This document shows positions 1-64,000 of a stretch of 64,000 bases of DNA, one piece after another. Source of the DNA: Rubripirellula obstinata. GTDB lineage: Bacteria; Planctomycetota; Planctomycetia; Pirellulales; Pirellulaceae. The stretch's first letter is position 1, and the number at the start of each line of letters is the position of its first letter. The notes beneath the pieces are model-generated. The model was not told the origin of the DNA and searched no databases. It saw only the letters and a program-made list of their open reading frames with translations. Position numbers and translations under genes: made by a program. The DNA lies in assembly GCF_001642955.1 (NCBI RefSeq), contig NZ_LWSK01000003.1, positions 62,001-126,000 of the forward strand, in the 5' to 3' direction.

Positions 1-70
1 CGTGGTCCTCGCGAAGTCGTTCAAACGTTTCTCGTTCCCAGTCTTCCACGTCAAAAATTGTGATGTTCAT
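1..70 (-). CDS. N-terminus of a 2-hydroxyacid dehydrogenase-like protein (cut by window edge)
   Basis: On the minus strand an ATG at 68-70 opens a frame that runs without a stop to base 1 (23 codons). It begins MNITIFDVEDWERETFERL, which resembles the first beta strand and helix of D-isomer-specific 2-hydroxyacid dehydrogenases (D-lactate dehydrogenase type), where a short hydrophobic strand is followed by an acidic D-x-x-x-R-E stretch. Only a weak GGGA lies upstream of the ATG. The NAD-binding and catalytic domains would lie outside the window, so the family call is an inference from a short N-terminus; the open frame itself is what is seen. Confidence 0.45.
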   Translation of the reverse strand, partial: MNITIFDVEDWERETFERLREDH

Positions 71-228
71 CGAAGTCCCATCGGTAGGTGGTTGTATTTG
101 CAATGAGATCAAACGCACGCAAACTCCGCGCCGAACATGCTTGCTTTAGTACACAACTAGCATCGCAATTAGGACACTTCTCGATGAACGCAACCATCCG
201 CCTCCACCTCGCAGCCGGCCCCAGCACG

Positions 229-389
229 ACGCGCGGGGCGATGCCCACGCCGTGAAGGGTTTCTAAACTGTTTAACCGCGTGGGCATCGCCCCGCGCGTC
301 CATGCGGGGCGAAACGCGCGGGGCGATGCCCACGCGGCTAAACGAATTAACACGTGTTTTCCGGGACCAAAACGCTTCAGCGCGTTGGG
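229..389. repeat. Palindromic MITE-like repeat (GTGGGCATCGCC family), copy 1
   Basis: The 377-base gap between the first two genes carries nothing that looks coding except this element. Its centre is an inverted repeat, CGCGTGGGCATCGCCCCGCG near 277-297 facing CGCGGGGCGATGCCCACGCG near 317-336. The outer ends are also inverted: CCACGCCGTGAAGGGTTT from 245 against AAAACGCTTCAGCGCGTTGG ending near 388. An extra half unit lies just to the left (230-250). Closely related copies are at 59635-59779 and 63588-63766. No transposase gene accompanies it. Confidence 0.85.
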
Positions 390-447
390 TGGAATCCCTT
401 GGAAAATTCGCTCTGGATGCTATTTACAGAAACCTAAAGGGTGGCGT

Positions 448-1470
448 TCACCGAGAATCGATCATGCCACCGCGTGTTCGTGCGTGCCACCAAAGATGCG
501 GTAACGTGACCACCGCGTAGGCAATAAACGCAAAGGCTGCGAACTGATCAGCGGAAGGTCCAAAGAACAGCTTCGAGAGCTCGAATCGATTCCCACCAAA
601 CCTACCCATCCAAAGAAACAAAGCGACTGCCAAAATCGGAATGGTTGCGAGCAATGTTGCCAGCACTGTTGCAGGTCGGTCGTTTCGTTCAGTTTCGGTC
701 ATCAGGTGAACCGTTGACTTGACTGCGTGCCAACCACCAACGTAAAGCCCGATAAAAAACAGTGGATGCATCACGAAGGCACAGGCGGCTAGCACGATCG
801 TTTCGATCCACCATTGTCGCACATGCCCAACGCCACGAAACGCCAGCACGGTATGAGAAGCAATTGCCAAGAAAAGAATCCCTGTGCTTGCCGACCTCGC
901 TACGTTGATGCCAACAAATTGAGGTGTCGCAAGAGTCAACCCGTTGACATGAAGGACATCTTGGCACAACCCAAGAAATGCGATCGATTCATTCCAGTGG
1001 ATCGCGATTGGCAATCCAACAACGACAGTCCCACGAGCGATGACGGCGAGCGTAGCGAAGGAAGCAAAGCGACTTCTTGGTAAGTCTTCGAATCCAAAAT
1101 GAATTCCGGCTAGAAGCAAGAAGGCTGCAATGGCAACGCTTGGAGCCAAAACAAGCGATACTGCCGACACGAATAACAGCGCCAGATAGTAGAATGCCAA
1201 GTTCCATCGACGTTGTCGAATTCCGACTTGCAAAAGCTGCCAAGGATCAGCGGCACCGTGCAGCATTCCGATGGTTAAGAAGCCCAGGTTCAAGGCGAAC
1301 GCAGGCGACTTCCAGGAATAGGAGCAGATGATCTCCGCCAAAGCCAGGATGGCAAATGCCGTTAGCATTCGAAGGACATAACTACGTCGCCACCGCCAGT
1401 CGCGTGGACTGACGATGACGTCGCTCAGCGATTTGAATTCGCAGTTGTAAACGTGCAATGGATGCTCCAC
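448..1470 (-). CDS. blh: Brp/Blh-type beta-carotene 15,15'-dioxygenase (retinal formation)
   Basis: A 340-residue, highly hydrophobic protein with about seven or eight membrane segments. It carries motifs expected of the Brp/Blh family: GMLHGAADPW (H71), GIHFGFED (H124), GGWHAV (H248) and TLPHLWWH (H325). The family cleaves beta-carotene symmetrically to all-trans retinal, using a His-bound iron in the membrane. The gene lies 11 bases downstream of the rhodopsin gene on the same strand, the usual arrangement for a retinal supplier and its opsin, so co-transcription is likely. One oddity: as I recall, the family has an H-x3-H pair late in the protein, while here H248 is followed by Ser at +4 and His only at +7. 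The start at 1470 is the first ATG after the rhodopsin stop, with no strong ribosome site. No carotenoid genes are in the window. Confidence 0.82.
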   Translation of the reverse strand: MEHPLHVYNCEFKSLSDVIVSPRDWRWRRSYVLRMLTAFAILALAEIICSYSWKSPAFALNLGFLTIGMLHGAADPWQLLQVGIRQRRWNLAFYYLALLFVSAVSLVLAPSVAIAAFLLLAGIHFGFEDLPRSRFASFATLAVIARGTVVVGLPIAIHWNESIAFLGLCQDVLHVNGLTLATPQFVGINVARSASTGILFLAIASHTVLAFRGVGHVRQWWIETIVLAACAFVMHPLFFIGLYVGGWHAVKSTVHLMTETERNDRPATVLATLLATIPILAVALFLWMGRFGGNRFELSKLFFGPSADQFAAFAFIAYAVVTLPHLWWHARTRGGMIDSR

Positions 1471-1481
1471 GTAGTCACTGG

Positions 1482-2483
1482 TTATTTGGCGAGCACCGGT
1501 GCCGGACGACCACTCGATTCCTGGTCACCGTAGAAATCATCGGGAGTCAAATCGGGAACATCGCCGCGTGTGACCGCTTCCCAACTGCACTCATCCATTG
1601 CGGGCTGAAAACCTTCGGCGGCCGATTGGAAGGTGGCTACTCGCGCGAGCATCGCACCGTAAATCACTTTTGAAACAACGTCGCAGAACGTGAAGATGAA
1701 TTGACGACTCACAGCACCACCGGCGTTGAACGCAAAGGCAGGCATCGCGATCGCGATTCCGTAGGCGGTCCAGGATCCAACGAAGAGCCACCAAATTCCT
1801 CGCATCACATTTCGAGCTCTGGCATGCATGTGATCGGTTCGGTCGAATACGTCTTTTTTCACCGAGTAAAGGATGTAGGCGAAAGCGACCCAACCGAGCA
1901 GATAAAAGGTCCAAAAGTAGAATCGCGAACTCGGATCGCCGAGGGTTGGGTGGAAACCACCCTCAAAAAACTGCGCGGTGTAACTAAAGTAAATCATCGC
2001 CAAGCCGCCAACGACGAACTTTGCGGCCGACCGGAAAAAGGTCACCCCCGCAACTCCGATCACGGCTAGTAGTTGCACTTGCAACATTGGGACGTCAATC
2101 GTCCAGTTCATGTAGCGGAAGCCGTTGCTAAACGTAGCGCGTGAAAGATTGCTTTGATCCTCGGGAATAGCCCCGGCCAAACCAATGATCCCATCCTCCA
2201 TATTGGCATTCACGTATCCGCCTTGGCCTTCACCCAACACATTAGGAACGTAGGTAAATGCGTTGGTCCAACTTTCATACTGCGTCCACAAAATCAGCGC
2301 GGCGGAAACCATAACGACGCTGCCCAGGTAGCTAGTCGTTCGATACTTCGGCTTGGTGGAACTGACCGTGTATGCGAAGTAGATCAACCCAGCAACCATC
2401 GCTCCCAGCCCGAAAACGAGTACGTGAGAAATCAGTTGGAACTGGTAGTCCGTGTAAACGAGATAGTTCTCCATATTGGACAT
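1482..2483 (-). CDS. Microbial rhodopsin, NDQ type: candidate light-driven sodium pump
   Basis: A seven-helix rhodopsin of 333 residues. The retinal lysine is K272 in helix G within DVVSKVIYG, with D268 four residues before it. Helix C reads RYMNWTIDVPMLQVQ: N126, D130 and Q137 stand where bacteriorhodopsin has D85, T89 and D96. This N-D-Q triad defines sodium-pumping rhodopsins such as Krokinobacter KR2, and stretches near residues 13-20, 56-61, 123-134 and 259-276 resemble KR2. L134, at the spectral tuning position, suggests green absorption. The loop before helix C (about 78-120) is longer than I recall in KR2, and the tail after about 285 is acidic. The start at 2483 is chosen because AAGAAGG lies 8 bases upstream; 33 further in-frame codons extend upstream without similarity. 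The blh gene follows after 11 bases. Ion specificity is inferred from the motif, not shown. Confidence 0.9.
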   Translation of the reverse strand: MSNMENYLVYTDYQFQLISHVLVFGLGAMVAGLIYFAYTVSSTKPKYRTTSYLGSVVMVSAALILWTQYESWTNAFTYVPNVLGEGQGGYVNANMEDGIIGLAGAIPEDQSNLSRATFSNGFRYMNWTIDVPMLQVQLLAVIGVAGVTFFRSAAKFVVGGLAMIYFSYTAQFFEGGFHPTLGDPSSRFYFWTFYLLGWVAFAYILYSVKKDVFDRTDHMHARARNVMRGIWWLFVGSWTAYGIAIAMPAFAFNAGGAVSRQFIFTFCDVVSKVIYGAMLARVATFQSAAEGFQPAMDECSWEAVTRGDVPDLTPDDFYGDQESSGRPAPVLAK

Positions 2484-2491
2484 CAAAATTA

Positions 2492-2498
2492 CCTTCTT
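2492..2498 (-). promoter_or_regulatory. Ribosome binding site of the rhodopsin gene
   Basis: Read on the minus strand this is AAGAAGG, followed by an 8-base spacer (TAATTTTG) and the ATG at 2481-2483. It is one of the better ribosome sites in the window and decides the start of the rhodopsin over the longer reading frame. The region 2499-2780 upstream holds no recognisable gene and should contain the promoter; I could not pick out convincing -35/-10 elements. Confidence 0.7.
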
Positions 2499-2780
2499 AA
2501 AGCGGTGGAGTTCTGAAACAACAATCTTCTTTGACAACGTTCGCAACCAACGTGCCAATAACGAAATCGGTGGATCCACCAAGTTGCCGGAAGCTTTCCA
2601 TAGAAGCTTGGCAAGCCCCGTCCAAAGAAAAAATGGACTGGTCGATCAGCGACCACGCTGTTGGCTAAGCATCGCGCGAACAACAATTGACGTAGTGGAT
2701 TTTGCCGGGAAGTCGATTGTTTCGCTGACGTAGCGGAACTCGCGAACAACTTGTTGATTTATTCCAATAGTCGTCACGTT

Positions 2781-2848
2781 TCGTTTAACAGTTAGCCGAA
2801 GGCGTACTCGAAGGGCGCGTAGTACGCCTTCGGCTGACTGTTAAACGA
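2781..2848. repeat. REP-like imperfect palindrome (28-base arms, 12-base loop)
   Basis: The arms 2781-2808 and 2821-2848 are reverse complements with a single mismatch; the core is GCCGAAGGCGTACT facing AGTACGCCTTCGGC. The 12-base loop lies between. The element sits about 70 bases before a remnant that looks like the C-terminal part of a REP-associated transposase, the association seen for REP/RAYT pairs. It could also act as a transcription terminator or an insulator between the divergent rhodopsin operon and the genes to the right. Confidence 0.8.
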
Positions 2849-2920
2849 ACAAATCAACAAGCCGCGAAGCGTTTCGGCTAGCCGTCTTCGCTTGGCTCGT
2901 CGGTCGTGACCGTTGAATAA

Positions 2921-3277
2921 GTGTTATCGGTCACGGCCAAGGAATGCAGTGTGGCTGTCGAAGACTACCGAGGGTTTCGCAGTCCTGAGGGCGGACGTGA
3001 TATTTCGGGCTACCTATGCCGTAAGCACACGACCGCTACGCTGTCAGAACTGTCCCAGCGATTCGGTCTAGGTGATCCCGATAGTTCTTCGGATATGGTA
3101 GAGCGAGCAAGAAAGTTCGTGACCGCCAACGCGGACGCCTACCAAAAGAGTGAAGCAAATCGAAGACCAACTTGGACTCAAACCCGAAAACCAAACCTGC
3201 CCTCACTCGAAGCGTTACCATTCAAACGAAAAATTCTGATCCATGAAAAAACGGGCATCGAACCATTCGAACGTTGA
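2921..3277 (+). pseudogene. Remnant of a REP-associated (Y1) transposase, C-terminal HTH part only
   Basis: The 118-codon frame opens with GTG. Residues of roughly 10-65 (GGRDISGYLCRKHT, then ATLSELSQRFGLGDPDS) resemble the DnaA-like helix-turn-helix tail found on planctomycete transposases of the IS200/RAYT type. The catalytic Y1 domain, with its HUH motif and tyrosine, is absent: nothing in any frame upstream to 2484 resembles it. I therefore read this as a decayed copy. Its end overlaps the next gene by 35 bases, in another frame. It could alternatively be a stand-alone small DNA-binding protein; the GTG start has no clear ribosome site, which argues against that. Confidence 0.5.
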
Positions 3278-3848
3278 TTGGCAATGGTCGCGACAAAGTC
3301 GGAAGTATCTCTGGAATGGGTTTGTGCGGATTCCATTCTTGGTGAATGTTGTCATCAACGCATCATTGCCTTGGGTGTTATTTAGACAGCGTGACAGGCT
3401 GCCGGTTTGGGGTGGCCCGGAAAGCTTGCATGGCGAGATGATCATCACGGCGATATTGTTGCCATTGTTGACGGCATGGATTTGCGGGAGAACTTTGCGT
3501 CGTCAGACTTTGGGTGAAGCCCACGCGATCCCGTTGCCAACGTTCAGAGTTGCCGATGAACCGATCGCGACAACGATGTCGAGCTTGCGCGTCGGGTTTT
3601 GGCAGGCAATGGAACGAGTCACCGGTGAAGGATCCTGGGTAGGTGGAGTCTTGTTTACGCTCGTCTGCGGGCCACTGATCTATGCGACGGGTTGGCTGGT
3701 CGTAGTCGTCTATCCGGGACCTGCCATTTCGATTGGCCAACTGTCACTGGTGAAGGCGGTTTTTGCAGGATTCCATGGTTGTTGGGTCACGCCTCTGTAT
3801 GCAATGTCCGTGTTGGTAAACACTGCCAACCGACGCCGCGACGACTGA
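3243..3848 (+). CDS. Unknown membrane protein (201 aa)
   Basis: I do not recognise the family. The protein is predicted to sit in the membrane, with hydrophobic stretches near residues 32-48, 66-84, 135-158 and 168-190, joined by basic loops; the N-terminus is cytoplasmic-looking (MKKRASNH). There is no signal peptide, lipobox or catalytic motif. It starts inside the end of the transposase remnant and is followed by 63 bases before the convergent Rieske gene, so it appears to be monocistronic. The hydrophobic pattern and intact 201-codon frame support a real gene. Confidence 0.6.
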   Translation: MKKRASNHSNVDWQWSRQSRKYLWNGFVRIPFLVNVVINASLPWVLFRQRDRLPVWGGPESLHGEMIITAILLPLLTAWICGRTLRRQTLGEAHAIPLPTFRVADEPIATTMSSLRVGFWQAMERVTGEGSWVGGVLFTLVCGPLIYATGWLVVVVYPGPAISIGQLSLVKAVFAGFHGCWVTPLYAMSVLVNTANRRRDD

Positions 3849-3911
3849 ATTCGCCTCCATCAAATCCGTCAAAAAAATGGACTGGTCTGTTCCCTGAAAC
3901 CTGTCCATCAT

Positions 3912-5123
3912 TTACGAGGTTTGACTCGCTGCCGAGCCCGCATCCGATTCGTTGGCTTGATCATTATCGGTGCTCCGCTTGGCCTCGATGCCGGCTTCGA
4001 TTTGGGCTTGGTCTTTTTTAGGCATGCCGATTCCCGTGGTTTCCAGCAACCATTTTTGGAACTGCCAAATCCTTTCTTCGCGAACTCCTATGACGCCGGG
4101 TTGATTGCTCCCCTGGATACCCAATTGCTGGGCTTCGTAGAGAACTCGGTCTTCGTTAAAGATTTGGCGCACTGACTTTCGAGCCATGCGCCAAGCCACG
4201 TACCTGACGATCGATCGAAGCGGTCCGTTTCGAGTTCCGTGCAACGCAAACATCCGTATTTTCACTCGAACGGTTGTCGGTGAAGTTGGAACATGGACAG
4301 ACACGTAGTTGATTGTGTCGGTCATTACCACAATGAGGCTCGGATGAAAGTGATAATGGCGGTACACCTCCTTGGGCTCACCGCCCAAGAATCGACTGGT
4401 CTTGAATTGCTCTTTGGCCCATGGAAATTTCTCCGCGTACTCCAAACGCGTTTGAGAGTCTTCCAGGTGATGAATCGAGTGGAGTTCCAATGGCAATTCC
4501 CCGTCGAACCAATCCGGGTGGACTTCGGCAATGTGGTAGGAATCCAGCGTGTTTTCGACCGGGACTTTCCAATTGCTGTTCGCATCGAATTCCCATTCTT
4601 CGGCCATTCGCCACATGGGTGCTTTGAAGTTGGCCTCGATCTCATCCCATTTCTCGCCAATGAAGTCCTTCAAAGTCTCAGGACCGTTCGACAGGTTGAT
4701 GAAAATCAAGTCACCACACATCTCCATTCGGATCGGTTGGAGATGAGAGTTCTCTCGGTCCCAAGGACGAAAGCAGTGAGCTTCGGGTATACGTCCGGTG
4801 CTTCCGTCCGAATTAAATTCCCACCCATGATACTGGCATTTGAACTTCTCGCTGTTGCCATTGGGTTCACATGTTAACTGCGAGTGCCGATGAGGGCATA
4901 CATTCACAAATGCTTTAATCTCGTTTCCAAAATTACGCAGAATCACCGGAGTTCCTGCATGATTGACAGTAACGAAATCGCCCTTCTTGCTGATTTCCTG
5001 CTTGGTGCAGGCCAACTGCCAAGACGTGCGAAAAAGCGTTTCAAGCTCTAGCTGATAGTGGTCTGGATCGCGATAATGCTCGGGACGCAACAGGTGACGT
5101 AAACGGCTTTCGTGCACAAACAT
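3912..5123 (-). CDS. Rieske non-haem iron ring-hydroxylating oxygenase, alpha subunit type
   Basis: A 403-residue oxygenase of the aromatic-ring-hydroxylating family. The Rieske [2Fe-2S] site is C76-x-H78 (CPHRH) with C96-x2-H99 (CQYHGW). The catalytic domain carries NTLDSYHIAEVH, giving D194 as the electron bridge and H197 and H202 as iron ligands; D325 in NEDRVLYEAQ is a good candidate for the third ligand. The family uses NAD(P)H-derived electrons and oxygen to hydroxylate or demethylate ring or quaternary-amine substrates. No reductase, ferredoxin or beta subunit lies nearby, so the substrate cannot be inferred. The last 40 residues are hydrophilic (Asp/Glu/Ala/Gln-rich) and look unstructured. 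The start at 5123 places the first helix correctly relative to the Rieske domain. Confidence 0.9.
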   Translation of the reverse strand: MFVHESRLRHLLRPEHYRDPDHYQLELETLFRTSWQLACTKQEISKKGDFVTVNHAGTPVILRNFGNEIKAFVNVCPHRHSQLTCEPNGNSEKFKCQYHGWEFNSDGSTGRIPEAHCFRPWDRENSHLQPIRMEMCGDLIFINLSNGPETLKDFIGEKWDEIEANFKAPMWRMAEEWEFDANSNWKVPVENTLDSYHIAEVHPDWFDGELPLELHSIHHLEDSQTRLEYAEKFPWAKEQFKTSRFLGGEPKEVYRHYHFHPSLIVVMTDTINYVSVHVPTSPTTVRVKIRMFALHGTRNGPLRSIVRYVAWRMARKSVRQIFNEDRVLYEAQQLGIQGSNQPGVIGVREERIWQFQKWLLETTGIGMPKKDQAQIEAGIEAKRSTDNDQANESDAGSAASQTS

Positions 5124-5434
5124 TAGAATTCCTTATCGCAAACAGATCCTTATCATCAGACGTCATAGCCTGACGACCAAACCCTAGCAAGCAAGACCGG
5201 GAAAAAGGGTCAACCAGGAAAGCAGGGCCAGGAGCCGAATTGGCTCATTAGATAACATGAAGGCTGTCCAGAACACCAAGACGGCTCCTGTACCGTTTCT
5301 TCGTCGTCTTTCCATCTTCATGGGCGTTTTGATTCCGCCTATCAACCGTCGCCGGTTTGCTTCACAATGCGGTGCGTGAACGAAGTTCTAGCAAATCATT
5401 CAAATCTCCTTCCCCCTAGGGATCCAGACAGCTA
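5124..5434. other. Intergenic, divergent promoters expected
   Basis: This gap of 311 bases lies between the divergent Rieske gene and the DUF6677-like gene, so it should hold promoters for both. I see no tRNA, hairpin terminator or repeat family member in it. A 40-codon frame at 5257-5379 has no supporting ribosome site or homology and is not called. Confidence 0.5.
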
Positions 5435-6052
5435 ATGGCATCCAGCGAAGCCACGACGATCGACGTCGAAGGTCAAATCATCGACCTGAAAAATCGCAAT
5501 TTGGCGGCTTTTCTGTCTTGGTTGGTGCCCGGTTTGGGGCACATGTACCAAGGACGAATGACCAAGGGCTGCATTTTCTTGGTCTGTATTCTGTCCGCTT
5601 GGATCCTCGGTTTTGCACTCGGTGGCGGGCATGTTGTCTATGCATCGTGGGTTCCAGGTGACCGGCGGTGGCATTATTTTTTGCAAGCAGGCGTTGGAGC
5701 ACTTGCGATGCCAGCGCTGGTGCAAGGCAATCGAATGCGGAAGGCGACCGATCCTGATACCGGCTACACGGCCAGATCCTACACGCCGCTTTGGGGTGGA
5801 TTCATGGCACCGCCGTACCGACGAGTGCTAGAAAGCGAAGCCGATGAAGTGTCCGCTTGGTACGCTCGCCGAGGGGCCGGTTACGAAATGGGTACCTGGT
5901 ACACCGTGATCGCCGGACTGCTAAACATTCTTGTGATCTACGACGCATTTGGCGGCCCGTTGGCGGTACCGATCAGCGGCCGCAGAAAAGACGAAACGCC
6001 CGATCTGGAACATTCTGAGCCAGAACATTCTGCCCCAGAACAAGGCGATTAA
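5435..6052 (+). CDS. DUF6677-like (TM2-related) membrane protein
   Basis: A 205-residue membrane protein. The segment NLAAFLSWLVPGLGHMYQGR (residues 22-41) and the following hydrophobic helix are the Pro-Gly-Leu-Gly-x-x-Tyr-x-Gly pattern of TM2-type domains, and the overall form matches planctomycete proteins I associate with DUF6677. Further hydrophobic segments lie near residues 46-66, 80-97 and 150-172; the C-terminus is acidic and repetitive (EHSEPEHSAPEQ). Function is unknown. It is followed after 63 bases by a small membrane protein and then trkA, all on the same strand, and this grouping suggests an operon. Confidence 0.7.
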   Translation: MASSEATTIDVEGQIIDLKNRNLAAFLSWLVPGLGHMYQGRMTKGCIFLVCILSAWILGFALGGGHVVYASWVPGDRRWHYFLQAGVGALAMPALVQGNRMRKATDPDTGYTARSYTPLWGGFMAPPYRRVLESEADEVSAWYARRGAGYEMGTWYTVIAGLLNILVIYDAFGGPLAVPISGRRKDETPDLEHSEPEHSAPEQGD

Positions 6053-6115
6053 ACGGTCACCCCTACTGTCACTTTCACCCGCCAACCGTCACCCCTCACG
6101 CTTCAAACTTCACCC

Positions 6116-6307
6116 GTGCTGTCGATTTCCCCCACCTATTTGCTGTACTACCTGCCGCTGATCGTGACGATCTCGCTGGTTTTTGGCGGCACTCGTCACG
6201 AAGACACCACCAAGGTGATCCAACACGCTTGGCAAACCGGTCGCTGGATTACCGGGTTCATGCTGATTATTTTTGCCGTCCTGTGTTTGATGGCGTGGCT
6301 GATCTAA
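6116..6307 (+). CDS. Small two-helix membrane protein upstream of trkA
   Basis: A 63-residue protein starting at GTG 6116. It has two hydrophobic helices (about residues 8-24 and 44-62) joined by a charged loop containing GGTRHEDTTKVIQHAWQTGR. No family is recognised. The stop is ten bases before the trkA start, so translation is probably coupled within one transcript, and a role next to potassium transport is possible but unproven. The paired-helix layout and tight spacing are the reasons for calling it. Confidence 0.65.
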   Translation: MLSISPTYLLYYLPLIVTISLVFGGTRHEDTTKVIQHAWQTGRWITGFMLIIFAVLCLMAWLI

Positions 6308-6317
6308 GATCGGACGA

Positions 6318-7658
6318 ATGCGAGTACTCACACTAGGTGCCGGAACCGTCGGACGCTGGGTCGCCGACATGCTTTGCCGGCGAGGCCACAGCGTTACCGT
6401 CGTTGACCACGACCCCGAAAATGTTCGACGAATCAACAGCGAACTCGATGTGCGCGCGATCGTTGGCAGCGCTTCCCGCAGCACCGTGCTGTTCCAAGCC
6501 GGCGTGTGTTCGGCCGATATGTGTTTGGCGGTCACCGGCGACGATGAAGTCAACATTGTTGGTGCCAGCATGGCCAAGGCGCTTGGTGCACGGCGCAGCA
6601 TCGCACGCGTGTACGCGCCAGCGTTTCGCGATCTGAGTACGTTCGATTATCAGAAACACTTCAACATCGACAGCCTGCTTAGTTTGGAACAACTCTCGGC
6701 ATTCGAGCTGGCTCGATCGATCCGTGATCCCGACGCGATTCCGCTAGAACACTTTGCTCGCGGGCAGCTAGAAGTCTACGAGATGGATGTCGATACCAAG
6801 TCGCCTGCGGCTGGCCGTAAATTACGAGACTTAAAGATCCCCGGTTCCATCCGTGTTGGTTCGATTGCTCGCGACGGCCGCATGTGGATCGCTAGCGGTG
6901 AAGATGAATTGCATGTCGGCGATCGCATCAGTTTGATCGGAAGCCCCGAATCGGTCGCCAAGGTGCGCAGCATGTTTTCTGAACAGCGCAAGAGCCGGAA
7001 GCAGTCGCGTGTGATGATTGCTGGTGGTGGCGAAACAGGTTACCACTTGGCCGACTCGCTCGCCCGCCGCGACTACCGCGTCGTGATGCTGGAACGCGAC
7101 GTTGATCGATGCGAACATCTGGCCAAGCTGTTACCCGACGTCACGGTGGTTCACGCCAACGCCAACCGCCGCGTGGTGTTAGAAGACGAAGGTGCCGGCA
7201 ATGTTGATTTCTTTGTCGCCTGCACCGGGTCGGACGAAAGCAACATCATGGCCGGCGTCGAGGCTCGCGAATTGGGTTCGGCCAGAGTGATGTGTGTCGT
7301 CGGACGGCCCGATTACGCCAACGTGGTCGGAAAGCTAGGGATCGACTTGGCCGTCAGTGAACGAGACGTGGCGGCTCGTCAGATCCTGGGTTATCTGAAC
7401 GAAGGCGCGATCATCAGTCGGAACCAATTGCCCAACGGAACGATTGGCGTTTATGAATTGGAAATCAACGAAGGTAGCCCGATCACCCAAGGTTCGCTGG
7501 CGGAATTGCCGTTAGCGGGACGTTGTTTGATTGGGGCGATTTATCGCGATGGCTTCGTCCGCGTCCCGACCGCCGATGATAAATTACAGGCCGGTGATGT
7601 GGTGGTCGCGTTGATCGATAGCGCGTCGCCCGATGACCCGTTGCCGCTGTTCCATTAG
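6318..7658 (+). CDS. trkA: TrkA-type potassium uptake regulatory protein
   Basis: A 446-residue cytoplasmic regulator with the family's duplicated plan: RCK-N (about 1-120), RCK-C (about 140-222), RCK-N (about 230-350) and RCK-C (about 365-440). The first nucleotide-binding loop is GAGTVGRWVA near residues 7-16, and VVDHD marks the acidic end of strand two; the second is IAGGGETGYHLA near 233-244, with MLERD following. TrkA binds NAD(H) or adenine nucleotides and gates a TrkH/TrkG potassium channel. No trkH gene is in the window, so the partner is encoded elsewhere. It is the last gene of a three-gene group and ends just before a strong inverted repeat. Confidence 0.93.
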   Translation: MRVLTLGAGTVGRWVADMLCRRGHSVTVVDHDPENVRRINSELDVRAIVGSASRSTVLFQAGVCSADMCLAVTGDDEVNIVGASMAKALGARRSIARVYAPAFRDLSTFDYQKHFNIDSLLSLEQLSAFELARSIRDPDAIPLEHFARGQLEVYEMDVDTKSPAAGRKLRDLKIPGSIRVGSIARDGRMWIASGEDELHVGDRISLIGSPESVAKVRSMFSEQRKSRKQSRVMIAGGGETGYHLADSLARRDYRVVMLERDVDRCEHLAKLLPDVTVVHANANRRVVLEDEGAGNVDFFVACTGSDESNIMAGVEARELGSARVMCVVGRPDYANVVGKLGIDLAVSERDVAARQILGYLNEGAIISRNQLPNGTIGVYELEINEGSPITQGSLAELPLAGRCLIGAIYRDGFVRVPTADDKLQAGDVVVALIDSASPDDPLPLFH

Positions 7659-7670
7659 GAAACAAGCAAG

Positions 7671-7800
7671 GTAGGCCGGAACAAGCTTAGCGCAGTTCCG
7701 GCAATTGCATTGATGAGTGTTGGATTGCCGGAACTGGATTGCCGGAACTGGATTGCCGGAACTGGATTGCCGGAACTGCGCCAAGCTTGTTCCGGCCTAC
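7671..7800. repeat. 35-base inverted repeat enclosing four 14-base tandem copies
   Basis: Arms 7671-7705 and 7766-7800 are reverse complements with one mismatch and begin GTAGGCCGGAACAAGCTT. Between them TGGATTGCCGGAAC is repeated exactly four times (7721-7776), the last copy merging into the right arm. The element lies between the convergent trkA and argH genes, and its right arm includes the argH stop codon (7797-7799). A folded transcript could terminate both genes. A looser relative with GCGCAGTTCCGGCA is near 21121-21175. Confidence 0.9.
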
Positions 7801-9185
7801 TTCAACAATTCAGTCCAACGTTGGATTTGCGAGCGAACTTGGTCCGGCGCGGTGCTGCCATAGCTGACGAAGGCTTCGACCGCATTCTTGCTGCCCAAGC
7901 AATCATAAACACTGTCGTCAATCTCCGGTGCATGCTCTTGCAATGCATCAATCGGCAACTCGCTCAACGAAACCTTTCGCTTCATCGCTTCCCCGACAAT
8001 CGCACCGACCAAGTGGTGAGCCCGTCGCTGCGGCATGCCCTTCTTGATCATCCATTCCATCAGTGTTGTCGCGTCCAGATAGCCACGTTCCAATCGGTCA
8101 GCGATCGATGCTCGATTCAGTTCACTGTCCTGAACAATCGGCGCGGCCAATTCCAACATCGCGTCAATCGTGTCAAACGAATCAAACAACGGTGGTTTGT
8201 CTTCTTGTAGGTCGCGGTTGTAAGCCATCGGCAGGTTCTTGACCAACAACATCAACGTTTGCAGGTTGCCCATCACTCGAGCCGACTTGCCTCGCGTCAA
8301 TTCCAGCGTGTCCGGATTCACCTTTTGCGGCATGATGCTGCTGCCGGTACAAAACGCTTGCGGGATTTGGATAAAGTTGTATTCCACCGTGCTCCACAGA
8401 ATCCATTCCTCGGCCCAACCGCTTAGGTGTGATGCGATGACGGACAACACAAACGCTGTTTCCAACATGAAATCGCGGTCGCTGCTGGTGTCCAGGCTGT
8501 TCGCGGTGACTCCACCAAATTCCAGAGCCTTGGCGGTTTGATCGCGATCAATCGGCAACGTCGTTCCGGCGACCGCGGCAACCCCAAGGCTGCACTGGTT
8601 CACGCGGCGACGGCAATCGGCGATACGTTCTCGATCACGGGAAAACTTTTCGATGTACGCCAACCAATAGTGCGATGCCAGGACCGGTTGAGCACGTTGC
8701 AGGTGCGTGTACGCAGGCAACACGATGTCAAAATCGGCGTCGCAGCGGCTTAGGAACGCCTTTTGAAGCGTCAGCAGTCTGGCGTCGATTCCGTCCAGGG
8801 CATCACGAATCCACATGCGAATGTCGGTGCTGACTTGATCGTTCCGGCTGCGCGCCGTGTGCAGCTTTCGCCCGACGTCGCCGATGCGATCGATCAACGC
8901 CTGTTCGACGTGCATGTGAATGTCTTCCAGCTCGAACCGAATCGGCAACTTGTCGGCATCGAGTTCGGATTCGATCTCCTTCAAGGTGTCACGAATCTGG
9001 ACAAATTCATCTTTGCTGATCAGCCCGACCGTTGACAGCATTTCGGCATGCGCGATCGAACCGCGAATGTCGTGTTTATACAATCGGCGATCAAAACTAA
9101 TGCTCTCGGCGAACGCTTCGAGACGTTTGTCGGTCGAATCGGCAAAAACACCGCTGCGAGATGGGCTGTCTTGCTGCTTGCTCAC
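7797..9185 (-). CDS. argH: Argininosuccinate lyase
   Basis: A 462-residue cytoplasmic enzyme that splits argininosuccinate into arginine and fumarate, the last step of arginine synthesis. The fumarase-superfamily signature GSSIMPQKVNPD is at about residues 281-292; TARSRNDQVSTDIRMW (about 109-124) and THLQRAQPV (about 161-169) are the other conserved active-site regions. Length is normal for ArgH. The start at 9185 is followed by a variable polar tail before the conserved region begins at about residue 24. No other arginine gene is adjacent. The stop codon lies inside the inverted repeat 7671-7800. Confidence 0.96.
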   Translation of the reverse strand: MSKQQDSPSRSGVFADSTDKRLEAFAESISFDRRLYKHDIRGSIAHAEMLSTVGLISKDEFVQIRDTLKEIESELDADKLPIRFELEDIHMHVEQALIDRIGDVGRKLHTARSRNDQVSTDIRMWIRDALDGIDARLLTLQKAFLSRCDADFDIVLPAYTHLQRAQPVLASHYWLAYIEKFSRDRERIADCRRRVNQCSLGVAAVAGTTLPIDRDQTAKALEFGGVTANSLDTSSDRDFMLETAFVLSVIASHLSGWAEEWILWSTVEYNFIQIPQAFCTGSSIMPQKVNPDTLELTRGKSARVMGNLQTLMLLVKNLPMAYNRDLQEDKPPLFDSFDTIDAMLELAAPIVQDSELNRASIADRLERGYLDATTLMEWMIKKGMPQRRAHHLVGAIVGEAMKRKVSLSELPIDALQEHAPEIDDSVYDCLGSKNAVEAFVSYGSTAPDQVRSQIQRWTELLK

Positions 9186-9302
9186 AATCTGAACTCTTCA
9201 CAAGGAGTGGTCGGGACCAATAATGGGTGGGTAAGCTTACGCAAGCTTCGCGTCATCCGCGACCAGAGACCTTTTTCCGAGAACGCTTCCGAGCTTTTGC
9301 CC

Positions 9303-12053
9303 ATGATCTTTCGCACCCTACTTTGCATCTCCGTTTTCCTGATGGCCGATCGGGTCCAGGCCGCCGGTGCCATTGTCAACGCGGCCAACGGTAACGGGGC
9401 GACCGGGCAGCCCTATGGCGTGGCGACGATCGAAATTCCATTGGATTTTCCCGTCATCGATCAGACGCTTCCGCCACTGGTCGCAACCGACCCGGATGGG
9501 CGAATTTTGTTTCCATTCAGCGAGGACATCAAAGTCCAGGTGCCGCTGCCGTCACAAAGACCTGTACCGCGTCCCGGCGGCGGACGTTTGCTCAACCGCG
9601 TCGGAAACCTGATTCGCGAGATCACGGCTGACCAGAAACCTCAATTCCAAACCGTTGCCCGACGCGTCACGTTTTTGTTCACCGGCAACGGTCCGATGAA
9701 TGTGACGCTCAGCGATGCTCGGGGAACTTTGGGTAGCTTCCCCGTCAACCCGCAACCCAATCCAATCCTGCACTCGCAAACGCTAAACGCATGGTGGGCA
9801 GGTTACACCAATGCGGCCAAGCAACAGATCGACTCGGCCGACTATCCGACTTGGGTGGAAAATTATCTGGTGGCGATGTTGTCAGGTCGGTTGCAATTAC
9901 CGCTGCCCGCTTGGTACTTGGACACCGACAAAGAAGAAGACGAATTGCTTAGTACCTTGAAGTTGGTCGCCGGGGTCGAAGGCGTCGGGAAGGCGATCTT
10001 CCGAAAGCAAGCCGCCGGTGTCGGAGTGAATACTCAGAGTGCTGATTTGCCTTTGCCACTACCGCCGAACTGGTCGCCATTGTTTTCGCAGAACGATCTT
10101 GCCGATGTCCCCGTCGAGCCGATGGCGACTCGAGTGCCGCCGGAGTGTTTTTACATTCGTTACGGATCTTTTGAAAACTATCTTTGGTTCTTGAATCTTA
10201 CCGAGGAATATGGCGGCGATATTTCGACGATGGTTTCGCTGCGTGGAGTCACGAATGAATCGACGGCTCGGCTCGAAAGACAACTTAACGTCAAAGCAAA
10301 TGCGATGTCGCGAATGTTGGGGCCATCCGTGATCGAAGACCAAGCGATCATCGGCCGCGATCTTTTCCTGGCCGACGGCGCGTCGATGGGAGTACTGTTC
10401 AAATCCAAGAACGCGTTCCTGCTAAGAACTTCTTTCAACAATGATCGATCTTCCCTCGCGTCGTCCGACGATTCAGTCACGCTAGAAGAAATAAAAATTG
10501 GTGATCGGAAAGCGTCGCTGTTGTCATCAGCCGACAACCGAGTGCGATCGTTCTTGGTCGAAGACGACGGGTTCTTCCTGGTCACCAACAGCCGCACGAT
10601 CGCAACCCGTTTTCTAGAAGTCGGTCAAAACAAGCAATCATTGGCGGCAACTGAATCGTTCTTGTTGGCTCGAAAACTAATGCCGCTGGAGCGCGAAGAC
10701 ACGATCTTTGCCTACTTCTCGCCGCAAATGTTACGCGGACTTGTCGCGCCGAATTACCTGATTGAATTGCGTCGTCGTTTATCGGCCAAGGCTGAAATTG
10801 CGTTGACGCACCTCGCGCGGATGGCTGCGGCTCAAGAGAGCTTTGCCGTCACCGGATCAAACGCTGCCAATTCCACCGGGATTGCTGAATTGACATCCGC
10901 TGGATTTTTGCCAACCGGTTTTGGGTCCAGACCCGATGGAAGTGGCACGATCGAAGTGGGCGATTCGGTCATGGACACACGGCGTGGTGCCAGAGGATCC
11001 TTCATTCCGATCGCCGATGTGGAGGTCACCACGGTGACAGCCGACGAAGCATCGTGGTACGGACGGATCGCGGCGGAGTATTCCAATCGGTTTCCCACGA
11101 TCGATCCCATCATGGTTGGTTTGGGCAGAACGCCGCTGGACGATCAATCAGTTAGCGGTGATTCAACTGTCCAGCAATCTGGTATCGAGCGTGTCAACAT
11201 CCATGCCGAGATCGCGCCTTGGGGGGCGGAAAAGTACGGCAAGTGGTCGCGGCAACTTGGACCGCCCACACCGCTTGCGATGCGATTCGCTCCCGACGAT
11301 ATCTTGTCCGTTCAGGCTCATGTTGCGTCGCAGCAACTGGGGCCACCGACGCACTTGTTCGCTGCCATCAAAGACACTTTGCCACCGCGACCCGAGGACT
11401 TCGAGGGCATCCTAAACATCTATCGTTCACTCAAAGCCATCCCGGGATACTTGGGTGCTTGGCCGCAACCGGGCGCGCTGGATCGATTGCCGCTGGGGCT
11501 TGGGATCGGCACGCCGGTCGGTCCTGGATTGAATCGGTTGATCGGTGGCTTGTACCGTTACAACGACGGCAGTTTCAGCATCCTCAGTTTTTGGCCCGAC
11601 GTGTTGCAAGCCACTCTGCCGTTCTTGGAAGCGGTGGACGTCGAAGACACCGCGCAGATTCGCGCCACCTTTGGCAATCTGCAAGGCAGCCAATTGGAAT
11701 CATGGGCGAATGGTCAGTTGTACAAGCGTGCAAGAGAAAGCAGCCTTAGCGGGGCAAGCTTTTTGAGTTTGTTGACTCGTCAGTTGGGTGTCAAACCAGA
11801 CCAAGCGATGATGGAATCGCAAAGAGTACTCGGTGCAGACCTGCAATGTTCACTCGGGGGCGAGTACGAGTTTGCACCCACAGCCAAGCGATGGATCAGC
11901 ACGGCATGGCGAGGCGAATTACCAAGCGGCGGCGCGCCACCGGACTACGTTGCCCCGGTCATGAAATGGTTTCGCGGCGGCGGCGCATCATTGACCCAGT
12001 ACGCCGATCGAATCGTCGTCGATGCGACGGTGGATATTCAGAGAGAAAGATAG
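9303..12053 (+). CDS. Large exported protein of unknown function (916 aa)
   Basis: I choose the ATG at 9303 because it begins a clear signal peptide, MIFRTLLCISVFLMADRVQA, ending near AGA; the open frame runs a further 85 codons upstream but that part overlaps argH in antisense. The mature protein is a large soluble-looking periplasmic or surface protein without membrane helices. The middle (about residues 280-500) has a pattern of strands such as GVLFKSKNAFLLRT and FFLVTNSRTIATRF resembling repeated beta-rich planctomycete proteins, possibly of the DUF3352 kind; this is only an impression. No catalytic motif or metal site was seen. It stands alone, 117 bases from the divergent argH. Confidence 0.75.
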   Translation: MIFRTLLCISVFLMADRVQAAGAIVNAANGNGATGQPYGVATIEIPLDFPVIDQTLPPLVATDPDGRILFPFSEDIKVQVPLPSQRPVPRPGGGRLLNRVGNLIREITADQKPQFQTVARRVTFLFTGNGPMNVTLSDARGTLGSFPVNPQPNPILHSQTLNAWWAGYTNAAKQQIDSADYPTWVENYLVAMLSGRLQLPLPAWYLDTDKEEDELLSTLKLVAGVEGVGKAIFRKQAAGVGVNTQSADLPLPLPPNWSPLFSQNDLADVPVEPMATRVPPECFYIRYGSFENYLWFLNLTEEYGGDISTMVSLRGVTNESTARLERQLNVKANAMSRMLGPSVIEDQAIIGRDLFLADGASMGVLFKSKNAFLLRTSFNNDRSSLASSDDSVTLEEIKIGDRKASLLSSADNRVRSFLVEDDGFFLVTNSRTIATRFLEVGQNKQSLAATESFLLARKLMPLEREDTIFAYFSPQMLRGLVAPNYLIELRRRLSAKAEIALTHLARMAAAQESFAVTGSNAANSTGIAELTSAGFLPTGFGSRPDGSGTIEVGDSVMDTRRGARGSFIPIADVEVTTVTADEASWYGRIAAEYSNRFPTIDPIMVGLGRTPLDDQSVSGDSTVQQSGIERVNIHAEIAPWGAEKYGKWSRQLGPPTPLAMRFAPDDILSVQAHVASQQLGPPTHLFAAIKDTLPPRPEDFEGILNIYRSLKAIPGYLGAWPQPGALDRLPLGLGIGTPVGPGLNRLIGGLYRYNDGSFSILSFWPDVLQATLPFLEAVDVEDTAQIRATFGNLQGSQLESWANGQLYKRARESSLSGASFLSLLTRQLGVKPDQAMMESQRVLGADLQCSLGGEYEFAPTAKRWISTAWRGELPSGGAPPDYVAPVMKWFRGGGASLTQYADRIVVDATVDIQRER

Positions 12054-12247
12054 CCCGTGTTAGGGACAGGAAAAACCCCTCGCCGATATCCATTCTGAGG
12101 TGAATTTTAAAGAAACTGGCACAATCGTGCTAGTAAATGCACTTTTGGTAAGGCGGATAATGTTCCACAAGCGATAATGTACTCAGGAACAAATACCCCT
12201 TAGGAAGCAACGACATTGTTTCCAGCACTCTTTCTTGAAGGTCATTT

Positions 12248-13474
12248 ATGAAACGTTCACATCGAGAGCGTGATGCTTTCACGCTGGTCGAGCTGTTAGT
12301 CGTCATCGCCATCATCGGCGTTTTGGTCGGTCTGCTGCTGCCCGCTGTCCAAGCTGCACGCGAGGCCGCACGCCGGATGAGCTGCAGTAACAATTTCAAG
12401 CAGGTGGGATTGGCGGTACACAACTATCATTCCGCTTTTAATCAAATGCCGAAGCACGGTACAGGTACGCCGCAACTTGGCGGAACACCAGACGGACAGA
12501 GTGCCGCGCAAGCCCCACGCGCAAACAGTCGTTTGGAATTGAGTTGGCTCGTTCCGCTGACTCCGTTCATCGAGCAGCAGGCTCTTTGGGAACAGATCAG
12601 TAACCCATTGCAGGATCCATTGACCGGTGCAATTTTCCCACCCATGGGCCCTGGTCCTCGGCGATGGTTATCGCATCACGCAGTTACACGTTACGACCCA
12701 TGGTTAACGGAAATCCCCGGCTTTCGATGCCCAAGTGATCCGGGTGTTGGTTTGCCTGGTCAAGGACGCACCAATTACGCAGCAAGCGTGGGCGATTCAG
12801 CTTACTTCATCGCAGGCCCTGTCGGTGACAATGGGAACGACAATTCGGCTGGTAACACGCAGACCGTCAATGCGCGGGCCGGATGTCGAGGTGCATTCGT
12901 CCATCGTCAGGATTCAAGATTCCGCGACATTCTCGATGGCTTGTCCAATACGATTTGTGCCGCTGAAATTGCATCGGACTTAGGGGACAATGACGTGCGA
13001 ACTCGCGGAGCTCACTCAGGTGGTGAGATCAGTGCTGCTGGCGGCGTCCTCCTTTGCAATGGTGAAGTCGATCCCCTACGTCCGCAATTTTGGCGTGCAG
13101 GCTTCACCAATGCTCCGCTGCAAGGTGGTGGTACGGATGCAGAGCAGCGTCGTGGACTGAAGTGGGCGATGAGTCGTTCGATTTGGGGGATGGTGACAAC
13201 GATCAGCCCGCCCAACAGCTTGTTGTGCATGGAAACGAACAACTTCAATGACGCGATTGTGCCTCCGAGTAGTCGCCACCAGGGCGGCGTTCATATTTTG
13301 ATGTGCGATGGAGCAGTCAAGTTTGTCACCGATTCGATCGAGGCTGGTGATCAATCCAGCGCCCAAGTCGGAAATGGAGCAGCATTCCTAGCGCCAGGTT
13401 CACAAAGTCCGTTCGGGCTGTGGGGAGCATTGGGAACGCGTTCATCGAAAGAAACCGACGTGTCGCTCGAGTAA
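12248..13474 (+). CDS. DUF1559 prepilin-like protein
   Basis: A 408-residue protein with a type IV pilin-like N-terminus: a basic leader, then [20 protein letters not shown] at about residues 11-30, the site for PilD-type processing and methylation. The region [20 protein letters not shown] and the C-terminal [19 protein letters not shown] (H-x-x-M-C-D-G motif) are hallmarks of DUF1559, a family greatly expanded in planctomycetes. These proteins are thought to be pseudopilins or surface proteins; the exact job is unknown. GAAGG lies 8 bases before the ATG. A tiny lipoprotein gene follows, a common partnership in this phylum. Confidence 0.95.
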
Positions 13475-13576
13475 GGAACGTGCGACTTTTTATAGTCGCC
13501 TTTCGCTCGGCGAAAACAGTGGATTCGCTACTTTCGCGGAGCGAAAGGCGACACTAATTTTCCACTCGTTCCTAAG
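13473..13576. repeat. Dispersed hairpin repeat (CGACTTTTTATAGTCG family), copy 1
   Basis: It starts at the DUF1559 stop codon with AAGGAACGTGCGACTTTTTA and closes with CGTTCCTAAG. Inside are CGACTTTTTATAGTCG (a small hairpin) and TTTCGCTCGGCGAAA facing TTTCGCGGAGCGAAA. The first 38 bases recur almost unchanged at 62451-62488. The position directly after a stop codon suggests it can end transcription. Confidence 0.75.
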
Positions 13577-13604
13577 CTTCACGCCGCGGACAATCGTTTA
13601 CACA

Positions 13605-13633
13605 GGGGCCGGTCTCGTCTAACAACCGGCCCC
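13605..13633 (+). terminator. GC-rich hairpin between the DUF1559 and lipoprotein genes
   Basis: GGGGCCGGT (13605-13613) pairs perfectly with ACCGGCCCC (13625-13633) over an 11-base loop. No run of T follows, so it is either a weak or factor-assisted terminator, or an mRNA-stabilising hairpin setting different levels for the two genes around it. Confidence 0.55.
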
Positions 13634-13684
13634 GTGAGACTGACATTTCTCTACATTTTCTAACAATCGTGCAGGAAGTTGATG

Positions 13685-13846
13685 ATGAGTCGATTTTATA
13701 TTTCTTTGATGTGCTCGGTCGCGTTGGTCATGGTTCTGGGCTGTGGCGGTGCCGGCGATTCGCTCGAACAGGCTGCCGAACCGGACGAGCTCTCCAAGTG
13801 GGTCGAGGACAATCCAGCTCCAGAGACCGTCGAGATTTCAGATTGA
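13685..13846 (+). CDS. Small lipoprotein (53 aa) after the DUF1559 gene
   Basis: This short frame encodes MSRFYISLMCSVALVMVLGC as its export signal, with the lipobox Leu-Gly-Cys followed by GGAGD; the mature part is about 34 acidic residues (LEQAAEPDELSKWVEDNPAP). AGGAAG lies 6 bases before the ATG at 13685; another in-frame ATG at 13682 would leave only 3 bases and is less likely. Small lipoproteins of this sort commonly follow DUF1559 genes in planctomycetes and are assumed to belong with them, though their function is not known. A perfect terminator follows. Confidence 0.8.
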   Translation: MSRFYISLMCSVALVMVLGCGGAGDSLEQAAEPDELSKWVEDNPAPETVEISD

Positions 13847-13938
13847 CGGTGTTGGGTTTTGGGACAGCCAACGTTGAACCGGTTAGGGCCAGGTTTCTAA
13901 ACCGGCAGAGACGCTGTGTCCGTGCTCAACCTGAAATT

Positions 13939-13973
13939 AACGGCTGATGGCTCAGTTCCATCAGCCGTTTTTT
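13939..13973 (+). terminator. Rho-independent terminator
   Basis: AACGGCTGATGG (13939-13950) and CCATCAGCCGTT (13958-13969) form a 12-base perfect stem over a 7-base loop, followed by a run of six T. It ends the lipoprotein transcript. The stop codon of the convergent chelatase gene (13961-13963) lies inside the hairpin, and TTAACGG context on the other strand suggests limited use in that direction. Confidence 0.88.
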
Positions 13974-14767
13974 GTTGGTCCAGCGACGCTGGGAAATTGT
14001 TTTGCTTTTCGCTTTGTATCGCCAAGCACGCGGTCGGCAATGGCATCCGAAACGTAAGAATTGGGACCGAGATAGTCGGTGTAGTGGAACCGGACCGACG
14101 GGAACTCTTCCATGGCCTCTTCTGTCTGCCTGACAATCGCTTGATAAAGCCTGCCGTGAAAAAGCAGATGCGGGTAGACCAAGATTTGGTCAAACCGGCC
14201 GGTGCTGGCTACTTGGCGAAGCACCGTTGGCAGCTTTGGTTCGGCCATGGCGTAGAACGCTGTACAAACATTCGGCAAGCTTAAACGAGTGCGAACAATT
14301 TCAGACAACAATCGCATGTCCGCCTGCGCACACGGATCAAAACTGCCGCGTCCAACCATCACCACCGCAGTCCGCTGTGGATCAGAATCCATCGACGCCA
14401 GCGATTCGGATATTCGTTGAGCCGCCAATTGCACAATGGATGCATGACGTGACAGCGGCCGAGATTGATCGGTCGTGATCCCGTTGGATTCGCTTTGGCA
14501 TTGCTTGATCGCGTCAGGAATGTCGCTCTTGGCATGTCCGGCGGCGAACAGCAACAACGGTGCAACATGAATGTGAGTTGCCCCCTTTGCGACCAACGCA
14601 TTCCAGCCATCGGGAATCGTGGGCGACTGAAATTCTAGCAGCGCAGATTCGACCGGCAGATCGCCGCAACGTCGGGAAAGCAACTCGCCAAGCTCAAAGA
14701 ACTCTTGCGTTCCAAGCTCATCACGAGTCCCATGACCAATCAGCAGGACACCTGACTTGCGACTCAC
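13961..14767 (-). CDS. Sirohydrochlorin chelatase family protein (CbiX/SirB-like)
   Basis: A 268-residue protein with two CbiX domains in tandem. The first begins VLLIGHGTRDELG with H12 as a metal/substrate ligand and continues with LLLFAAGHAKSDI (H78). The second starts near residue 133 with VVMVGRGSFDPCAQAD, where Arg replaces the first His, and has VYPHLLFHGRLY near 199-210. The family inserts cobalt, nickel or iron into sirohydrochlorin for cobalamin, F430 or sirohaem. The gene overlaps the upstream HMA-like gene by four bases (ATGA), so the two are translated together, which points to a metal-handling role. Which metal is inserted cannot be told from sequence. Confidence 0.85.
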   Translation of the reverse strand: MSRKSGVLLIGHGTRDELGTQEFFELGELLSRRCGDLPVESALLEFQSPTIPDGWNALVAKGATHIHVAPLLLFAAGHAKSDIPDAIKQCQSESNGITTDQSRPLSRHASIVQLAAQRISESLASMDSDPQRTAVVMVGRGSFDPCAQADMRLLSEIVRTRLSLPNVCTAFYAMAEPKLPTVLRQVASTGRFDQILVYPHLLFHGRLYQAIVRQTEEAMEEFPSVRFHYTDYLGPNSYVSDAIADRVLGDTKRKAKQFPSVAGPTKNG

Positions 14768-15144
14768 TTAACCAGTTGCGAATCAGTGAAGCCTTCGGTC
14801 GCCAACATCTTCAAGGCGTTATCAACCGCGAAGCCAGCCTTGTACTGAACAACAACTTGACGGTTATCAAGCGTCCCCTCAACCTTTTGCGGCCCAAGGA
14901 CAACCTGTTCGACTGCCTCGTTCTTTTCCAGTGTTTCTTTGACTCGTGGGAAACAGGAAAACGAACAATGCATTTCGGGAACCGCCAGCGTCAAAGTACC
15001 GGCCTCTTCCATGGTCACCGCATCGGCCGAAACCGAGGTCGCCGAAGCAGCCGGATCGACCGATTCGGGCCCGCCCGTATTAGCGATGGCAATCATAATT
15101 CCAACCGCAGCAACCGCGGCAATTCCGTAAACAAGTCCACGCAT
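14764..15144 (-). CDS. Membrane-anchored HMA-like metal-binding protein with C-x3-C site
   Basis: A 126-residue protein with an N-terminal membrane anchor or signal (MRGLVYGIAAVAAVGIMIAI), a short Ala/Ser/Val linker and a heavy-metal-associated fold from about residue 49. The metal site reads VPEMHCSFSCFP: C60 and C64 are three residues apart instead of the usual two. Similar spaced-out sites occur in planctomycete HMA-like proteins, as I recall. It probably carries copper or another soft metal in the periplasm. The stop overlaps the chelatase start, giving one transcript. The start at 15144 gives the best signal-like N-terminus. Confidence 0.8.
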   Translation of the reverse strand: MRGLVYGIAAVAAVGIMIAIANTGGPESVDPAASATSVSADAVTMEEAGTLTLAVPEMHCSFSCFPRVKETLEKNEAVEQVVLGPQKVEGTLDNRQVVVQYKAGFAVDNALKMLATEGFTDSQLVK

Positions 15145-15241
15145 GATCTTTTCCTAGTCAAATGTTTCAAGGGTTTGTGTTTTGGATTACCAATCATTTT
15201 AGATCGTCAGGCAAGATTGGGCAGGGGACCAGCAGGGCAAC

Positions 15242-15535
15242 TCACTTTTGAAGCTGGGCAAGCTCTTGTGAGCCGCTGGCGGTAACGCCTCGGGCATTTA
15301 CGTAGGCCCGGCCGCTTACGCGATCACGGCTCACTTCCCAGTATGAAAAACTGATTTGCCCTGAGGGGCCTTGTCGTCCACCGTTTGCCTGCACGGCTAA
15401 ATTCACAAACCAGGCCATGTTTTGACATGGATTCGTGCTTGCGGAAGAGGCTAAGGTCGGATCGTACGCCAACGCGAAGCGTTTATCGTCAGTTTCACGG
15501 TCCGGTTTCACGATGCATCGATTCAGATGATTCAA
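15242..15535 (-). CDS. Hypothetical protein (97 aa), uncertain
   Basis: An intact 97-codon frame in an otherwise empty stretch (15145-15526), with codon choice like that of neighbouring genes, but with no recognisable domain, signal peptide or ribosome site. The centre is Gly/Gln-rich (AVQANGGRQGPSGQISFSYW). Its start overlaps the start of the divergent patatin gene by nine bases, unusual for two real genes. It may be a true small gene, a gene fragment or chance. Confidence 0.35.
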   Translation of the reverse strand: MNHLNRCIVKPDRETDDKRFALAYDPTLASSASTNPCQNMAWFVNLAVQANGGRQGPSGQISFSYWEVSRDRVSGRAYVNARGVTASGSQELAQLQK

Positions 15536-16687
15536 TCAAAGTCAGCCGTTAGTCGCCCGCTGAAGATTGCTTTGGCATTTTCGGGCGGTGGTGTTCGCGC
15601 GACCGTTTTTCATCTGGGCGTTTTGGCTCGCTTGGCCCGACAAGATTTGCTGGGCCAAGTCAAAATTGTCTCCAGCGTTTCCGGCGGCAGTCTTGCCGCT
15701 GGGTTGGTGTTCTCGATTTCTGGCAACCGTTGGCCGGGCAGTGCTCAGTACTTACACGATGTCGTTCCGCAAATTCACGAATTGCTGACGACACGGGACT
15801 TGCAACGCTCGTACGTGATGAAGTCGCTGATGTTTCCCTGGCAGATCGCCAAGGGCCGCGCGGCTGTGCTTGGTGATGCGATCCGAAAACATTGGCGGAT
15901 CGAAACGGACTTGGCCGAACTGCCGATTTCGCCTCGTTGGATCATCAACGCGACTTGCTATGAAACGGGTAAGAATTGGCGTTTTGGACGCGATCAAATG
16001 GGCGACTACCAAACCAAGTACATCAATGATCCAGACTTTCCGCTGTCGCATGCCCTAGCAGCATCGGCGGCGGTCCCCGGATTGATCGGTCCGTTGGTCG
16101 TCAAGACGCGTGACTATGCTTGGAATGAATTTCGCGATGACGATTGGCATTCCTTCAGCCCACAATACAAACGGCTGCATCTTTGGGATGGCGGCGTATA
16201 CGACAACCTGGGCGTCGAATCGTTGTTCAAACCCGGCGTGGGACTGCAAAACGACACCGACTTTCTAATTGTCTGTGACGCCTCGCGACCGCTCTCCGGT
16301 GAATCACGTGGAACCCATTGGCGGCCTAGTTATTTAAGAGCGTCGATGCGTTTGGTGGATGTTGCCACGGATCAAGTGCGGAGCCTGAGAGCACGGATGT
16401 TGATCAATCACTTCCAACAAAACCCAGGCAGCGGAGCGTACTTGCGAATGGGCCTAAAAACTAAACGCGGCAACAACCTTCGTATCGCAGGCGAGACGCC
16501 AGCGTTGACCGATGCCGAAGTCCGCCAAGCAGCCGGCATGGAAACAACCTTGCGTCGATTAACGCACAACGAATTCAGTATCCTGTTTCGCCACGGCTAT
16601 GAAGTCGCCGACGCCACGCTGACACGGCACAGCGAAAAGGTGGTTCGATCAGCCTCACAGAATCACGTTCGATTCAGAGCCGCGTGA
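15527..16687 (+). CDS. Patatin-like phospholipase
   Basis: A 386-residue lipid acyl hydrolase. The oxyanion-hole glycines are in AFSGGGVRAT (about residues 17-26), the nucleophile serine in SSVSGGSLAAG (about 48-58), and the catalytic Asp in LWDGGVYDNLG (about 223-233), which gives the Ser-Asp dyad of patatins. There is no signal peptide, so it should act in the cytoplasm or on the inner face of the membrane. The first serine motif has Ser in place of the usual first Gly of G-x-S-x-G. No partner genes are close. A palindromic repeat follows the stop. Confidence 0.92.
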   Translation: MIQSKSAVSRPLKIALAFSGGGVRATVFHLGVLARLARQDLLGQVKIVSSVSGGSLAAGLVFSISGNRWPGSAQYLHDVVPQIHELLTTRDLQRSYVMKSLMFPWQIAKGRAAVLGDAIRKHWRIETDLAELPISPRWIINATCYETGKNWRFGRDQMGDYQTKYINDPDFPLSHALAASAAVPGLIGPLVVKTRDYAWNEFRDDDWHSFSPQYKRLHLWDGGVYDNLGVESLFKPGVGLQNDTDFLIVCDASRPLSGESRGTHWRPSYLRASMRLVDVATDQVRSLRARMLINHFQQNPGSGAYLRMGLKTKRGNNLRIAGETPALTDAEVRQAAGMETTLRRLTHNEFSILFRHGYEVADATLTRHSEKVVRSASQNHVRFRAA

Positions 16688-16717
16688 TGATCGCCAGCGA
16701 TTTTATCGAAATTAGAT

Positions 16718-16777
16718 CGTAGCTGATCCCGCCAGGGTTCAGTTGATCCTGACTGAACCCTGGCGGGATCAGCTACG
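16718..16777. repeat. Palindromic repeat, CGTAGCTGATCCCGCC family, copy 1
   Basis: Two 26-base arms (16718-16743 and 16752-16777) are perfect reverse complements over an 8-base loop; they begin CGTAGCTGATCCCGCCAGGG. The same arms recur at 25625-25696, 31121-31181 and, split apart, at 59594-59814. Here it lies between the convergent patatin and topoisomerase genes, 23 bases before the latter's stop, and may terminate both. Confidence 0.95.
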
Positions 16778-16800
16778 ACGTTTGTGATCCCAAATGTTGT

Positions 16801-18705
16801 CTAAACGTCGATCGAATCGGCGTCTTCGGCTCGGTCCATGATGAAACGGAAACGGGCGGACGCGTCGCGGCCCATTAGGTCGCTGATGACACGGTCGGTT
16901 TCTAGTTGATCATCGATTTCGACTTTCATCAGCCGACGGGTTTCCGGGTTTAGGGTCGTGTCCCAAAGGACCGCGGGCATCATTTCGCCGAGACCCTTGA
17001 AACGTGTGATCTCTGGGTTAGCGTTACCTTTGTAATCGGCCAAGATCTTTTCGCGAGCCGATTCGTCGGCGGCCCAGTGCGTTTCTTTCCCCAGATCAAT
17101 GCGATACAGCGGAGGATCCGCGATGTACAAACGACCCGCTGCAATCAACGCCGGCATGTGGCGGTAAAAGAACGTCAGCAGCAACGTCGTGATATGGTGT
17201 CCGTCACTATCGGCATCCGCCAGCAGAATCACTCGGTCGTAACGCAGCGCGGCAATATCGGTACTGGGGCCGATTCCGCAACCGAGCGCGGCAACGAGGT
17301 CTTGGATTTCTTTGTTCTCGAGAATTTTCTTCAGCGTCGCACTCTCGGTATTGAGCACCTTTCCACGCAGCGGCAAGATCGCTTGCGTGTTTCGGTCGCG
17401 ACCCTGTTTCGCCGACCCGCCGGCCGAATCACCTTCGACGATGAAAATTTCACTTTCGCCTTTCCCGCCCGAAACGCAGTCCGATAGTTTGCCGGGCAAC
17501 ATCGTTCGTTTTCCGCTGCCTTTGCGTGACACCGCGTCCGACGCAGCACGCGAAGCGGCACGCGCACGAGCCGCTGCGATGATCCGTGCGACGACTCCAT
17601 CAGCAACGCTGCGGTTGTCGTTCATCCATTGTTCCATCGCTGGACGGATCGAGTTTTCGACCAACGGAGCGACTTCAGGGTTGTTGAGTTTGTCCTTGGT
17701 TTGACCTTGAAATTGTGGTTCTGAAATGAACACGGAAACGATTGCGACGAGACCTTCGCGAATGTCTTCGGCGCTGATCTTGACGCCGCGCGGGGTCAAG
17801 CTGTGGGTGTCGATGTAGTTGCGAACCGCTTTCGTCAAACCGCTGCGGAAACCATTTTCGTGCGCACCGCCTGACCCCGTCGGGATGCCGTTGACGTAGC
17901 TGCGAACGTGTTCGTCGGTGGACTCGCTCCATTGCATCGTCATTTCCATCCGCGGGTCGTCGTTGCGAACGGTGAATGGTGCTTCGTGAATGGGGCGAGC
18001 TTTACGTTCTTTTAGAACCTTGCCCAAGTAGTCCACGATGCCGTTTTCGTGCAGATACGTTTCTTTGGTTTTCGCAGCTTCATCGATGTAGGTAACTTTG
18101 ACACCGCGATGCAGGAAGCTGGCGGTTTCCAGGCGAGCTTGAACGAGCTTGGTGTCAAAATCGGTACGTGGAAAAATGGTCGGGTCGGGCGTGAACGTGA
18201 TTGTGGTGCCAGTACCGCGGACTGCTCCTTTTAATTTCTGCAGCTTGCTGGTCGGTTGGCCTTTGGCGAACGTCATTCGATATTGGGCACCGTCGCGGCG
18301 GACGACCGCAGTCAATTCTTTGGACAACGCGTTGACGACCGAGGCACCCACACCGTGCAAACCGCCCGCAGTCTTGTAGTTGCCTTCGTCGAATTTGCCG
18401 CCCGCGTGCAGGACCGTCAGCACGGTTTCCAGAGCACTTTTTTTGGTCTTGGTATTTCGATCGACCGGGATTCCGCGGCCGTTGTCAGACACCGAAATCG
18501 TGCGACCATCTTTGCCCAGGGTGACCGTGATTTCGGTCGCGTGACCGTTCATCGCCTCATCGACGCTGTTATCGACCACTTCCCAAATCAGGTGATGCAG
18601 CCCAGTCGAACCAACGCCGCCGATGTACATGCCGGGGCGTTTGCGAACAGGTTCGAGACCTTCGAGGACGGTGATGTCATCGCCGCCGTATGATTTCTTT
18701 GCCAT
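16801..18705 (-). CDS. Type IIA DNA topoisomerase B subunit (GyrB/ParE)
   Basis: A 634-residue ATPase subunit. The GHKL ATP site shows EVVDNSVDEA, DNGRGIPV and TAGGLHGVGASVVNALS in order; the Toprim domain shows EGDSAGGSAKQGRD, ILPLRGKVLN and DADSDGHHI (metal ligands), and RFKGLGEMM lies near the C-terminus. At 634 residues it has the short ParE or Gram-positive-GyrB length, without the insert of proteobacterial GyrB. Planctomycetes often carry more than one such subunit, and no A subunit is adjacent, so I leave gyrB versus parE open. It works in the cytoplasm on DNA supercoils or catenanes. It is divergent from the isocitrate dehydrogenase gene. Confidence 0.93.
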   Translation of the reverse strand: MAKKSYGGDDITVLEGLEPVRKRPGMYIGGVGSTGLHHLIWEVVDNSVDEAMNGHATEITVTLGKDGRTISVSDNGRGIPVDRNTKTKKSALETVLTVLHAGGKFDEGNYKTAGGLHGVGASVVNALSKELTAVVRRDGAQYRMTFAKGQPTSKLQKLKGAVRGTGTTITFTPDPTIFPRTDFDTKLVQARLETASFLHRGVKVTYIDEAAKTKETYLHENGIVDYLGKVLKERKARPIHEAPFTVRNDDPRMEMTMQWSESTDEHVRSYVNGIPTGSGGAHENGFRSGLTKAVRNYIDTHSLTPRGVKISAEDIREGLVAIVSVFISEPQFQGQTKDKLNNPEVAPLVENSIRPAMEQWMNDNRSVADGVVARIIAAARARAASRAASDAVSRKGSGKRTMLPGKLSDCVSGGKGESEIFIVEGDSAGGSAKQGRDRNTQAILPLRGKVLNTESATLKKILENKEIQDLVAALGCGIGPSTDIAALRYDRVILLADADSDGHHITTLLLTFFYRHMPALIAAGRLYIADPPLYRIDLGKETHWAADESAREKILADYKGNANPEITRFKGLGEMMPAVLWDTTLNPETRRLMKVEIDDQLETDRVISDLMGRDASARFRFIMDRAEDADSIDV

Positions 18706-18866
18706 GCGTGGGTGTTAGCTTGGGTTTGCGAGATTGCACGATTTCCGGGGTAGTTTCCGTGCCTGAACAAATACCCGCTCAGCCCGATCGAATCAAGTTG
18801 GTTCCTATCCTCGTCTTTTTTTGGTTCGACGCTAGGATTGACATTCAACTGACACAAGCGTCCTAG

Positions 18867-21116
<2,250 letters not shown>

Positions 21117-21491
21117 GACGCCAAACTGCGCGGGCCGGCAACAAGACGCGTCAGCGGCGCAGTTCCGGCATTCGCAACACAAGACCTGCACCCTGGCAAA
21201 GCGTTTCGCAAAACAACTGCGTCACAACGGTACTTTGCGAGCATAAAACTCTGTGTCTTCTGTGCCCTTTGTGGCTAGCCAAACCCAGGCATGCAGCGGG
21301 TGCGAGATAGTTGATTTCGTCCTCTTATGCACGTCGTTTCTAGCCACAAAGGGCACAGAGTTCACAAAGGAAGATCGCGTATTGATCCGAAGTGTGTCCT
21401 GACATGGCGGTTGGTCACATTGGGTTTGTTCGATCCGGTACACTTGAGAATTGACTTCCGAAGGTTTGGTTCTCTCTGGACGGATTGCGAG
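21117..21491. repeat. Intergenic region with an inverted repeat (CTAGCCACAAAGGGCACAGA)
   Basis: The 375-base gap between icd and dprA holds no recognisable gene. AACTCTGTG...TGTGCCCTTTGTGGCTAG (21247-21278) faces CTAGCCACAAAGGGCACAGA (21340-21359), the left copy carrying about nine extra bases. Part of the same wording, CCTTTGTGGCTTCTGTGCC, is at 36240-36258. The first 60 bases hold a degenerate relative of the repeat at 7671-7800 (GCGCAGTTCCGGCA). Confidence 0.7.
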
Positions 21492-22775
21492 ATGGTTCAA
21501 AACGAGATTGATTGGGATGCGGCCAACGCTGAGTTGGCCAGTCATGGGCGTGGTGGGATTGATGCTAAGACGGCACGGCGGTCGTCGGATCCGCGGCGAA
21601 GTGCTAAGCGAGATTCGGCCGGTTGGGTGAACGACATCGGCGACCCACCGCCAGGGATCGCCAAGGAAACACTTTCGCCCGAAATCTTGGACCAATTGCG
21701 ATTGTCGTCGATCACCGGTGTCGGGCCGCGAATCATGGCGACGTTGCTGGAGCGTTTCGGCAGTGCAAGTGAAGTGTTCCGTGGTGACACCGACGCGATC
21801 GTTTCAGTGCCCGGCATCGGACCCAAGCTGTACAACGAAATCAAGTTGGAAAGTCGTGGCTATGATTTGGACGCCGTCGTTCATTGGTGCATGAACCATG
21901 ACACGCAAATCTTGGTCAAGGATCAATCGCCTTACCCAACGATGCTGGATGATCTGGTCGATGCGCCGCCGATTCTGTTTTGCCGCGGCGAACTTCTTCC
22001 CGAAGACGACATTGCGGTTGCCATCGTGGGAACGCGTCACGCAACCAGCTACGGTTTAAAGCAGGCCGAGCGAATCGCTTATTCCTTGGCTCGTGCCGGG
22101 GTCACCGTGGTCAGCGGATTGGCGCGAGGAATTGATGCGGCGGCGCATGAAGGTGCATTGTCGGGTGGCGGGCGAACGATCGCGGTGCTCGGTGGCGGGT
22201 TGGCCCAGATGTATCCGCCCGAACATGGTGGACTCGCCAAAGCGATCGCTGCCGACGGCGCGGTATTGAGTGAGCATCCACCGATGACAAAGACCAAGGG
22301 TGGATTGTTCCCACAGCGAAACCGCATCGTCGCGGGCTTATCGATGGCCACGCTGGTGATTGAGGCACCCGATCGGAGCGGTTCACTGATCACCGCAAGA
22401 CTTGCAGGCGAACAAAATCGCGAAGTCATGTCGCTGCCCGGTCCCGTTTCCAGCCGAGTGTCACGCGGTTGCAACCAACTGATCCGCGACGGCGCGACAC
22501 TCGTCCAAAGCGTTGACGACATTCTGGAAGCACTCGGCCCGATGCGAAGCCCCGTCGAAACCAGCGATGGAAACCAAGTTCATCGCCCAAGCGAGCTAAA
22601 ACTGAACGAGATCGAACGCAAAGTACTCGACGCGATCGAAACCACCAGCACATCGATCGACCAAGTCATTCAGACCTGCGAATTGCCAACCCACCAGGTC
22701 ATCGCCATCATCAGCGTCCTGGAAATGAAACGATTGGTGCAGCGAATGTCGGGGCAGAACGTGTGTCGGATTTAA
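21492..22775 (+). CDS. dprA: DNA processing protein DprA
   Basis: A 427-residue protein that loads RecA on incoming single-stranded DNA during transformation. Order of parts: a helix-hairpin-helix-like N-terminal domain (SSITGVGPRIMATLLERFG and VSVPGIGPKLYNEI), the Rossmann core with VAIVGTRHATSYG, GLARGIDAAAHEGALS, TIAVLGGGLAQMYPPEH, LFPQRNRIVAGLS and GSLITARLA, and a C-terminal winged helix from about residue 355. The ATG at 21492 is preferred; an open frame of 55 further codons upstream runs through the inverted repeat and has no similarity. It is monocistronic. Other competence genes are not in the window. Confidence 0.93.
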   Translation: MVQNEIDWDAANAELASHGRGGIDAKTARRSSDPRRSAKRDSAGWVNDIGDPPPGIAKETLSPEILDQLRLSSITGVGPRIMATLLERFGSASEVFRGDTDAIVSVPGIGPKLYNEIKLESRGYDLDAVVHWCMNHDTQILVKDQSPYPTMLDDLVDAPPILFCRGELLPEDDIAVAIVGTRHATSYGLKQAERIAYSLARAGVTVVSGLARGIDAAAHEGALSGGGRTIAVLGGGLAQMYPPEHGGLAKAIAADGAVLSEHPPMTKTKGGLFPQRNRIVAGLSMATLVIEAPDRSGSLITARLAGEQNREVMSLPGPVSSRVSRGCNQLIRDGATLVQSVDDILEALGPMRSPVETSDGNQVHRPSELKLNEIERKVLDAIETTSTSIDQVIQTCELPTHQVIAIISVLEMKRLVQRMSGQNVCRI

Positions 22776-22848
22776 CCAAGGTTATTGAAAAGCGAAACAC
22801 TTCTTCAAGTCACATTTTTTGTCAGAGAGATCGATTGCCTCGTAAGCC

Positions 22849-23256
22849 CTACGCAACCTTGCGACGCAGCAATCCGATGACCAGCACCACGGCGGCGATG
22901 GTCAATGCGTAGCCAGCCCAGGCGTGCCACGAAACGAGTTGATGCATCGTGTCGGTCGACGCGATCGGCAACATGCATAGGAACACCGTTGCGATCGTGG
23001 GCAAGCCGAACGCGACCGATCCCCAGAAACCGATGTTGTACATCGATGCTCTTAAGTGTCGCCTCGAAAAACCGATCAGCCCGATGATCGCGTAGACCGG
23101 CAACGTAAACACCAACGCGCCGCTGGCACCCATGTGAATCAACAACGGCAAGCCACTCATGCCATGACCGCCCCAAGATACCGCAGTGGTCGCCGTCAAT
23201 ACGACAACCAATCCGACCAACAGCATCGCAAGCGCTCGTTCGATCCACAGCATCAT
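22849..23256 (-). CDS. Small four-helix membrane subunit, probable b-type cytochrome
   Basis: A 135-residue protein with four hydrophobic helices (about 5-25, 37-60, 75-97 and 110-130). Histidines at positions suited to haem include H41 (LLIHMGASG), H104 and H110 (MHQLVSWHAWAGYA), and a charged loop FSRRHLR lies between helices two and three. The layout recalls cytochrome b561-type quinone-linked anchors, but I cannot fix the ligands by eye. Its ATG overlaps the stop of the multihaem cytochrome gene by four bases, so the two proteins are made together and very likely form one electron-transfer complex in the inner membrane. Confidence 0.7.
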   Translation of the reverse strand: MMLWIERALAMLLVGLVVVLTATTAVSWGGHGMSGLPLLIHMGASGALVFTLPVYAIIGLIGFSRRHLRASMYNIGFWGSVAFGLPTIATVFLCMLPIASTDTMHQLVSWHAWAGYALTIAAVVLVIGLLRRKVA

Positions 23257-25355
23257 CGGCGGGCCTCCTGCGATGGGGTCGATGAATCCGAGCTGGCCAA
23301 TGGATTGTTTTTCAGTTCAGCCTTGTGGAACAGATGCACGCTAAGCATCCCAAGCCCGATCATCAAAACGCAGACCAGAATCGCGATCGAACCGGCAATG
23401 AAATACTTAAAAGTCTTACGTCCGGAAAACATCTGATTCCATGCCAATCGCTGCAGCGGATCAACACCTTGCAGCGACGCCATCGTCACTTTGCCGTCAC
23501 TGTCGTTAGCGATGCGATTAACGGGTCCGACGGGTGACACCGTCGATGCAAAAATCAGTCCATCGTCGCTGTGACATTCGACGCAGCCGCCGACGCCGAG
23601 CGACCGTCCGGCGGGGCGAACATTGTGGGCCATCGGCCACGTGATCATGCCAGTGTCGCGTTCGTTGGAAGATTCGATTTCGCGTAGCCCTGTCCCCTCG
23701 CTATCTGTCCCCTCGCTATCGACCGCATAAACCTGGCCGGTCGATACATAGACAGCAGTCCTGTCACCGATCTCCTTCTCGATTGCCTTCAAACTAGCTG
23801 ATACCTTTTCACGAAAGTTTTGTTGCCCGATTTCTTGCTGGCGTTTGCCGATCAAGTCCTGTTCTTGCTGGTTCCATTCTTCGGAATCAACACGAGCACG
23901 TTCTTCGCCGAGCACTTCTTTTCGTTGATCTGATTTCAATTTTGGCAGCATCAGTTCATCGATGAAATCGCGACGAACACGCAGCGTTTTTCGCGTCCAG
24001 TCGTACACCTGATCAGGATTCAGCGGAGTGATCGAATCATCGCCATTGAGCACACCCCAATAAGCTGGCCACATCGCTTTGTGTGGGTAAACCTTGTCGT
24101 CAGCACGCTTGGTATAGACGCCGGAAACCATCGCGGGCAATTCGTCACCCTTGCGACGCCCTTTCTCGCCGAGGCTGTGCGCCAGGGAGGTCATCAAACG
24201 CTGCGCCTGCTCGTCAATCATTGGACCGCTGTGACAAGCAGTGCAAGCCAGTTTTTCAAAGTGAATCGGTGGAAGGCCTTCGTGCAGCGGCTTTGGCGAA
24301 CCCAGCCGACCGGCAAGCAGCGCCGGATCGCTTGATCCTTCCTGGCCCAGGTGACAGCCCGCACATGACAACGTCACCATCGCATCGGGATTTGAATGTT
24401 GTTGGCCCTCGAATCCTCTGACCATGTCGTGGTCCAAACCGTTACGGTGACAATCCACACAATCCATCCCCGCACGAAGGTGAACGTCTTCGTCATGGAT
24501 CCAGCGTTGCTGAACGCCTTGTTCATCGACGGTTCGCTGGCTGTGACATTGGTAACAAGCGTTGGACAATGGTTGTCGCACCAGGTCGACAAAAACCGAT
24601 CCATCGAGTGCAAATTTCCGTGCGTCATAGGTGACCGTCGGCATCTTTTTCTGAACAGATTCGTCAGCCGGATCGATCTTGCCTCTGATTCTGGAAACAT
24701 CTCCCTTGATCTCACCCAGTCGCAGTGCGGCAGTGGGAGCCCAAGCAAAATTTTGTTTTTCAATCTGGCTCCGGCGCTCGTTCATGTCATAGGCACCCGA
24801 CACTGCGTGGCAAGCCAGACAATCGACTTCCAATGATCCCGAAAGTTGCCATCGCGGTGGATCAATTTCCGCCACTTGCTCTTCTTGACCGGTCTCGATA
24901 TCGCCAACGGAACCATTCTCGCCTGGTCCACCACCGGGAAGCCGTCCCCCGAACTTCAGCGTCATTTGCCAAGGCGACAAACCAGCTTGTGATGGATGAA
25001 AAGAATGCGACCAGTCGCGATAAGTCAGCGGCAACTGCGTGCCTGTACGAGCATCCGTCCAAATCCAAGGTTCGCCATCACGCCCCGAAATCGCGGTCGA
25101 ATCAAACGCGTTGAAGTGCCAACCGTGTGAGATTGTGTTGTAGTCGTGACAACGTCCGCAGGTATTGCGAGGCGAGTAGGGAAGCGTTGACTCAGCCGTG
25201 ATTTTTCGATTGTCAGTATCGTACAAATCAATGTGATGCAGATACCGCGCATCACCATCACTGCGAGCTTCGGCACGCTCCGCTGCTGTACCCGTGCCAA
25301 CGGCTACCACCGTTAGCATCGCAAAAAAAACAATTGCCACCGTGCGACGCATCAT
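23253..25355 (-). CDS. Membrane-anchored seven-haem c-type cytochrome
   Basis: A 700-residue exported cytochrome. It has a signal peptide (residues 1-26), seven C-x-x-C-H haem sites starting at C66, C179, C267, C299, C331, C371 and C591, a Glu/Gln-rich helical stretch about 470-530 and a C-terminal membrane helix (about 651-673) with a short cytoplasmic tail. The start at 25355 is chosen because it begins the signal peptide; 30 more in-frame codons upstream have no signal character. With the b-type-like subunit encoded immediately downstream it could pass electrons between the quinone pool and a periplasmic acceptor or donor. I do not recognise the substrate; a relation to octahaem tetrathionate/nitrite-type cytochromes is possible but not supported by a visible catalytic lysine site. 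Confidence 0.9.
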   Translation of the reverse strand: MMRRTVAIVFFAMLTVVAVGTGTAAERAEARSDGDARYLHHIDLYDTDNRKITAESTLPYSPRNTCGRCHDYNTISHGWHFNAFDSTAISGRDGEPWIWTDARTGTQLPLTYRDWSHSFHPSQAGLSPWQMTLKFGGRLPGGGPGENGSVGDIETGQEEQVAEIDPPRWQLSGSLEVDCLACHAVSGAYDMNERRSQIEKQNFAWAPTAALRLGEIKGDVSRIRGKIDPADESVQKKMPTVTYDARKFALDGSVFVDLVRQPLSNACYQCHSQRTVDEQGVQQRWIHDEDVHLRAGMDCVDCHRNGLDHDMVRGFEGQQHSNPDAMVTLSCAGCHLGQEGSSDPALLAGRLGSPKPLHEGLPPIHFEKLACTACHSGPMIDEQAQRLMTSLAHSLGEKGRRKGDELPAMVSGVYTKRADDKVYPHKAMWPAYWGVLNGDDSITPLNPDQVYDWTRKTLRVRRDFIDELMLPKLKSDQRKEVLGEERARVDSEEWNQQEQDLIGKRQQEIGQQNFREKVSASLKAIEKEIGDRTAVYVSTGQVYAVDSEGTDSEGTGLREIESSNERDTGMITWPMAHNVRPAGRSLGVGGCVECHSDDGLIFASTVSPVGPVNRIANDSDGKVTMASLQGVDPLQRLAWNQMFSGRKTFKYFIAGSIAILVCVLMIGLGMLSVHLFHKAELKNNPLASSDSSTPSQEARR

Positions 25356-25624
25356 CAAAATTTCTCTAGTCCATTCGTTGGTCGAAGATTTCTCAAATGA
25401 TATCGACGCTTCGGTTTCGTGACGATAGCAAACGAGAACGTTCACGATGCAAGAATTGCACCTTACGGTTCACTGAGAATGACGATGTTTGCTGGAGTCC
25501 AGGCATTCGCCGCTCTTTTTCACAGGTGGAATTGCGAGAGTATTGAGTGCTCAAGCGACTAAAGCCTGGACAAAACATGGAGCGTGCGACCATGAGACAG
25601 TGTATTGTCAGAAGCTATCTCAAA

Positions 25625-25696
25625 CGTAGCTGATCCCGCCAGGGTTCAGTCGCACGTTAGGCGATGCAGAACTGAACCCTGGCGAGATCAGCTACG
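25625..25696. repeat. Palindromic repeat, CGTAGCTGATCCCGCC family, copy 2
   Basis: Arms 25625-25650 and 25671-25696 match as reverse complements except for one base; the loop is 20 bases and unrelated to the loops of the other copies. It lies four bases before the stop codon of the convergently read Na/phosphate transporter gene, so it may fold in that transcript's tail. The rest of the 345-base gap 25356-25700 shows no gene. Confidence 0.93.
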
Positions 25697-25700
25697 TGCG

Positions 25701-27383
25701 TCACCTATCTTGCGCAATCGTTTCGGCGATGTTGCGAGCGTGGTCACGGACGCGAATGTACGCATTCAAGGCAGCCATGAATGCCACGTTGACGACTGGG
25801 TGAATTGTGCCCGCGGATAACTCCTCCAGATGCTTGCGACGCAATCCATTGATCTCGTCCCGAATCCGTTTGCCGCTTGCCTCGGTGTTATTCAGAACGT
25901 TTGGATTGGAAGCGATCAAGGCCCCATGAATTTCGGTCACGTAAGTTCGTACTTGACGGTTCAACGCCTCTAAATCAGTCCTCTGTGATTCGGTAAATCG
26001 GAAACCATCGCGGCGTAACTTGCGATCAAATTTATCGAGGTTAACGATGTAGTCGCTGATCGATTCATATTCGTCCGCCAACCGAAATTGACGGCGTCCC
26101 TCTTCGACGGTTGCGTGCGAAACGTTGCTTGAAAGTAGTTTTGTGACAAAGTCGGCGACTTCGTCTCGGACTGAATTCAGGATACGTTCACGTTGTTTTA
26201 GTCGATCGCCTAGTTGTCTGTCGGAGTCGCTGGCGAGCATCAATTCCAAATGCCAATCCAGCATTTTCAGGCAACCATCGCCCATCTTGATGATCTCTTT
26301 ACGAGATTGTTCGATCGCAAGCAGGGGTGTTTCTAAAATGCGAACATCCAGGTCCGTCAATCGCGAATTTTCTTTGTAAGGCAGCGAAGGAATCGCCTTT
26401 TCCAGAAAACGGACCATCGGTGTCACAAAGGGCATGAACAGAAGCATGTTGCACACATTGAATACGCTGTGCGTCGCCGCGATCGCAGCCACGGTGTTGG
26501 GGTAAGTGTCGTTGCCATCGATGACAACTGCCTCGGTGACATCCAAACCAATCACGCTCTGGATAAATCGGATATACCACTGAAAGATCAACGTGATCCA
26601 GAACACGCCGGCTAAATTAAAGATGACGTGGAAGTAAGCTGCACGCCGCGCGTTGGTGGTGGTTCCCAGAGAAGCCAAAAAAGCGGTGATCGTGGTGCCA
26701 ATGTTCTCGCCCAAAATCAGCGCCGCGGCGGTCGGATAAGAGATGACGCCCTGCGTCGCTAACGAGATCGTGATGCCGAGCGTTGCTGAAGACGATTGAA
26801 CCAACGTCGTCAGGATACAGCCGACAAGCGCACACTTGAGAACACCGAAATAGCTGTCGGCCTGGAACCTGGCAAACCATGCTTCGAAGTCAGGCATTTC
26901 TTTGATGATCGAACAGGCATCTTTCATGACCTCCAGCCCAAAGAACACCATTCCGATGCCCATGATGAACATCGCCCAGTACCGCCATCTTTCGTTCCGC
27001 GTAAAAAGATAGGTGAACGCGGCAAACCCCAGCAGCGGAAGTCCGTACTTGCCGACCTTCAATACCAAGATCCAACCGGTGATCGTCGTGCCGACGTTGG
27101 CCCCCATGATGACGCCGACCGCCTGGGACAGTTCCATCACACCGCTGTTCACAAATCCGACAACCATCACCGTCGTGATGGAACTCGATTGCACCACGCA
27201 TGTCACGATAACGCCAACGGTGGTCGCAAAGATTCGGTGGTTGGTGACGGCACCGATCAATCGACGCAAACTATTTCCCGCAACCGCCTGCATTCCATCG
27301 GACATGTGCTTCATGCCGAGCAGGAAAATACCGAGGCCGCCAACGAGCTCGAAAACCATCTTGATCTGCGTCGATGAATCCAA
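25701..27383 (-). CDS. Na+/phosphate cotransporter family protein (NptA/PhoU fusion)
   Basis: A 560-residue membrane transporter. The duplicated QSSS signature appears as VVQSSSITTVMVVGFVNSG (about residues 62-80) and LVQSSSATLGITISLATQG (about 191-209), each followed by a helix. About nine membrane helices precede a cytoplasmic PhoU-like helical domain from about 350 to the end. The family moves phosphate with sodium. No phosphate regulon genes are adjacent. If the rhodopsin in this window pumps sodium, such transporters could draw on the gradient, but that is inference. The start at 27383 is directly followed by a hydrophilic stretch and the first helix (MVFELVGGLGIFLLGM). Confidence 0.92.
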   Translation of the reverse strand: MDSSTQIKMVFELVGGLGIFLLGMKHMSDGMQAVAGNSLRRLIGAVTNHRIFATTVGVIVTCVVQSSSITTVMVVGFVNSGVMELSQAVGVIMGANVGTTITGWILVLKVGKYGLPLLGFAAFTYLFTRNERWRYWAMFIMGIGMVFFGLEVMKDACSIIKEMPDFEAWFARFQADSYFGVLKCALVGCILTTLVQSSSATLGITISLATQGVISYPTAAALILGENIGTTITAFLASLGTTTNARRAAYFHVIFNLAGVFWITLIFQWYIRFIQSVIGLDVTEAVVIDGNDTYPNTVAAIAATHSVFNVCNMLLFMPFVTPMVRFLEKAIPSLPYKENSRLTDLDVRILETPLLAIEQSRKEIIKMGDGCLKMLDWHLELMLASDSDRQLGDRLKQRERILNSVRDEVADFVTKLLSSNVSHATVEEGRRQFRLADEYESISDYIVNLDKFDRKLRRDGFRFTESQRTDLEALNRQVRTYVTEIHGALIASNPNVLNNTEASGKRIRDEINGLRRKHLEELSAGTIHPVVNVAFMAALNAYIRVRDHARNIAETIAQDR

Positions 27384-27421
27384 AGTTTCCGTTTTCCCTG
27401 ACCCGTAAAACTAGATTGATA

Positions 27422-27588
27422 AGGACCGTCGGAACAATGAGTGGCGGGAAAATTGGTAGCGAAAGTCGCCAAGACTTTCGGTTTGTCGAGATGCCGAAAC
27501 TCTTGGCGAGTTTCGCTACGCTACTTATTGTCGAGATGCCGAAACTCTTGGCGAGTTTCGCTACGCCACTTATTGTTCCGACGGTCCT
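27422..27588. repeat. Inverted-repeat element with 25-base ends and an internal 45-base duplication
   Basis: Ends 27422-27446 and 27564-27588 are reverse complements with one mismatch (AGGACCGTCGGAACAAT start). Inside, GTAGCGAAAGTCGCCAAGAC (from 27456) is the inverted partner of CCGAAACTCTTGGCGAGTTT, which occurs twice (27494 and 27539) in a 45-base tandem duplication. A relative of the inner part is at 59463-59532. No transposase is nearby. The 374-base gap 27384-27757 contains nothing else I can call. Confidence 0.85.
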
Positions 27589-27757
27589 AAGATTAATGAA
27601 AGACCGCTAGGTCGAGGAAATGGGTAGCCCGGATGGTTCTCCAGACTGTGACTGCCAATAAGAAACCTTCTTGGAAACTGCATTCAAACCAACGCTAGTT
27701 TAGCGATGACCGATCCGTCACCGATTCCGCCATGGCTCACGATTCCGCGTCACCCGA

Positions 27758-28288
27758 CTAGGTGACCGCTGGACTGCTGGCAATCTTGCAGGGGACTTCG
27801 ATCGTGCCGATCCAGTCGGCCAATCGCTCGCAAAACGCTTCAGTGTTTTCTCCATGAGTCTGCCAGCGTGGGGGATCGCTTTGACGCAAACTGGCGTGCA
27901 ATTGCGACAAACAACGATGCAGGTGAGCCAAGATTTCTGACGTCTCGTTATCAGCGACCGCTATCGGATTCAATTTCAGGCGTCCGGCGGGCGTTTCAGT
28001 TTGATCAGGCGAAGATCTGTTTCGTGATTGATTCAGTCTCATCAGCACTCCATTCTCCGCCGCGTATCGCTGACCGTTCAAAAAAACGCGGCGAAGTTCA
28101 CCGCTGGAATTGAACTGGTAGACCGGATCTTGGTCCCAATACAAACTTGCTGAACCGCAAAGGCCTTCTGGAATCGTTTGGCGAAATCCCACAACGACTT
28201 CGGCTTGGTCGATCTGCGTGCGTCCACGAATGGGCATTTGCGTGCCATCGCGAAACAGATCTTCTCGATCATGAATTTGACGTGCCAT
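27758..28288 (-). CDS. Conserved planctomycete-type protein of unknown function, downstream of apt
   Basis: A 176-residue soluble protein. The N-terminal half (MARQIHDREDLFRDGTQMPI, then ASLYWDQDPVYQFNSSGELR and GQRYAAENG) has the look of a conserved beta-rich domain that I believe is common in planctomycetes, but no function is known to me. The C-terminal half is helical and more variable. It starts 36 bases after the apt stop on the same strand, so both are probably on one transcript. The reading frame and N-terminal pattern support a real gene. Confidence 0.7.
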   Translation of the reverse strand: MARQIHDREDLFRDGTQMPIRGRTQIDQAEVVVGFRQTIPEGLCGSASLYWDQDPVYQFNSSGELRRVFLNGQRYAAENGVLMRLNQSRNRSSPDQTETPAGRLKLNPIAVADNETSEILAHLHRCLSQLHASLRQSDPPRWQTHGENTEAFCERLADWIGTIEVPCKIASSPAVT

Positions 28289-28324
28289 CGTTCTCGCTGT
28301 CGCCGACGTTAACTGTCGCCCCTG

Positions 28325-28885
28325 TTAACTGCGACTTGAAGGACTCAATTCCGCTTCCATGTCATCTTGATCGTAGGTCAGGACGCTGTGACAGGTGTAT
28401 GGATTCAATCGTTGTTCGCCGCCCAAATTCGCCAAGTGAATCAGGAACGAGCAACCCACAATTTTGGCGTCACATTTTTCCAGCAAACGACAACAGGCTT
28501 CCATCGTGCCGCCGGTGGCAAGCAGATCGTCAACGATCAAAACTCGCTGGCCCGGTTTGACTCCATCGATATGCACCTGCAATTCGTCGCTGCCATATTC
28601 CAGTTCGTAGGCGAAGGAATGCAGATCAAACGGCAGCTTTCCTGGTTTGCGAATCGGCACAAAACCAGCGCCCAATTGCATCGCCAACGGAGCCGCGAAA
28701 ATAAACCCCCGAGCCTCCGCGGCGGCAACGATGTCTATTTGTTGATCCATGAATGGTTCAGCCATCGCGTGGGCCGCCGTTTTCAGCGCCTCCGGATCCG
28801 CCAACATGGGTGTGATGTCCCGAAACAAAATTCCGGGTTTGGGATAGTCAGGGATATCACGGATGTAGCGTGCCAAATCGACCAT
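28325..28885 (-). CDS. apt: Adenine phosphoribosyltransferase
   Basis: A 186-residue purine salvage enzyme making AMP from adenine and PRPP. The PRPP-binding motif is VLIVDDLLATGGTMEA (about residues 116-131); the N-terminal IRDIPDYPKPGILFRDITPM and the AAEARGFIFAAPLA segment with FVPIRKPGKLP are typical of Apt rather than of other phosphoribosyltransferases. Length is normal. It is divergent from dapF and leads the unknown gene at 27758. Confidence 0.95.
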   Translation of the reverse strand: MVDLARYIRDIPDYPKPGILFRDITPMLADPEALKTAAHAMAEPFMDQQIDIVAAAEARGFIFAAPLAMQLGAGFVPIRKPGKLPFDLHSFAYELEYGSDELQVHIDGVKPGQRVLIVDDLLATGGTMEACCRLLEKCDAKIVGCSFLIHLANLGGEQRLNPYTCHSVLTYDQDDMEAELSPSSRS

Positions 28886-28998
28886 GAGAGGGATCTTCGC
28901 GAGCTTGGTGAGGGAGAAATGATGGGTAAATCGCTCCTTCAGAATAGAGGATCGGGCGACTTCGCGGAATCTGTTGCCAGCGTTATGATGTTCAAACT

Positions 28999-29838
28999 AT
29001 GAAATTCACCAAAATGCACGGCATCGGCAACGATTACATCTACATCGATTGCTTCGACCAACCCGTCCCAGACAACGCACCGCAACTTGCACGCGAAATG
29101 TCGCATCGACACTTCGGGATCGGCGGCGATGGGCTGGTCCTGATCCGCCCCAGCGAAACCGCCGACGCCTGGATGCAAATGTTCAACGCCGATGGCAGCG
29201 AAAGCGAAATGTGCGGCAACGCCATTCGATGTGTCGCCAAGCTGGTCTATGAACGTGGCATCGCGACCAAAAAACGGCAACTAATCCAAACCGGCAACGG
29301 AAATTTAACGCTTGACCTAAACGTCGGTGATGAAAACCGAGTCGATTGCGTGACCGTGGATATGGGGCCGCCCGAATTGCAGTCCGAAAAAATCCCAACC
29401 ACGATTGCCAACGACGGCAAAGCGATCGCGCAAACGGTCGAATTCAATGGGCAATCGTTCGAGGTGACTTGCGTTTCGATGGGCAATCCGCACTGCGTGA
29501 TTTTTGTTGATCAAGCCAGCGACGATCTCGTTCTGGGGCTTGGTCCCAAAATCGAAAACGACCCCAGGTTCCCCAACCGCACCAACGTTGAATTTGTAGA
29601 AGTCATCAGCCGAAATCGTCTCAGACAACGAACCTGGGAACGTGGGTCTGGTGAAACCTGGGCCTGCGGCACGGGGGCGGCCGCGGTTTGCGTTGCCGCT
29701 GTCTTAACCGATCGATGTGAACGAAAGGTCACGATCGAATTGCTCGGCGGTGAATTGGAACTCCAATGGGACGCCGAAACGAATCACGTGATGAAGACCG
29801 GCGGAGCAACCGAAGTCTTCGAAGGTGTTTGGGAATAG
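28999..29838 (+). CDS. dapF: Diaminopimelate epimerase
   Basis: A 279-residue enzyme that converts LL- to meso-diaminopimelate for lysine and peptidoglycan. The two catalytic cysteines are visible: C72 in ESEMCGNAIRC and C223 in ETWACGTGAAA. KMHGIGNDYIYID at the N-terminus is the family start. Presence of this gene fits peptidoglycan synthesis in planctomycetes. Its stop codon is immediately followed, with no gap, by the xseA start, so the two are translationally coupled. Confidence 0.96.
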   Translation: MKFTKMHGIGNDYIYIDCFDQPVPDNAPQLAREMSHRHFGIGGDGLVLIRPSETADAWMQMFNADGSESEMCGNAIRCVAKLVYERGIATKKRQLIQTGNGNLTLDLNVGDENRVDCVTVDMGPPELQSEKIPTTIANDGKAIAQTVEFNGQSFEVTCVSMGNPHCVIFVDQASDDLVLGLGPKIENDPRFPNRTNVEFVEVISRNRLRQRTWERGSGETWACGTGAAAVCVAAVLTDRCERKVTIELLGGELELQWDAETNHVMKTGGATEVFEGVWE

Positions 29839-31071
29839 ATGCCAAGCAATCAACACAACGACGATCTGCTGGTGCAGTCCGACACACCACACTCGGTGAC
29901 CGTCAGCGAATTGACCGGACACATCAAGGCGATCTTGGAAGGCACGTTCCCGTCAATTTGGGTTGCAGGCGAAATCTCCGACTTGGTCCGGCCTCGTAGC
30001 GGACACCTGTATTTCACGCTGAAAGATAACGATTCACAAATACGCGGGATCATCTGGCGAAGCACTGCGTCACGGATGAAAGAGCCGATCAAAGAGGGGC
30101 AATCAGTGCTTTGCTTTGGCGATGTCGAAGTCTACGCGGCGCGCGGATCGTATCAAATGGTCGTTCGCAAGTTGCAAATGCAGGGATTGGGCCCGCTGCA
30201 ACAAAAGTTTGAACTGATTCGAGCCAAGCTGCAATCCGAAGGTCTGTTCTCCGCCGACCGAAAGCAATCGCTTCCAACGCAACCGCGTCGCATCGGAGTG
30301 ATCACCAGCCCCAGCGGTGCGGCAGTGCGTGACTTCCTAAAATCCGCCATGCAAGGAATGGGCGGTGTCGAATTCATCGTCATCCCAGCTCTGGTGCAAG
30401 GTGTTGGTAGCGCCAAGTCAGTCGTCGATGCAATGAAAGCCGCTCAGCGAATTTCCCCACCGCTCGATTTAGTGGTGCTGACGCGGGGCGGTGGATCGAT
30501 GGAAGATTTGTGGACGTTCAACGAAGAATCAGTCGTCCGCGCGGTCGCCAATTCCAAGCTACCAACGGTATCAGCGATCGGTCACGAAATCGATGTCACG
30601 CTTTGCGATCTGGCAGCCGACGTTCGAGCATTAACCCCGACGGCCGCCGCAACTACGATCTTGCCCGATGCAAAGCTGGTCGGACAAACGGTGTCCGACC
30701 TACGACGCCGACTGGAACGGGCCGGACGGTCGATCATCACGCAGCGAGTCGATCGGTTGAACCAGCTTGAATCGCGCACCGTGTTCCGCAAGCCACACGA
30801 AGTGATTCACAATCGATCACGCCAACTCGATGAACTGGACGCACGAGGCCGCAGGGCAATGTTCGCCAAACTGCAACTGAGCAAAGCCAAGTTGCAATCA
30901 GCCGCCGCATCGCTTTCGGCACTCTCGCCGCTGCAAGTTCTCACGCGAGGCTACAGCGTCACCGTTGGCGAAAACGGTAAAGCAATCTTGGACGCCAAAG
31001 ACGTCGTGCCTGGTGAAATCATCCACACCCGCGTCCACCAAGGTGAAATCAAATCGGTTGTGCAGGATTGA
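29839..31071 (+). CDS. xseA: Exodeoxyribonuclease VII large subunit
   Basis: A 410-residue subunit of the single-strand-specific exonuclease. It has an N-terminal OB-fold (VSELTGHIKAILEG, then GEISDLVRPRSGHLYFTLKD), the central nuclease domain with RIGVITSPSGAAVRDF, VVLTRGGGSMEDLWTFNEE and VSAIGHEIDVTLCDLAADVR, and a C-terminal helical tail ending LTRGYSVT. It starts at the base after the dapF stop. The small subunit gene xseB does not follow; the next feature is a palindromic repeat. Confidence 0.95.
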   Translation: MPSNQHNDDLLVQSDTPHSVTVSELTGHIKAILEGTFPSIWVAGEISDLVRPRSGHLYFTLKDNDSQIRGIIWRSTASRMKEPIKEGQSVLCFGDVEVYAARGSYQMVVRKLQMQGLGPLQQKFELIRAKLQSEGLFSADRKQSLPTQPRRIGVITSPSGAAVRDFLKSAMQGMGGVEFIVIPALVQGVGSAKSVVDAMKAAQRISPPLDLVVLTRGGGSMEDLWTFNEESVVRAVANSKLPTVSAIGHEIDVTLCDLAADVRALTPTAAATTILPDAKLVGQTVSDLRRRLERAGRSIITQRVDRLNQLESRTVFRKPHEVIHNRSRQLDELDARGRRAMFAKLQLSKAKLQSAAASLSALSPLQVLTRGYSVTVGENGKAILDAKDVVPGEIIHTRVHQGEIKSVVQD

Positions 31072-31120
31072 CTTCAAGGAACTGCCCTGAAGCTTCCTTG
31101 GAAGAGTGTCTGCGATCTGT

Positions 31121-31181
31121 CGTAGCTGATCCCGCCAGGGTTCAGTCGAGCTTAAACTGAACCCTGGCGGGATCAGCTACG
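31121..31181. repeat. Palindromic repeat, CGTAGCTGATCCCGCC family, copy 3
   Basis: Arms 31121-31146 and 31156-31181 are perfect reverse complements over a 9-base loop. It lies between the convergent xseA gene and the TIM-barrel gene, as copy 1 does between its neighbours, and probably folds in either transcript. Confidence 0.95.
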
Positions 31182-31215
31182 ATTGAAACGTTCTCTGGAA
31201 GATCGAACGGGTTCG

Positions 31216-32154
31216 CTAAGTCTCTTTTGCAATCCGTTCTAGCAACGCTTTCCCCATGCGGATGCCAGCGAACTCATCAGGATCGGAACCCTCCCATTCG
31301 ATTCCAACATAGCCGTTGTAACCAGCGTCGGTGACGATTTTCATCATCCGTTTGTAGTCCGTGTGAACTTCGTTTCCGGATTCATCGAACTGGTGCATCT
31401 TGGCGCTGACTGCTTTGGCGTAAGGCATCATGGCCTGCACGCCTTGGTATCGGTCGAATGTTTCAGCGTTCTCTCCGCGAGTGATATTGAAATTCCCAAA
31501 GTCGGGAAGCGTTCCGCAATTCGGCATGCCAACGCGTTCGATCACGACTGCCAACCAAGCGGCGTTGCTGCTAAGCCCACCGTGGTTTTCAACGATCACA
31601 CCAATGTCTTGTTTCGCCGCGTACTCGCTTAGCGAACGCAGGCCATCCGAAGCCAGTTTGATTTGACTCAAATAGTCTCCGTCGCTGGCGGCGTTAACGC
31701 GAATCGAATGGCATCCCAAGAACTTTGCCGCATCGACCCACTTGTGGTGATTCATGACGGCTCGCTGACGCGCCTTTGCATCGGGATTACCAAGCTGCCC
31801 TTCGCCGTCGACCATGATCAGAACGTTCTTGACGCCGTGGTCATCACAGCGAAGTTGCAGTTCCTTCAAGTAGGTTTGGTCGTTTGCTTTGTCCTTAAAG
31901 AACTGATTCACATACTCAATCGCATCGATCCCAAATTGTTTCCTTGCAAGCAGCGGAAAGTCCAGATTGGTCCATCCTAATGATTCGTCTCGCAGTGTTC
32001 GGTGCAAAGACCACTGGGCCAACGAAATTTCAAAAGGCTTCGTTGGTTCTGAACTGGAATCAGCGAATGCATGACGATCAGGGAATGCGGCGATCGCGGT
32101 TGCGGCAGCAGCAGCTTGTAGGAAAGTTCGCCGAGCAAGAAGTGATTGGTTCAT
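31216..32154 (-). CDS. Exported sugar phosphate isomerase/epimerase-like TIM-barrel protein
   Basis: A 312-residue protein of the xylose isomerase-like TIM-barrel group. The N-terminus [19 protein letters not shown] with AFADS after it is a twin-arginine-type signal, so the protein is likely exported folded. The barrel shows [11 protein letters not shown] at its first strand, a metal-binding-type region [11 protein letters not shown] and TLPDFGNF, and [12 protein letters not shown] near the C-terminus. Such proteins are very common in planctomycetes and act on sugars, often in carbohydrate breakdown; the substrate is not visible here. The next gene upstream is divergent. Confidence 0.85.
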
Positions 32155-32295
32155 AAGTCTTCAATCGCGGGGATGGAAATCAGGATGCTTCTATCGTAGC
32201 TGCCCCACCAGATGATTGCGACAAATACGATTGATACGGCTGTTTCAGTCAACGGCCTTGCAGCCACCCCGATAAATTGATCGATTGGTGGCACT

Positions 32296-32715
32296 ATGAG
32301 AAAGCACCAAATCGAGCTTAGAGTCCGTTACGACGAATGCGACCCGATGGGTTTCGTTCACCATTCCAATTATCTTCGTTACTTTGAAATCGGACGTACC
32401 GAATTGCTGCGAGCGTCCGGCGGCCGTTATCGCGACATGGAAGACGCGGGATTGCTGGTCGTGGTGGCGCGTGTGGATTGTCGCTATCGCAGCCCCGCGA
32501 GGTATGATGACACGCTGATCATCCATACCCGCATCGCGAAAGTCACCGCTGCCAAGATCACGCACGAGTACCGAATTGTTCGCCCTGATCCCAGTTGGGA
32601 TGATTCCAATTCAACTCTGATCGCCGAAGCCACGGTGATTCTGGGCGTGATCGATCGCGAGGGACGACTGCAGCGTGTGCCGGACTCTCTGCTTGAACAA
32701 TACGGCGAAGAATAA
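32296..32715 (+). CDS. Acyl-CoA thioesterase, hotdog fold (YbgC/4HBT-like)
   Basis: A 139-residue hotdog-fold enzyme. The active-site motif is YDECDPMGFVHHSNYLRYFE (about residues 10-29), with the second Asp of D-E-C-D as catalytic residue, typical of the 4-hydroxybenzoyl-CoA thioesterase group. It hydrolyses acyl-CoA thioesters in the cytoplasm. The stop is only five bases before the GTG start of the giant glycine-rich gene, so the pair is likely one transcript. Whether the two proteins work together is unknown. Confidence 0.88.
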   Translation: MRKHQIELRVRYDECDPMGFVHHSNYLRYFEIGRTELLRASGGRYRDMEDAGLLVVVARVDCRYRSPARYDDTLIIHTRIAKVTAAKITHEYRIVRPDPSWDDSNSTLIAEATVILGVIDREGRLQRVPDSLLEQYGEE

Positions 32716-32720
32716 CTAAC

Positions 32721-35700
32721 GTGTCTTTCCAGTTTGAATCCGATAACAATACACCTCACGTCACCGACGCGGGCCGCTTCGCATCGGATGGCGAGATGGA
32801 ATTGCTGGGGTCAATTGAGGTCTACGGAAAACCGGGGCGGCGAGGCCAAGATGGCACCTCCTATCGCAATTCGCCTCGATCACCAGGCGCGACCGGATCG
32901 CGAGGCGGCGATGCCGGACCAGCCACACCGGGACAAAGTGCCGGTGCAGTCCAATGCGAACTAACGCATGCAGTCCAGTGCGAACTGACGCATGCAGTCC
33001 AAGGCGAACTAACGCATACAGCGATCGGTTCGCGCCAAGTCCGTGATCGAATTCAGTGGCTCGTTCGCGCCCAGTTGCCCGACGGACGATTGGTCCCGGT
33101 CGAGCGAAACGTTCCTATCGGCGATCGGGGATTTCTGTTCATTGACGGTCACGGTGGCAGTGGCGGCAACGGAGGACGTGCAGGCAACGGCGGACCGGGC
33201 AGCCAAGGTTACGCCGGTCGCAATGCTACGCGTTTTACCAGCGGTACCAACGGCGGTCCCGGTGGTGATGGTGGCGATGCGGGACAACCCAGCGATGGTC
33301 GCGATGGCGGTGACGGAGCGAATGTCGATCTCATCGTCGATCACACCGAAACCGGTTTGCTGATGCTGGTCAAAGGAAACTTGGTCGGCGGCGACTTGGG
33401 GTTTGCCGGTGAAGCGGGACGCGGCGGACAAGGCGGACCGGGCGGCCCCGGCGGACGCAGCTATCACTGGACCGAAACACGCACCTCGCGTGATTCCAAC
33501 GGACGAACTGTCACTCGCACGATCATGCGATCCAACCCAGGCGGCATCAACGGTCGGCCGGGTCGAAGCGGCCGACCGTCAATTTACAAAGCCAAAGATG
33601 CTAAGCCTGGGCGAACTGGTCGATTGACGATCGGTGTGCGAGACGGCAATGGAAACATCGCCACCTACCCGTCGCCTTTTGATCTGGAACTGGTCACGTT
33701 CGACATCGCCAGCGAATACGCGATCCTAGAACCCGATTCAATCGTGTCCGTTGACCACATCGTGATTCGTAATTGCGGCGGAATGCCGACGCCCGCGAAC
33801 TACACCGTTCGAATCTTCCTGCAACCCGATGAATGGCTGATCTGCGATGAAGTCGACATTGTCTTGCATCGATCGCTTGCACCCGGTGAAACCTACACCT
33901 TCGAAAACGATGGACTCGATTTTCGGATCGGCGACCATGTGATTGACGAACCCCGCTCGCGTTCGTTTCGGCTCAGGCATCCAGTCAGCCCACAAGCCAG
34001 ACTGGAAAGCGGCATTGCAAGGTCTTTTGAACAGTTTGAAAACGGCGAGAATATCCGCGTCAGCTTTCCAGTCGAATTGACGCCCATGACGTGCTTGAAT
34101 TCGTTGGCACCGGGCGAATCAACACGACTGATTTGGGCCGTCAGAAATATCGGCTCTGAAACATTTGACCAGAAATACCTGTATCGAAGTGTGCGAAGTC
34201 GGTTGCGTCTGTTGGGCGGCGACTTGCATCAGGACTTGATCGCATTCTTTGACGACGAAGATTCACCTTTCGCTGTTCATGTCGATGGGCAAACCGCCGA
34301 CTGGGAAAAACGCGTCGGCGAACTCAGACCTGGCGAAAGCACGATCATTGAAACTCGCATCGGGATTCTCGATAAGCCTGGCGCGGTTCCCTATCAAGGA
34401 TTCGCCGTCGGCGTCGATTTGGATTTGCAGCGACCAGGCACAAGCGACCGGTCGGACCAATACCGACGAGTCGATTATCGCAAAACCTTTATCCGAGTTT
34501 CGGAACGTTACCTGCGCGAAGATGGATCACGTTTTTTGCTGGTTGCCAACGAAAAAACCACGACCAACGATATCGAAAAATGGACTCAGCTTGCCGATTA
34601 CTTCGGCAGCGAATTGGATGTCTGGGATGTTTCTTACTACGGATTCTTAGACTTGGTTCGCGCGGTAGACGAAGACCAATCGCTATTGAAACAGTGGGAA
34701 GGGATGACGATCATCATCCCCAATAATTACTACAGCACACCCGCCGGTCGCACGGTCGCGTTCGAACAGCTTGCCAAAAGTCAGTTTCTTCGCGCCGCTG
34801 CCGATTACGACATCAACTTTTACATCGTCGGCGACTCACGCACCGGCGGCGCGGAAATGCTGGCGACTTCGTTGATTCCCGTCGGCGATGAAAAAACGCC
34901 CAAACAACTTAGCAGCCAAAAAGAATTCCTAAAGAACGTCCGGCGTTGGAATAAGTATGTCGCTGGTAACCAAAGCGTTGTTGGCGGTGTGACCAGCGGC
35001 GCTCAAGACATTGCCGACGCGTCGCTGGGCCATGTCCATGAAATCGACATCGATCGCCGAACGTTTCTGTTCCAACCCAAAGAAAAGTGGCTGGTCGAAG
35101 AAGCAAAACGACTGCAACGCAAACTCTCTAAACAGGATCCACTGAAACGTTGGATCATTGTTCATCGTTACGACACCGGCGACACCGACACGTCATGGGG
35201 ATTCTTCAAAAAGCGAAACGTTGGAAAATTTGAAGTCCACCGAACGCTCGATTCGACCAAGGGTTCCGTGGTTCTGTACGAAGTTGACGGCATTGACGCG
35301 ATTGATCGTGGCTTCATCAACAGCCAAGCCAACAAGCACGGAATCTTTTTGGCGTTGAAGTTCGAGGACAAGATTGATCGCTTCATTCGCTTGGTCAGCG
35401 AGCGGACCTTCCCACGCTACAGCGAAAAGTACATCGAACGACCGATGACCGACGACGAGGTCCGCGAGATCGGTGGCGAGTTGGTCGATTCAATTTTGAC
35501 CGATCTGTACAACGAACAAAAAACCGCTCGCCATTGTCGAACATGGGGACGCGGTGGTATTCGCGCGATCATGCCAAAACTGAATTACCTGGCCGAGCGG
35601 TCACTCAATTATGGTGTCACCCATCGCCAGATGCTCGAAAACGAACTCAGCCTTGGTCTACTTTACGAGTTGTTGGCGAATCTGCGTTACATGGCAGTTC

Positions 35701-36221
35701 AGTCGCGAACGATTTGGGACCATGCCGTTTTCCCGACTGCGTTCTTCAAACGTTCGCGAGCTGTATCGAACTACATGATCGAGCGGAGTGATCGAATCGC
35801 GACCAATATCTTTGGCAGAGCACCGAGTTGGTGGGACAAGATCACGTCACCCGGTGACGACTACGACCCGTTTGGATCAGCAAAAAAGAAATCGCCCCAG
35901 GGAATCGAACGCACTACCGCGGATGCGCGGATCAAAACAATCGAAACTGAATTGATTCAAAACAAAGTCCCCATCGAAACCTACGCTGGCAGCCAGAATC
36001 ATCCCGGCCTGACTTATGACCCAGAATTGTTGGCCGAAAGCGTACGTGTTATTTCAGGAAAACAATACGACGCCCTCGTCCAAGCAGAACGCCAAGCCAC
36101 CCGCCGGCGCTACGAAACCGAAAAAGCAATCCAAGGCGAACGAGCCGATTTGTTAGTGCCCATCAAAACACCCAAGGCCCAAGCAATCCAAGAGCAAAAG
36201 TCCATCGCAACGCCAAGTTAA
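32721..36221 (+). CDS. Giant glycine-rich protein with an intracellular-type collagen-like region (1166 aa)
   Basis: Starts at GTG. Residues about 36-75 and 142-310 are rich in G-x-x and G-G-x triplets (GGSGGNGGRAGNGGPGSQG, GRGGQGGPGGPGGRS), forming a collagen-like or glycine-loop region interrupted at 76-99 by three tandem copies of AVQCELTH. Residues about 320-620 are beta-rich, with immunoglobulin-like features (LAPGESTRLIWAVRNIG). From about 590 a segment with alternating strands and helices looks Rossmann-like (RFLLVANEKTTTNDIEKWT, then MTIIIPNNYY), followed by a long helical C-terminus. No signal peptide is seen, so it may be cytoplasmic. It reminds me of bacterial and fungal proteins with DUF7932-type domains; I am not sure of that. 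Function unknown. Confidence 0.8.
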   Translation: MSFQFESDNNTPHVTDAGRFASDGEMELLGSIEVYGKPGRRGQDGTSYRNSPRSPGATGSRGGDAGPATPGQSAGAVQCELTHAVQCELTHAVQGELTHTAIGSRQVRDRIQWLVRAQLPDGRLVPVERNVPIGDRGFLFIDGHGGSGGNGGRAGNGGPGSQGYAGRNATRFTSGTNGGPGGDGGDAGQPSDGRDGGDGANVDLIVDHTETGLLMLVKGNLVGGDLGFAGEAGRGGQGGPGGPGGRSYHWTETRTSRDSNGRTVTRTIMRSNPGGINGRPGRSGRPSIYKAKDAKPGRTGRLTIGVRDGNGNIATYPSPFDLELVTFDIASEYAILEPDSIVSVDHIVIRNCGGMPTPANYTVRIFLQPDEWLICDEVDIVLHRSLAPGETYTFENDGLDFRIGDHVIDEPRSRSFRLRHPVSPQARLESGIARSFEQFENGENIRVSFPVELTPMTCLNSLAPGESTRLIWAVRNIGSETFDQKYLYRSVRSRLRLLGGDLHQDLIAFFDDEDSPFAVHVDGQTADWEKRVGELRPGESTIIETRIGILDKPGAVPYQGFAVGVDLDLQRPGTSDRSDQYRRVDYRKTFIRVSERYLREDGSRFLLVANEKTTTNDIEKWTQLADYFGSELDVWDVSYYGFLDLVRAVDEDQSLLKQWEGMTIIIPNNYYSTPAGRTVAFEQLAKSQFLRAAADYDINFYIVGDSRTGGAEMLATSLIPVGDEKTPKQLSSQKEFLKNVRRWNKYVAGNQSVVGGVTSGAQDIADASLGHVHEIDIDRRTFLFQPKEKWLVEEAKRLQRKLSKQDPLKRWIIVHRYDTGDTDTSWGFFKKRNVGKFEVHRTLDSTKGSVVLYEVDGIDAIDRGFINSQANKHGIFLALKFEDKIDRFIRLVSERTFPRYSEKYIERPMTDDEVREIGGELVDSILTDLYNEQKTARHCRTWGRGGIRAIMPKLNYLAERSLNYGVTHRQMLENELSLGLLYELLANLRYMAVQSRTIWDHAVFPTAFFKRSRAVSNYMIERSDRIATNIFGRAPSWWDKITSPGDDYDPFGSAKKKSPQGIERTTADARIKTIETELIQNKVPIETYAGSQNHPGLTYDPELLAESVRVISGKQYDALVQAERQATRRRYETEKAIQGERADLLVPIKTPKAQAIQEQKSIATPS
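32946..33017 (+). repeat. Three in-frame 24-base tandem repeats inside the glycine-rich gene
   Basis: Copies at 32946-32969, 32970-32993 and 32994-33017 share GCAGTCCA-x-x-GCGAACT-x-ACGCAT and encode AVQCELTH, AVQCELTH and AVQGELTH. The variation between copies is low, consistent with recent expansion. The inserted residues break the Gly-rich pattern and introduce two Cys. Confidence 0.95.
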
Positions 36222-36669
36222 AAGACCACCAGAACCTATCCTTTGTGGCTTCTGTGCCGCACAAAAGGGGAAGGGGGTAATAAAATTGGGGCGAACATCG
36301 GCGTTCAAAACTGAAGCATTACCCTTTCCCCATTTTCAACCATCATCCCCATTTCAATCTTGAGCCTGGAATCGTTTTGCCCCCACATCGTTTTGCCCAA
36401 TGATCGGCTTGATTAAATCGAGCAAGTAGCACCTGGGCCTAAAACAAGAACTGTCAAACGCAGACCGCTAACAAGACAAGAGATGGGCAAAACGATGTAA
36501 GGGCAAAACGATGCCAAGCGTGGTGGTGGTATCGGCTAGCCGTACAAAAAGGGAAGGAGGTAATAAATGGCACGCGCATCGAAACTAGCCCCGTCTCCTT
36601 TTCTGGAACATTCCGATGAACCGCATGGGTTTTAGAGTCTGTCGAGCGTTGGAATTCGATGCCGTTGGT
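36222..36669. repeat. Intergenic region with a long inverted repeat (ATCGTTTTGCCC)
   Basis: The 448-base gap has no recognisable gene. ATCGTTTTGCCC occurs twice in 36371-36399 and its reverse complement twice in 36484-36512; the two 29-base arms match with two mismatches over an 84-base loop. Also seen are direct copies of a purine-rich tract (GGGAAGGGGGTAATAAA near 36269 and GGGAAGGAGGTAATAAA near 36551), and a run with the CTTTGTGGC word of 21247-21362. Confidence 0.75.
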
Positions 36670-38001
36670 TTACTCGTGACGCAAGGCTTCGATTGGGTTC
36701 ATCTTGGCCGCGCGGACGGCGGGGTAGAGGCCGCTTAATAGGCCCACGCTGACGGCGATGCCGACGGCCAGCGGGATCGTCCACCAGACGATGGAGGGTT
36801 CGGCTTCTCGGATCGCTTCGGGAAGTGCGGCAAATTTTTCGGGCAGGCTTCGTTTGACGATCCAGATCAATGACCGGTACAGCGGCATCGATAACAGGCC
36901 AAGCAAAATGCCGAAGAACGCGCCGGCGAAACTGAGTACTGCGGTCTCGACCAGGAACTGCCGTGTGATGTCTCGCTGCTTCGCCCCGAGTGCGCGGCGG
37001 ACGCCAATTTCGCGTGTTCGTTCGGTCACGCTTGCCAACATGATGTTCATAATGCCGATGCCGCCAACGACCAACGAGATGCAGGCGATCAAAACACCGA
37101 TGCCCATAAACATCAACTTCATGTTCCGAGCCTGTTCCAGCAATTCCAGCGGAACCACAACACTGATGTCATTCATCTCGCTGTGCGTTTTGTCCAACAA
37201 CCGCTCAATCAAATTGGCTGATGTCTTGACCGAATCCTGCGTCTTGGTTTGCAGCGTGATTTGGTTCAGCTCCATAATCTCCATTTGAAATTGACCCGAT
37301 CGCCGAGTGACAATCGTGTCCCCGATCCGCTTTCGCAACGTGCTCATGGGAATGTAAACGTCAGCCGAAAAGTCTTGCGAATCAAGCGATCCACCGATGG
37401 CGGCCGACGGGTTACGATGCTGCAACACGCCGACGACTTTGTACTTATCGGAATGTTCAGGAATCGTGACACGTTTGCCCAGCGGTTCTTCGTAGGGGAA
37501 TAAACGCTGCGCGACACCGGTTGAAATTACACAAACGGTGTCTGCTCGAGCGTCATCGGCATCGGAAAGAAAACGCCCGCCACCTTCGCGGATTTCCAGT
37601 TGATTGACCTTGGCATACAGCGGTGTGCAGCCGACCAATCGGCCATCAACCATCCGATCGCGGTAGGTAAACTGGCGACGGATTTCGCGAATCGGAACGG
37701 CGACATCGATGGTGGGCACATTGGCAAGAATCGCACCTAGATCGCTCCGGCGCAAGCCGTAGATCGACGCATCCATTCCCGCCATTTTGTCGTCTGGCGG
37801 TTTCTGGCTACGCACAATGATCGTATTCGACCCGAGCGATTCGATTTGTTTTTGAACCTGATCGCTGGCACCCTGGCTGATGGCCGTCAAAACAATCACC
37901 GCCCAAACACCGATCGTGATTCCAAGCATCGTCAGCCCTGTTCGCAGCGGATGCAGCGACAAGCTCTTGATGCCAAGTTTCCAGGTCCGAAGCCAAAGCA
38001 T
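36670..38001 (-). CDS. MacB/FtsX-type ABC transporter permease
   Basis: A 443-residue permease with the MacB plan: an N-terminal helix (about 20-43), a large periplasmic domain (MacB_PCD, about 44-280) and three C-terminal helices of the FtsX domain (about 295-325, 345-375, 405-430) with VTERTREIGVRRALGA (about 332-347), the conserved loop contacting the ATPase. It lacks a fused ATPase, which is encoded by the next gene upstream. With the adaptor and ATPase it should form a tripartite export system for peptides, drugs or lipids. It is the last gene of the adaptor-ATPase-permease operon. Confidence 0.92.
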   Translation of the reverse strand: MLWLRTWKLGIKSLSLHPLRTGLTMLGITIGVWAVIVLTAISQGASDQVQKQIESLGSNTIIVRSQKPPDDKMAGMDASIYGLRRSDLGAILANVPTIDVAVPIREIRRQFTYRDRMVDGRLVGCTPLYAKVNQLEIREGGGRFLSDADDARADTVCVISTGVAQRLFPYEEPLGKRVTIPEHSDKYKVVGVLQHRNPSAAIGGSLDSQDFSADVYIPMSTLRKRIGDTIVTRRSGQFQMEIMELNQITLQTKTQDSVKTSANLIERLLDKTHSEMNDISVVVPLELLEQARNMKLMFMGIGVLIACISLVVGGIGIMNIMLASVTERTREIGVRRALGAKQRDITRQFLVETAVLSFAGAFFGILLGLLSMPLYRSLIWIVKRSLPEKFAALPEAIREAEPSIVWWTIPLAVGIAVSVGLLSGLYPAVRAAKMNPIEALRHE

Positions 38002-38048
38002 GGAGGCGAAGTTTGAAGAGTGAGGGGGTGAAGGGTGAAAAGAGTTTT

Positions 38049-38873
38049 TTACGCGCGGGCGAGTAGTTCAGCGACGGCGGCGGCTTGTTCTTGGCGGGCT
38101 GCTTCGCGTCGATCTTGTGAGATCAATTCGTCCAAGTGTAGGCTGCCATCTTTCAATCGAATGATTCGTTTTGCTCGTTCGGCGACCTCGTCTTCGTGCG
38201 TGACCATGATGATCGTTCGGCCTTCTGCACTTAATTGATCAAAGATCGTCAGGATTTCGCCTGTCGTAACAGAATCCAAGTTTCCGGTCGCTTCATCAGC
38301 AAGCACAAACGAAGGATCGTTGATCAGACTTCTGGCGATCGCAACGCGTTGTTGTTGCCCACCGGACAATTGTGTCGGGCGGTGGTCCAAACGATCACCC
38401 AATCCCACTCGCTGGGCAAGTTCAATCGCCCGTTGTCGCTCCTCAGCGCCCAATCGGCCTTGGTAATACAAGGGAACCTGAATGTTCTCGACCACGCTGA
38501 GCTGTTGAATCAAATTGTAGGACTGAAAGATGAATCCAATTCGTTGGCTGCGAATATCAGCCAATTGATCATCATTCATGCGTGCGATGTCATCATCACC
38601 CAGCAAGAACGAGCCACTGGTGGGTTTGTCTAGGCATCCCAGCAAGTTTAGCAGCGTGCTTTTGCCGCTTCCCGACGGCCCCATGATCGCAACATAATCA
38701 CCATTGGGAACATCGAAGGAAACGCCTCGCAGCGCACGCACGGTTTCGCTTTTCAACACGTATTCTTTGGTCAGATTGCGAATCGAAATCGCGATCTCGT
38801 TGCTCGGTATCTCAGTATCGATTGACGAATCCCCGATCGGTTTTGGACTGCCGTAAGCCTTTTGGGTCTTCAT
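38049..38873 (-). CDS. ABC transporter ATPase (MacB/LolD-like)
   Basis: A 274-residue ATPase. Walker A is GPSGSGKS at residues 65-72, the signature LSGGQQQRVAIARS follows at about 163, and Walker B with the catalytic Glu is FVLADEATGNLDS near 185-197. The first 28 residues are an unusual polar extension before the conserved start. It overlaps the adaptor gene by four bases upstream and is 47 bases from the permease downstream, so the three are one operon. The C-terminus has an extra helix rich in Ala/Gln. Confidence 0.94.
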   Translation of the reverse strand: MKTQKAYGSPKPIGDSSIDTEIPSNEIAISIRNLTKEYVLKSETVRALRGVSFDVPNGDYVAIMGPSGSGKSTLLNLLGCLDKPTSGSFLLGDDDIARMNDDQLADIRSQRIGFIFQSYNLIQQLSVVENIQVPLYYQGRLGAEERQRAIELAQRVGLGDRLDHRPTQLSGGQQQRVAIARSLINDPSFVLADEATGNLDSVTTGEILTIFDQLSAEGRTIIMVTHEDEVAERAKRIIRLKDGSLHLDELISQDRREAARQEQAAAVAELLARA

Positions 38874-40519
38874 CCGCTTTCCCCAGCGGTGGCGGCGGTG
38901 GGCTGAACCTTTGAGGTTGATTGAACGGCGGGTTTCTTTGCAGGTCGCTTCTTTCCAACCGCGGGATCGGCTGATTCAGAATCGGATTGTTTTACGGCGG
39001 TAGCAGTCGGTTTCATCCTCATCGCCTTCATGTCACTGTTGTCGTCTTCGATGATCGACGGCAAATTCATCAGTGACAAATGCTCTCGCAGGTTCAAGAC
39101 GACCTTGTCGCCTTCTTTGATGACGCCACCGACACTTGCCATCGTGTCATTGGTCGCCTGCAAATCGACCGAAATCGTTTCAAACTTTTGTTCGCCCTGT
39201 TGAATCAGCGAATACATTTTTCCGCCATGCTCGTAGAGACCTTGGATTGGAATCTGTAACGCGTCATCAAGTTGTTCTACAAAAATCTGCGCCTCGGCAC
39301 TCATGCCCGTGCGGATGTTTTCCGGCGGATCGATGATCTCGATCGTCGTCGCGTATTCTTTCACCGAGGAACTAAACCAACTGCCTGGTTCGGCGTAGCG
39401 GTTTACTTTCTTGACTCGGCCGGTCAGTGTCATTCCTGAAATTGCGTCGATTGAGATCTTCGCTGGCATGCCTGACTTGATCAACGTGATTCGAGATTCG
39501 TTGATGTTGCACTTGACCTGCATTCGGCCCGGGTCGGGCAAGCGAAGGATCGTTTGCTGTTCGCGTACCAGTGCTCCGGGCTCAACAACAAACTCGGCAT
39601 TCCCGCCACGACGACTAAACTTGTTGGCGTAGACAACGACTCCATCGGACGGCGCGTACATCACGCACTTGGCGATTTGTTCCAGAACTTCATCCAATTC
39701 ATTCGATTCTTCTGCCAGCTCACTCTGAGCCGCTTTCAACGATGCGGTGGCGGATTCAATTTCGCTGTTGTATTGAACTAAGAATTTTTCTTTGGTGTAT
39801 TTCCGCAAGACTTCAAGACGGTTCTCAGCAGAATCAAGCTGGGTCACTGCATTGGCGACAGCGTATTCGTCGGCCTGCATTTGCAGTTCTTTGACCAACC
39901 CCTTCGCGACAAGTCGAGCGCTCGATTGAAGTGCCAACGTCGCTCGGGTTTTATTCTGTTCGGCAATCTGAATTTCGCTTTGGATCGCTCGTTCTTCGGT
40001 GATGAAGATGCCTTTCAGGTATTCTTCTTTGGCAATTTCGGATTGCTTCAACAAGGCGGACGCGGTGGACACCATCGCCTCGGCCGTGATGACCTCGATC
40101 TTTTGCGTCTTGAGTTCCAGTTCCAGTTGCGACGTATCCAGTTCGACTAGCTTGTCGCCTTCCTTCACCAGGGTTCCTTCATCGACAACCCACAGGATTG
40201 CTACGCCGCCTTGGCCGCGAGACTTTACTTCGCAAACGATCTCTTTGTTTCGGCTGCTCTCGATCTCACCCTGTTCCAAAACGATGTGGTCAAACGAACC
40301 TCGCGATGCAACTTGCGTGATCAAATCGGCTTGGTTGACCCCTGACTTCGGAGCCGAAAGCACTCGATAGCCAATGCCACCGATGATCGTGGCCAGCACC
40401 AATCCGATCGCCAAAACCCCCACAACTTTGCCGCGGCGATGCATGAGACGGTCGTGGAAGTTTCGCGGCCTTTGCGGGCGCACGGCTAAGTCGGCAAACA
40501 GGAATCGTACACGATTCAT
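38870..40519 (-). CDS. HlyD/MacA-type periplasmic adaptor
   Basis: A 549-residue membrane fusion protein. It has a short cytoplasmic N-terminus, one membrane helix (about 33-54), a lipoyl-type strand, a long coiled-coil hairpin (about 130-250, with TASALLKQSEIAKEEYLKGI-like heptads) and a beta-barrel domain with GRVKKVNRYAEPGSWF; the C-terminal tail of about 45 residues is basic and repetitive. It should link the inner-membrane permease to an outer-membrane TolC-like channel; one is encoded at 46579. It starts the operon and overlaps the ATPase gene by four bases. Confidence 0.88.
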   Translation of the reverse strand: MNRVRFLFADLAVRPQRPRNFHDRLMHRRGKVVGVLAIGLVLATIIGGIGYRVLSAPKSGVNQADLITQVASRGSFDHIVLEQGEIESSRNKEIVCEVKSRGQGGVAILWVVDEGTLVKEGDKLVELDTSQLELELKTQKIEVITAEAMVSTASALLKQSEIAKEEYLKGIFITEERAIQSEIQIAEQNKTRATLALQSSARLVAKGLVKELQMQADEYAVANAVTQLDSAENRLEVLRKYTKEKFLVQYNSEIESATASLKAAQSELAEESNELDEVLEQIAKCVMYAPSDGVVVYANKFSRRGGNAEFVVEPGALVREQQTILRLPDPGRMQVKCNINESRITLIKSGMPAKISIDAISGMTLTGRVKKVNRYAEPGSWFSSSVKEYATTIEIIDPPENIRTGMSAEAQIFVEQLDDALQIPIQGLYEHGGKMYSLIQQGEQKFETISVDLQATNDTMASVGGVIKEGDKVVLNLREHLSLMNLPSIIEDDNSDMKAMRMKPTATAVKQSDSESADPAVGKKRPAKKPAVQSTSKVQPTAATAGESG

Positions 40520-40625
40520 TGTTGGGGAGTTTCTGGGGTGGGAGAAATCAGGCGGGACGAAGGTACAGAAGAGTCGCCCAAGGGGAACCGCCTAAGATAC
40601 CTTCGGTTGTTTCACCTAATTTTAC

Positions 40626-42023
40626 TCAGCCGTCAAAGTATCGGTCCGATTGGATCGACAGATTTGGAGCAATCTTTGCTGATAATTCCGAAGAATCGAG
40701 CGCGTAACGTGAATTAATTTCCACGATGACCCCATCGGCGACCGTTGCACCGGCCGATTCGGCCCAGCTTCGATGCTGGTCAGAGATCGCTTTCTTTGCC
40801 AGCGAAGCTGTGTCGGTTTCAGCGCCTTCGGCGTTTTTGACGGGTGCGAAGACATTGCCCGGCAAGCCTTCGACCACAAACGCGTTGGCGGCCAGCGGCA
40901 GCAGATCGAAAATAAATCGCTCGAACTTGACTGCGTTGGGCGACGACGGCTCAACCAATTGCCCCTGTGCATCCAAGTGTGGAACCTTCTTTGATGCCCG
41001 GTGGAAGGGTAACGCCGAGCTGGATTTCGCCATCCGACGCAAGAAAGCGATGTCGATGACGTGAACACCGATACTGCCCGCCCATAACTTTAACGATCCG
41101 TCTTCGTTGGTGACCTGAGCCGCGGATTCTGGCAGATCGCTGTATTCGATGATCTGCACTTTGCCATCGACCACCACCACGTTGCCAACCTTCTCCATCG
41201 GGTAACGTTTGCGAACGACCTGGCTGGTCATCTCACTTTTCGACAAGATGTGATGCCCGATGAAGGCCGGATCACAAAGGTTCGCCAGCGGGTTATCGAC
41301 TTGGATGTAGGCCAGATACTTGACCCCACGTGCATCCGCGTCATCGAGAGAGCCGCTGCGATCGAGTGCGCGAACAGTTCCGCCGTGACCATCAGGACTA
41401 AGAGCCAGCGAATCTTTTGCGGCTAATAACAACTGACCGGAATCAGCATCGACTGCCGGCATTGTGCCTTGCTTAAAGATCTTGACTTGCGACGGATCCA
41501 GCCCCAGATAGTTGTTCGATTCAAAGTACTGCCGCGTGTCGCTGTCGGTCGCTTCGCTGGTCATCACATAGAAAGGAATCGTGACGCCGTAGCGTTTCCC
41601 GATCGCAATCAATCGATCTGCGAAAACCTCGAACAGCGTGCGCTGGGAAACAGGTCCGATGGGGAACATGCCTTTGGGTTTATCGAATCCCAATCGCGTT
41701 CCCTGTCCACCCGCGACAACTACCGCCCCGACTTGACCGGCTCGCAAGGCATCTTCGCCCGCCTGGATTGCTTGATCGATCGACCAATCACAACCGGTGC
41801 CGTCGGCGTTGACCGATGGCGGCGATCCCGCAGATTCTGCCATCGCTGCGAAGTCTTGTTTTTCGTCTTCGCCCGCGATCAGGGTCGCCAACTGATCGAA
41901 GTCAATGTCGCCAATCTGAGCGGAAAGTTTTTCTTTTCCTGCGTCGCTCAGTTCATCCCAAAATCGAATGGCACTGGATTGACCGTGAGTTTCAAGCGTG
42001 TCGCGAAGAGTTTGTTCGTTCAT
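40626..42023 (-). CDS. UDP-sugar pyrophosphorylase, eukaryotic (UAP1/UDPGP) type
   Basis: A 465-residue nucleotidyltransferase with the UDPGP-family loop VVVAGGQGTRLGFDKPKGMF (about 100-119), which binds UTP, and IQVDNPLANLCDPAFIG-like and KLWAGSIGVHVIDI regions further on. The loop with G-Q-G-T-R-L-G resembles eukaryotic UDP-N-acetylglucosamine pyrophosphorylases rather than bacterial GlmU or GalU. It would make UDP-GlcNAc or a related UDP-sugar in the cytoplasm. I choose the ATG at 42023; another in-frame ATG at 42080 would overlap the upstream lplA gene by 19 bases and adds a basic, poorly conserved N-terminus. Neither start has a clear ribosome site. Confidence 0.85.
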   Translation of the reverse strand: MNEQTLRDTLETHGQSSAIRFWDELSDAGKEKLSAQIGDIDFDQLATLIAGEDEKQDFAAMAESAGSPPSVNADGTGCDWSIDQAIQAGEDALRAGQVGAVVVAGGQGTRLGFDKPKGMFPIGPVSQRTLFEVFADRLIAIGKRYGVTIPFYVMTSEATDSDTRQYFESNNYLGLDPSQVKIFKQGTMPAVDADSGQLLLAAKDSLALSPDGHGGTVRALDRSGSLDDADARGVKYLAYIQVDNPLANLCDPAFIGHHILSKSEMTSQVVRKRYPMEKVGNVVVVDGKVQIIEYSDLPESAAQVTNEDGSLKLWAGSIGVHVIDIAFLRRMAKSSSALPFHRASKKVPHLDAQGQLVEPSSPNAVKFERFIFDLLPLAANAFVVEGLPGNVFAPVKNAEGAETDTASLAKKAISDQHRSWAESAGATVADGVIVEINSRYALDSSELSAKIAPNLSIQSDRYFDG

Positions 42024-42061
42024 GATATTCAAAAATCGGAGTGGTTGAAATTTTGTTTTCT

Positions 42062-42793
42062 TTAGTGACGAAAACGCCACGAGTCTAAATCATATCTTTC
42101 GGATTGCAATTTCGATGCGCGGTCAAAGTAGTCATCGATTGAAACAGCATCGATGGCTAAAAACTGTTCCCTTAGGTCGCTAGCCAAAACTGTTGGATCT
42201 AATTCAACGTTGGTGACAAACGAATCATGTGATCGAGATTGGCGATAATCGGGTTGGCGGGGTGCGAAGTCCAGACATGACGCCAACAGATCCAGGTCGA
42301 AATCGTAGAGCACGGTTCCATGATAGAGCAAATGCTGGCGAGCGATTCGCAGACTGTTGCCAGAGAATTTCCTGTTTTGCCAGGTCAAATCACAAATTCC
42401 CTGATGCACCGCGTCGGGAACCTGGTTTTGGACGGCGGCCAGAACTCGATTCATGACGTAAAGATGCGCCTGATCTATTTTTTGAAGGCCTGGGTGCTGT
42501 TGGAAACTCAGCAGGACGCTGTACATCATGCACCCTGGGCCTCCCATCACGGTCGCACCGCCACTGCTCCGCCGTTGGATGGAAATTCCGTTTGCTTCGC
42601 AACGCTGCCGATCGACTTCGTCGTCAACCTTTGATGACCGTCCCAGCACAATCGTTGGCTGATCAAACTCCCAAATACGAAGTCGCTCGGCAGATCCAGC
42701 TTCCTCTGCTTGAAACAACATTGCTTCGTCGATCGCCAATTGCATCGACGGCGAACGCGCAGCCTGGTCGGTATCAACCCACTTCATCGTCAC
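42062..42793 (-). CDS. Lipoate-protein ligase A family protein
   Basis: A 243-residue protein of the BPL/LplA/LipB fold. The motifs RRSSGGATVMGGPGCMMYS (about 74-92) and QNRKFSGNSLRIARQHLLYHG (lysine near 141) are those of lipoate attachment enzymes, which transfer lipoyl-AMP to the lysine of 2-oxoacid dehydrogenase or glycine-cleavage subunits. Start at 42793, 17 bases after the giant permease gene, so co-transcription with it is possible although the functions differ. The separate C-terminal adenylation-aiding domain is absent, as in shorter members. Confidence 0.85.
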   Translation of the reverse strand: MTMKWVDTDQAARSPSMQLAIDEAMLFQAEEAGSAERLRIWEFDQPTIVLGRSSKVDDEVDRQRCEANGISIQRRSSGGATVMGGPGCMMYSVLLSFQQHPGLQKIDQAHLYVMNRVLAAVQNQVPDAVHQGICDLTWQNRKFSGNSLRIARQHLLYHGTVLYDFDLDLLASCLDFAPRQPDYRQSRSHDSFVTNVELDPTVLASDLREQFLAIDAVSIDDYFDRASKLQSERYDLDSWRFRH

Positions 42794-42810
42794 GATTTCT
42801 TTACCAATGT

Positions 42811-45800
42811 TTATTGTGCTCTTAATGAATCAATCAGCGGCATGCGGCTGATTCGACGTGTTGCCAACCATCCTGCACCTAAGCCAAACAGCAAAATGCC
42901 GACCACAATCATGACCGGTTCGACGATCGGTGGTCGGACCCCAGAAAACCAAGCATGGGGCAAGACCGCTAGAACCGCGCACAATAATCCACAGCCAATT
43001 CCCATCACCAACAATGAAGCCGTTTCCGTGATCACCATCAAACTCAAACGGCTGCGTGTAAAGCCCATCGATCGCATCACCGCCAATTCACTTCGTCGTT
43101 CGATCACGCTGCGAATTTGCGCAACGGCCAAGCCAACGGTGCCCAACAACAATCCGAGCGCCCCCAAACTCTGGAAGGTTCGCAGGTAAGTATTCTGCAC
43201 CGCCAACATGCCAGCCAACACATCACTGGCACTGGAAACATCCATTCCAACGTCACCCAACCGGCTTTCTAGCAACGCGGAAACGGTGTCCGCTTTCTCG
43301 GCAGGAGTGTCGAACAAAAAGAACTGATAACCGCTGATGTCGGGGAAGGTTGTCTCGAAATTGGTTTCGCCAATCAGCAGTTGGCCTTGCAACACTGAAT
43401 TGGAAAGCAGGCCGACCACTTCAAAGAAAACCGGCTTTCCAGCTTCGTACTCGAACGATTTGACTTGACCAATCCCACCCGTCATTTGCAAACTCCACAT
43501 CGCCGTGTTCTGGTCAATCACAACGGGAATCGGATCTGATTCAGTTCCACTCGCGTGCCTAGAAAGATTGTCCCAAGGCGTTTCACCTTCTTGCAAATCG
43601 GCGTGGGATGCCCAGTCAAATCCTGCGATTGAATCGCGGCGATTGATCAGATTACCGAATTTAGTTGGCACTCCGATCACGGTCGGTTTAGTCGCTTGAT
43701 ACAGATTGTTGCAACTGGCGTCCTGGCCCAATCGCAATCGCATCGGCGCGATCGTGATTTCATTCAAATCCGCGGCCGAACGACCAAACGTTTCTTGGCG
43801 AGCTTTTGGATCCTGCAAGTCGATGAAGACCGGCTGGGCTGATCTCGCCATCAACTCAAAACCGCCCGTTCCACCTTCACTTGGTTGCAAACGAAAAGCG
43901 GAGATGGCAATGATCAAGAACGATGCAACTGCCATCAAACCGATCGTCATCGTGCTTCGCAGTGGTCGCCGTGATGCGTTTAAGGTTGACAATCGTGAAA
44001 TCGACAATGGCGTCTCTTTCGCGCCGAGTGAATGTCGCCCTTGAGCCAGACGGTGAAAGATCGCCAGCAACGCAGCCATTAACAGCATCATCCCGCCACC
44101 AATGAAGCCGCCCGCCGCTGCTTGTCCGCCGCTGATCGCACCGAAGCAACCCAGCAACAACGCAAACACCGCCATGCCACGAGCGATCCAAGGGATTCGC
44201 GAACTTTTTGTATTCGAAGTTGAATACGATACGACATCGACATCGCCGCCACCGAGTAATCGTTGGGCGTTCACTTTGGTTAGCCAACGCGTCGTGAACC
44301 AAAGCGTCATCGCCGCAGTTGCGAAGCCGGCGATCGCGCCGATCGCCAAGCTGGTGAACGTGTAATGAAACGTCAAAAACGGAACCGTCACCGCGCCGAC
44401 CCATGCGGTTCGCAGTGCCCACAGCACACACCAGGCATAGGCAATGCCGCCAACGATTCCCAGCATCGCTCCGATACCGCTGGTGATGACGCCTTCGCCC
44501 ATCATTGCGGCGCGGGTTGTTGATGGCGTCCAGCCCATCGCCATCATCGTGCCCATTTGCTGAGTTCGTTCGGTCAATCCCAGTCGCAACAACATCGCGA
44601 TTAGCAAAACCGCTGCTGCGATGACAAAGAAGCTGAGTGCCAAGAACAGACCGTCAAACGGCGTCGTTCCCCGCGACGCTGCAAGCTGTTGACGTCGAAT
44701 CGGAATCGCTTCCCAGCCAAGATCACTCAAATGCGGACGCAGCAACTCGTTGATCTTACTTTGCAAACTTTCTAAATCCGTTGCAGCCGCCGCGTCGATC
44801 CGCAATGAAGTAGTATCGCCAAATCGACTGCCAAACAAACGATGGCCTTCAGAGAGCGGCAAGAATGCCTTAGGCGTTAAACGATAGTCGTTCCAGTAAT
44901 CATCGTCGGCGCTGTTGATTTTTCTTTGCAACTGAAACGGAAGATCCCAATCGCTGATCGAATCTTGGTCCGTCACCCCTGGGACAAGCGGCGTCAAATC
45001 GGGATCGTTGTAAACGGTGGGTGGCTGATCAAATTGGGCGGCGCTGCGACGTCGGTAAGGACGTGATGGCTCGGTGATCGGGACAACTTCGGTGACGACC
45101 GCATCGAAGTATCGTTCGATCTCTTTGCCGTTTTCAACTTCCGGTTCGTAGTAGGCGACCCGCAACTTTGTCCCAACTTCCGCCCCCAGTTGCTCCGATG
45201 CCCACGAATTGATCACCAACGGAACAACAGTCGAATCACTTTTTGAGCTTTCCGATGCGGGGATCGTGAAATCGAGAGGCACGTCGTTTGACGAATCCAT
45301 CGCGGTGATGGTGCTGTAGGGGACCGAGGCGACGACGGCACCCGATTCGTCTAATCGCTCGATTGCGTTGGCGAGGTAAGTGGTGATGGGAACGACTTTT
45401 TGGCTGCCAAATTCACGGATCACTTCGTCAACGACGGTTTCGGGCAACAACAGTCGATCACTAGTCAGCGTGTAGTAATCAAAGACGGCCTCGTCTTCAA
45501 AATTCTTCGTGATTCGGCGGAGTGAAAGTCCGAGATCATCCACACCAACGTTCAAGTCACCGGTTTCAATCTCGCGATCAAACAGCAACATGTTGGCTTG
45601 TCCATCGCGGTCCAACACCTCGCCAATCAACGTTCGTGACACATAGATGTTTTGCGGTGCTGCTTGGCTGGGCGAGAGCGAAAACCGGCCGAGTCCTCGG
45701 TCTTCGATCACCGCGACGACTTTCATTCTCGGCAAGCCTTCGCTGGTCGCGTCTCGACGCCCCAGCGGGCTGTCTGCTGGCACCGCTTGTTCGGCGGGCA

Positions 45801-46299
45801 GACGAACCGTGATCAGGTCGCCTTTCTGGACGCCCAATTCATCGGCCGCCGAAGCATTGATCACCACGCCATCATCGCTGGGGAATTCGGCGGGCCGGAT
45901 TCCCAACGAATCCAGGTTCCAGAAATCCTGGTCGATGCCAATGATCTGAACGGACCCCGCACGACGAATCAGGTCGGAACCGTCATCGTTGTCATCCGAG
46001 TCGACTTTTGATTCAGCGATTCCGGTGGGAAAGTAGATCAGCGGAATGGGCTGAAGGTCATCACCCGCAATCCCGTCCGAATCAAAGAATCCCATCGGAG
46101 CGACCATCGACTCGGTCGATCCAAGACGCTGGATCGTCAAATCGGCCAAGCTGCCACGCATCGAATCGCCGACCAGCAAAGCGCCCGTGATCACGGCGGT
46201 TGCGGTCGCCACTCCGATCGCCACCGCTGCTGAAATTCGCCAATAATGGCGGATGGATGCGAGGATGAATCCCCAAGTCGAAAGCGGAGCAGAGGTCAC
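42811..46299 (-). CDS. Giant FtsX-like ABC permease (1162 aa, two permease halves)
   Basis: One polypeptide with two FtsX domains: the first with helices at about 565-590, 608-637 and 660-690, the second at about 1053-1075, 1095-1125 and 1130-1150. Further helices lie near 20-42, 724-760 and 795-815. Between them lie two large periplasmic domains. GLTERTQQMGTMMAMG (about 581-596) and IERRSELAVMRSMGF (about 1085-1099) are the ATPase-contact loops of the two halves. This double arrangement is like permeases of LolCDE-type or AttFGH-type exporters. No ATPase is directly adjacent; the nearest is at 38049. The gene ends 17 bases before lplA and is divergent from the TolC-like gene, with 279 bases between. 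Confidence 0.85.
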   Translation of the reverse strand: MTSAPLSTWGFILASIRHYWRISAAVAIGVATATAVITGALLVGDSMRGSLADLTIQRLGSTESMVAPMGFFDSDGIAGDDLQPIPLIYFPTGIAESKVDSDDNDDGSDLIRRAGSVQIIGIDQDFWNLDSLGIRPAEFPSDDGVVINASAADELGVQKGDLITVRLPAEQAVPADSPLGRRDATSEGLPRMKVVAVIEDRGLGRFSLSPSQAAPQNIYVSRTLIGEVLDRDGQANMLLFDREIETGDLNVGVDDLGLSLRRITKNFEDEAVFDYYTLTSDRLLLPETVVDEVIREFGSQKVVPITTYLANAIERLDESGAVVASVPYSTITAMDSSNDVPLDFTIPASESSKSDSTVVPLVINSWASEQLGAEVGTKLRVAYYEPEVENGKEIERYFDAVVTEVVPITEPSRPYRRRSAAQFDQPPTVYNDPDLTPLVPGVTDQDSISDWDLPFQLQRKINSADDDYWNDYRLTPKAFLPLSEGHRLFGSRFGDTTSLRIDAAAATDLESLQSKINELLRPHLSDLGWEAIPIRRQQLAASRGTTPFDGLFLALSFFVIAAAVLLIAMLLRLGLTERTQQMGTMMAMGWTPSTTRAAMMGEGVITSGIGAMLGIVGGIAYAWCVLWALRTAWVGAVTVPFLTFHYTFTSLAIGAIAGFATAAMTLWFTTRWLTKVNAQRLLGGGDVDVVSYSTSNTKSSRIPWIARGMAVFALLLGCFGAISGGQAAAGGFIGGGMMLLMAALLAIFHRLAQGRHSLGAKETPLSISRLSTLNASRRPLRSTMTIGLMAVASFLIIAISAFRLQPSEGGTGGFELMARSAQPVFIDLQDPKARQETFGRSAADLNEITIAPMRLRLGQDASCNNLYQATKPTVIGVPTKFGNLINRRDSIAGFDWASHADLQEGETPWDNLSRHASGTESDPIPVVIDQNTAMWSLQMTGGIGQVKSFEYEAGKPVFFEVVGLLSNSVLQGQLLIGETNFETTFPDISGYQFFLFDTPAEKADTVSALLESRLGDVGMDVSSASDVLAGMLAVQNTYLRTFQSLGALGLLLGTVGLAVAQIRSVIERRSELAVMRSMGFTRSRLSLMVITETASLLVMGIGCGLLCAVLAVLPHAWFSGVRPPIVEPVMIVVGILLFGLGAGWLATRRISRMPLIDSLRAQ

Positions 46300-46578
46300 G
46301 GAAACGATCGTATGAATTAGGTCGATTGGTTCAATTAAACAGGAACCCTTCCATCATATCGGCGATTGAAAAGCAAAGTAGGCCGCAACCCTGGCAGTCT
46401 TTAACGCTTCGCAGGGTTCTGTGTCGTCTACACCTTGCGACGCCTGCAATGGCTCTAGCAGGACAGGTGTTCCCTAGCCCGAATGCGAACCGATACCAAG
46501 CACCAGACGGAACTGACGAAGGACAGAACATTCTGACATGACCGGTTCAAGGATGAACCCCTGGTACGACTGAATACA

Positions 46579-48549
46579 GTGCGACTGAATACTCAAACTG
46601 AAACAACTGGACATGCACGCGCGGTAATCGCGTTTGTCATGCTGGGCTCAGTTATTGCGATCGCTGGTTGTGCATCGAATCGCAATGCACCAACGGACAC
46701 CCTTGCCCAATCCGAACCGCAGCAGCAGCGTTCGCCGTTCATGCCAGCGTCGTTTTTGCAAAACACGCCGTTAATTTCAGAGAATCAGTCGCCGTATCAG
46801 CGTGATGATCCGAGTCGAACCGCGGACAGTCTGATCGACGAACTTGAAGACGCCCTGCAGCTTGCGGATGTCAATCAGCAAAAAGAACGGCAAATCGGTG
46901 ACGTTGGGTTGTCGGGCCAGACCTATTCCGAAGTCGCCCAGCCTCGCAACGCGACCGAGTTGCCTGAAAACTTTCGGGATCTAACCGAGTCCGAAATGCT
47001 GTCGATCGCGATGGCGAATAGCCCTGTGCTAAGACCGCTTGGAATTCGGATTCTGGAGAACCCAGACGCCGCCACCACGTTGCTGGACCCCGCGATCGCC
47101 CAGTCCGATCCGTTCTTTGGTCCCGATGCAGCTTTGTCCGCTTTTGATTCACAACTTAGCGCCGGCCTGAACACGCAAAACAATGATCGTGTTTTCAACA
47201 ACACCATTCTTGGCGGCGATGTCCAGGAACTAACGCAGGACTTCAGCACCGCGAATGCAGGTCTTCGCAAGCAGACGATCTCCGGTGCAACGATCAATCT
47301 TGGTGCGTTGCATCAGTACGACAACAACAATCGCGACGGCAACCGTTTTCGAAACTACTGGGAAACGCAATACGAAGCCAGCATTCGTCAGCCTCTGTTG
47401 CAAGGTGCTGGCCGTGATTTCAATCTGATCGCAGGCCCCAATGCAAGACCAGGGTTTAACTTTTCAAACGGGATCGTGATCGCTCGTTTGAACGTCAAGA
47501 TGACCGAGACTGACTTTGAAATCGAAGTTCGTGATTTTGTTCGCGATCTGTACACAGCTTACTGGGGATTGCAGCAACAATACGAAAACGCTCGCAACAT
47601 TCACGTCGCTAAAGATCTGGCTTATCAAACGTGGCAGTCCGTGCTGGCTCGTCGTCAGGCCAAATTGACCGGTGGCGAAGCAAACAAAGAGGCGCAGGCA
47701 CGTGCTCGCTATTATGGTTTCGTTCGACAACTACAAACAGCACTCGGTGGTGATGCTGGGCAGACCGGCCTGTACGTTAGTGAACGCAACCTGCGTCGTT
47801 TGATGGGGCTACCTATCGTCGATCATCAATTGCTTCGACCGATCGATGAAGCGCCCACCGTTCGGTTTCGTTTTGATTTTGATAATCTGGCCAGCCGAGC
47901 TATCGGTCAGCGGGCGGAGTTGACTCGGCAATCGCTGCGAGTTCAACAAGAAGAACAGAGACTGATCGCGTCCAAGAATTTCTTGTTGCCGCAATTGGAC
48001 ATGATCGGACGTTATCGAATGCGAGGCTTTGGTGACGATTTGACCGGTGGTGGTGAACGCTTTGCGAGTGCCTACAAAGATCTATTTTCGCTTGATCATC
48101 AGGAATGGGAATTCGGCGTTGAGATGGGTGTCGCGGCCGGACGCCGACAAGCCCACGCGGCGGTCCGAAACGCATCGCTGCAGGTTCGCCGTGAACGATC
48201 GGTATTGATCGAACAGCAGCGAACGGTTCGACATCAGGTTGCCGATGCGCACGCCGAAGTTGCATCAAGCTACGCTGCGTTAGAAGCGTCGATGGCGCAA
48301 GTCGATGCGGCGTCCGAGCGGTTGCGGGCATCGCAGGTGCAGTTCAAAGCGGATAAAATACAAATCGAGTTTTTGCTGGAGGCTCAAGAAGAATTGCTAC
48401 GGGCTCAAACTCAGTTAGCTGGCGATGTCGCGAGGTACGCAATTTCGCTGGTCAACATCGGGACCGTGGGCGGGTCTCTTTTGGATGACGTTGGAATTCA
48501 CATTCATCGCGGTTGCTGTGGCAACCAATTGATTTACGCCGGACAGTAA
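46579..48549 (+). CDS. TolC-like outer membrane efflux lipoprotein
   Basis: A 656-residue protein starting at GTG. The export signal ends in the lipobox Ala-Gly-Cys at C31 (VIAIAGCASNRN), so the channel subunit is lipid-anchored. About 110 polar residues precede the duplicated TolC helical repeats (NARNIHVAKDLAYQTWQSVL and AHAAVRNASLQVRRERSVLI regions with long Ala/Glu/Gln-rich heptads). It should form the outer membrane conduit for the efflux genes on the other strand. Its stop overlaps the start of the DUF3859 gene by one base (TAATG). The ribosome site is weak. The 279-base gap upstream is shared with the giant permease gene and includes a hairpin-like tract. Confidence 0.88.
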   Translation: MRLNTQTETTGHARAVIAFVMLGSVIAIAGCASNRNAPTDTLAQSEPQQQRSPFMPASFLQNTPLISENQSPYQRDDPSRTADSLIDELEDALQLADVNQQKERQIGDVGLSGQTYSEVAQPRNATELPENFRDLTESEMLSIAMANSPVLRPLGIRILENPDAATTLLDPAIAQSDPFFGPDAALSAFDSQLSAGLNTQNNDRVFNNTILGGDVQELTQDFSTANAGLRKQTISGATINLGALHQYDNNNRDGNRFRNYWETQYEASIRQPLLQGAGRDFNLIAGPNARPGFNFSNGIVIARLNVKMTETDFEIEVRDFVRDLYTAYWGLQQQYENARNIHVAKDLAYQTWQSVLARRQAKLTGGEANKEAQARARYYGFVRQLQTALGGDAGQTGLYVSERNLRRLMGLPIVDHQLLRPIDEAPTVRFRFDFDNLASRAIGQRAELTRQSLRVQQEEQRLIASKNFLLPQLDMIGRYRMRGFGDDLTGGGERFASAYKDLFSLDHQEWEFGVEMGVAAGRRQAHAAVRNASLQVRRERSVLIEQQRTVRHQVADAHAEVASSYAALEASMAQVDAASERLRASQVQFKADKIQIEFLLEAQEELLRAQTQLAGDVARYAISLVNIGTVGGSLLDDVGIHIHRGCCGNQLIYAGQ

Positions 48550-48938
48550 TGCCGAAACGCAAACCGGAAATTCGATTGCGCACCTACGGGATCTATACGC
48601 CGTGGGATCACGAGTCGAAAGAACTGCCGCGCTTTCAAGAACTGACGACTCGCATTCCTGCCAAGATTGACATCGAGTTTGGTTTCGTCGTCAACATCAA
48701 GGGCGCAAAAAACCAGGAACTCGATTTCTGTATCGATCATCCTGGGATCCGAGACGACAAGGGCAAGCGACGTCGGCCGTTTGACGGAACCGTTTACGTC
48801 AAAACCAACGACTGGGATTTCTATCTCGGCGATACGATTTGGGAACCGATCTCGGACAAGATTGGACCTTGGCGAATGACGCTGGAACTGGGCGGCGAAG
48901 TCATCGCTGATAAGACCTTCGACGTGGTGGCCGAATAG
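48549..48938 (+). CDS. DUF3859-like protein
   Basis: A 129-residue soluble protein starting at the ATG that overlaps the TolC stop; an upstream in-frame ATG at 48513 would lie inside the TolC coding region and is not preferred. The block GIYTPWDHESKELPRFQ, then IDIEFGFVVNIKGAK and NDWDFYLGDTIWEP followed by IGPWRMTLELGG, is what I remember of DUF3859, whose function is unknown. Coupled translation with the efflux lipoprotein is suggested by the overlap, but there is no signal peptide, so it stays in the cytoplasm. Confidence 0.75.
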   Translation: MPKRKPEIRLRTYGIYTPWDHESKELPRFQELTTRIPAKIDIEFGFVVNIKGAKNQELDFCIDHPGIRDDKGKRRRPFDGTVYVKTNDWDFYLGDTIWEPISDKIGPWRMTLELGGEVIADKTFDVVAE

Positions 48939-49030
48939 CCAGTATTCGATTTTCACGCGTGCTGCGCATTGTCGATTGTGCTCTGTAACGACATACTTGG
49001 CCGCTAAATCGGCGATGCTGTACTTTCATC

Positions 49031-51517
49031 GTGGAAATTTCAGACCCAATCATTGTCGCGATGGAGGCAAGCAAGTTGGCCCGCAAGAAACCTGCTCGGA
49101 AACGTCCAAACAAGCCAGATGCCCTGCCAAAACCACTGGCGCACCCTGACAACAAAGCATTGTCTCCCGACGCGATGTTTAACTTGTTGCGGGTGCTATC
49201 CGAAGCGGGGGCACCAGAACCTGTTTTGCAGGCGGCTGCCAATGCCCAGAACGCCGCCGCAAGTGGTGACATCCAACCCCTTCTAGAATTCTTTGAGGCG
49301 ATCGGTCTCGATCCAAACCAGATCGATGCGGATGGTGGGCTGGGGCCAACACAGGATCCTTGCGACGTGTTTCCAATGTCCAGCCCGAGGGCCGCTGCCG
49401 TGCTGCTGGCGAACCAATCCGAGGACAGGACAATCGAAGAGGAGGTTGAATTCATGGAATCGGTTTTGGCGATCGATCCTAAATCCGTCGAAGCGCTGAT
49501 CGGCATGGCAATGGAATGCGACGATTCCGACGCGGTCAAGTACTTTCACCAAGCATGCGAATTTGGAGTCAAGAAGCTTAAGCAGGACTACAGGCTGACT
49601 AATTACTGGATCGGTCTTCGAAATCAGATGGGCGTCGACTTAGTCGAACGTGCTCGTCTTACTGATGCCATCGAAATTCTTTTGCCAGCGATTGATGAAG
49701 ACGAACGTGACGGCGCGGGAACGCGTTTCTTCATCATCGATCTGATGCTGCGTCTTGGTTGGTGGGACGAATTGGGCGAGTTGCTTGGTCGGTTCCCAGA
49801 CGATGGCATCGGTCCGGGAATCTTCGCAAAAGCGATTCGCTTGCACCACTTGCAACCTGAAAGCGAAGAGGCCGTGAAGGCTTTGAAAGACGCGCATCGA
49901 GACAAACCGTTCGTTGCACCGATTTTGATTTCCCCCCTTCCATTGCCAACCAACCTAGCGTCTCGATACGCGCTAGGCAGTCGGGAAGAAGGCTTCGTCA
50001 TCGCCCGCTATTTGAAACCTGGATTGCGAGCGAACCCAGGCACCATTCGCTGGATCCGCGACTCGTTGAATCTTTCAGTGGACGATCAAGACGGGGCGTC
50101 AGAAAGATGGAAAGAAACCGAGGACGAGAAATACGAAGAATACGAGCATAAACCGGGGCCGGGTGACCTTCACATCGCCTTGGATCTGCCAGAAGTCGAT
50201 GAGACTTGGATTTATCATGGCCAAAAAAATCGTGGAGGAGATTATCTTTGTCTGGTGTTGTGCGAGGACACGCCAGTGAGTTTTGGATCGTGTGAGTCAG
50301 CACCAAAGACGCGTGAACTGAGGCAGTTCATTCTGGATGCCGTTTGTGATCCGTTGTTCGGTAAGCCACGACGTCCTCGCTTGATTCGGGTTGCTAACAA
50401 GGCAACGTTGAACATGCTTCAAAAAGGGGTCGGCACTTACGGTGTTGCCTGCGAATGCGTGAAGCCATCGGCGTTTGAAAAGATGGCTTTTAAAGAGATC
50501 GCCGAACAGGCAGGTCGCGGGTTGAAGATGATGGAAGAGTCCGAAGGTTCCTCGCTCGCTGATTTCGATATCGACAAAATCCCCGGGACTGACTCGCCTT
50601 GGTTTGTTGCCGTCATGCAACCGCCAATCTGGGTTGGAGATCAATCGACGCCCTATCGTCCGTATCTTCAATTGGTCGTCGACGGTGAAGATGGAATGAT
50701 TTTGAAGACCGAAATGACGCAGGCCATACCGACCGCAAAGCAGCAAGTCGAAACGGTTGCCGATACCATGCTGCGGCCCATGACCGGATCACCACGGTGC
50801 CCCGGCGTGATCGTCACCCATCCACAATTGGACCGCGCTGAATTCGATTCTGCTATGCGGGAACTGACCAATTCAGATTGTGTGGAAATCGTTTCGGGGG
50901 ACGATGAGATTTCGAGCCTGTTTAAATCACTGATCATTGACATGGTGCGTTCCAACGATCCGACCGGCATGGCGTTGATTGAACAAGACGGCGTGGATTC
51001 GGAACTGCTAGGCAGGTTGTATCAGGCTGCGGCGCGGTTCTATCGTGTCTCGCCATGGAATCTGGTCGGCGGCGACCAACTGATTCGTGTTGTCTCCGGT
51101 TCAACACCCGGTCATCAATGGGGTGTTGGAGTCATGGGACAGATGGGCCAAACCATGGGACTATCGGTCATTGACGGAGTCGACACTGCGAAAGCAATGG
51201 TTCGCGAAGAATGCGACATGAACCGCTTATCCGCAATCTCCGTTCAGTTCGATGAAGCATTCGATCTTCCGCCGCGAGAATTGTGGCAAATCGAAACTGA
51301 GAATTATGAAATCGCCAATGAAGAAGCGTATCCGTTGTTCTTGAGGATCAAAAATGGAGAAGGTGGGCACACGGTGGATGCCGGCGAAATTCGAGCGTTA
51401 ATTGATATGCTCAACCACCTGCCAGCGTTTCTGCGGCAAGACAGAACGAAGGAAACGACCGTGCATGGTGTCGCTGGAACCGCGTCGCATCTTGAATTGC
51501 AATGGATCAGTGTTTGA
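49031..51517 (+). CDS. Unrecognised 828-residue protein
   Basis: I do not recognise it. The N-terminus is basic (ASKLARKKPARKRPNKPDAL). Residues about 40-330 are helical with a tetratricopeptide-like look (AAAVLLANQSEDRTIEEEVE, then MESVLAIDPKSVEALIGMAM, and ATRFF-type helices). The middle and C-terminal parts (about 370-828) are mixed alpha/beta, with a domain containing SWIG-like turns such as PWFVAVMQPPIWVGDQ and a final HTVDAGEIRALIDMLNHLP. No signal peptide, membrane helix or metal motif. The frame opens at GTG 49031; ATG 49061 is the alternative, and no strong ribosome site decides. Some features recall plasmid-encoded DUF6930-type proteins, but I would not rely on it. Confidence 0.6.
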   Translation: MEISDPIIVAMEASKLARKKPARKRPNKPDALPKPLAHPDNKALSPDAMFNLLRVLSEAGAPEPVLQAAANAQNAAASGDIQPLLEFFEAIGLDPNQIDADGGLGPTQDPCDVFPMSSPRAAAVLLANQSEDRTIEEEVEFMESVLAIDPKSVEALIGMAMECDDSDAVKYFHQACEFGVKKLKQDYRLTNYWIGLRNQMGVDLVERARLTDAIEILLPAIDEDERDGAGTRFFIIDLMLRLGWWDELGELLGRFPDDGIGPGIFAKAIRLHHLQPESEEAVKALKDAHRDKPFVAPILISPLPLPTNLASRYALGSREEGFVIARYLKPGLRANPGTIRWIRDSLNLSVDDQDGASERWKETEDEKYEEYEHKPGPGDLHIALDLPEVDETWIYHGQKNRGGDYLCLVLCEDTPVSFGSCESAPKTRELRQFILDAVCDPLFGKPRRPRLIRVANKATLNMLQKGVGTYGVACECVKPSAFEKMAFKEIAEQAGRGLKMMEESEGSSLADFDIDKIPGTDSPWFVAVMQPPIWVGDQSTPYRPYLQLVVDGEDGMILKTEMTQAIPTAKQQVETVADTMLRPMTGSPRCPGVIVTHPQLDRAEFDSAMRELTNSDCVEIVSGDDEISSLFKSLIIDMVRSNDPTGMALIEQDGVDSELLGRLYQAAARFYRVSPWNLVGGDQLIRVVSGSTPGHQWGVGVMGQMGQTMGLSVIDGVDTAKAMVREECDMNRLSAISVQFDEAFDLPPRELWQIETENYEIANEEAYPLFLRIKNGEGGHTVDAGEIRALIDMLNHLPAFLRQDRTKETTVHGVAGTASHLELQWISV

Positions 51518-51615
51518 TTTGATTGCGTCATTCTCAAAGCCTTGTTGCTACAATTGTCAATGAGCAGGATCTTCCTGATTGTTCTGACATGCCACCTGTT
51601 GGGCTTAAATTCGCG

Positions 51616-54600
51616 ATGCGAACTACCATTCTGTTTCTTTGCCTGACGCTTTATCCATCGACGCTTCCTTTGTCAGTGGGTCACGCGGACTTTCCGGTGC
51701 CCTACAACACCGAGCCAACATCCGACGAAACATTGATGCCGGCCGACCAGGCCGCAGCGAAGATGTCGGTACCCGATGGATTTCGAGTGACTGCGTTTGC
51801 GGCGGAACCGGATGTGCAGAATCCGATCGCTTCGGCTTGGGATTCGCGAGGCCGACTTTGGGTCGCTGAAAATTACACCTACGCCGAACGGTCGCAGAAG
51901 TTCCAACTGGACCTACGCGATCGAATCATTGTTTTTGACGGAACTGACAAGGGCAAGTTCAATAAGCGAACTGTTTTTACAGACAACGTCCAAATGCTAA
52001 CTGGGGTTGAAGTGGGGCGTCACGGGAAACGTCATGGCGTTTGGATGATGTGTCCACCCAAATTGATCTTTGTGCCTGATGAAGATCGCGACGATGTTCC
52101 CGACAACGATGGCGAAGTTGTTTTGGATGGTTTCAAAGTTGCCGAGTCGAACTACCACAACTTTGCCAATGGAATTCGATTCGGGCCTGACGGTTGGCTC
52201 TACGGTCGTTGCGGCGGATCGTGCCCAGGACGAATCGGGAAACCGGGAACACCCGACGATCAGCGATTGGCTCTTGAAGGTGGCATGTGGCGATATCACC
52301 CGGACCGTGGTGACGTGGAAGTGTTGACGACGGGAACGACGAATCCTTGGGGGCACGACTTTAACGATGTCGGCGAAGGCTTCTTCATTAACACCGTCAA
52401 CGGTCACTTCTGGCACATGATTCCCGGTGCTCATTTCACTCGCCCGTTCACGCTGGATCCGAACAGGAAAACGTTTGAACTGATCGACTTTCACGCCGAC
52501 CATTGGCACTTTGATACCGGCGGTGCTTGGCACGAATCGCGTGACGGTGTGGCGAATTCCTACGGCGGCGGTCACGCGCATTGTGGTGCAATGATTTATC
52601 AAGGTGGAAGTTGGCCGGAAGAGTATCATGGCAATCTTTTCACGCTGAATTTCCATGGTCGCCGGGTCAATCAGGAAGTGATTCGGCGAAAGGGAAGCGG
52701 CTATGTTGCCAGCCACGCCGAAGATCTTTTTCTGTCTGCTGATCCCTGGTTTCGCGGAATGGAAATCACCAGCGGGCCGGATGGAAACGCGTTCATTTTG
52801 GACTGGAGCGACGCAGGCGAGTGCCACGAACACACGGGCGTTCACCGAACCAGCGGCAGAATTTTTAAGGTGATTGGACCAGTAAACGAAACTTCTAAAG
52901 TTGCAAAACTTGACGAACTTGATGTTGCTTTGTGGAACCAAAAATCCTTGGCGGAAACTGTCAGTGGTGAAAATGTTTGGTTTCGCCGGCAGGCGAGTTT
53001 GGAATTGGCTAGGCGAGCCGCGGGCGGTGATCGTTTGTTGGAAGCGAAGTCATTGCTTCGAGATGTCATCAATCGATCGGAGGACCATCGGCAAGTTGTT
53101 CAAGCAATGTTGATGATGAACGCGATGGGTGATTGGGTGACGAATTTTCAGCATGCGAATGAACATGTTCGAGCGGCAAGCATTCGGATCGCGACCGAGC
53201 GATTGCCGCTGGATGATGCGTTGGGCATGCAGTCGAAGCCTCCGCCAAGCGTCACCACGCGAATGATCGAGACAAAGTTGTTGCCAAAGCTGGAAACAAT
53301 GGCTCAGCACGATCCGTCGCAGTTGGTTCAATTGACACTCGCATCATCACTGCAGCGATTGTCGATTTTGGGGCGAGCGAGAATTGCGAAACAACTTTGC
53401 AAACGAAGCGACGCCGAAGGCGACCACAACTTGCCGTTGATGATCTGGTACGGGCTGATTCCTGTTGCGCAGTCGCAACCAGAATTGCTGGTCGATGTCG
53501 CTCAGACTTGCAAGCTTTCGATCACGCTGCGATTGATCTCGCGGTCGCTTGCTGAGCAGATCGGCACCGAAGCTGCGCCGGTTAACGATCTGATCGATCA
53601 AACGCTCGCGTCGAAAATTCCATCGCACCAAAGTTCGGTTTTGGCTGGCCTTTCAGAAGGTTTGCGGGGTTGGCGAAAGGCACCTCGGCCAGACGCTTGG
53701 GACGCAGACATTTTAGAAGAGCTATCTCGCAAGATTCCGGACACACTCGCGCCGATGATCAATGAATTGAGTGTCGTTTTTGGCGATGGTCGCGCTGTCG
53801 AGGAATTGATGAGCGTTGCAACCGGAAAGACACCCGCCGATTACGCATCACGAAATGCTGCACTTGCAACACTGATTCAAACCGACGCACCGGGCATCAA
53901 AGATGTATGCCAATCATTATTAAAAAATGCAAAGATCAATGTCACCGCAGCGGGCGGCTTGGCGCGTTATGAAGATCCGGAACTGGGTCGCATCCTAACG
54001 GCACGCTACCGAAATTTTCGCGCACCTGATCGCCCAAAGCTGATGTCGATTTTGGTTTCTCGAAAATCGTTTGCGATGCCCATGCTGGCTGCAATGTCGA
54101 AGGGAAAGATCCAGCGAGATGCTTTGACGCCTTACCACGTTCGGCAAATGATCGGACTCGGGGATCAAGAGCTTAACGAAACGATCAGCAGAGTTTGGGG
54201 AACGATCAACGACACTCCCAAAGCAATTGACCAACGGATTGCTGATTTGAAACAACTGCTTGGTGAACCCGTTTTGGCAGGGGCCGACAAATCAAATGGC
54301 CGAGTTCTGTTTACGAAGCTTTGTCAAAGTTGCCATCAGCTCTATGGCGAAGGAAGTCATATTGGTCCTGACCTAACCGGTGCCGGCCGAAGCAATCTGG
54401 ATTACCTGTTGGACAACATTGTTGCACCCAGTCGCGTCGTTGATAAGGATTACCGGATGACCATGATTTTGACGGATGATGATCGCATCGTTAGCGGGTT
54501 GGTGACGGGCGAAAATGATCGAGTGATCACGGTTCAAACGGCGACGGAAGTGCAAAGAATCGAAAAAGACAAAGTCGCCGAACGTAAGCTGACTGATAAG

Positions 54601-54747
54601 TCGCCAATGCCCGATGGTTTGTTGGACGGATTGTCGGATTCCGAAGTCATGGACTTGATCGCATACCTGCGTCACCCCACCCAAGTCGCACTTCCCGGCT
54701 CGCAATCGACGGGCGATTCTTCTGGAACAGACGTAGAACGGAATTGA
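51616..54747 (+). CDS. PVC-type membrane-bound dehydrogenase with C-terminal cytochrome c
   Basis: A 1043-residue exported protein. The ATG at 51616 starts a signal peptide (MRTTILFLCLTLYPSTLPLS); an upstream open frame lacks such a signal. Residues about 40-430 form a glucose/sorbosone dehydrogenase-like propeller (VPDGFRVTAFAAEPDVQNPI, then NGIRFGPDGWLYGRCGGSC and GGGHAHCGAMIYQGG); about 450-850 is a HEAT-like helical region; the C-terminus holds a haem site C903-x-x-C906-H907 followed by a beta domain ending in SDSEVMDLIAYLR. This is the pattern of the large PVC-type family expanded in planctomycetes. It should oxidise a sugar or alcohol and pass electrons to the haem. The substrate is unknown. 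Confidence 0.93.
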   Translation: MRTTILFLCLTLYPSTLPLSVGHADFPVPYNTEPTSDETLMPADQAAAKMSVPDGFRVTAFAAEPDVQNPIASAWDSRGRLWVAENYTYAERSQKFQLDLRDRIIVFDGTDKGKFNKRTVFTDNVQMLTGVEVGRHGKRHGVWMMCPPKLIFVPDEDRDDVPDNDGEVVLDGFKVAESNYHNFANGIRFGPDGWLYGRCGGSCPGRIGKPGTPDDQRLALEGGMWRYHPDRGDVEVLTTGTTNPWGHDFNDVGEGFFINTVNGHFWHMIPGAHFTRPFTLDPNRKTFELIDFHADHWHFDTGGAWHESRDGVANSYGGGHAHCGAMIYQGGSWPEEYHGNLFTLNFHGRRVNQEVIRRKGSGYVASHAEDLFLSADPWFRGMEITSGPDGNAFILDWSDAGECHEHTGVHRTSGRIFKVIGPVNETSKVAKLDELDVALWNQKSLAETVSGENVWFRRQASLELARRAAGGDRLLEAKSLLRDVINRSEDHRQVVQAMLMMNAMGDWVTNFQHANEHVRAASIRIATERLPLDDALGMQSKPPPSVTTRMIETKLLPKLETMAQHDPSQLVQLTLASSLQRLSILGRARIAKQLCKRSDAEGDHNLPLMIWYGLIPVAQSQPELLVDVAQTCKLSITLRLISRSLAEQIGTEAAPVNDLIDQTLASKIPSHQSSVLAGLSEGLRGWRKAPRPDAWDADILEELSRKIPDTLAPMINELSVVFGDGRAVEELMSVATGKTPADYASRNAALATLIQTDAPGIKDVCQSLLKNAKINVTAAGGLARYEDPELGRILTARYRNFRAPDRPKLMSILVSRKSFAMPMLAAMSKGKIQRDALTPYHVRQMIGLGDQELNETISRVWGTINDTPKAIDQRIADLKQLLGEPVLAGADKSNGRVLFTKLCQSCHQLYGEGSHIGPDLTGAGRSNLDYLLDNIVAPSRVVDKDYRMTMILTDDDRIVSGLVTGENDRVITVQTATEVQRIEKDKVAERKLTDKSPMPDGLLDGLSDSEVMDLIAYLRHPTQVALPGSQSTGDSSGTDVERN

Positions 54748-54802
54748 TCCCGTTGATCGGAAGCGATGCTGGCTGCGGTTAACGGAACGAACTCCGTTCT
54801 AC
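54733..54802. terminator. Inverted repeat between convergent dehydrogenase and opgH genes
   Basis: GTAGAACGGA (54733-54742) and TCCGTTCTAC (54793-54802) are perfect 10-base inverted arms. They cover the end of the dehydrogenase gene and the stop codon of opgH (54799-54801), so a folded RNA in either direction ends at the same place. The inner 50 bases hold a secondary TTGATCCCGTTGATC direct repeat. Confidence 0.6.
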
Positions 54803-56868
54803 AGTGAATCATGGTCAAGCTGGGCGATGACATGAAGGTCTTTAAGAAGTTCTTGGTCGCTAAGAATGGAACGTCGCCATTGCGGACTGATCTCGCCAAT
54901 GCTTTCTTTCGCAGCGGCAAGAACCCGATCACGGTTGGGACGGGGCATCGTAACATTCGATTCACTGGCACCTAGAACGCGATCATGCAGAATATAAAAG
55001 CCAGGACTTCGTAGTAGCTGCTCGAACCGAGTCGTTTCATTGGACTCTTGGCTTGCAGAATAGTCCGCAAGCGTTTGCCGATAGACCTGACTCACAAACG
55101 GTTCGGATGATTCTTGTGGCGTCATTAGTAAACCCCATTCGGCAAGAACCTTACCAATTGATTGGCTTGCCAGAATCATGGAAATTGGCACTGCAAAGAT
55201 CAGCCCGGCGACGACGGGAATGAACCACAATGCGAGTGGCGTTGCCCAGACGAAAATCGATGAGGCAACCAGAACGCCTAAAACAGTTTGCCAGCCGTAA
55301 TCGGCGATCGACTCTTTCAACGTCACCCCTTGTTCGCATCGGTTCTGAGCGTTCCAGGTAATCTTTCGGCCGCGCAGCGTGTTGATAACAAAACGCGAGT
55401 GTAGTAGCGCCATCAAAGGCGACAGCAAAACCGAAATGGCGGTTTCGATCAGAACGCTTGTGAAAAGCTGAATGACGCCACCGAACTGACTAGCCCGTTT
55501 CTGAATCACAATTGCCAACATGCCATAGAATTTCGGAATCAGCAGCAAACACATCGCGATCAGAAATAACGCAAGTGGTCCCGGCAGGTCGATGTTGTTG
55601 GGCGACTGACGTGAATCGAATCCCCATCCGGCAACCGAAAGCGCGGTCCAGGCCAACCACAATGGCGACGCGGCGTAAGCCAAAACTCCGCTGACAAAGT
55701 GAAGGCGACTAACCCAGTGGAAACCTTCGCTGACGATGAATCGGCTGTGCTGCAGATTCCCTTGGCACCAACGTTGGTCTCGCATCGCGTAATCGGTCAA
55801 CGTCGTCGGGCATTCCTCGTAAGACCCCGCCAAATCATTCGCCAAACGAACCTTCCATCCGTCGCGAACCATCAATGCGGCCTCGACAAAATCGTGTGAC
55901 AGGATCTCACCGCCCAGTGGAGCCTTCCCGGGCAAAACGGGAAGATCGCAGCTTTCGCGAAACGCCTTGATTCGCAAAATCGCGTTGTGTCCCCAATAGT
56001 TTCCTTGATCACCCGCCCATGCATCGAAGCCACGACAGCAAATTTGACCGTAAGCAGCCGCAGAGAATTGTTGAAGCCGAGCAAACAGTGACGTTCGGCC
56101 AATCGGCACCGGAGGCACTTGCAAAATGCCAAGCTTTGGATCAGCCGCCATCGCATCGACCATCGACAGAATCGTTGTGGGTTCCAACAAGCTATCCGCA
56201 TCCAAGATGATCATGCAGTCATAGGGCTTGGACCAACGTTCGCAAAAATCCGCAATGTTACCAGCTTTGCGACCCTCGTTCTTGGCGCGATGCCGATAGA
56301 AAATGCTTGGCATGCAATCGGTTTGCTCCGTCGCGAGCTGTCGGTTCAGTCGCGACCAAGCGAGTTCCTCTGCGAGCCAAATTTCGGGGTCAGTGGTGTC
56401 GCTGAGAATGTAGAAATGAAGATCGCCAGCTCGTTCTGATCCGCTATCGGCGTCGTGCTGCTGGAGCGATAGAACCATCGCATGCACCCGAGCAAAAACG
56501 TCGTCGGGACTTTCGTTGTAGACCGGAACCAGCACAGCGGTTGGCTGAGAAACGCCCGGCTCCAAAACAAGTGGTTCAGACCGCGTCGTCAGCGATGCGA
56601 AGAACCCGCGAGTTGCCAAAACGAACGAGAAAACGATCCAGGTGAAGAGGATCGCGAACAAAGGCAGGGCAAGCAACTCGAACGGATTCCAACCGTTACG
56701 TGCCAAGTTCATTGCGTAGACAAGGATGCCCGAAGCTGATCCCAATGCGGTCAACAAAATCATCGGACCGCGACTTCGACCAACGGTCGCTCGCGTGGCA
56801 GGCACGGATGAACGTGCCGCGAACCCTGTTCTGTGACGATCAACGGACGATCGGTTGGATTTAGGCAT
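54799..56868 (-). CDS. opgH: Glucan biosynthesis glucosyltransferase OpgH (MdoH)
   Basis: A 689-residue inner-membrane family 2 glycosyltransferase that builds the beta-1,2-linked backbone of osmoregulated periplasmic glucans. The catalytic aspartates are in SDTTD (near D157) and LDADSLLEP (223-231); SHDFVEAALM holds the base region (about 324-333) and Q365-R366-W367 in RDQRWCQGN is the Q-x-x-R-W-type motif. Membrane helices are near 37-53, 64-90, 395-420, 435-460, 480-505 and 540-590. It is shorter than the roughly 850-residue Escherichia coli protein, mainly at both termini. The gene upstream (56861-57607) overlaps its start by 8 bases. The matching opgG is at 59969. Confidence 0.93.
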   Translation of the reverse strand: MPKSNRSSVDRHRTGFAARSSVPATRATVGRSRGPMILLTALGSASGILVYAMNLARNGWNPFELLALPLFAILFTWIVFSFVLATRGFFASLTTRSEPLVLEPGVSQPTAVLVPVYNESPDDVFARVHAMVLSLQQHDADSGSERAGDLHFYILSDTTDPEIWLAEELAWSRLNRQLATEQTDCMPSIFYRHRAKNEGRKAGNIADFCERWSKPYDCMIILDADSLLEPTTILSMVDAMAADPKLGILQVPPVPIGRTSLFARLQQFSAAAYGQICCRGFDAWAGDQGNYWGHNAILRIKAFRESCDLPVLPGKAPLGGEILSHDFVEAALMVRDGWKVRLANDLAGSYEECPTTLTDYAMRDQRWCQGNLQHSRFIVSEGFHWVSRLHFVSGVLAYAASPLWLAWTALSVAGWGFDSRQSPNNIDLPGPLALFLIAMCLLLIPKFYGMLAIVIQKRASQFGGVIQLFTSVLIETAISVLLSPLMALLHSRFVINTLRGRKITWNAQNRCEQGVTLKESIADYGWQTVLGVLVASSIFVWATPLALWFIPVVAGLIFAVPISMILASQSIGKVLAEWGLLMTPQESSEPFVSQVYRQTLADYSASQESNETTRFEQLLRSPGFYILHDRVLGASESNVTMPRPNRDRVLAAAKESIGEISPQWRRSILSDQELLKDLHVIAQLDHDSL

Positions 56869-57607
56869 CGCTCTGTGACGCTTGCATCTTCGACGGTCGT
56901 CGGTTGCCTTGAATGTTGCCCACGCCAGCCCGGTTGGGACGATCCCGATTGGGACGATCCCGATTGGGACGATCCTGATTGGGACGGGGAATCCAACTCG
57001 TCAGAACCGATTTCCACCACCCAAGTCGCAGTGGGCCAATCAATTGCGGAGTCGCATTGCGTTTGAAGTGCCTGACCTCTGCGAAAGGAATGACCATCGC
57101 GACCCGCTGGGTGATGCTTTCACTGGACGACGGTTTGCCAGAGCCTTCTCGGCTAAACGTTTGCGATGTGAAGAGAAGTTCATCGGTCCCCAAAAACGCA
57201 AATTGCTTGGACTCAATCCGATCACTCTGGTTTGATGTTTTCTCAGCGATTGCTGGTTGGGCCCTTCGTTGTTGTGCAGTTCGCTGTTGTGCAGTTCGCT
57301 GTTGGTTTGCCGACAAGTCCAACAAGCTTCGCATCGTGGCAGTCGCTTCGTGCAAACATTGCTGTTGAAAGCATGCGGATCGATTCGCAACCGCGACTGA
57401 GTCCATTCCCGAAACGCTTTCCCCCGAGTGAGAAGAATTGCTTACCGCGGCAAGCGTGCTCTCAACAATGCGAAGACTTTGCTCACGAAGGTAGTTTGCG
57501 TCGCGGATGCCACAACGAATCAGATATCGAGTGACACTCTCCACCGAAGCGTCAATTTCGTGTTGAGATGGAAGTGTACGAACGCCTGTCAGTAAGGTTG
57601 AATTCAT
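56861..57607 (-). CDS. Unknown protein upstream of and overlapping opgH (248 aa)
   Basis: I do not recognise it. It is soluble and compositionally odd: helical N-terminus (SVESVTRYLIRCGIRDANYL), a QQRTAQQRTAQQRRAQ low-complexity tract near residues 103-118, a middle domain with beta-type LGTDELLFTSQTFSREG and MVIPFAEVRHFKR, and a C-terminal RPNQDRPNRDRPNRDRPNRA repeat of four RPNxD units. The stop lies within opgH, whose start overlaps it by 8 bases, so the two are translated together and a role in glucan synthesis or its control is likely. No homologous E. coli gene (opgB, opgC, opgD) resembles it. Confidence 0.65.
   Translation of the reverse strand: MNSTLLTGVRTLPSQHEIDASVESVTRYLIRCGIRDANYLREQSLRIVESTLAAVSNSSHSGESVSGMDSVAVANRSACFQQQCLHEATATMRSLLDLSANQQRTAQQRTAQQRRAQPAIAEKTSNQSDRIESKQFAFLGTDELLFTSQTFSREGSGKPSSSESITQRVAMVIPFAEVRHFKRNATPQLIGPLRLGWWKSVLTSWIPRPNQDRPNRDRPNRDRPNRAGVGNIQGNRRPSKMQASQSDA
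56930..56989. repeat. 15-base tandem repeats (CCGATTGGGACGATC) coding for RPNRD
   Basis: Four consecutive 15-base units at 56930-56944, 56945-56959, 56960-56974 and 56975-56989, differing at a few positions. On the minus strand they code in frame for the proline/arginine-rich repeats at the end of the unknown protein upstream of opgH. Confidence 0.95.
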
Positions 57608-58092
57608 CGAGTCCGCCTACGCGAAGAGAGAAGAGAAAAGTTTGAAGAGTGGCGAGAAGAGAACAGACGGAGTAACAAATGGTGCGCCAAACCTGAGTTT
57701 CCCGCGTGATTGTCGGCTTAAAAGCCGGATGATGCTGCTAACGAATCGACGCATCCGGTGACACTGCGGCGGCAAGGGGGAGATGTCTTCACCCTCAGCT
57801 TTCCAAGGGCGATCGATGCGCCTTCCCGCCTGTTTCTTTTTGTGACTGCTCGTCCAAAAATCGACTTGAGGTGAAAAGCGATTCCCCCCAGTCTGCTAGC
57901 TGCCCAGGCACTCGGTTGCACGGTTATTGGTCACCTAGGTCGAACTCAGATCCACCCAGATCGCTGACTCAACTTTCATCTTGCCACATCCCTCAAAAGG
58001 AACTAAAATTCCTCTATCGGCAATCAGTGACGCCGATAACGCCTTTAGCGTGTTTTCCTGTTTCGTCATTCACCCCTATTTTCATAAATCGT
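57608..58092. other. Divergent promoter region of the glucan locus
   Basis: The 485 bases between the unknown protein upstream of opgH (leftward) and the GH144-like gene (rightward). A purine-rich tract (AAGAGAGAAGAGAAAAGTTT, near 57620) lies close to the left gene; an open frame reading rightwards from 57871 into the GH144-like gene lacks any similarity before 58093 and is treated as leader. Both transcription units must start here, and common regulation of synthase and glucanase is therefore possible. No operator motif could be identified. Confidence 0.55.
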
Positions 58093-59433
58093 ATGAAGCG
58101 TCGCTTGGTATTATTGAGTGGCTTGGCTGCAGCAACGTCACCGTTGCTTCCTGCAGCCAAATCATCATTTGCTTCGGACTTTCCTAGGCAAACAGATTTT
58201 TGGAGCAACTCTGTGGAGCAGGAACAAACCGAGTTCTTGAATGACTTGGGACAAAGGTGCTATCGATACTTAATCGAATCAGCACATCCAGTGACCGGTT
58301 TGGTGGCGGACCGCGGCCGAACAGACGGCAGCGGGTTTAGCGATCATTCAAGTTCGGCGGCTTGTGGTTTTGCATTAGCTGGCCACGGTGTCGCCGTGAC
58401 CAAAGGATGGACTGATGCATCGTCGGCGAAAGATCGTGTTCGCCAAATGCTAACCAGTTTGTTGGATTTGGCGGAGCATGAACGAGGCTTTCTGTATCAC
58501 TTCGTTGACCGGAAAACCGGCAAGCGGGCGATGCAATGCGAAGCTTCGACGATCGACACGGCGTTGCTAGTGGCTGGTGCGATGCACGCGTCACAGGTCT
58601 TTGCCGATGATTCAGAAATCGTTTCGATGGCCGATCGACTGTATCGTCGCGTTCAATGGAAAGCGATGTTGGGCAGAAACGGTTGCCTGCACATGGGGTG
58701 GAAGCCGGAAACAGGCTTGCTGCCGCATCAATGGGACACGTTTAGCGAACTTACGATTTTGGTTCTGCTTGCCATCGGGGCTCCTGAAAATGAGATTCCC
58801 GGCGAATGCTGGAACGCATGGCGACGGTCAAAGACGTTGCATCACAACGGCCAACCGTTCCTCAGTTATCCGCCGCTGTTTGTTCATCAGTATCCACACA
58901 CCTTCTTTGATTTCCGAAAGGTTGTGTCCCCAAGTGGTCGCAGCTATTGGGAGAATTCCCAAACGGCTCACTACGCTCAGATTGAATACCTAAAATCGTT
59001 ATCGCGAAACAGCACATCACACCGGCACTACGGCGATGATCTTTGGGGGATCACCAGCAGCGACAGTGCAACGGGATACCGTGATTGGGGCGGGCCATAT
59101 CAAGACGGTGCTGCGTTCCCCGAACGTGGCATCGACGGGACGATTGTGCCCAGCGCCGCGGGCGGCGCGTTGGCGGTGGTCCCCGGACAGTCCATGCGAA
59201 CGCTGATGTACCAACGAGAGCATTTTGGTCATTCTGTTTACGGACGATTCGGATTCGCAAACGCCTTTAATCCTGCCACCGGCTGGGTCGGACGCGATGT
59301 GATCGGAATCGACACCGGAATCACGCTGTTGTCGGCTGCTAACTTACTGGCGGAAAGCGTTTGGCAACCTTTCATGCAGCACCCGGCTGCAAGTCGTGCG
59401 TTGGACCGTGCTGGGTTTCGACCTGCTGCCTAG
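58093..59433 (+). CDS. Glycoamylase-domain protein, probable GH144-type beta-1,2-glucanase
   Basis: A 446-residue exported protein. The start at 58093 (MKRRLVLLSGLAAATSPLLP) gives a signal with a twin-arginine look. The fold is an (alpha/alpha) barrel of the PF10091 glycoamylase type: ADRGRTDGSGFSDHSSSAA (about 72-90), HMGWKPETGLLPHQWDTFSE, WGITSSDSATGYRDW (about 318-332), DGTIVPSAAGGALAVV and YGRFGFANAFNPATGWVGRD, ending GIDTGITLLSAANL. PF10091 includes GH144 endo-beta-1,2-glucanases. Since the neighbours make beta-1,2-glucan (opgH) and process it (opgG), a glucan-trimming or recycling role fits. Activity is inferred from family plus context. Confidence 0.85.
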   Translation: MKRRLVLLSGLAAATSPLLPAAKSSFASDFPRQTDFWSNSVEQEQTEFLNDLGQRCYRYLIESAHPVTGLVADRGRTDGSGFSDHSSSAACGFALAGHGVAVTKGWTDASSAKDRVRQMLTSLLDLAEHERGFLYHFVDRKTGKRAMQCEASTIDTALLVAGAMHASQVFADDSEIVSMADRLYRRVQWKAMLGRNGCLHMGWKPETGLLPHQWDTFSELTILVLLAIGAPENEIPGECWNAWRRSKTLHHNGQPFLSYPPLFVHQYPHTFFDFRKVVSPSGRSYWENSQTAHYAQIEYLKSLSRNSTSHRHYGDDLWGITSSDSATGYRDWGGPYQDGAAFPERGIDGTIVPSAAGGALAVVPGQSMRTLMYQREHFGHSVYGRFGFANAFNPATGWVGRDVIGIDTGITLLSAANLLAESVWQPFMQHPAASRALDRAGFRPAA

Positions 59434-59462
59434 TAGTCCATGTCAGCTCAATCTTCGGTTAG

Positions 59463-59532
59463 GAGGTAGCGGAAGTCGCGTAGACTTTCGGCGTCCCCCT
59501 CGTAGCCGAAACTCTTGGCGAGTTTCGCTACC
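59463..59532. repeat. Dispersed inverted repeat related to 27422-27588
   Basis: GGTAGCGGAAGTCGCGTAGA with GACTTTCGG faces CCGAAACTCTTGGCGAGTTT with CGCTACC. The second part is identical to the inner repeat at 27494-27519. It follows the GH144-like gene's stop by about 30 bases. Confidence 0.8.
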
Positions 59533-59593
59533 CGAAAATTGAGGTGACGCGGAATACTAGGGCAACGATCCAGAAACAACTTCCCAGTTTTCC

Positions 59594-59814
59594 CGTAGCT
59601 GGGCCCGTCAGGGTTCAGTCCATCAGGAACTGCACCCAACGCCGTGAAGGTTTCTAAACTGTTAAACCGCGTGGGCATCGCCCCGCGCGTCGTGCGGTCC
59701 CGAACGCGCGGGCCGATGCCCACGCGGCTAAACGAACAAACTCGTGTTTTCCGGGACCAAAACTCTTCACGGTGTTGAGCTGTACCCGACTGAACCCTGG
59801 CGGGCCCAGCTACG
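59594..59814. repeat. Nested repeat: GTGGGCATCGCC element inside a CGTAGCTG palindrome
   Basis: The outer arms (59594-59619 CGTAGCTGGGCCCGTCAGGG..., and 59789-59814 ending CCAGCTACG) are the two halves of the 26-base palindrome family seen at 16718, 25625 and 31121, here forced 169 bases apart. Between them, 59635-59779, is a full copy of the MITE-like element of 245-389, with its own CAACGCCGTGAAGG start and CTTCACGGTGTTG end. The rest of the 535-base gap (59434-59968) has the repeat at 59463 and nothing else recognisable. Confidence 0.9.
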
Positions 59815-59968
59815 AAAGATTTCGCCAAAGACGGTATTTGCCCTGGGAAAGTTCCTAAAACGATTGCGGTGCGAATCGGTGAAGACGCAAACTGAACCAA
59901 TTGCGTGAGAGCATGCTTATCAAGAGAATGCAACTGCAAGGTTTTTATTCTCTTTAAGGCTCCGCTAG

Positions 59969-61561
59969 ATGCTTCGCGTATTGATTAGTTGTTGGATTTT
60001 GGCCTGGATGATCTCCGCAGACCAGGCATCAGCAGACGCTCCCGATGTCGCGCCGGCGATCCAAAGCTACACCGATGTCCATAACTTTGATCAGCTCTGC
60101 GTTCTGGCGAAAGCACTCAGCAAGAAGCCCGTCGCGCCAACGCCGCCGCTGCCAGAGCCACTTGCATCCTGGAATTACGACGACTACATCAAGACGTCGT
60201 TCAAGTCGCAGCGAGCCACCTGGTTCAATCAGCAACTCCCGTTCTGGCTGGAAACGTTTCATCGCGGATTCGTGCAAGTTGATTTCGTTGACCTATTTAC
60301 CCTGATCCCAGCCAGTGACGGCGCCCCCGTTTGTCAACGGATTAAATTCTCCAAACGAGATTTCAACTATGCGCCGCCGTTGGACGCAGCATCCATTCCC
60401 GACGCGGGACATGCGGGCGTCAAGATCGTCGGACGATTCCCCGGTCAAACCGATGCGGAAGAGGTTCTGAGTTTTCTGGGGTCCAGCTACTTCCGCGCTC
60501 GCAGTGCCGATTGTGTCTACGGAGCGTCGGTTCGCGGATTGGCAATCAACATTGCCATGAACCAGGCCGAAGAGTTTCCAGACTTTCGCGCCTTTTGGAT
60601 CCGCATGCCATCGCGTGACGATGACGAACTGACCGTTTTGGCTCACATGGACAGTGCCAGTGTATCCGGGGCCTATCAGTTTCGACTCAAACCCGGCAAC
60701 GAGATCACTCGCGTTCACGTCGACGCAAAACTCTACTTTCGCAGCGATCCCGAAAAACTAGGCATTGCACCGATCACTAGCATGTGGATGTGGGGTGACG
60801 GTTTAAAGCGGCCACCCAAAGACGCTCGCCCGTCCGTTCACGACAGCGATGGGCTGCTAGTTCGATCCGCAAAACAGCGATGGACGTGGCGCGCGTTTGC
60901 TCGACAGTCCTATCCATCAGTCACGTCGATTGGAGTCGATCAATTGTTGGGTTTCGGAATGATCCAGCGCGACCGCGAATTCCTTCACTATGACGATCAC
61001 AACGCTCGCTACGACAAACGCCCCAGCGTGTGGGTAACGCCTGATCAGCCATGGAGCGGCGGCAACATTGAACTGTTGGAACTTCCGGGGGCCCATGAAG
61101 GAGTTGATAATTTGGGAGCCTATTGGGTTCCCGATAAAATTCCAGGACCAGAGGATGTTGTATCGCTTGGTTACACGATTGATTTTTTTGCTGGTGACCC
61201 AAGCGAACACAACGTCCTTGCCAAAGCAATTGAACTGAGTGTTGATCGATCTAAAGTCGCGCCTTCTGTTGAAGTCAAGGTTCGCTTTGCGGGGCCTGCA
61301 CTTCGAGTATTGCCAGAGTCATCGCCACCAAGGATTCAATCCGAACTTGTCCGTGGTTCCATGTCAGAACCTGTGCTGACTCGCAGCGAATCAGGCGACT
61401 GGACAGTGACAGCGAAAGTGACGCCATCGGAGGAAGCGCCGGTAGAATTGAAGTGGCAACTTTTTAGCGGGACAGAACCGGTGTCCGAGAATTTCCAGTA
61501 TCTTCTGCCGCCGACTGAACCAGAGTTCGTCTACCCGGCCGTTTACACACGTCAGGAATAG
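59969..61561 (+). CDS. opgG: Periplasmic glucan biosynthesis protein OpgG (MdoG)
   Basis: A 530-residue exported protein of the OpgG/OpgD family, with a signal peptide (MLRVLISCWILAWMISADQASA) and two beta domains: a large beta-sandwich (about 35-400) containing FLGSSYFRARSADCVYGASV, RGLAINIAM, FPDFRAFWIRMP and SMWMWGDG, and a C-terminal immunoglobulin-like domain from about 415. OpgG acts on glucan in the periplasm; E. coli family members were reported to be beta-1,2-glucanases (GH186), and this one probably does the same to the product of OpgH. It lies 535 bases after the GH144-like gene on the same strand. In E. coli opgG and opgH form one operon; here they are divergent around the GH144 gene. 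Confidence 0.93.
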   Translation: MLRVLISCWILAWMISADQASADAPDVAPAIQSYTDVHNFDQLCVLAKALSKKPVAPTPPLPEPLASWNYDDYIKTSFKSQRATWFNQQLPFWLETFHRGFVQVDFVDLFTLIPASDGAPVCQRIKFSKRDFNYAPPLDAASIPDAGHAGVKIVGRFPGQTDAEEVLSFLGSSYFRARSADCVYGASVRGLAINIAMNQAEEFPDFRAFWIRMPSRDDDELTVLAHMDSASVSGAYQFRLKPGNEITRVHVDAKLYFRSDPEKLGIAPITSMWMWGDGLKRPPKDARPSVHDSDGLLVRSAKQRWTWRAFARQSYPSVTSIGVDQLLGFGMIQRDREFLHYDDHNARYDKRPSVWVTPDQPWSGGNIELLELPGAHEGVDNLGAYWVPDKIPGPEDVVSLGYTIDFFAGDPSEHNVLAKAIELSVDRSKVAPSVEVKVRFAGPALRVLPESSPPRIQSELVRGSMSEPVLTRSESGDWTVTAKVTPSEEAPVELKWQLFSGTEPVSENFQYLLPPTEPEFVYPAVYTRQE

Positions 61562-61616
61562 GCTTCCGCGCTGGAGCGGTTGTCCAAGACTTCAAAGACG
61601 GTTGAAAGAATCGCCA

Positions 61617-62276
61617 TCAGGAGGTTGTCTTTGACGAGGGTTCCGTTTCGCAGCATCCGCACAAACACCCATAGCGTCGATTCAGCAAGTGAGCGGAGAC
61701 CAACAACATGCCGCCCAGCGGTGTAATCCAGGGAGCAAGTCCGGTGAGAAACGCCGGTGGCGCGATTGAAGCAACTGCATCTTGATCAGCGAAATCCTGA
61801 TCAGCGAAATCCAAATCTGCGATCTCCTGATCAGCGACGCATTTTTCGCAACAGGCATCGGTGCATGCGACTGCGGTTAAGCTCGGCTCGGTCGGCGACT
61901 CGCAAGACGCACAGCAATCGCCTGCGAAACCATAGGCGGCAACTGTGATCAACGACAAACCCACCACTGCAATCGCGCCGGGCACCAATCGCCGGTGTTG
62001 GCGAAAGCCGGGAACAAACGCAGCCATCGCGATCACGAAACACGCTAGCGCCATCCAGCGATGGAACGCTTCATCGGCTAGAAAACTCAGTCCCAAAGCC
62101 GGCAGGAACGAGATCACAAACGGCATCGCCGCGCAGTGAATCGCGCACCCAATCGACGCCACGATTCCGATATAGTCTTGCCAGCGGGACGAGGTTTCAA
62201 TCGTGGCCACCGATGATGTCGCTAACCCTTGCGTAGCGATCGGCAATCGCGTCAGAGAAGGTTGATCCGGTTTCAT
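61617..62276 (-). CDS. MerC-like membrane protein with a cysteine-rich loop
   Basis: A 219-residue protein with four membrane helices. Residues 36-66 (DYIGIVASIGCAIHCAAMPF, with C44, H47, C48 at the head of the first helix) are MerC-like. Between helices, residues 120-147 hold C121, C122, C125, C138, C142, C143, C146 and after residue 149 an acidic repeat (ADQDFADQDA), followed by the last helix and a tail with C204, C206, C208, C209. Many Cys on loops suggest soft-metal binding, such as mercury, zinc or copper, during uptake. The gene is divergent from the Fur-family regulator, suggesting that metal status regulates it. MerC proteins are usually about 140 residues, so this is extended. Confidence 0.8.
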   Translation of the reverse strand: MKPDQPSLTRLPIATQGLATSSVATIETSSRWQDYIGIVASIGCAIHCAAMPFVISFLPALGLSFLADEAFHRWMALACFVIAMAAFVPGFRQHRRLVPGAIAVVGLSLITVAAYGFAGDCCASCESPTEPSLTAVACTDACCEKCVADQEIADLDFADQDFADQDAVASIAPPAFLTGLAPWITPLGGMLLVSAHLLNRRYGCLCGCCETEPSSKTTS

Positions 62277-62699
62277 TTCGCAAATCCTGGTTGTTTTTTA
62301 TGCCATGTGAAAGCGTCGGCTAACGGCTATGTGCTGTATATGCATCACTTATGCAAGTATCTCGATCTGGACGAACCCGTCAACCCCATATGCAACTCAT
62401 GTGCATCTGATATGAGTCAAAGCCGTGGATTTCTGCCATTTAGGAACGTACGACTTTTTATAGTCGCGTTTCGCTCGGGACGTCGCATCAGTTACTGCGT
62501 CTTAGGCCCGGAGGGTCGGCAGCTCCCTGCCGGGTGCGCGAGCACCCGGATGGCTGCCCCACATCAATTCTCTGGCTCGATCCTTATTGGACATCTGCCC
62601 ACCGCCAATACCGATCTGCCTTGAACTCTGCACTTGCATACCTTTTGCGAACGCTTAGGATGCGTGGTCTTCGATTGATTCCAGAAAAGAGAATCCAAG
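62277..62699. other. Regulatory region of the MerC-like and fur genes, with operator-like TATGCA words and a hairpin repeat
   Basis: Of the 423 bases between the divergent genes, 62339-62355 has TATGCA twice with five bases between, and 62388-62413 has ATGCA-N7-TGCAT inside a wider AT-rich frame. Repeated short words beside a metalloregulator are candidates for its binding sites. From 62451 the first 38 bases of the 13473 repeat recur (GGAACGTACGACTTTTTA), and CGGGTGCGCGAGCACCCG (near 62533) forms a hairpin. No gene was found here. Confidence 0.5.
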
Positions 62700-63122
62700 A
62701 TGACCAACGATGAATCGCTTGATCTGGTCAAGCAGGCGATTCGCGACGCGGGGCTGCGAGCCACGCCGGCGCGAATGGCAACCTTACAATTGCTTCGCGA
62801 ATCCGCCGCCCCGCTAACTCATTCGGTGGTGGCTGATCATTTGGCATCCAGCGGTGTTGATAAAGCGACCGCGTTTCGTAACCTGAACGACTTGGTCGAG
62901 GCCGGTTTGTTGCGGCGGACCGAAGTCGGCGATCACGTTTGGCGATTCGAGTCGGTGTCTGATGATCACGACGGCGCGCATCCGCATTTTTTGTGCGTTG
63001 ATTGCGGCACGGTCTCGTGCTTGGACGATGTCAAACTGACCGCTGGCAGCATGCGAGCGAGCGAGAAGTTCGGTGAAGTGACCGAGATTCTATTGCGAGG
63101 ACATTGCAATGCCTGCCGCTAG
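62700..63122 (+). CDS. Fur-family metalloregulator
   Basis: A 140-residue regulator with an N-terminal winged helix (DAGLRATPARMATLQLLRES, and DKATAFRNLNDLVEAGLLRR as the recognition part) and a C-terminal dimerisation domain. Zinc-site cysteines are visible as C99-x2-C102, and C136-x2-C139 at the very end; further metal ligands H90, H94 and H96 lie in SDDHDGAHPHF. Such proteins repress iron, zinc, manganese or peroxide-response genes with the metal as co-repressor. Subtype (Fur, Zur, PerR) is not decided by sequence alone; the MerC-like neighbour makes a zinc- or metal-response role more likely. It is divergent from that gene. Confidence 0.93.
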   Translation: MTNDESLDLVKQAIRDAGLRATPARMATLQLLRESAAPLTHSVVADHLASSGVDKATAFRNLNDLVEAGLLRRTEVGDHVWRFESVSDDHDGAHPHFLCVDCGTVSCLDDVKLTAGSMRASEKFGEVTEILLRGHCNACR

Positions 63123-63228
63123 TAAACCAGAACCCAGCCAGCGATTTCCAGGCGAGTTGATCTGGCGCTGCCCCAAACCCGGCGTAACGCCACGATGGGG
63201 TTGGCACGGCAAGAACGTTCGACGATAA
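63109..63228 (+). CDS. Possible 39-residue basic protein overlapping the fur end
   Basis: The frame opens at ATG 63109 inside the last codons of the fur gene and ends at TAA 63226-63228. It encodes MPAASKPEPSQRFPGELIWR, then a Pro/Trp-rich basic tail including GVTPRWGWHGKNVRR. The overlap would couple its translation to fur. The unusual abundance of Trp, Pro and Arg in so short a frame looks non-random, but no family is recognised and no ribosome site precedes it. Real gene or chance is open. Confidence 0.35.
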   Translation: MPAASKPEPSQRFPGELIWRCPKPGVTPRWGWHGKNVRR

Positions 63229-63287
63229 AGTTGTTTAGAAGCGATTTTCTTTTCCCCGATTACGTGGACCAACAAAGGACCAGAACG

Positions 63288-63476
63288 ATGAAACTGACCG
63301 ACTTCTACAACGAAGTGTCCCGTCGAGTGGACACAGACAAGACTGCGATCTCGGCTTCGGAAACCAAGCGAGTTCTCAGTGAATCGTTTCTTGTTCTCGC
63401 GGCCATGGATGCCACTGAATTGGCAGACACCATTTCAAAGGGACTGGCGACGGCGAAAAAGAAGTTGTCAAAGTAG
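63288..63476 (+). CDS. Small conserved-looking protein (62 aa)
   Basis: A 62-residue soluble, helical protein: MKLTDFYNEVSRRVDTDKTA, then SASETKRVLSESFLVLAAMD and a lysine-rich end. AAAGGA lies 9 bases before the ATG at 63288, which supports this start over an upstream in-frame start. No domain is recognised. Its role is unknown. It follows the fur gene on the same strand at a distance of 165 bases, possibly under its own promoter. Confidence 0.7.
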   Translation: MKLTDFYNEVSRRVDTDKTAISASETKRVLSESFLVLAAMDATELADTISKGLATAKKKLSK

Positions 63477-63587
63477 TCAGTTCACGCAACCGCGTTGTCG
63501 AACCAGCGATCAGTAACGCCTAGTGATCAGTAGCGCTTAGCGATTGGGGTTTCAAGGAAGGGATGCAGGCAAACTAATCGGCTGGAT

Positions 63588-63766
63588 CCCAACGCCGTAA
63601 AGGGTTTAACCGCGTGGGCATCGCCCCGCGCGTCGTGCGGCCCTCAGCCCGCGGGGCAATGCCCAACGCCGTGAAGGATTTCTAAATCGTTTAACCGCGT
63701 GGGCATCGCCCCGCGCGTCCACCCAGAACGAAACGCGCGGGGCGATGCCCGCGCGGCTAAACAAAA
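63588..63766. repeat. Palindromic MITE-like repeat, two overlapping copies
   Basis: Two partial copies of the GTGGGCATCGCC element lie head to tail: 63588-63660 starts CCCAACGCCGTAAAGGGTTT and 63661-63766 starts with CCCAACGCCGTGAAGGATTT and ends near CGGCTAAAC. The remainder of the 524-base terminal stretch (63477-64000) shows no gene; see the hairpin at 63823. Confidence 0.85.
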
Positions 63767-63822
63767 CAAGCAAGCATCGCAGACGCCCTTCTCCGAAAAA
63801 TTTCGGAAAGCCCAAAAGAAAA

Positions 63823-63868
63823 CCCCGCAAAACACGGTGGAAATCAAGTTCCAACGTGTTTTACGGGG
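63823..63868. terminator. Hairpin CCCCGCAAAACAC / GTGTTTTACGGGG
   Basis: Arms 63823-63835 and 63856-63868 match as reverse complements with one mismatch over a 20-base loop. A smaller hairpin CCGAAAAATTTCGG lies at 63793-63806. The stem resembles a terminator or repeat end; no T run follows. It is likely part of the gap beyond the last gene, or the end of a gene outside the window. Confidence 0.45.
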
Positions 63869-64000
63869 CTACGCGAATTGAGGATAACGGAACGCATCCC
63901 GACTTGACGCAAAGCGTTGCCTGCCAACGACTTGCAGGTTCCGACGAAAGTGAAATCCGACACCAAATCCGACAATTGTGATAAGTCGAATCTCGCTGTT

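Follow-up and report, generated by a model that had tools for sequence, protein, structure and literature searches.

The rhodopsin locus

The window, by which we mean the whole stretch of 64,000 nucleotides analyzed here (bases 62001-126000 of contig C221, itself 146,689 bases long), comes from a Rubripirellula obstinata genome assembled into 307 contigs that total 6,578,705 bases, with 99.99% completeness and 2.07% contamination. It carries a rhodopsin gene followed directly by a gene for the enzyme that makes retinal (Table 1). An earlier note on this DNA had given limits for the rhodopsin gene that are exact at both the start and the stop codon. It had also assigned the DNA to a planctomycete, which fits the presence in the window of a DUF1559 gene (PF07596, 214 bits), a family that we take to be a hallmark of planctomycetes.

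Bac_rhodopsin is the sole Pfam family matched by the rhodopsin product (E = 2.3e-30; 106 bits, where the cut-off is 24.6), and a search of PDB sequences returned 46 distinct sequences at E <= 0.001, the best being the sodium pump ErNaR (8qle, E 2.7e-46), so the similarity did not arise by chance. The neighboring gene, which the earlier note had paired with the rhodopsin as its own retinal enzyme, is recognized as blh by both PF15461 (87.8 bits) and TIGR03753 (99.4 bits, above the cut-off of 95.25). It starts 11 bases past the rhodopsin stop on the same strand, and so short a gap makes a single transcript probable. A structured leader was rejected: the folding predicted for the 97 bases upstream of the rhodopsin ATG is no stronger than that of shuffled sequences (z -0.25).

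Table 1. Features of the rhodopsin locus and of a second rhodopsin operon in the same genome (positions are those of the window unless another locus is named)
Feature	Position	Strand	Description
Inverted-repeat cluster	228-343	none	arms of 30 and 29 nt; a short way downstream of blh
Blh/Brp-type beta-carotene 15,15'-dioxygenase gene (blh)	448-1470	minus	340 aa, GTG start; product makes retinal
NDQ-type rhodopsin gene	1482-2483	minus	ATG 2483-2481, stop ends at 1482; 333 aa
B-C segment of the rhodopsin	2133-2267	minus	codons 73-117, between W72 and F118; 45 residues
Ribosome-binding-like site AAGAAGG	2492-2498	minus	8 nt before the rhodopsin ATG; read directly
Inverted repeat	2780-2849	none	arms 29 nt, 97% complementary, loop 12 nt; upstream of the rhodopsin gene
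Named rhodopsin residues			helix C N126, D130, Q137; also R123, H20, S60, Q171, E174, R260, D268, S271, K272
Rhodopsin substitutions of note			I64 (KR2 L74), Y194 (KR2 G171), G242 (KR2 Pro219)
Second rhodopsin operon	L075 5529-13631 (contig C290)		DTE motif, antenna glycine kept; blh, CrtY, CrtI and CrtE-/CrtB-like genes in one direction

Motif and key residues

The earlier note had identified N126, D130 and Q137 as an N-D-Q motif, together with D268 and the retinal lysine K272. All five are numbered correctly and align with KR2 N112, D116, Q123, D251 and K255, and they also line up with ErNaR in the PDB alignment. We inspected 33 KR2 positions in a 104-row alignment. In the window protein, 22 of these are kept (H30, S70, Q78, W82, F104, N106, R109, Y110, N112, W113, D116, V117, L120, Q123, Q157, E160, W215, Y218, R243, D251, S254 and K255) and 11 are changed (Y25 to F15, N61 to S51, S64 to G54, F72 to A62, L74 to I64, D102 to A116, Y108 to F122, P219 to G242, Y222 to I245, Y247 to F264 and G263 to A280).

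Several of the changed sites are variable: among the 68 rows with Asn at KR2 position 112, most of which came from one scan requiring the pattern [MV]NW and which are mutually related, the KR2 residue occurs in 4 at N61, in 12 at D102 and in 19 at G263. Gly at KR2 S64 is found only in the window protein and two planctomycete relatives (L172 and L173, below), and a residue other than Tyr at 222 in 4 of the 68. The B-C segment (the KR2 W82-F104 interval) is the longest among these rows (median 17, next-longest 32), at more than twice the 21 residues of KR2.

An AlphaFold2 monomer model built from 42 aligned rows had a pLDDT of 90 and a pTM of 0.86; confidence dropped only across the B-C insert (block means of 77, 53 and 73 across residues 91-120) and the last 20-30 residues. 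By E-value, a Foldseek search placed ErNaR first, then NM-R3, with KR2 later (TM-scores by target 0.93, 0.95 and 0.88), and when hits are ranked on TM-score, the chloride pump NM-R3 (0.95-0.96) comes closer to the model than ErNaR. The fold was thus discarded as a means of telling Na+ from Cl- pumps, as both classes score alike.

Among characterized proteins, ErNaR (Erythrobacter, PDB 8qle/9tbd; NDQ Subgroup 2) shares with the window protein the NDQ motif, both Asp counterions, the release-side Arg and Glu, and the fold, and it too departs from KR2 at N61 and D102. It differs in overall sequence (36.7% identity), in having Glu64 where the window protein has Ile, in lacking the Gly for Pro219 and the Tyr for the WG glycine, and in its B-C segment of only 20 residues. 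KR2 (Krokinobacter/Dokdonia; NDQ Subgroup 1) is 35.9% identical and shares the motif, H30, S70, Q78, Q157, E160, R243 and S254, with Ile in the window protein at Leu74; it differs at N61, S64, D102, P219, Y222 and G263 (S, G, A, G, I and A in the window protein), so that the D102 Na+ ligand is missing, and at G171, which is replaced by Tyr.

Phylogeny and class membership

Our first tree used 50 of 77 rows, 27 having been dropped to thin similar rows; the second used 48 rows, with L172 and L173 added and four long outgroup rows also removed. In both, the window protein lies in the NaR/ClR clade, which a branch with 100/100 support separates from the DTE proton pumps; the eight NTQ chloride-pump rows form a 100/100 clade that excludes it. 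The earlier note had held that a position inside the proton or chloride pumps would count against its reading; the protein falls inside neither sampled group. Its place within the clade is less settled: its end branch measures 1.25-1.29 changes per column, the tree program warns of long branches meeting, and AU tests rejected neither its joining to the chloride pumps (p-AU 0.123) nor its joining to the KR2 group (p-AU 0.12). The row with the highest pairwise identity to the window protein is a Spirosoma NDQ protein, at 44.9%.

In the first tree, the window protein groups with the planctomycete proteins L080, L033 and L041 at 100/94. This grouping was lost once L172 and L173 were added: the six rows lacking Pro219 come together only at 75/80, and the four-row planctomycete clade has a p-AU of 0.454. 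We therefore claim no planctomycete clade.

PMC11006869 defines NDQ Subgroup 1 by Leu or Ile at KR2 L74 and describes the D102 interprotomer Na+ site as thought to be present throughout that subgroup. The window protein has the Ile (I64), and A116 replaces D102, so we do not file it under Subgroup 1; having Ile rather than an ErNaR-type Glu64, it does not belong to Subgroup 2 by the published criterion either. Its NDQ residues set it apart from the DTE/DTD proton pumps, and D130 stands where the NTQ chloride pumps have Thr. As judged from these residues and trees, it is most likely a distant, divergent member of the NDQ (NaR) family.

Relatives in other planctomycetes

In the organism's own family, a PF01036 search found matches in 32 of 241 genomes; helix-C motifs could be assigned at 31 loci (of 35 places listed), giving 29 DTE, one DTK and one NDQ, the last being the window's. 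With the window protein as query, 29 of the 241 genomes match, and the matches listed outside its own gene are 25-30% identical. A sample of the phylum gave matches in 9 of 392 genomes, with KR2-like proteins in three (its own, G356 and G589), and the family of G589 gave one in 51. As far as these searches reach, the organism is an unusual carrier, as the earlier note had said. Searches of two classes used alignment A2 with a limit of 1e-20 and scored at most five candidates per genome, so further NDQ kin may have been missed: in the class of G589, 9 of 397 genomes match, with NDQ kin in at least three (G589, G718 and G714), and in the organism's own class 20 of 397 match, with NDQ kin only in its own genome among the candidates scored. 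Two rhodopsins of the same family depart from D-T-E, with D-T-K (L005, genome G050) and D-T-A (L048, genome G052).

The relatives vary in motif and setting. Genome G589 encodes two rhodopsins of the NaR/ClR kind, one with the helix-C motif N-D-S (L033, 1435-2271 minus), adjoined by a frame that looks blh-like by eye, and one with N-T-T (L041, 1237-2073 plus). With the motif lost in both, ion selectivity may drift among the planctomycete members, to judge by these residues. L172 (1495-2442 plus; G718) and L173 (G714) keep NDQ and carry Glu at KR2 L74, the mark of Subgroup 2, along with Leu at Pro219, Phe at the antenna glycine and Gly at S64; between E160 and 171 they have 24 and 29 residues more than KR2, and L172 is adjoined by blh (TIGR03753, 146 bits). 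The NDQ rhodopsin gene L080 (4001-4855, Phycisphaerales MAG PN19_bin_20) has an in-frame TGA in helix A, no blh was recognized by eye within 4 kb on each side, and it represents either a decaying gene or a sequence error.

Among the literature matches listed, none stood out as dealing with a planctomycete sodium-pump rhodopsin, though the 351-sequence list of PMC11006869 may include such members; the part of PMC13043013 consulted mentions one Na+-pumping rhodopsin in a MAG. The earlier note, right about the residues and the retinal enzyme, made no mention of these relatives, some with changed motifs, nor of the second (DTE) rhodopsin operon, the loss of Pro219, the filled antenna site or the long B-C segment.

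A missing proline and a filled antenna glycine

In 61 of the 68 Asn-112 rows, Gly at KR2 171 accompanies Pro at 219, and one more (L122, a Rhodobacteraceae MAG) has Phe with Pro. The remaining six combine Tyr or Phe at 171 with Gly, Ala or Leu at 219: Tyr/Gly in the window protein, Tyr/Ala in L080, L033 and L041, and Phe/Leu in L172 and L173. These account for six of the seven planctomycete rows (counting the G genomes, which belong to the window's phylum, and the Phycisphaerales, which belong to Planctomycetota), as against none of 61 non-planctomycete rows lacking Pro219 and 60 of 61 keeping both residues. The seventh, L034 (G356), a close KR2 relative (258 bits), keeps Gly and Pro. The stretch from E160 to 171 spans 14-39 residues in all seven planctomycete rows, against 10 in KR2; among the 61 others it is 18 in 4 and 10 in 57. 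The 36 rows without Asn at 112 (35 DTE, one DTK) all have Pro219, while their residue at 171 differs from row to row (G 15, F 9, W 8, Y 4), so filling the glycine does not in itself require loss of the proline.

KR2 171 corresponds to xanthorhodopsin G156, as counted on the PDB sequence, and excerpts of PMC13043013 give the xanthorhodopsin-type helix-E glycine a role in the carotenoid antenna. According to the parts of PMC6491443 and PMC8514524 consulted, the helix-F proline is conserved in most microbial rhodopsins, and two NaRs without it have been identified, PoNaR (Thr) and JsNaR (Gly). JsNaR pumps Na+ and has its absorption at 550 nm, which the G216P mutation moves to 523 nm (PMC6491443, in excerpt); KR2 P219X mutants are red-shifted except P219R, with P219G shifted least, by 10 nm to 535 nm (PMC8514524, in excerpt). 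Compared by published description only, the window protein resembles PoNaR (Parvularcula) in lacking Pro219 and JsNaR (Jannaschia) in having Gly there, for which a red shift is expected. By analogy, G242 probably gives a red shift relative to KR2, perhaps a small one in view of P219G.

We suggest, as a tentative reading to which we give somewhat less than even weight, that Planctomycetota hold their own NDQ-derived pumps with a rebuilt beta-ionone pocket (P219 lost and G171 filled), which would be red-shifted, antenna-free Na+ pumps, the motif drift in G589 leading on to pumps of unknown ion. In the same proposal, taken jointly and held no more firmly, the change of P219 to Gly, Ala or Leu goes together with that of G171 to Tyr or Phe under Subgroup 1 and Subgroup 2 marks alike. 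If the lines with these two marks changed separately, this would be a coupled substitution and possibly a color switch.

A second rhodopsin and sodium genes in the genome

A xanthorhodopsin-like protein with a DTE motif is encoded on contig C290. It is only 20.9% identical to the window protein and keeps Pro219 and the antenna glycine, and it differs too in adjoining carotenoid genes, of which CrtY and CrtI score over their cut-offs and the CrtB- and CrtE-like genes below theirs. It is likewise paired with its own blh, so that the genome has two blh copies, each adjoining one of the rhodopsins. The gene divergent to its operon looks like a MerR/B12-type regulator and has no NCBIfam match. In the same genome, NqrA and NqrB score over their cut-offs and RnfD is also found, which makes it probable that the cell already makes use of a sodium gradient.

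Function of the window rhodopsin

We consider it likely, going by its residues and relatives, that the window rhodopsin belongs to the NDQ (NaR) family and uses light to pump sodium out of the cell. The earlier note had read it this way, and the reading remains the best, because motif, counterions, retinal lysine and clade all agree; its place within the clade is less firm, as the AU test retains a joining to the chloride pumps. With a fold blind to Na+ versus Cl-, a long branch and that test result, sodium pumping is something we infer, and both the direction of pumping and the color are carried over from other proteins. The kind of protein is known. New are its carrier, how far it has diverged, the loss of the proline together with the filling of the antenna site, and the length of the loop.

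By analogy with KR2, light would isomerize all-trans retinal on K272 and the Schiff-base proton would pass to D130; with D130 neutral and N126 moved, cytoplasmic Na+ could pass the Schiff base, be held transiently near N126 and D268, and leave to the outside by way of the E174/R260 group, and H+ would be pumped instead when Na+ is absent. Retinal would come from the adjoining blh, and its beta-carotene from the carotenoid genes on C290. With Gly in place of Pro219, absorption would lie at a longer wavelength than the 525 nm of KR2, approaching at most the 550 nm of JsNaR, and the Tyr that fills the antenna-glycine site would stand in the way of a carotenoid antenna. A flavobacterial sodium pump is reported to bind the carotenoid salinixanthin (PMC10026069). 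Along with the cell's Na+-NQR, the pump would contribute to the sodium gradient.

It is unlikely that the protein is wholly or mainly a light-driven proton pump that keeps the NDQ letters, with Na+ uptake or release weakened by the changes at N61, S64, G263 and D102 and by the long B-C segment. In the absence of Na+, NaRs do transport H+ (PMC6491443 and PMC5531490, in excerpt), and a third of the KR2 positions inspected are changed (11 of 33), but N61 and D102 are changed in the working sodium pump ErNaR as well, and a second H+ pump would be redundant in a genome that already has a DTE-type rhodopsin. We also think it improbable that the protein is a light sensor or is no longer under selection for pumping: the B-C segment, longest of the 68 rows, and the long end branch would suit such a role, as would the broken Phycisphaerales relative with its in-frame TGA and no blh recognized by eye nearby, yet motif, counterions and retinal lysine are intact, the frame is open, blh adjoins, and no transducer gene was recognized among the neighbors read. 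An inward chloride pump, like the NTQ rhodopsins nested beside the NDQ pumps, is very improbable: the fold is at least as close to NM-R3, identity is 37.9% to the NM-R3 row (an engineered mutant) against the lower values for KR2 and ErNaR, and a joining to the chloride pumps was not rejected, but D130 is Asp and not Thr at the motif-separating position (KR2 116), and the chloride-pump rows form their own fully supported clade.

If the window rhodopsin is indeed a sodium pump, the range of light-driven sodium export extends to the planctomycetes. Since the cell also has a proton-pump-type rhodopsin and Na+-NQR genes, light could then supply each of the two gradients on its own. The lack of Pro219 would offer a natural test of the G/P color switch beyond the two exceptions described in the portions of PMC6491443 and PMC8514524 consulted, and the linked change at the antenna glycine suggests a two-residue hypothesis on the retinal ring pocket. 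Optogenetics has a demand for longer-wavelength pumps (PMC6491443, in excerpt). The N-D-S and N-T-T relatives in G589 would bear on how far the motif can drift before the ion changes.

Genomic setting

The DNA around the rhodopsin operon is variable, whereas the block next to it is conserved. The gene at window position 5435 and the TrkA-like gene at 6318 have adjoining counterparts in four genus mates (71-81% and 81-83% identity), which lack the rhodopsin locus at that place: the frames of at least 150 residues compared, from 30.1 kb of C221 to window position 5435, the rhodopsin, blh and Rieske genes included, have no counterpart at 1e-15 in about 17 kb beyond the block in these four, except for one 34% match. 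Contamination was rejected on two grounds: the TrkA-like protein, encoded some 4 kb off on the same contig, has counterparts of 77-83% identity in 21 of 21 genus mates, and G+C stays level at 0.50-0.54 across 18 kb. A mobile origin was likewise set aside: broken synteny alone speaks for it, a plasmid search gave two distant matches at 22%, and a search of viral contigs gave none.

Upstream of the rhodopsin gene and on its strand lies a Rieske-type oxygenase gene (3912-5123), with an opposite-strand frame (3243-3848) in between. Only one of 21 genus mates has a relative of this oxygenase above 33% identity (52%, on a contig other than that of its TrkA gene). The 18-mer GCGGGGCGATGCCCACGC occurs on both strands at 233-335, 59669-59725 and 63612-63754, with 8 matches at up to 2 mismatches and none in 100 shuffles. 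Because it recurs near 59.7 and 63.7 kb, the repeat downstream of blh is a dispersed palindromic genomic repeat rather than a part of the operon.
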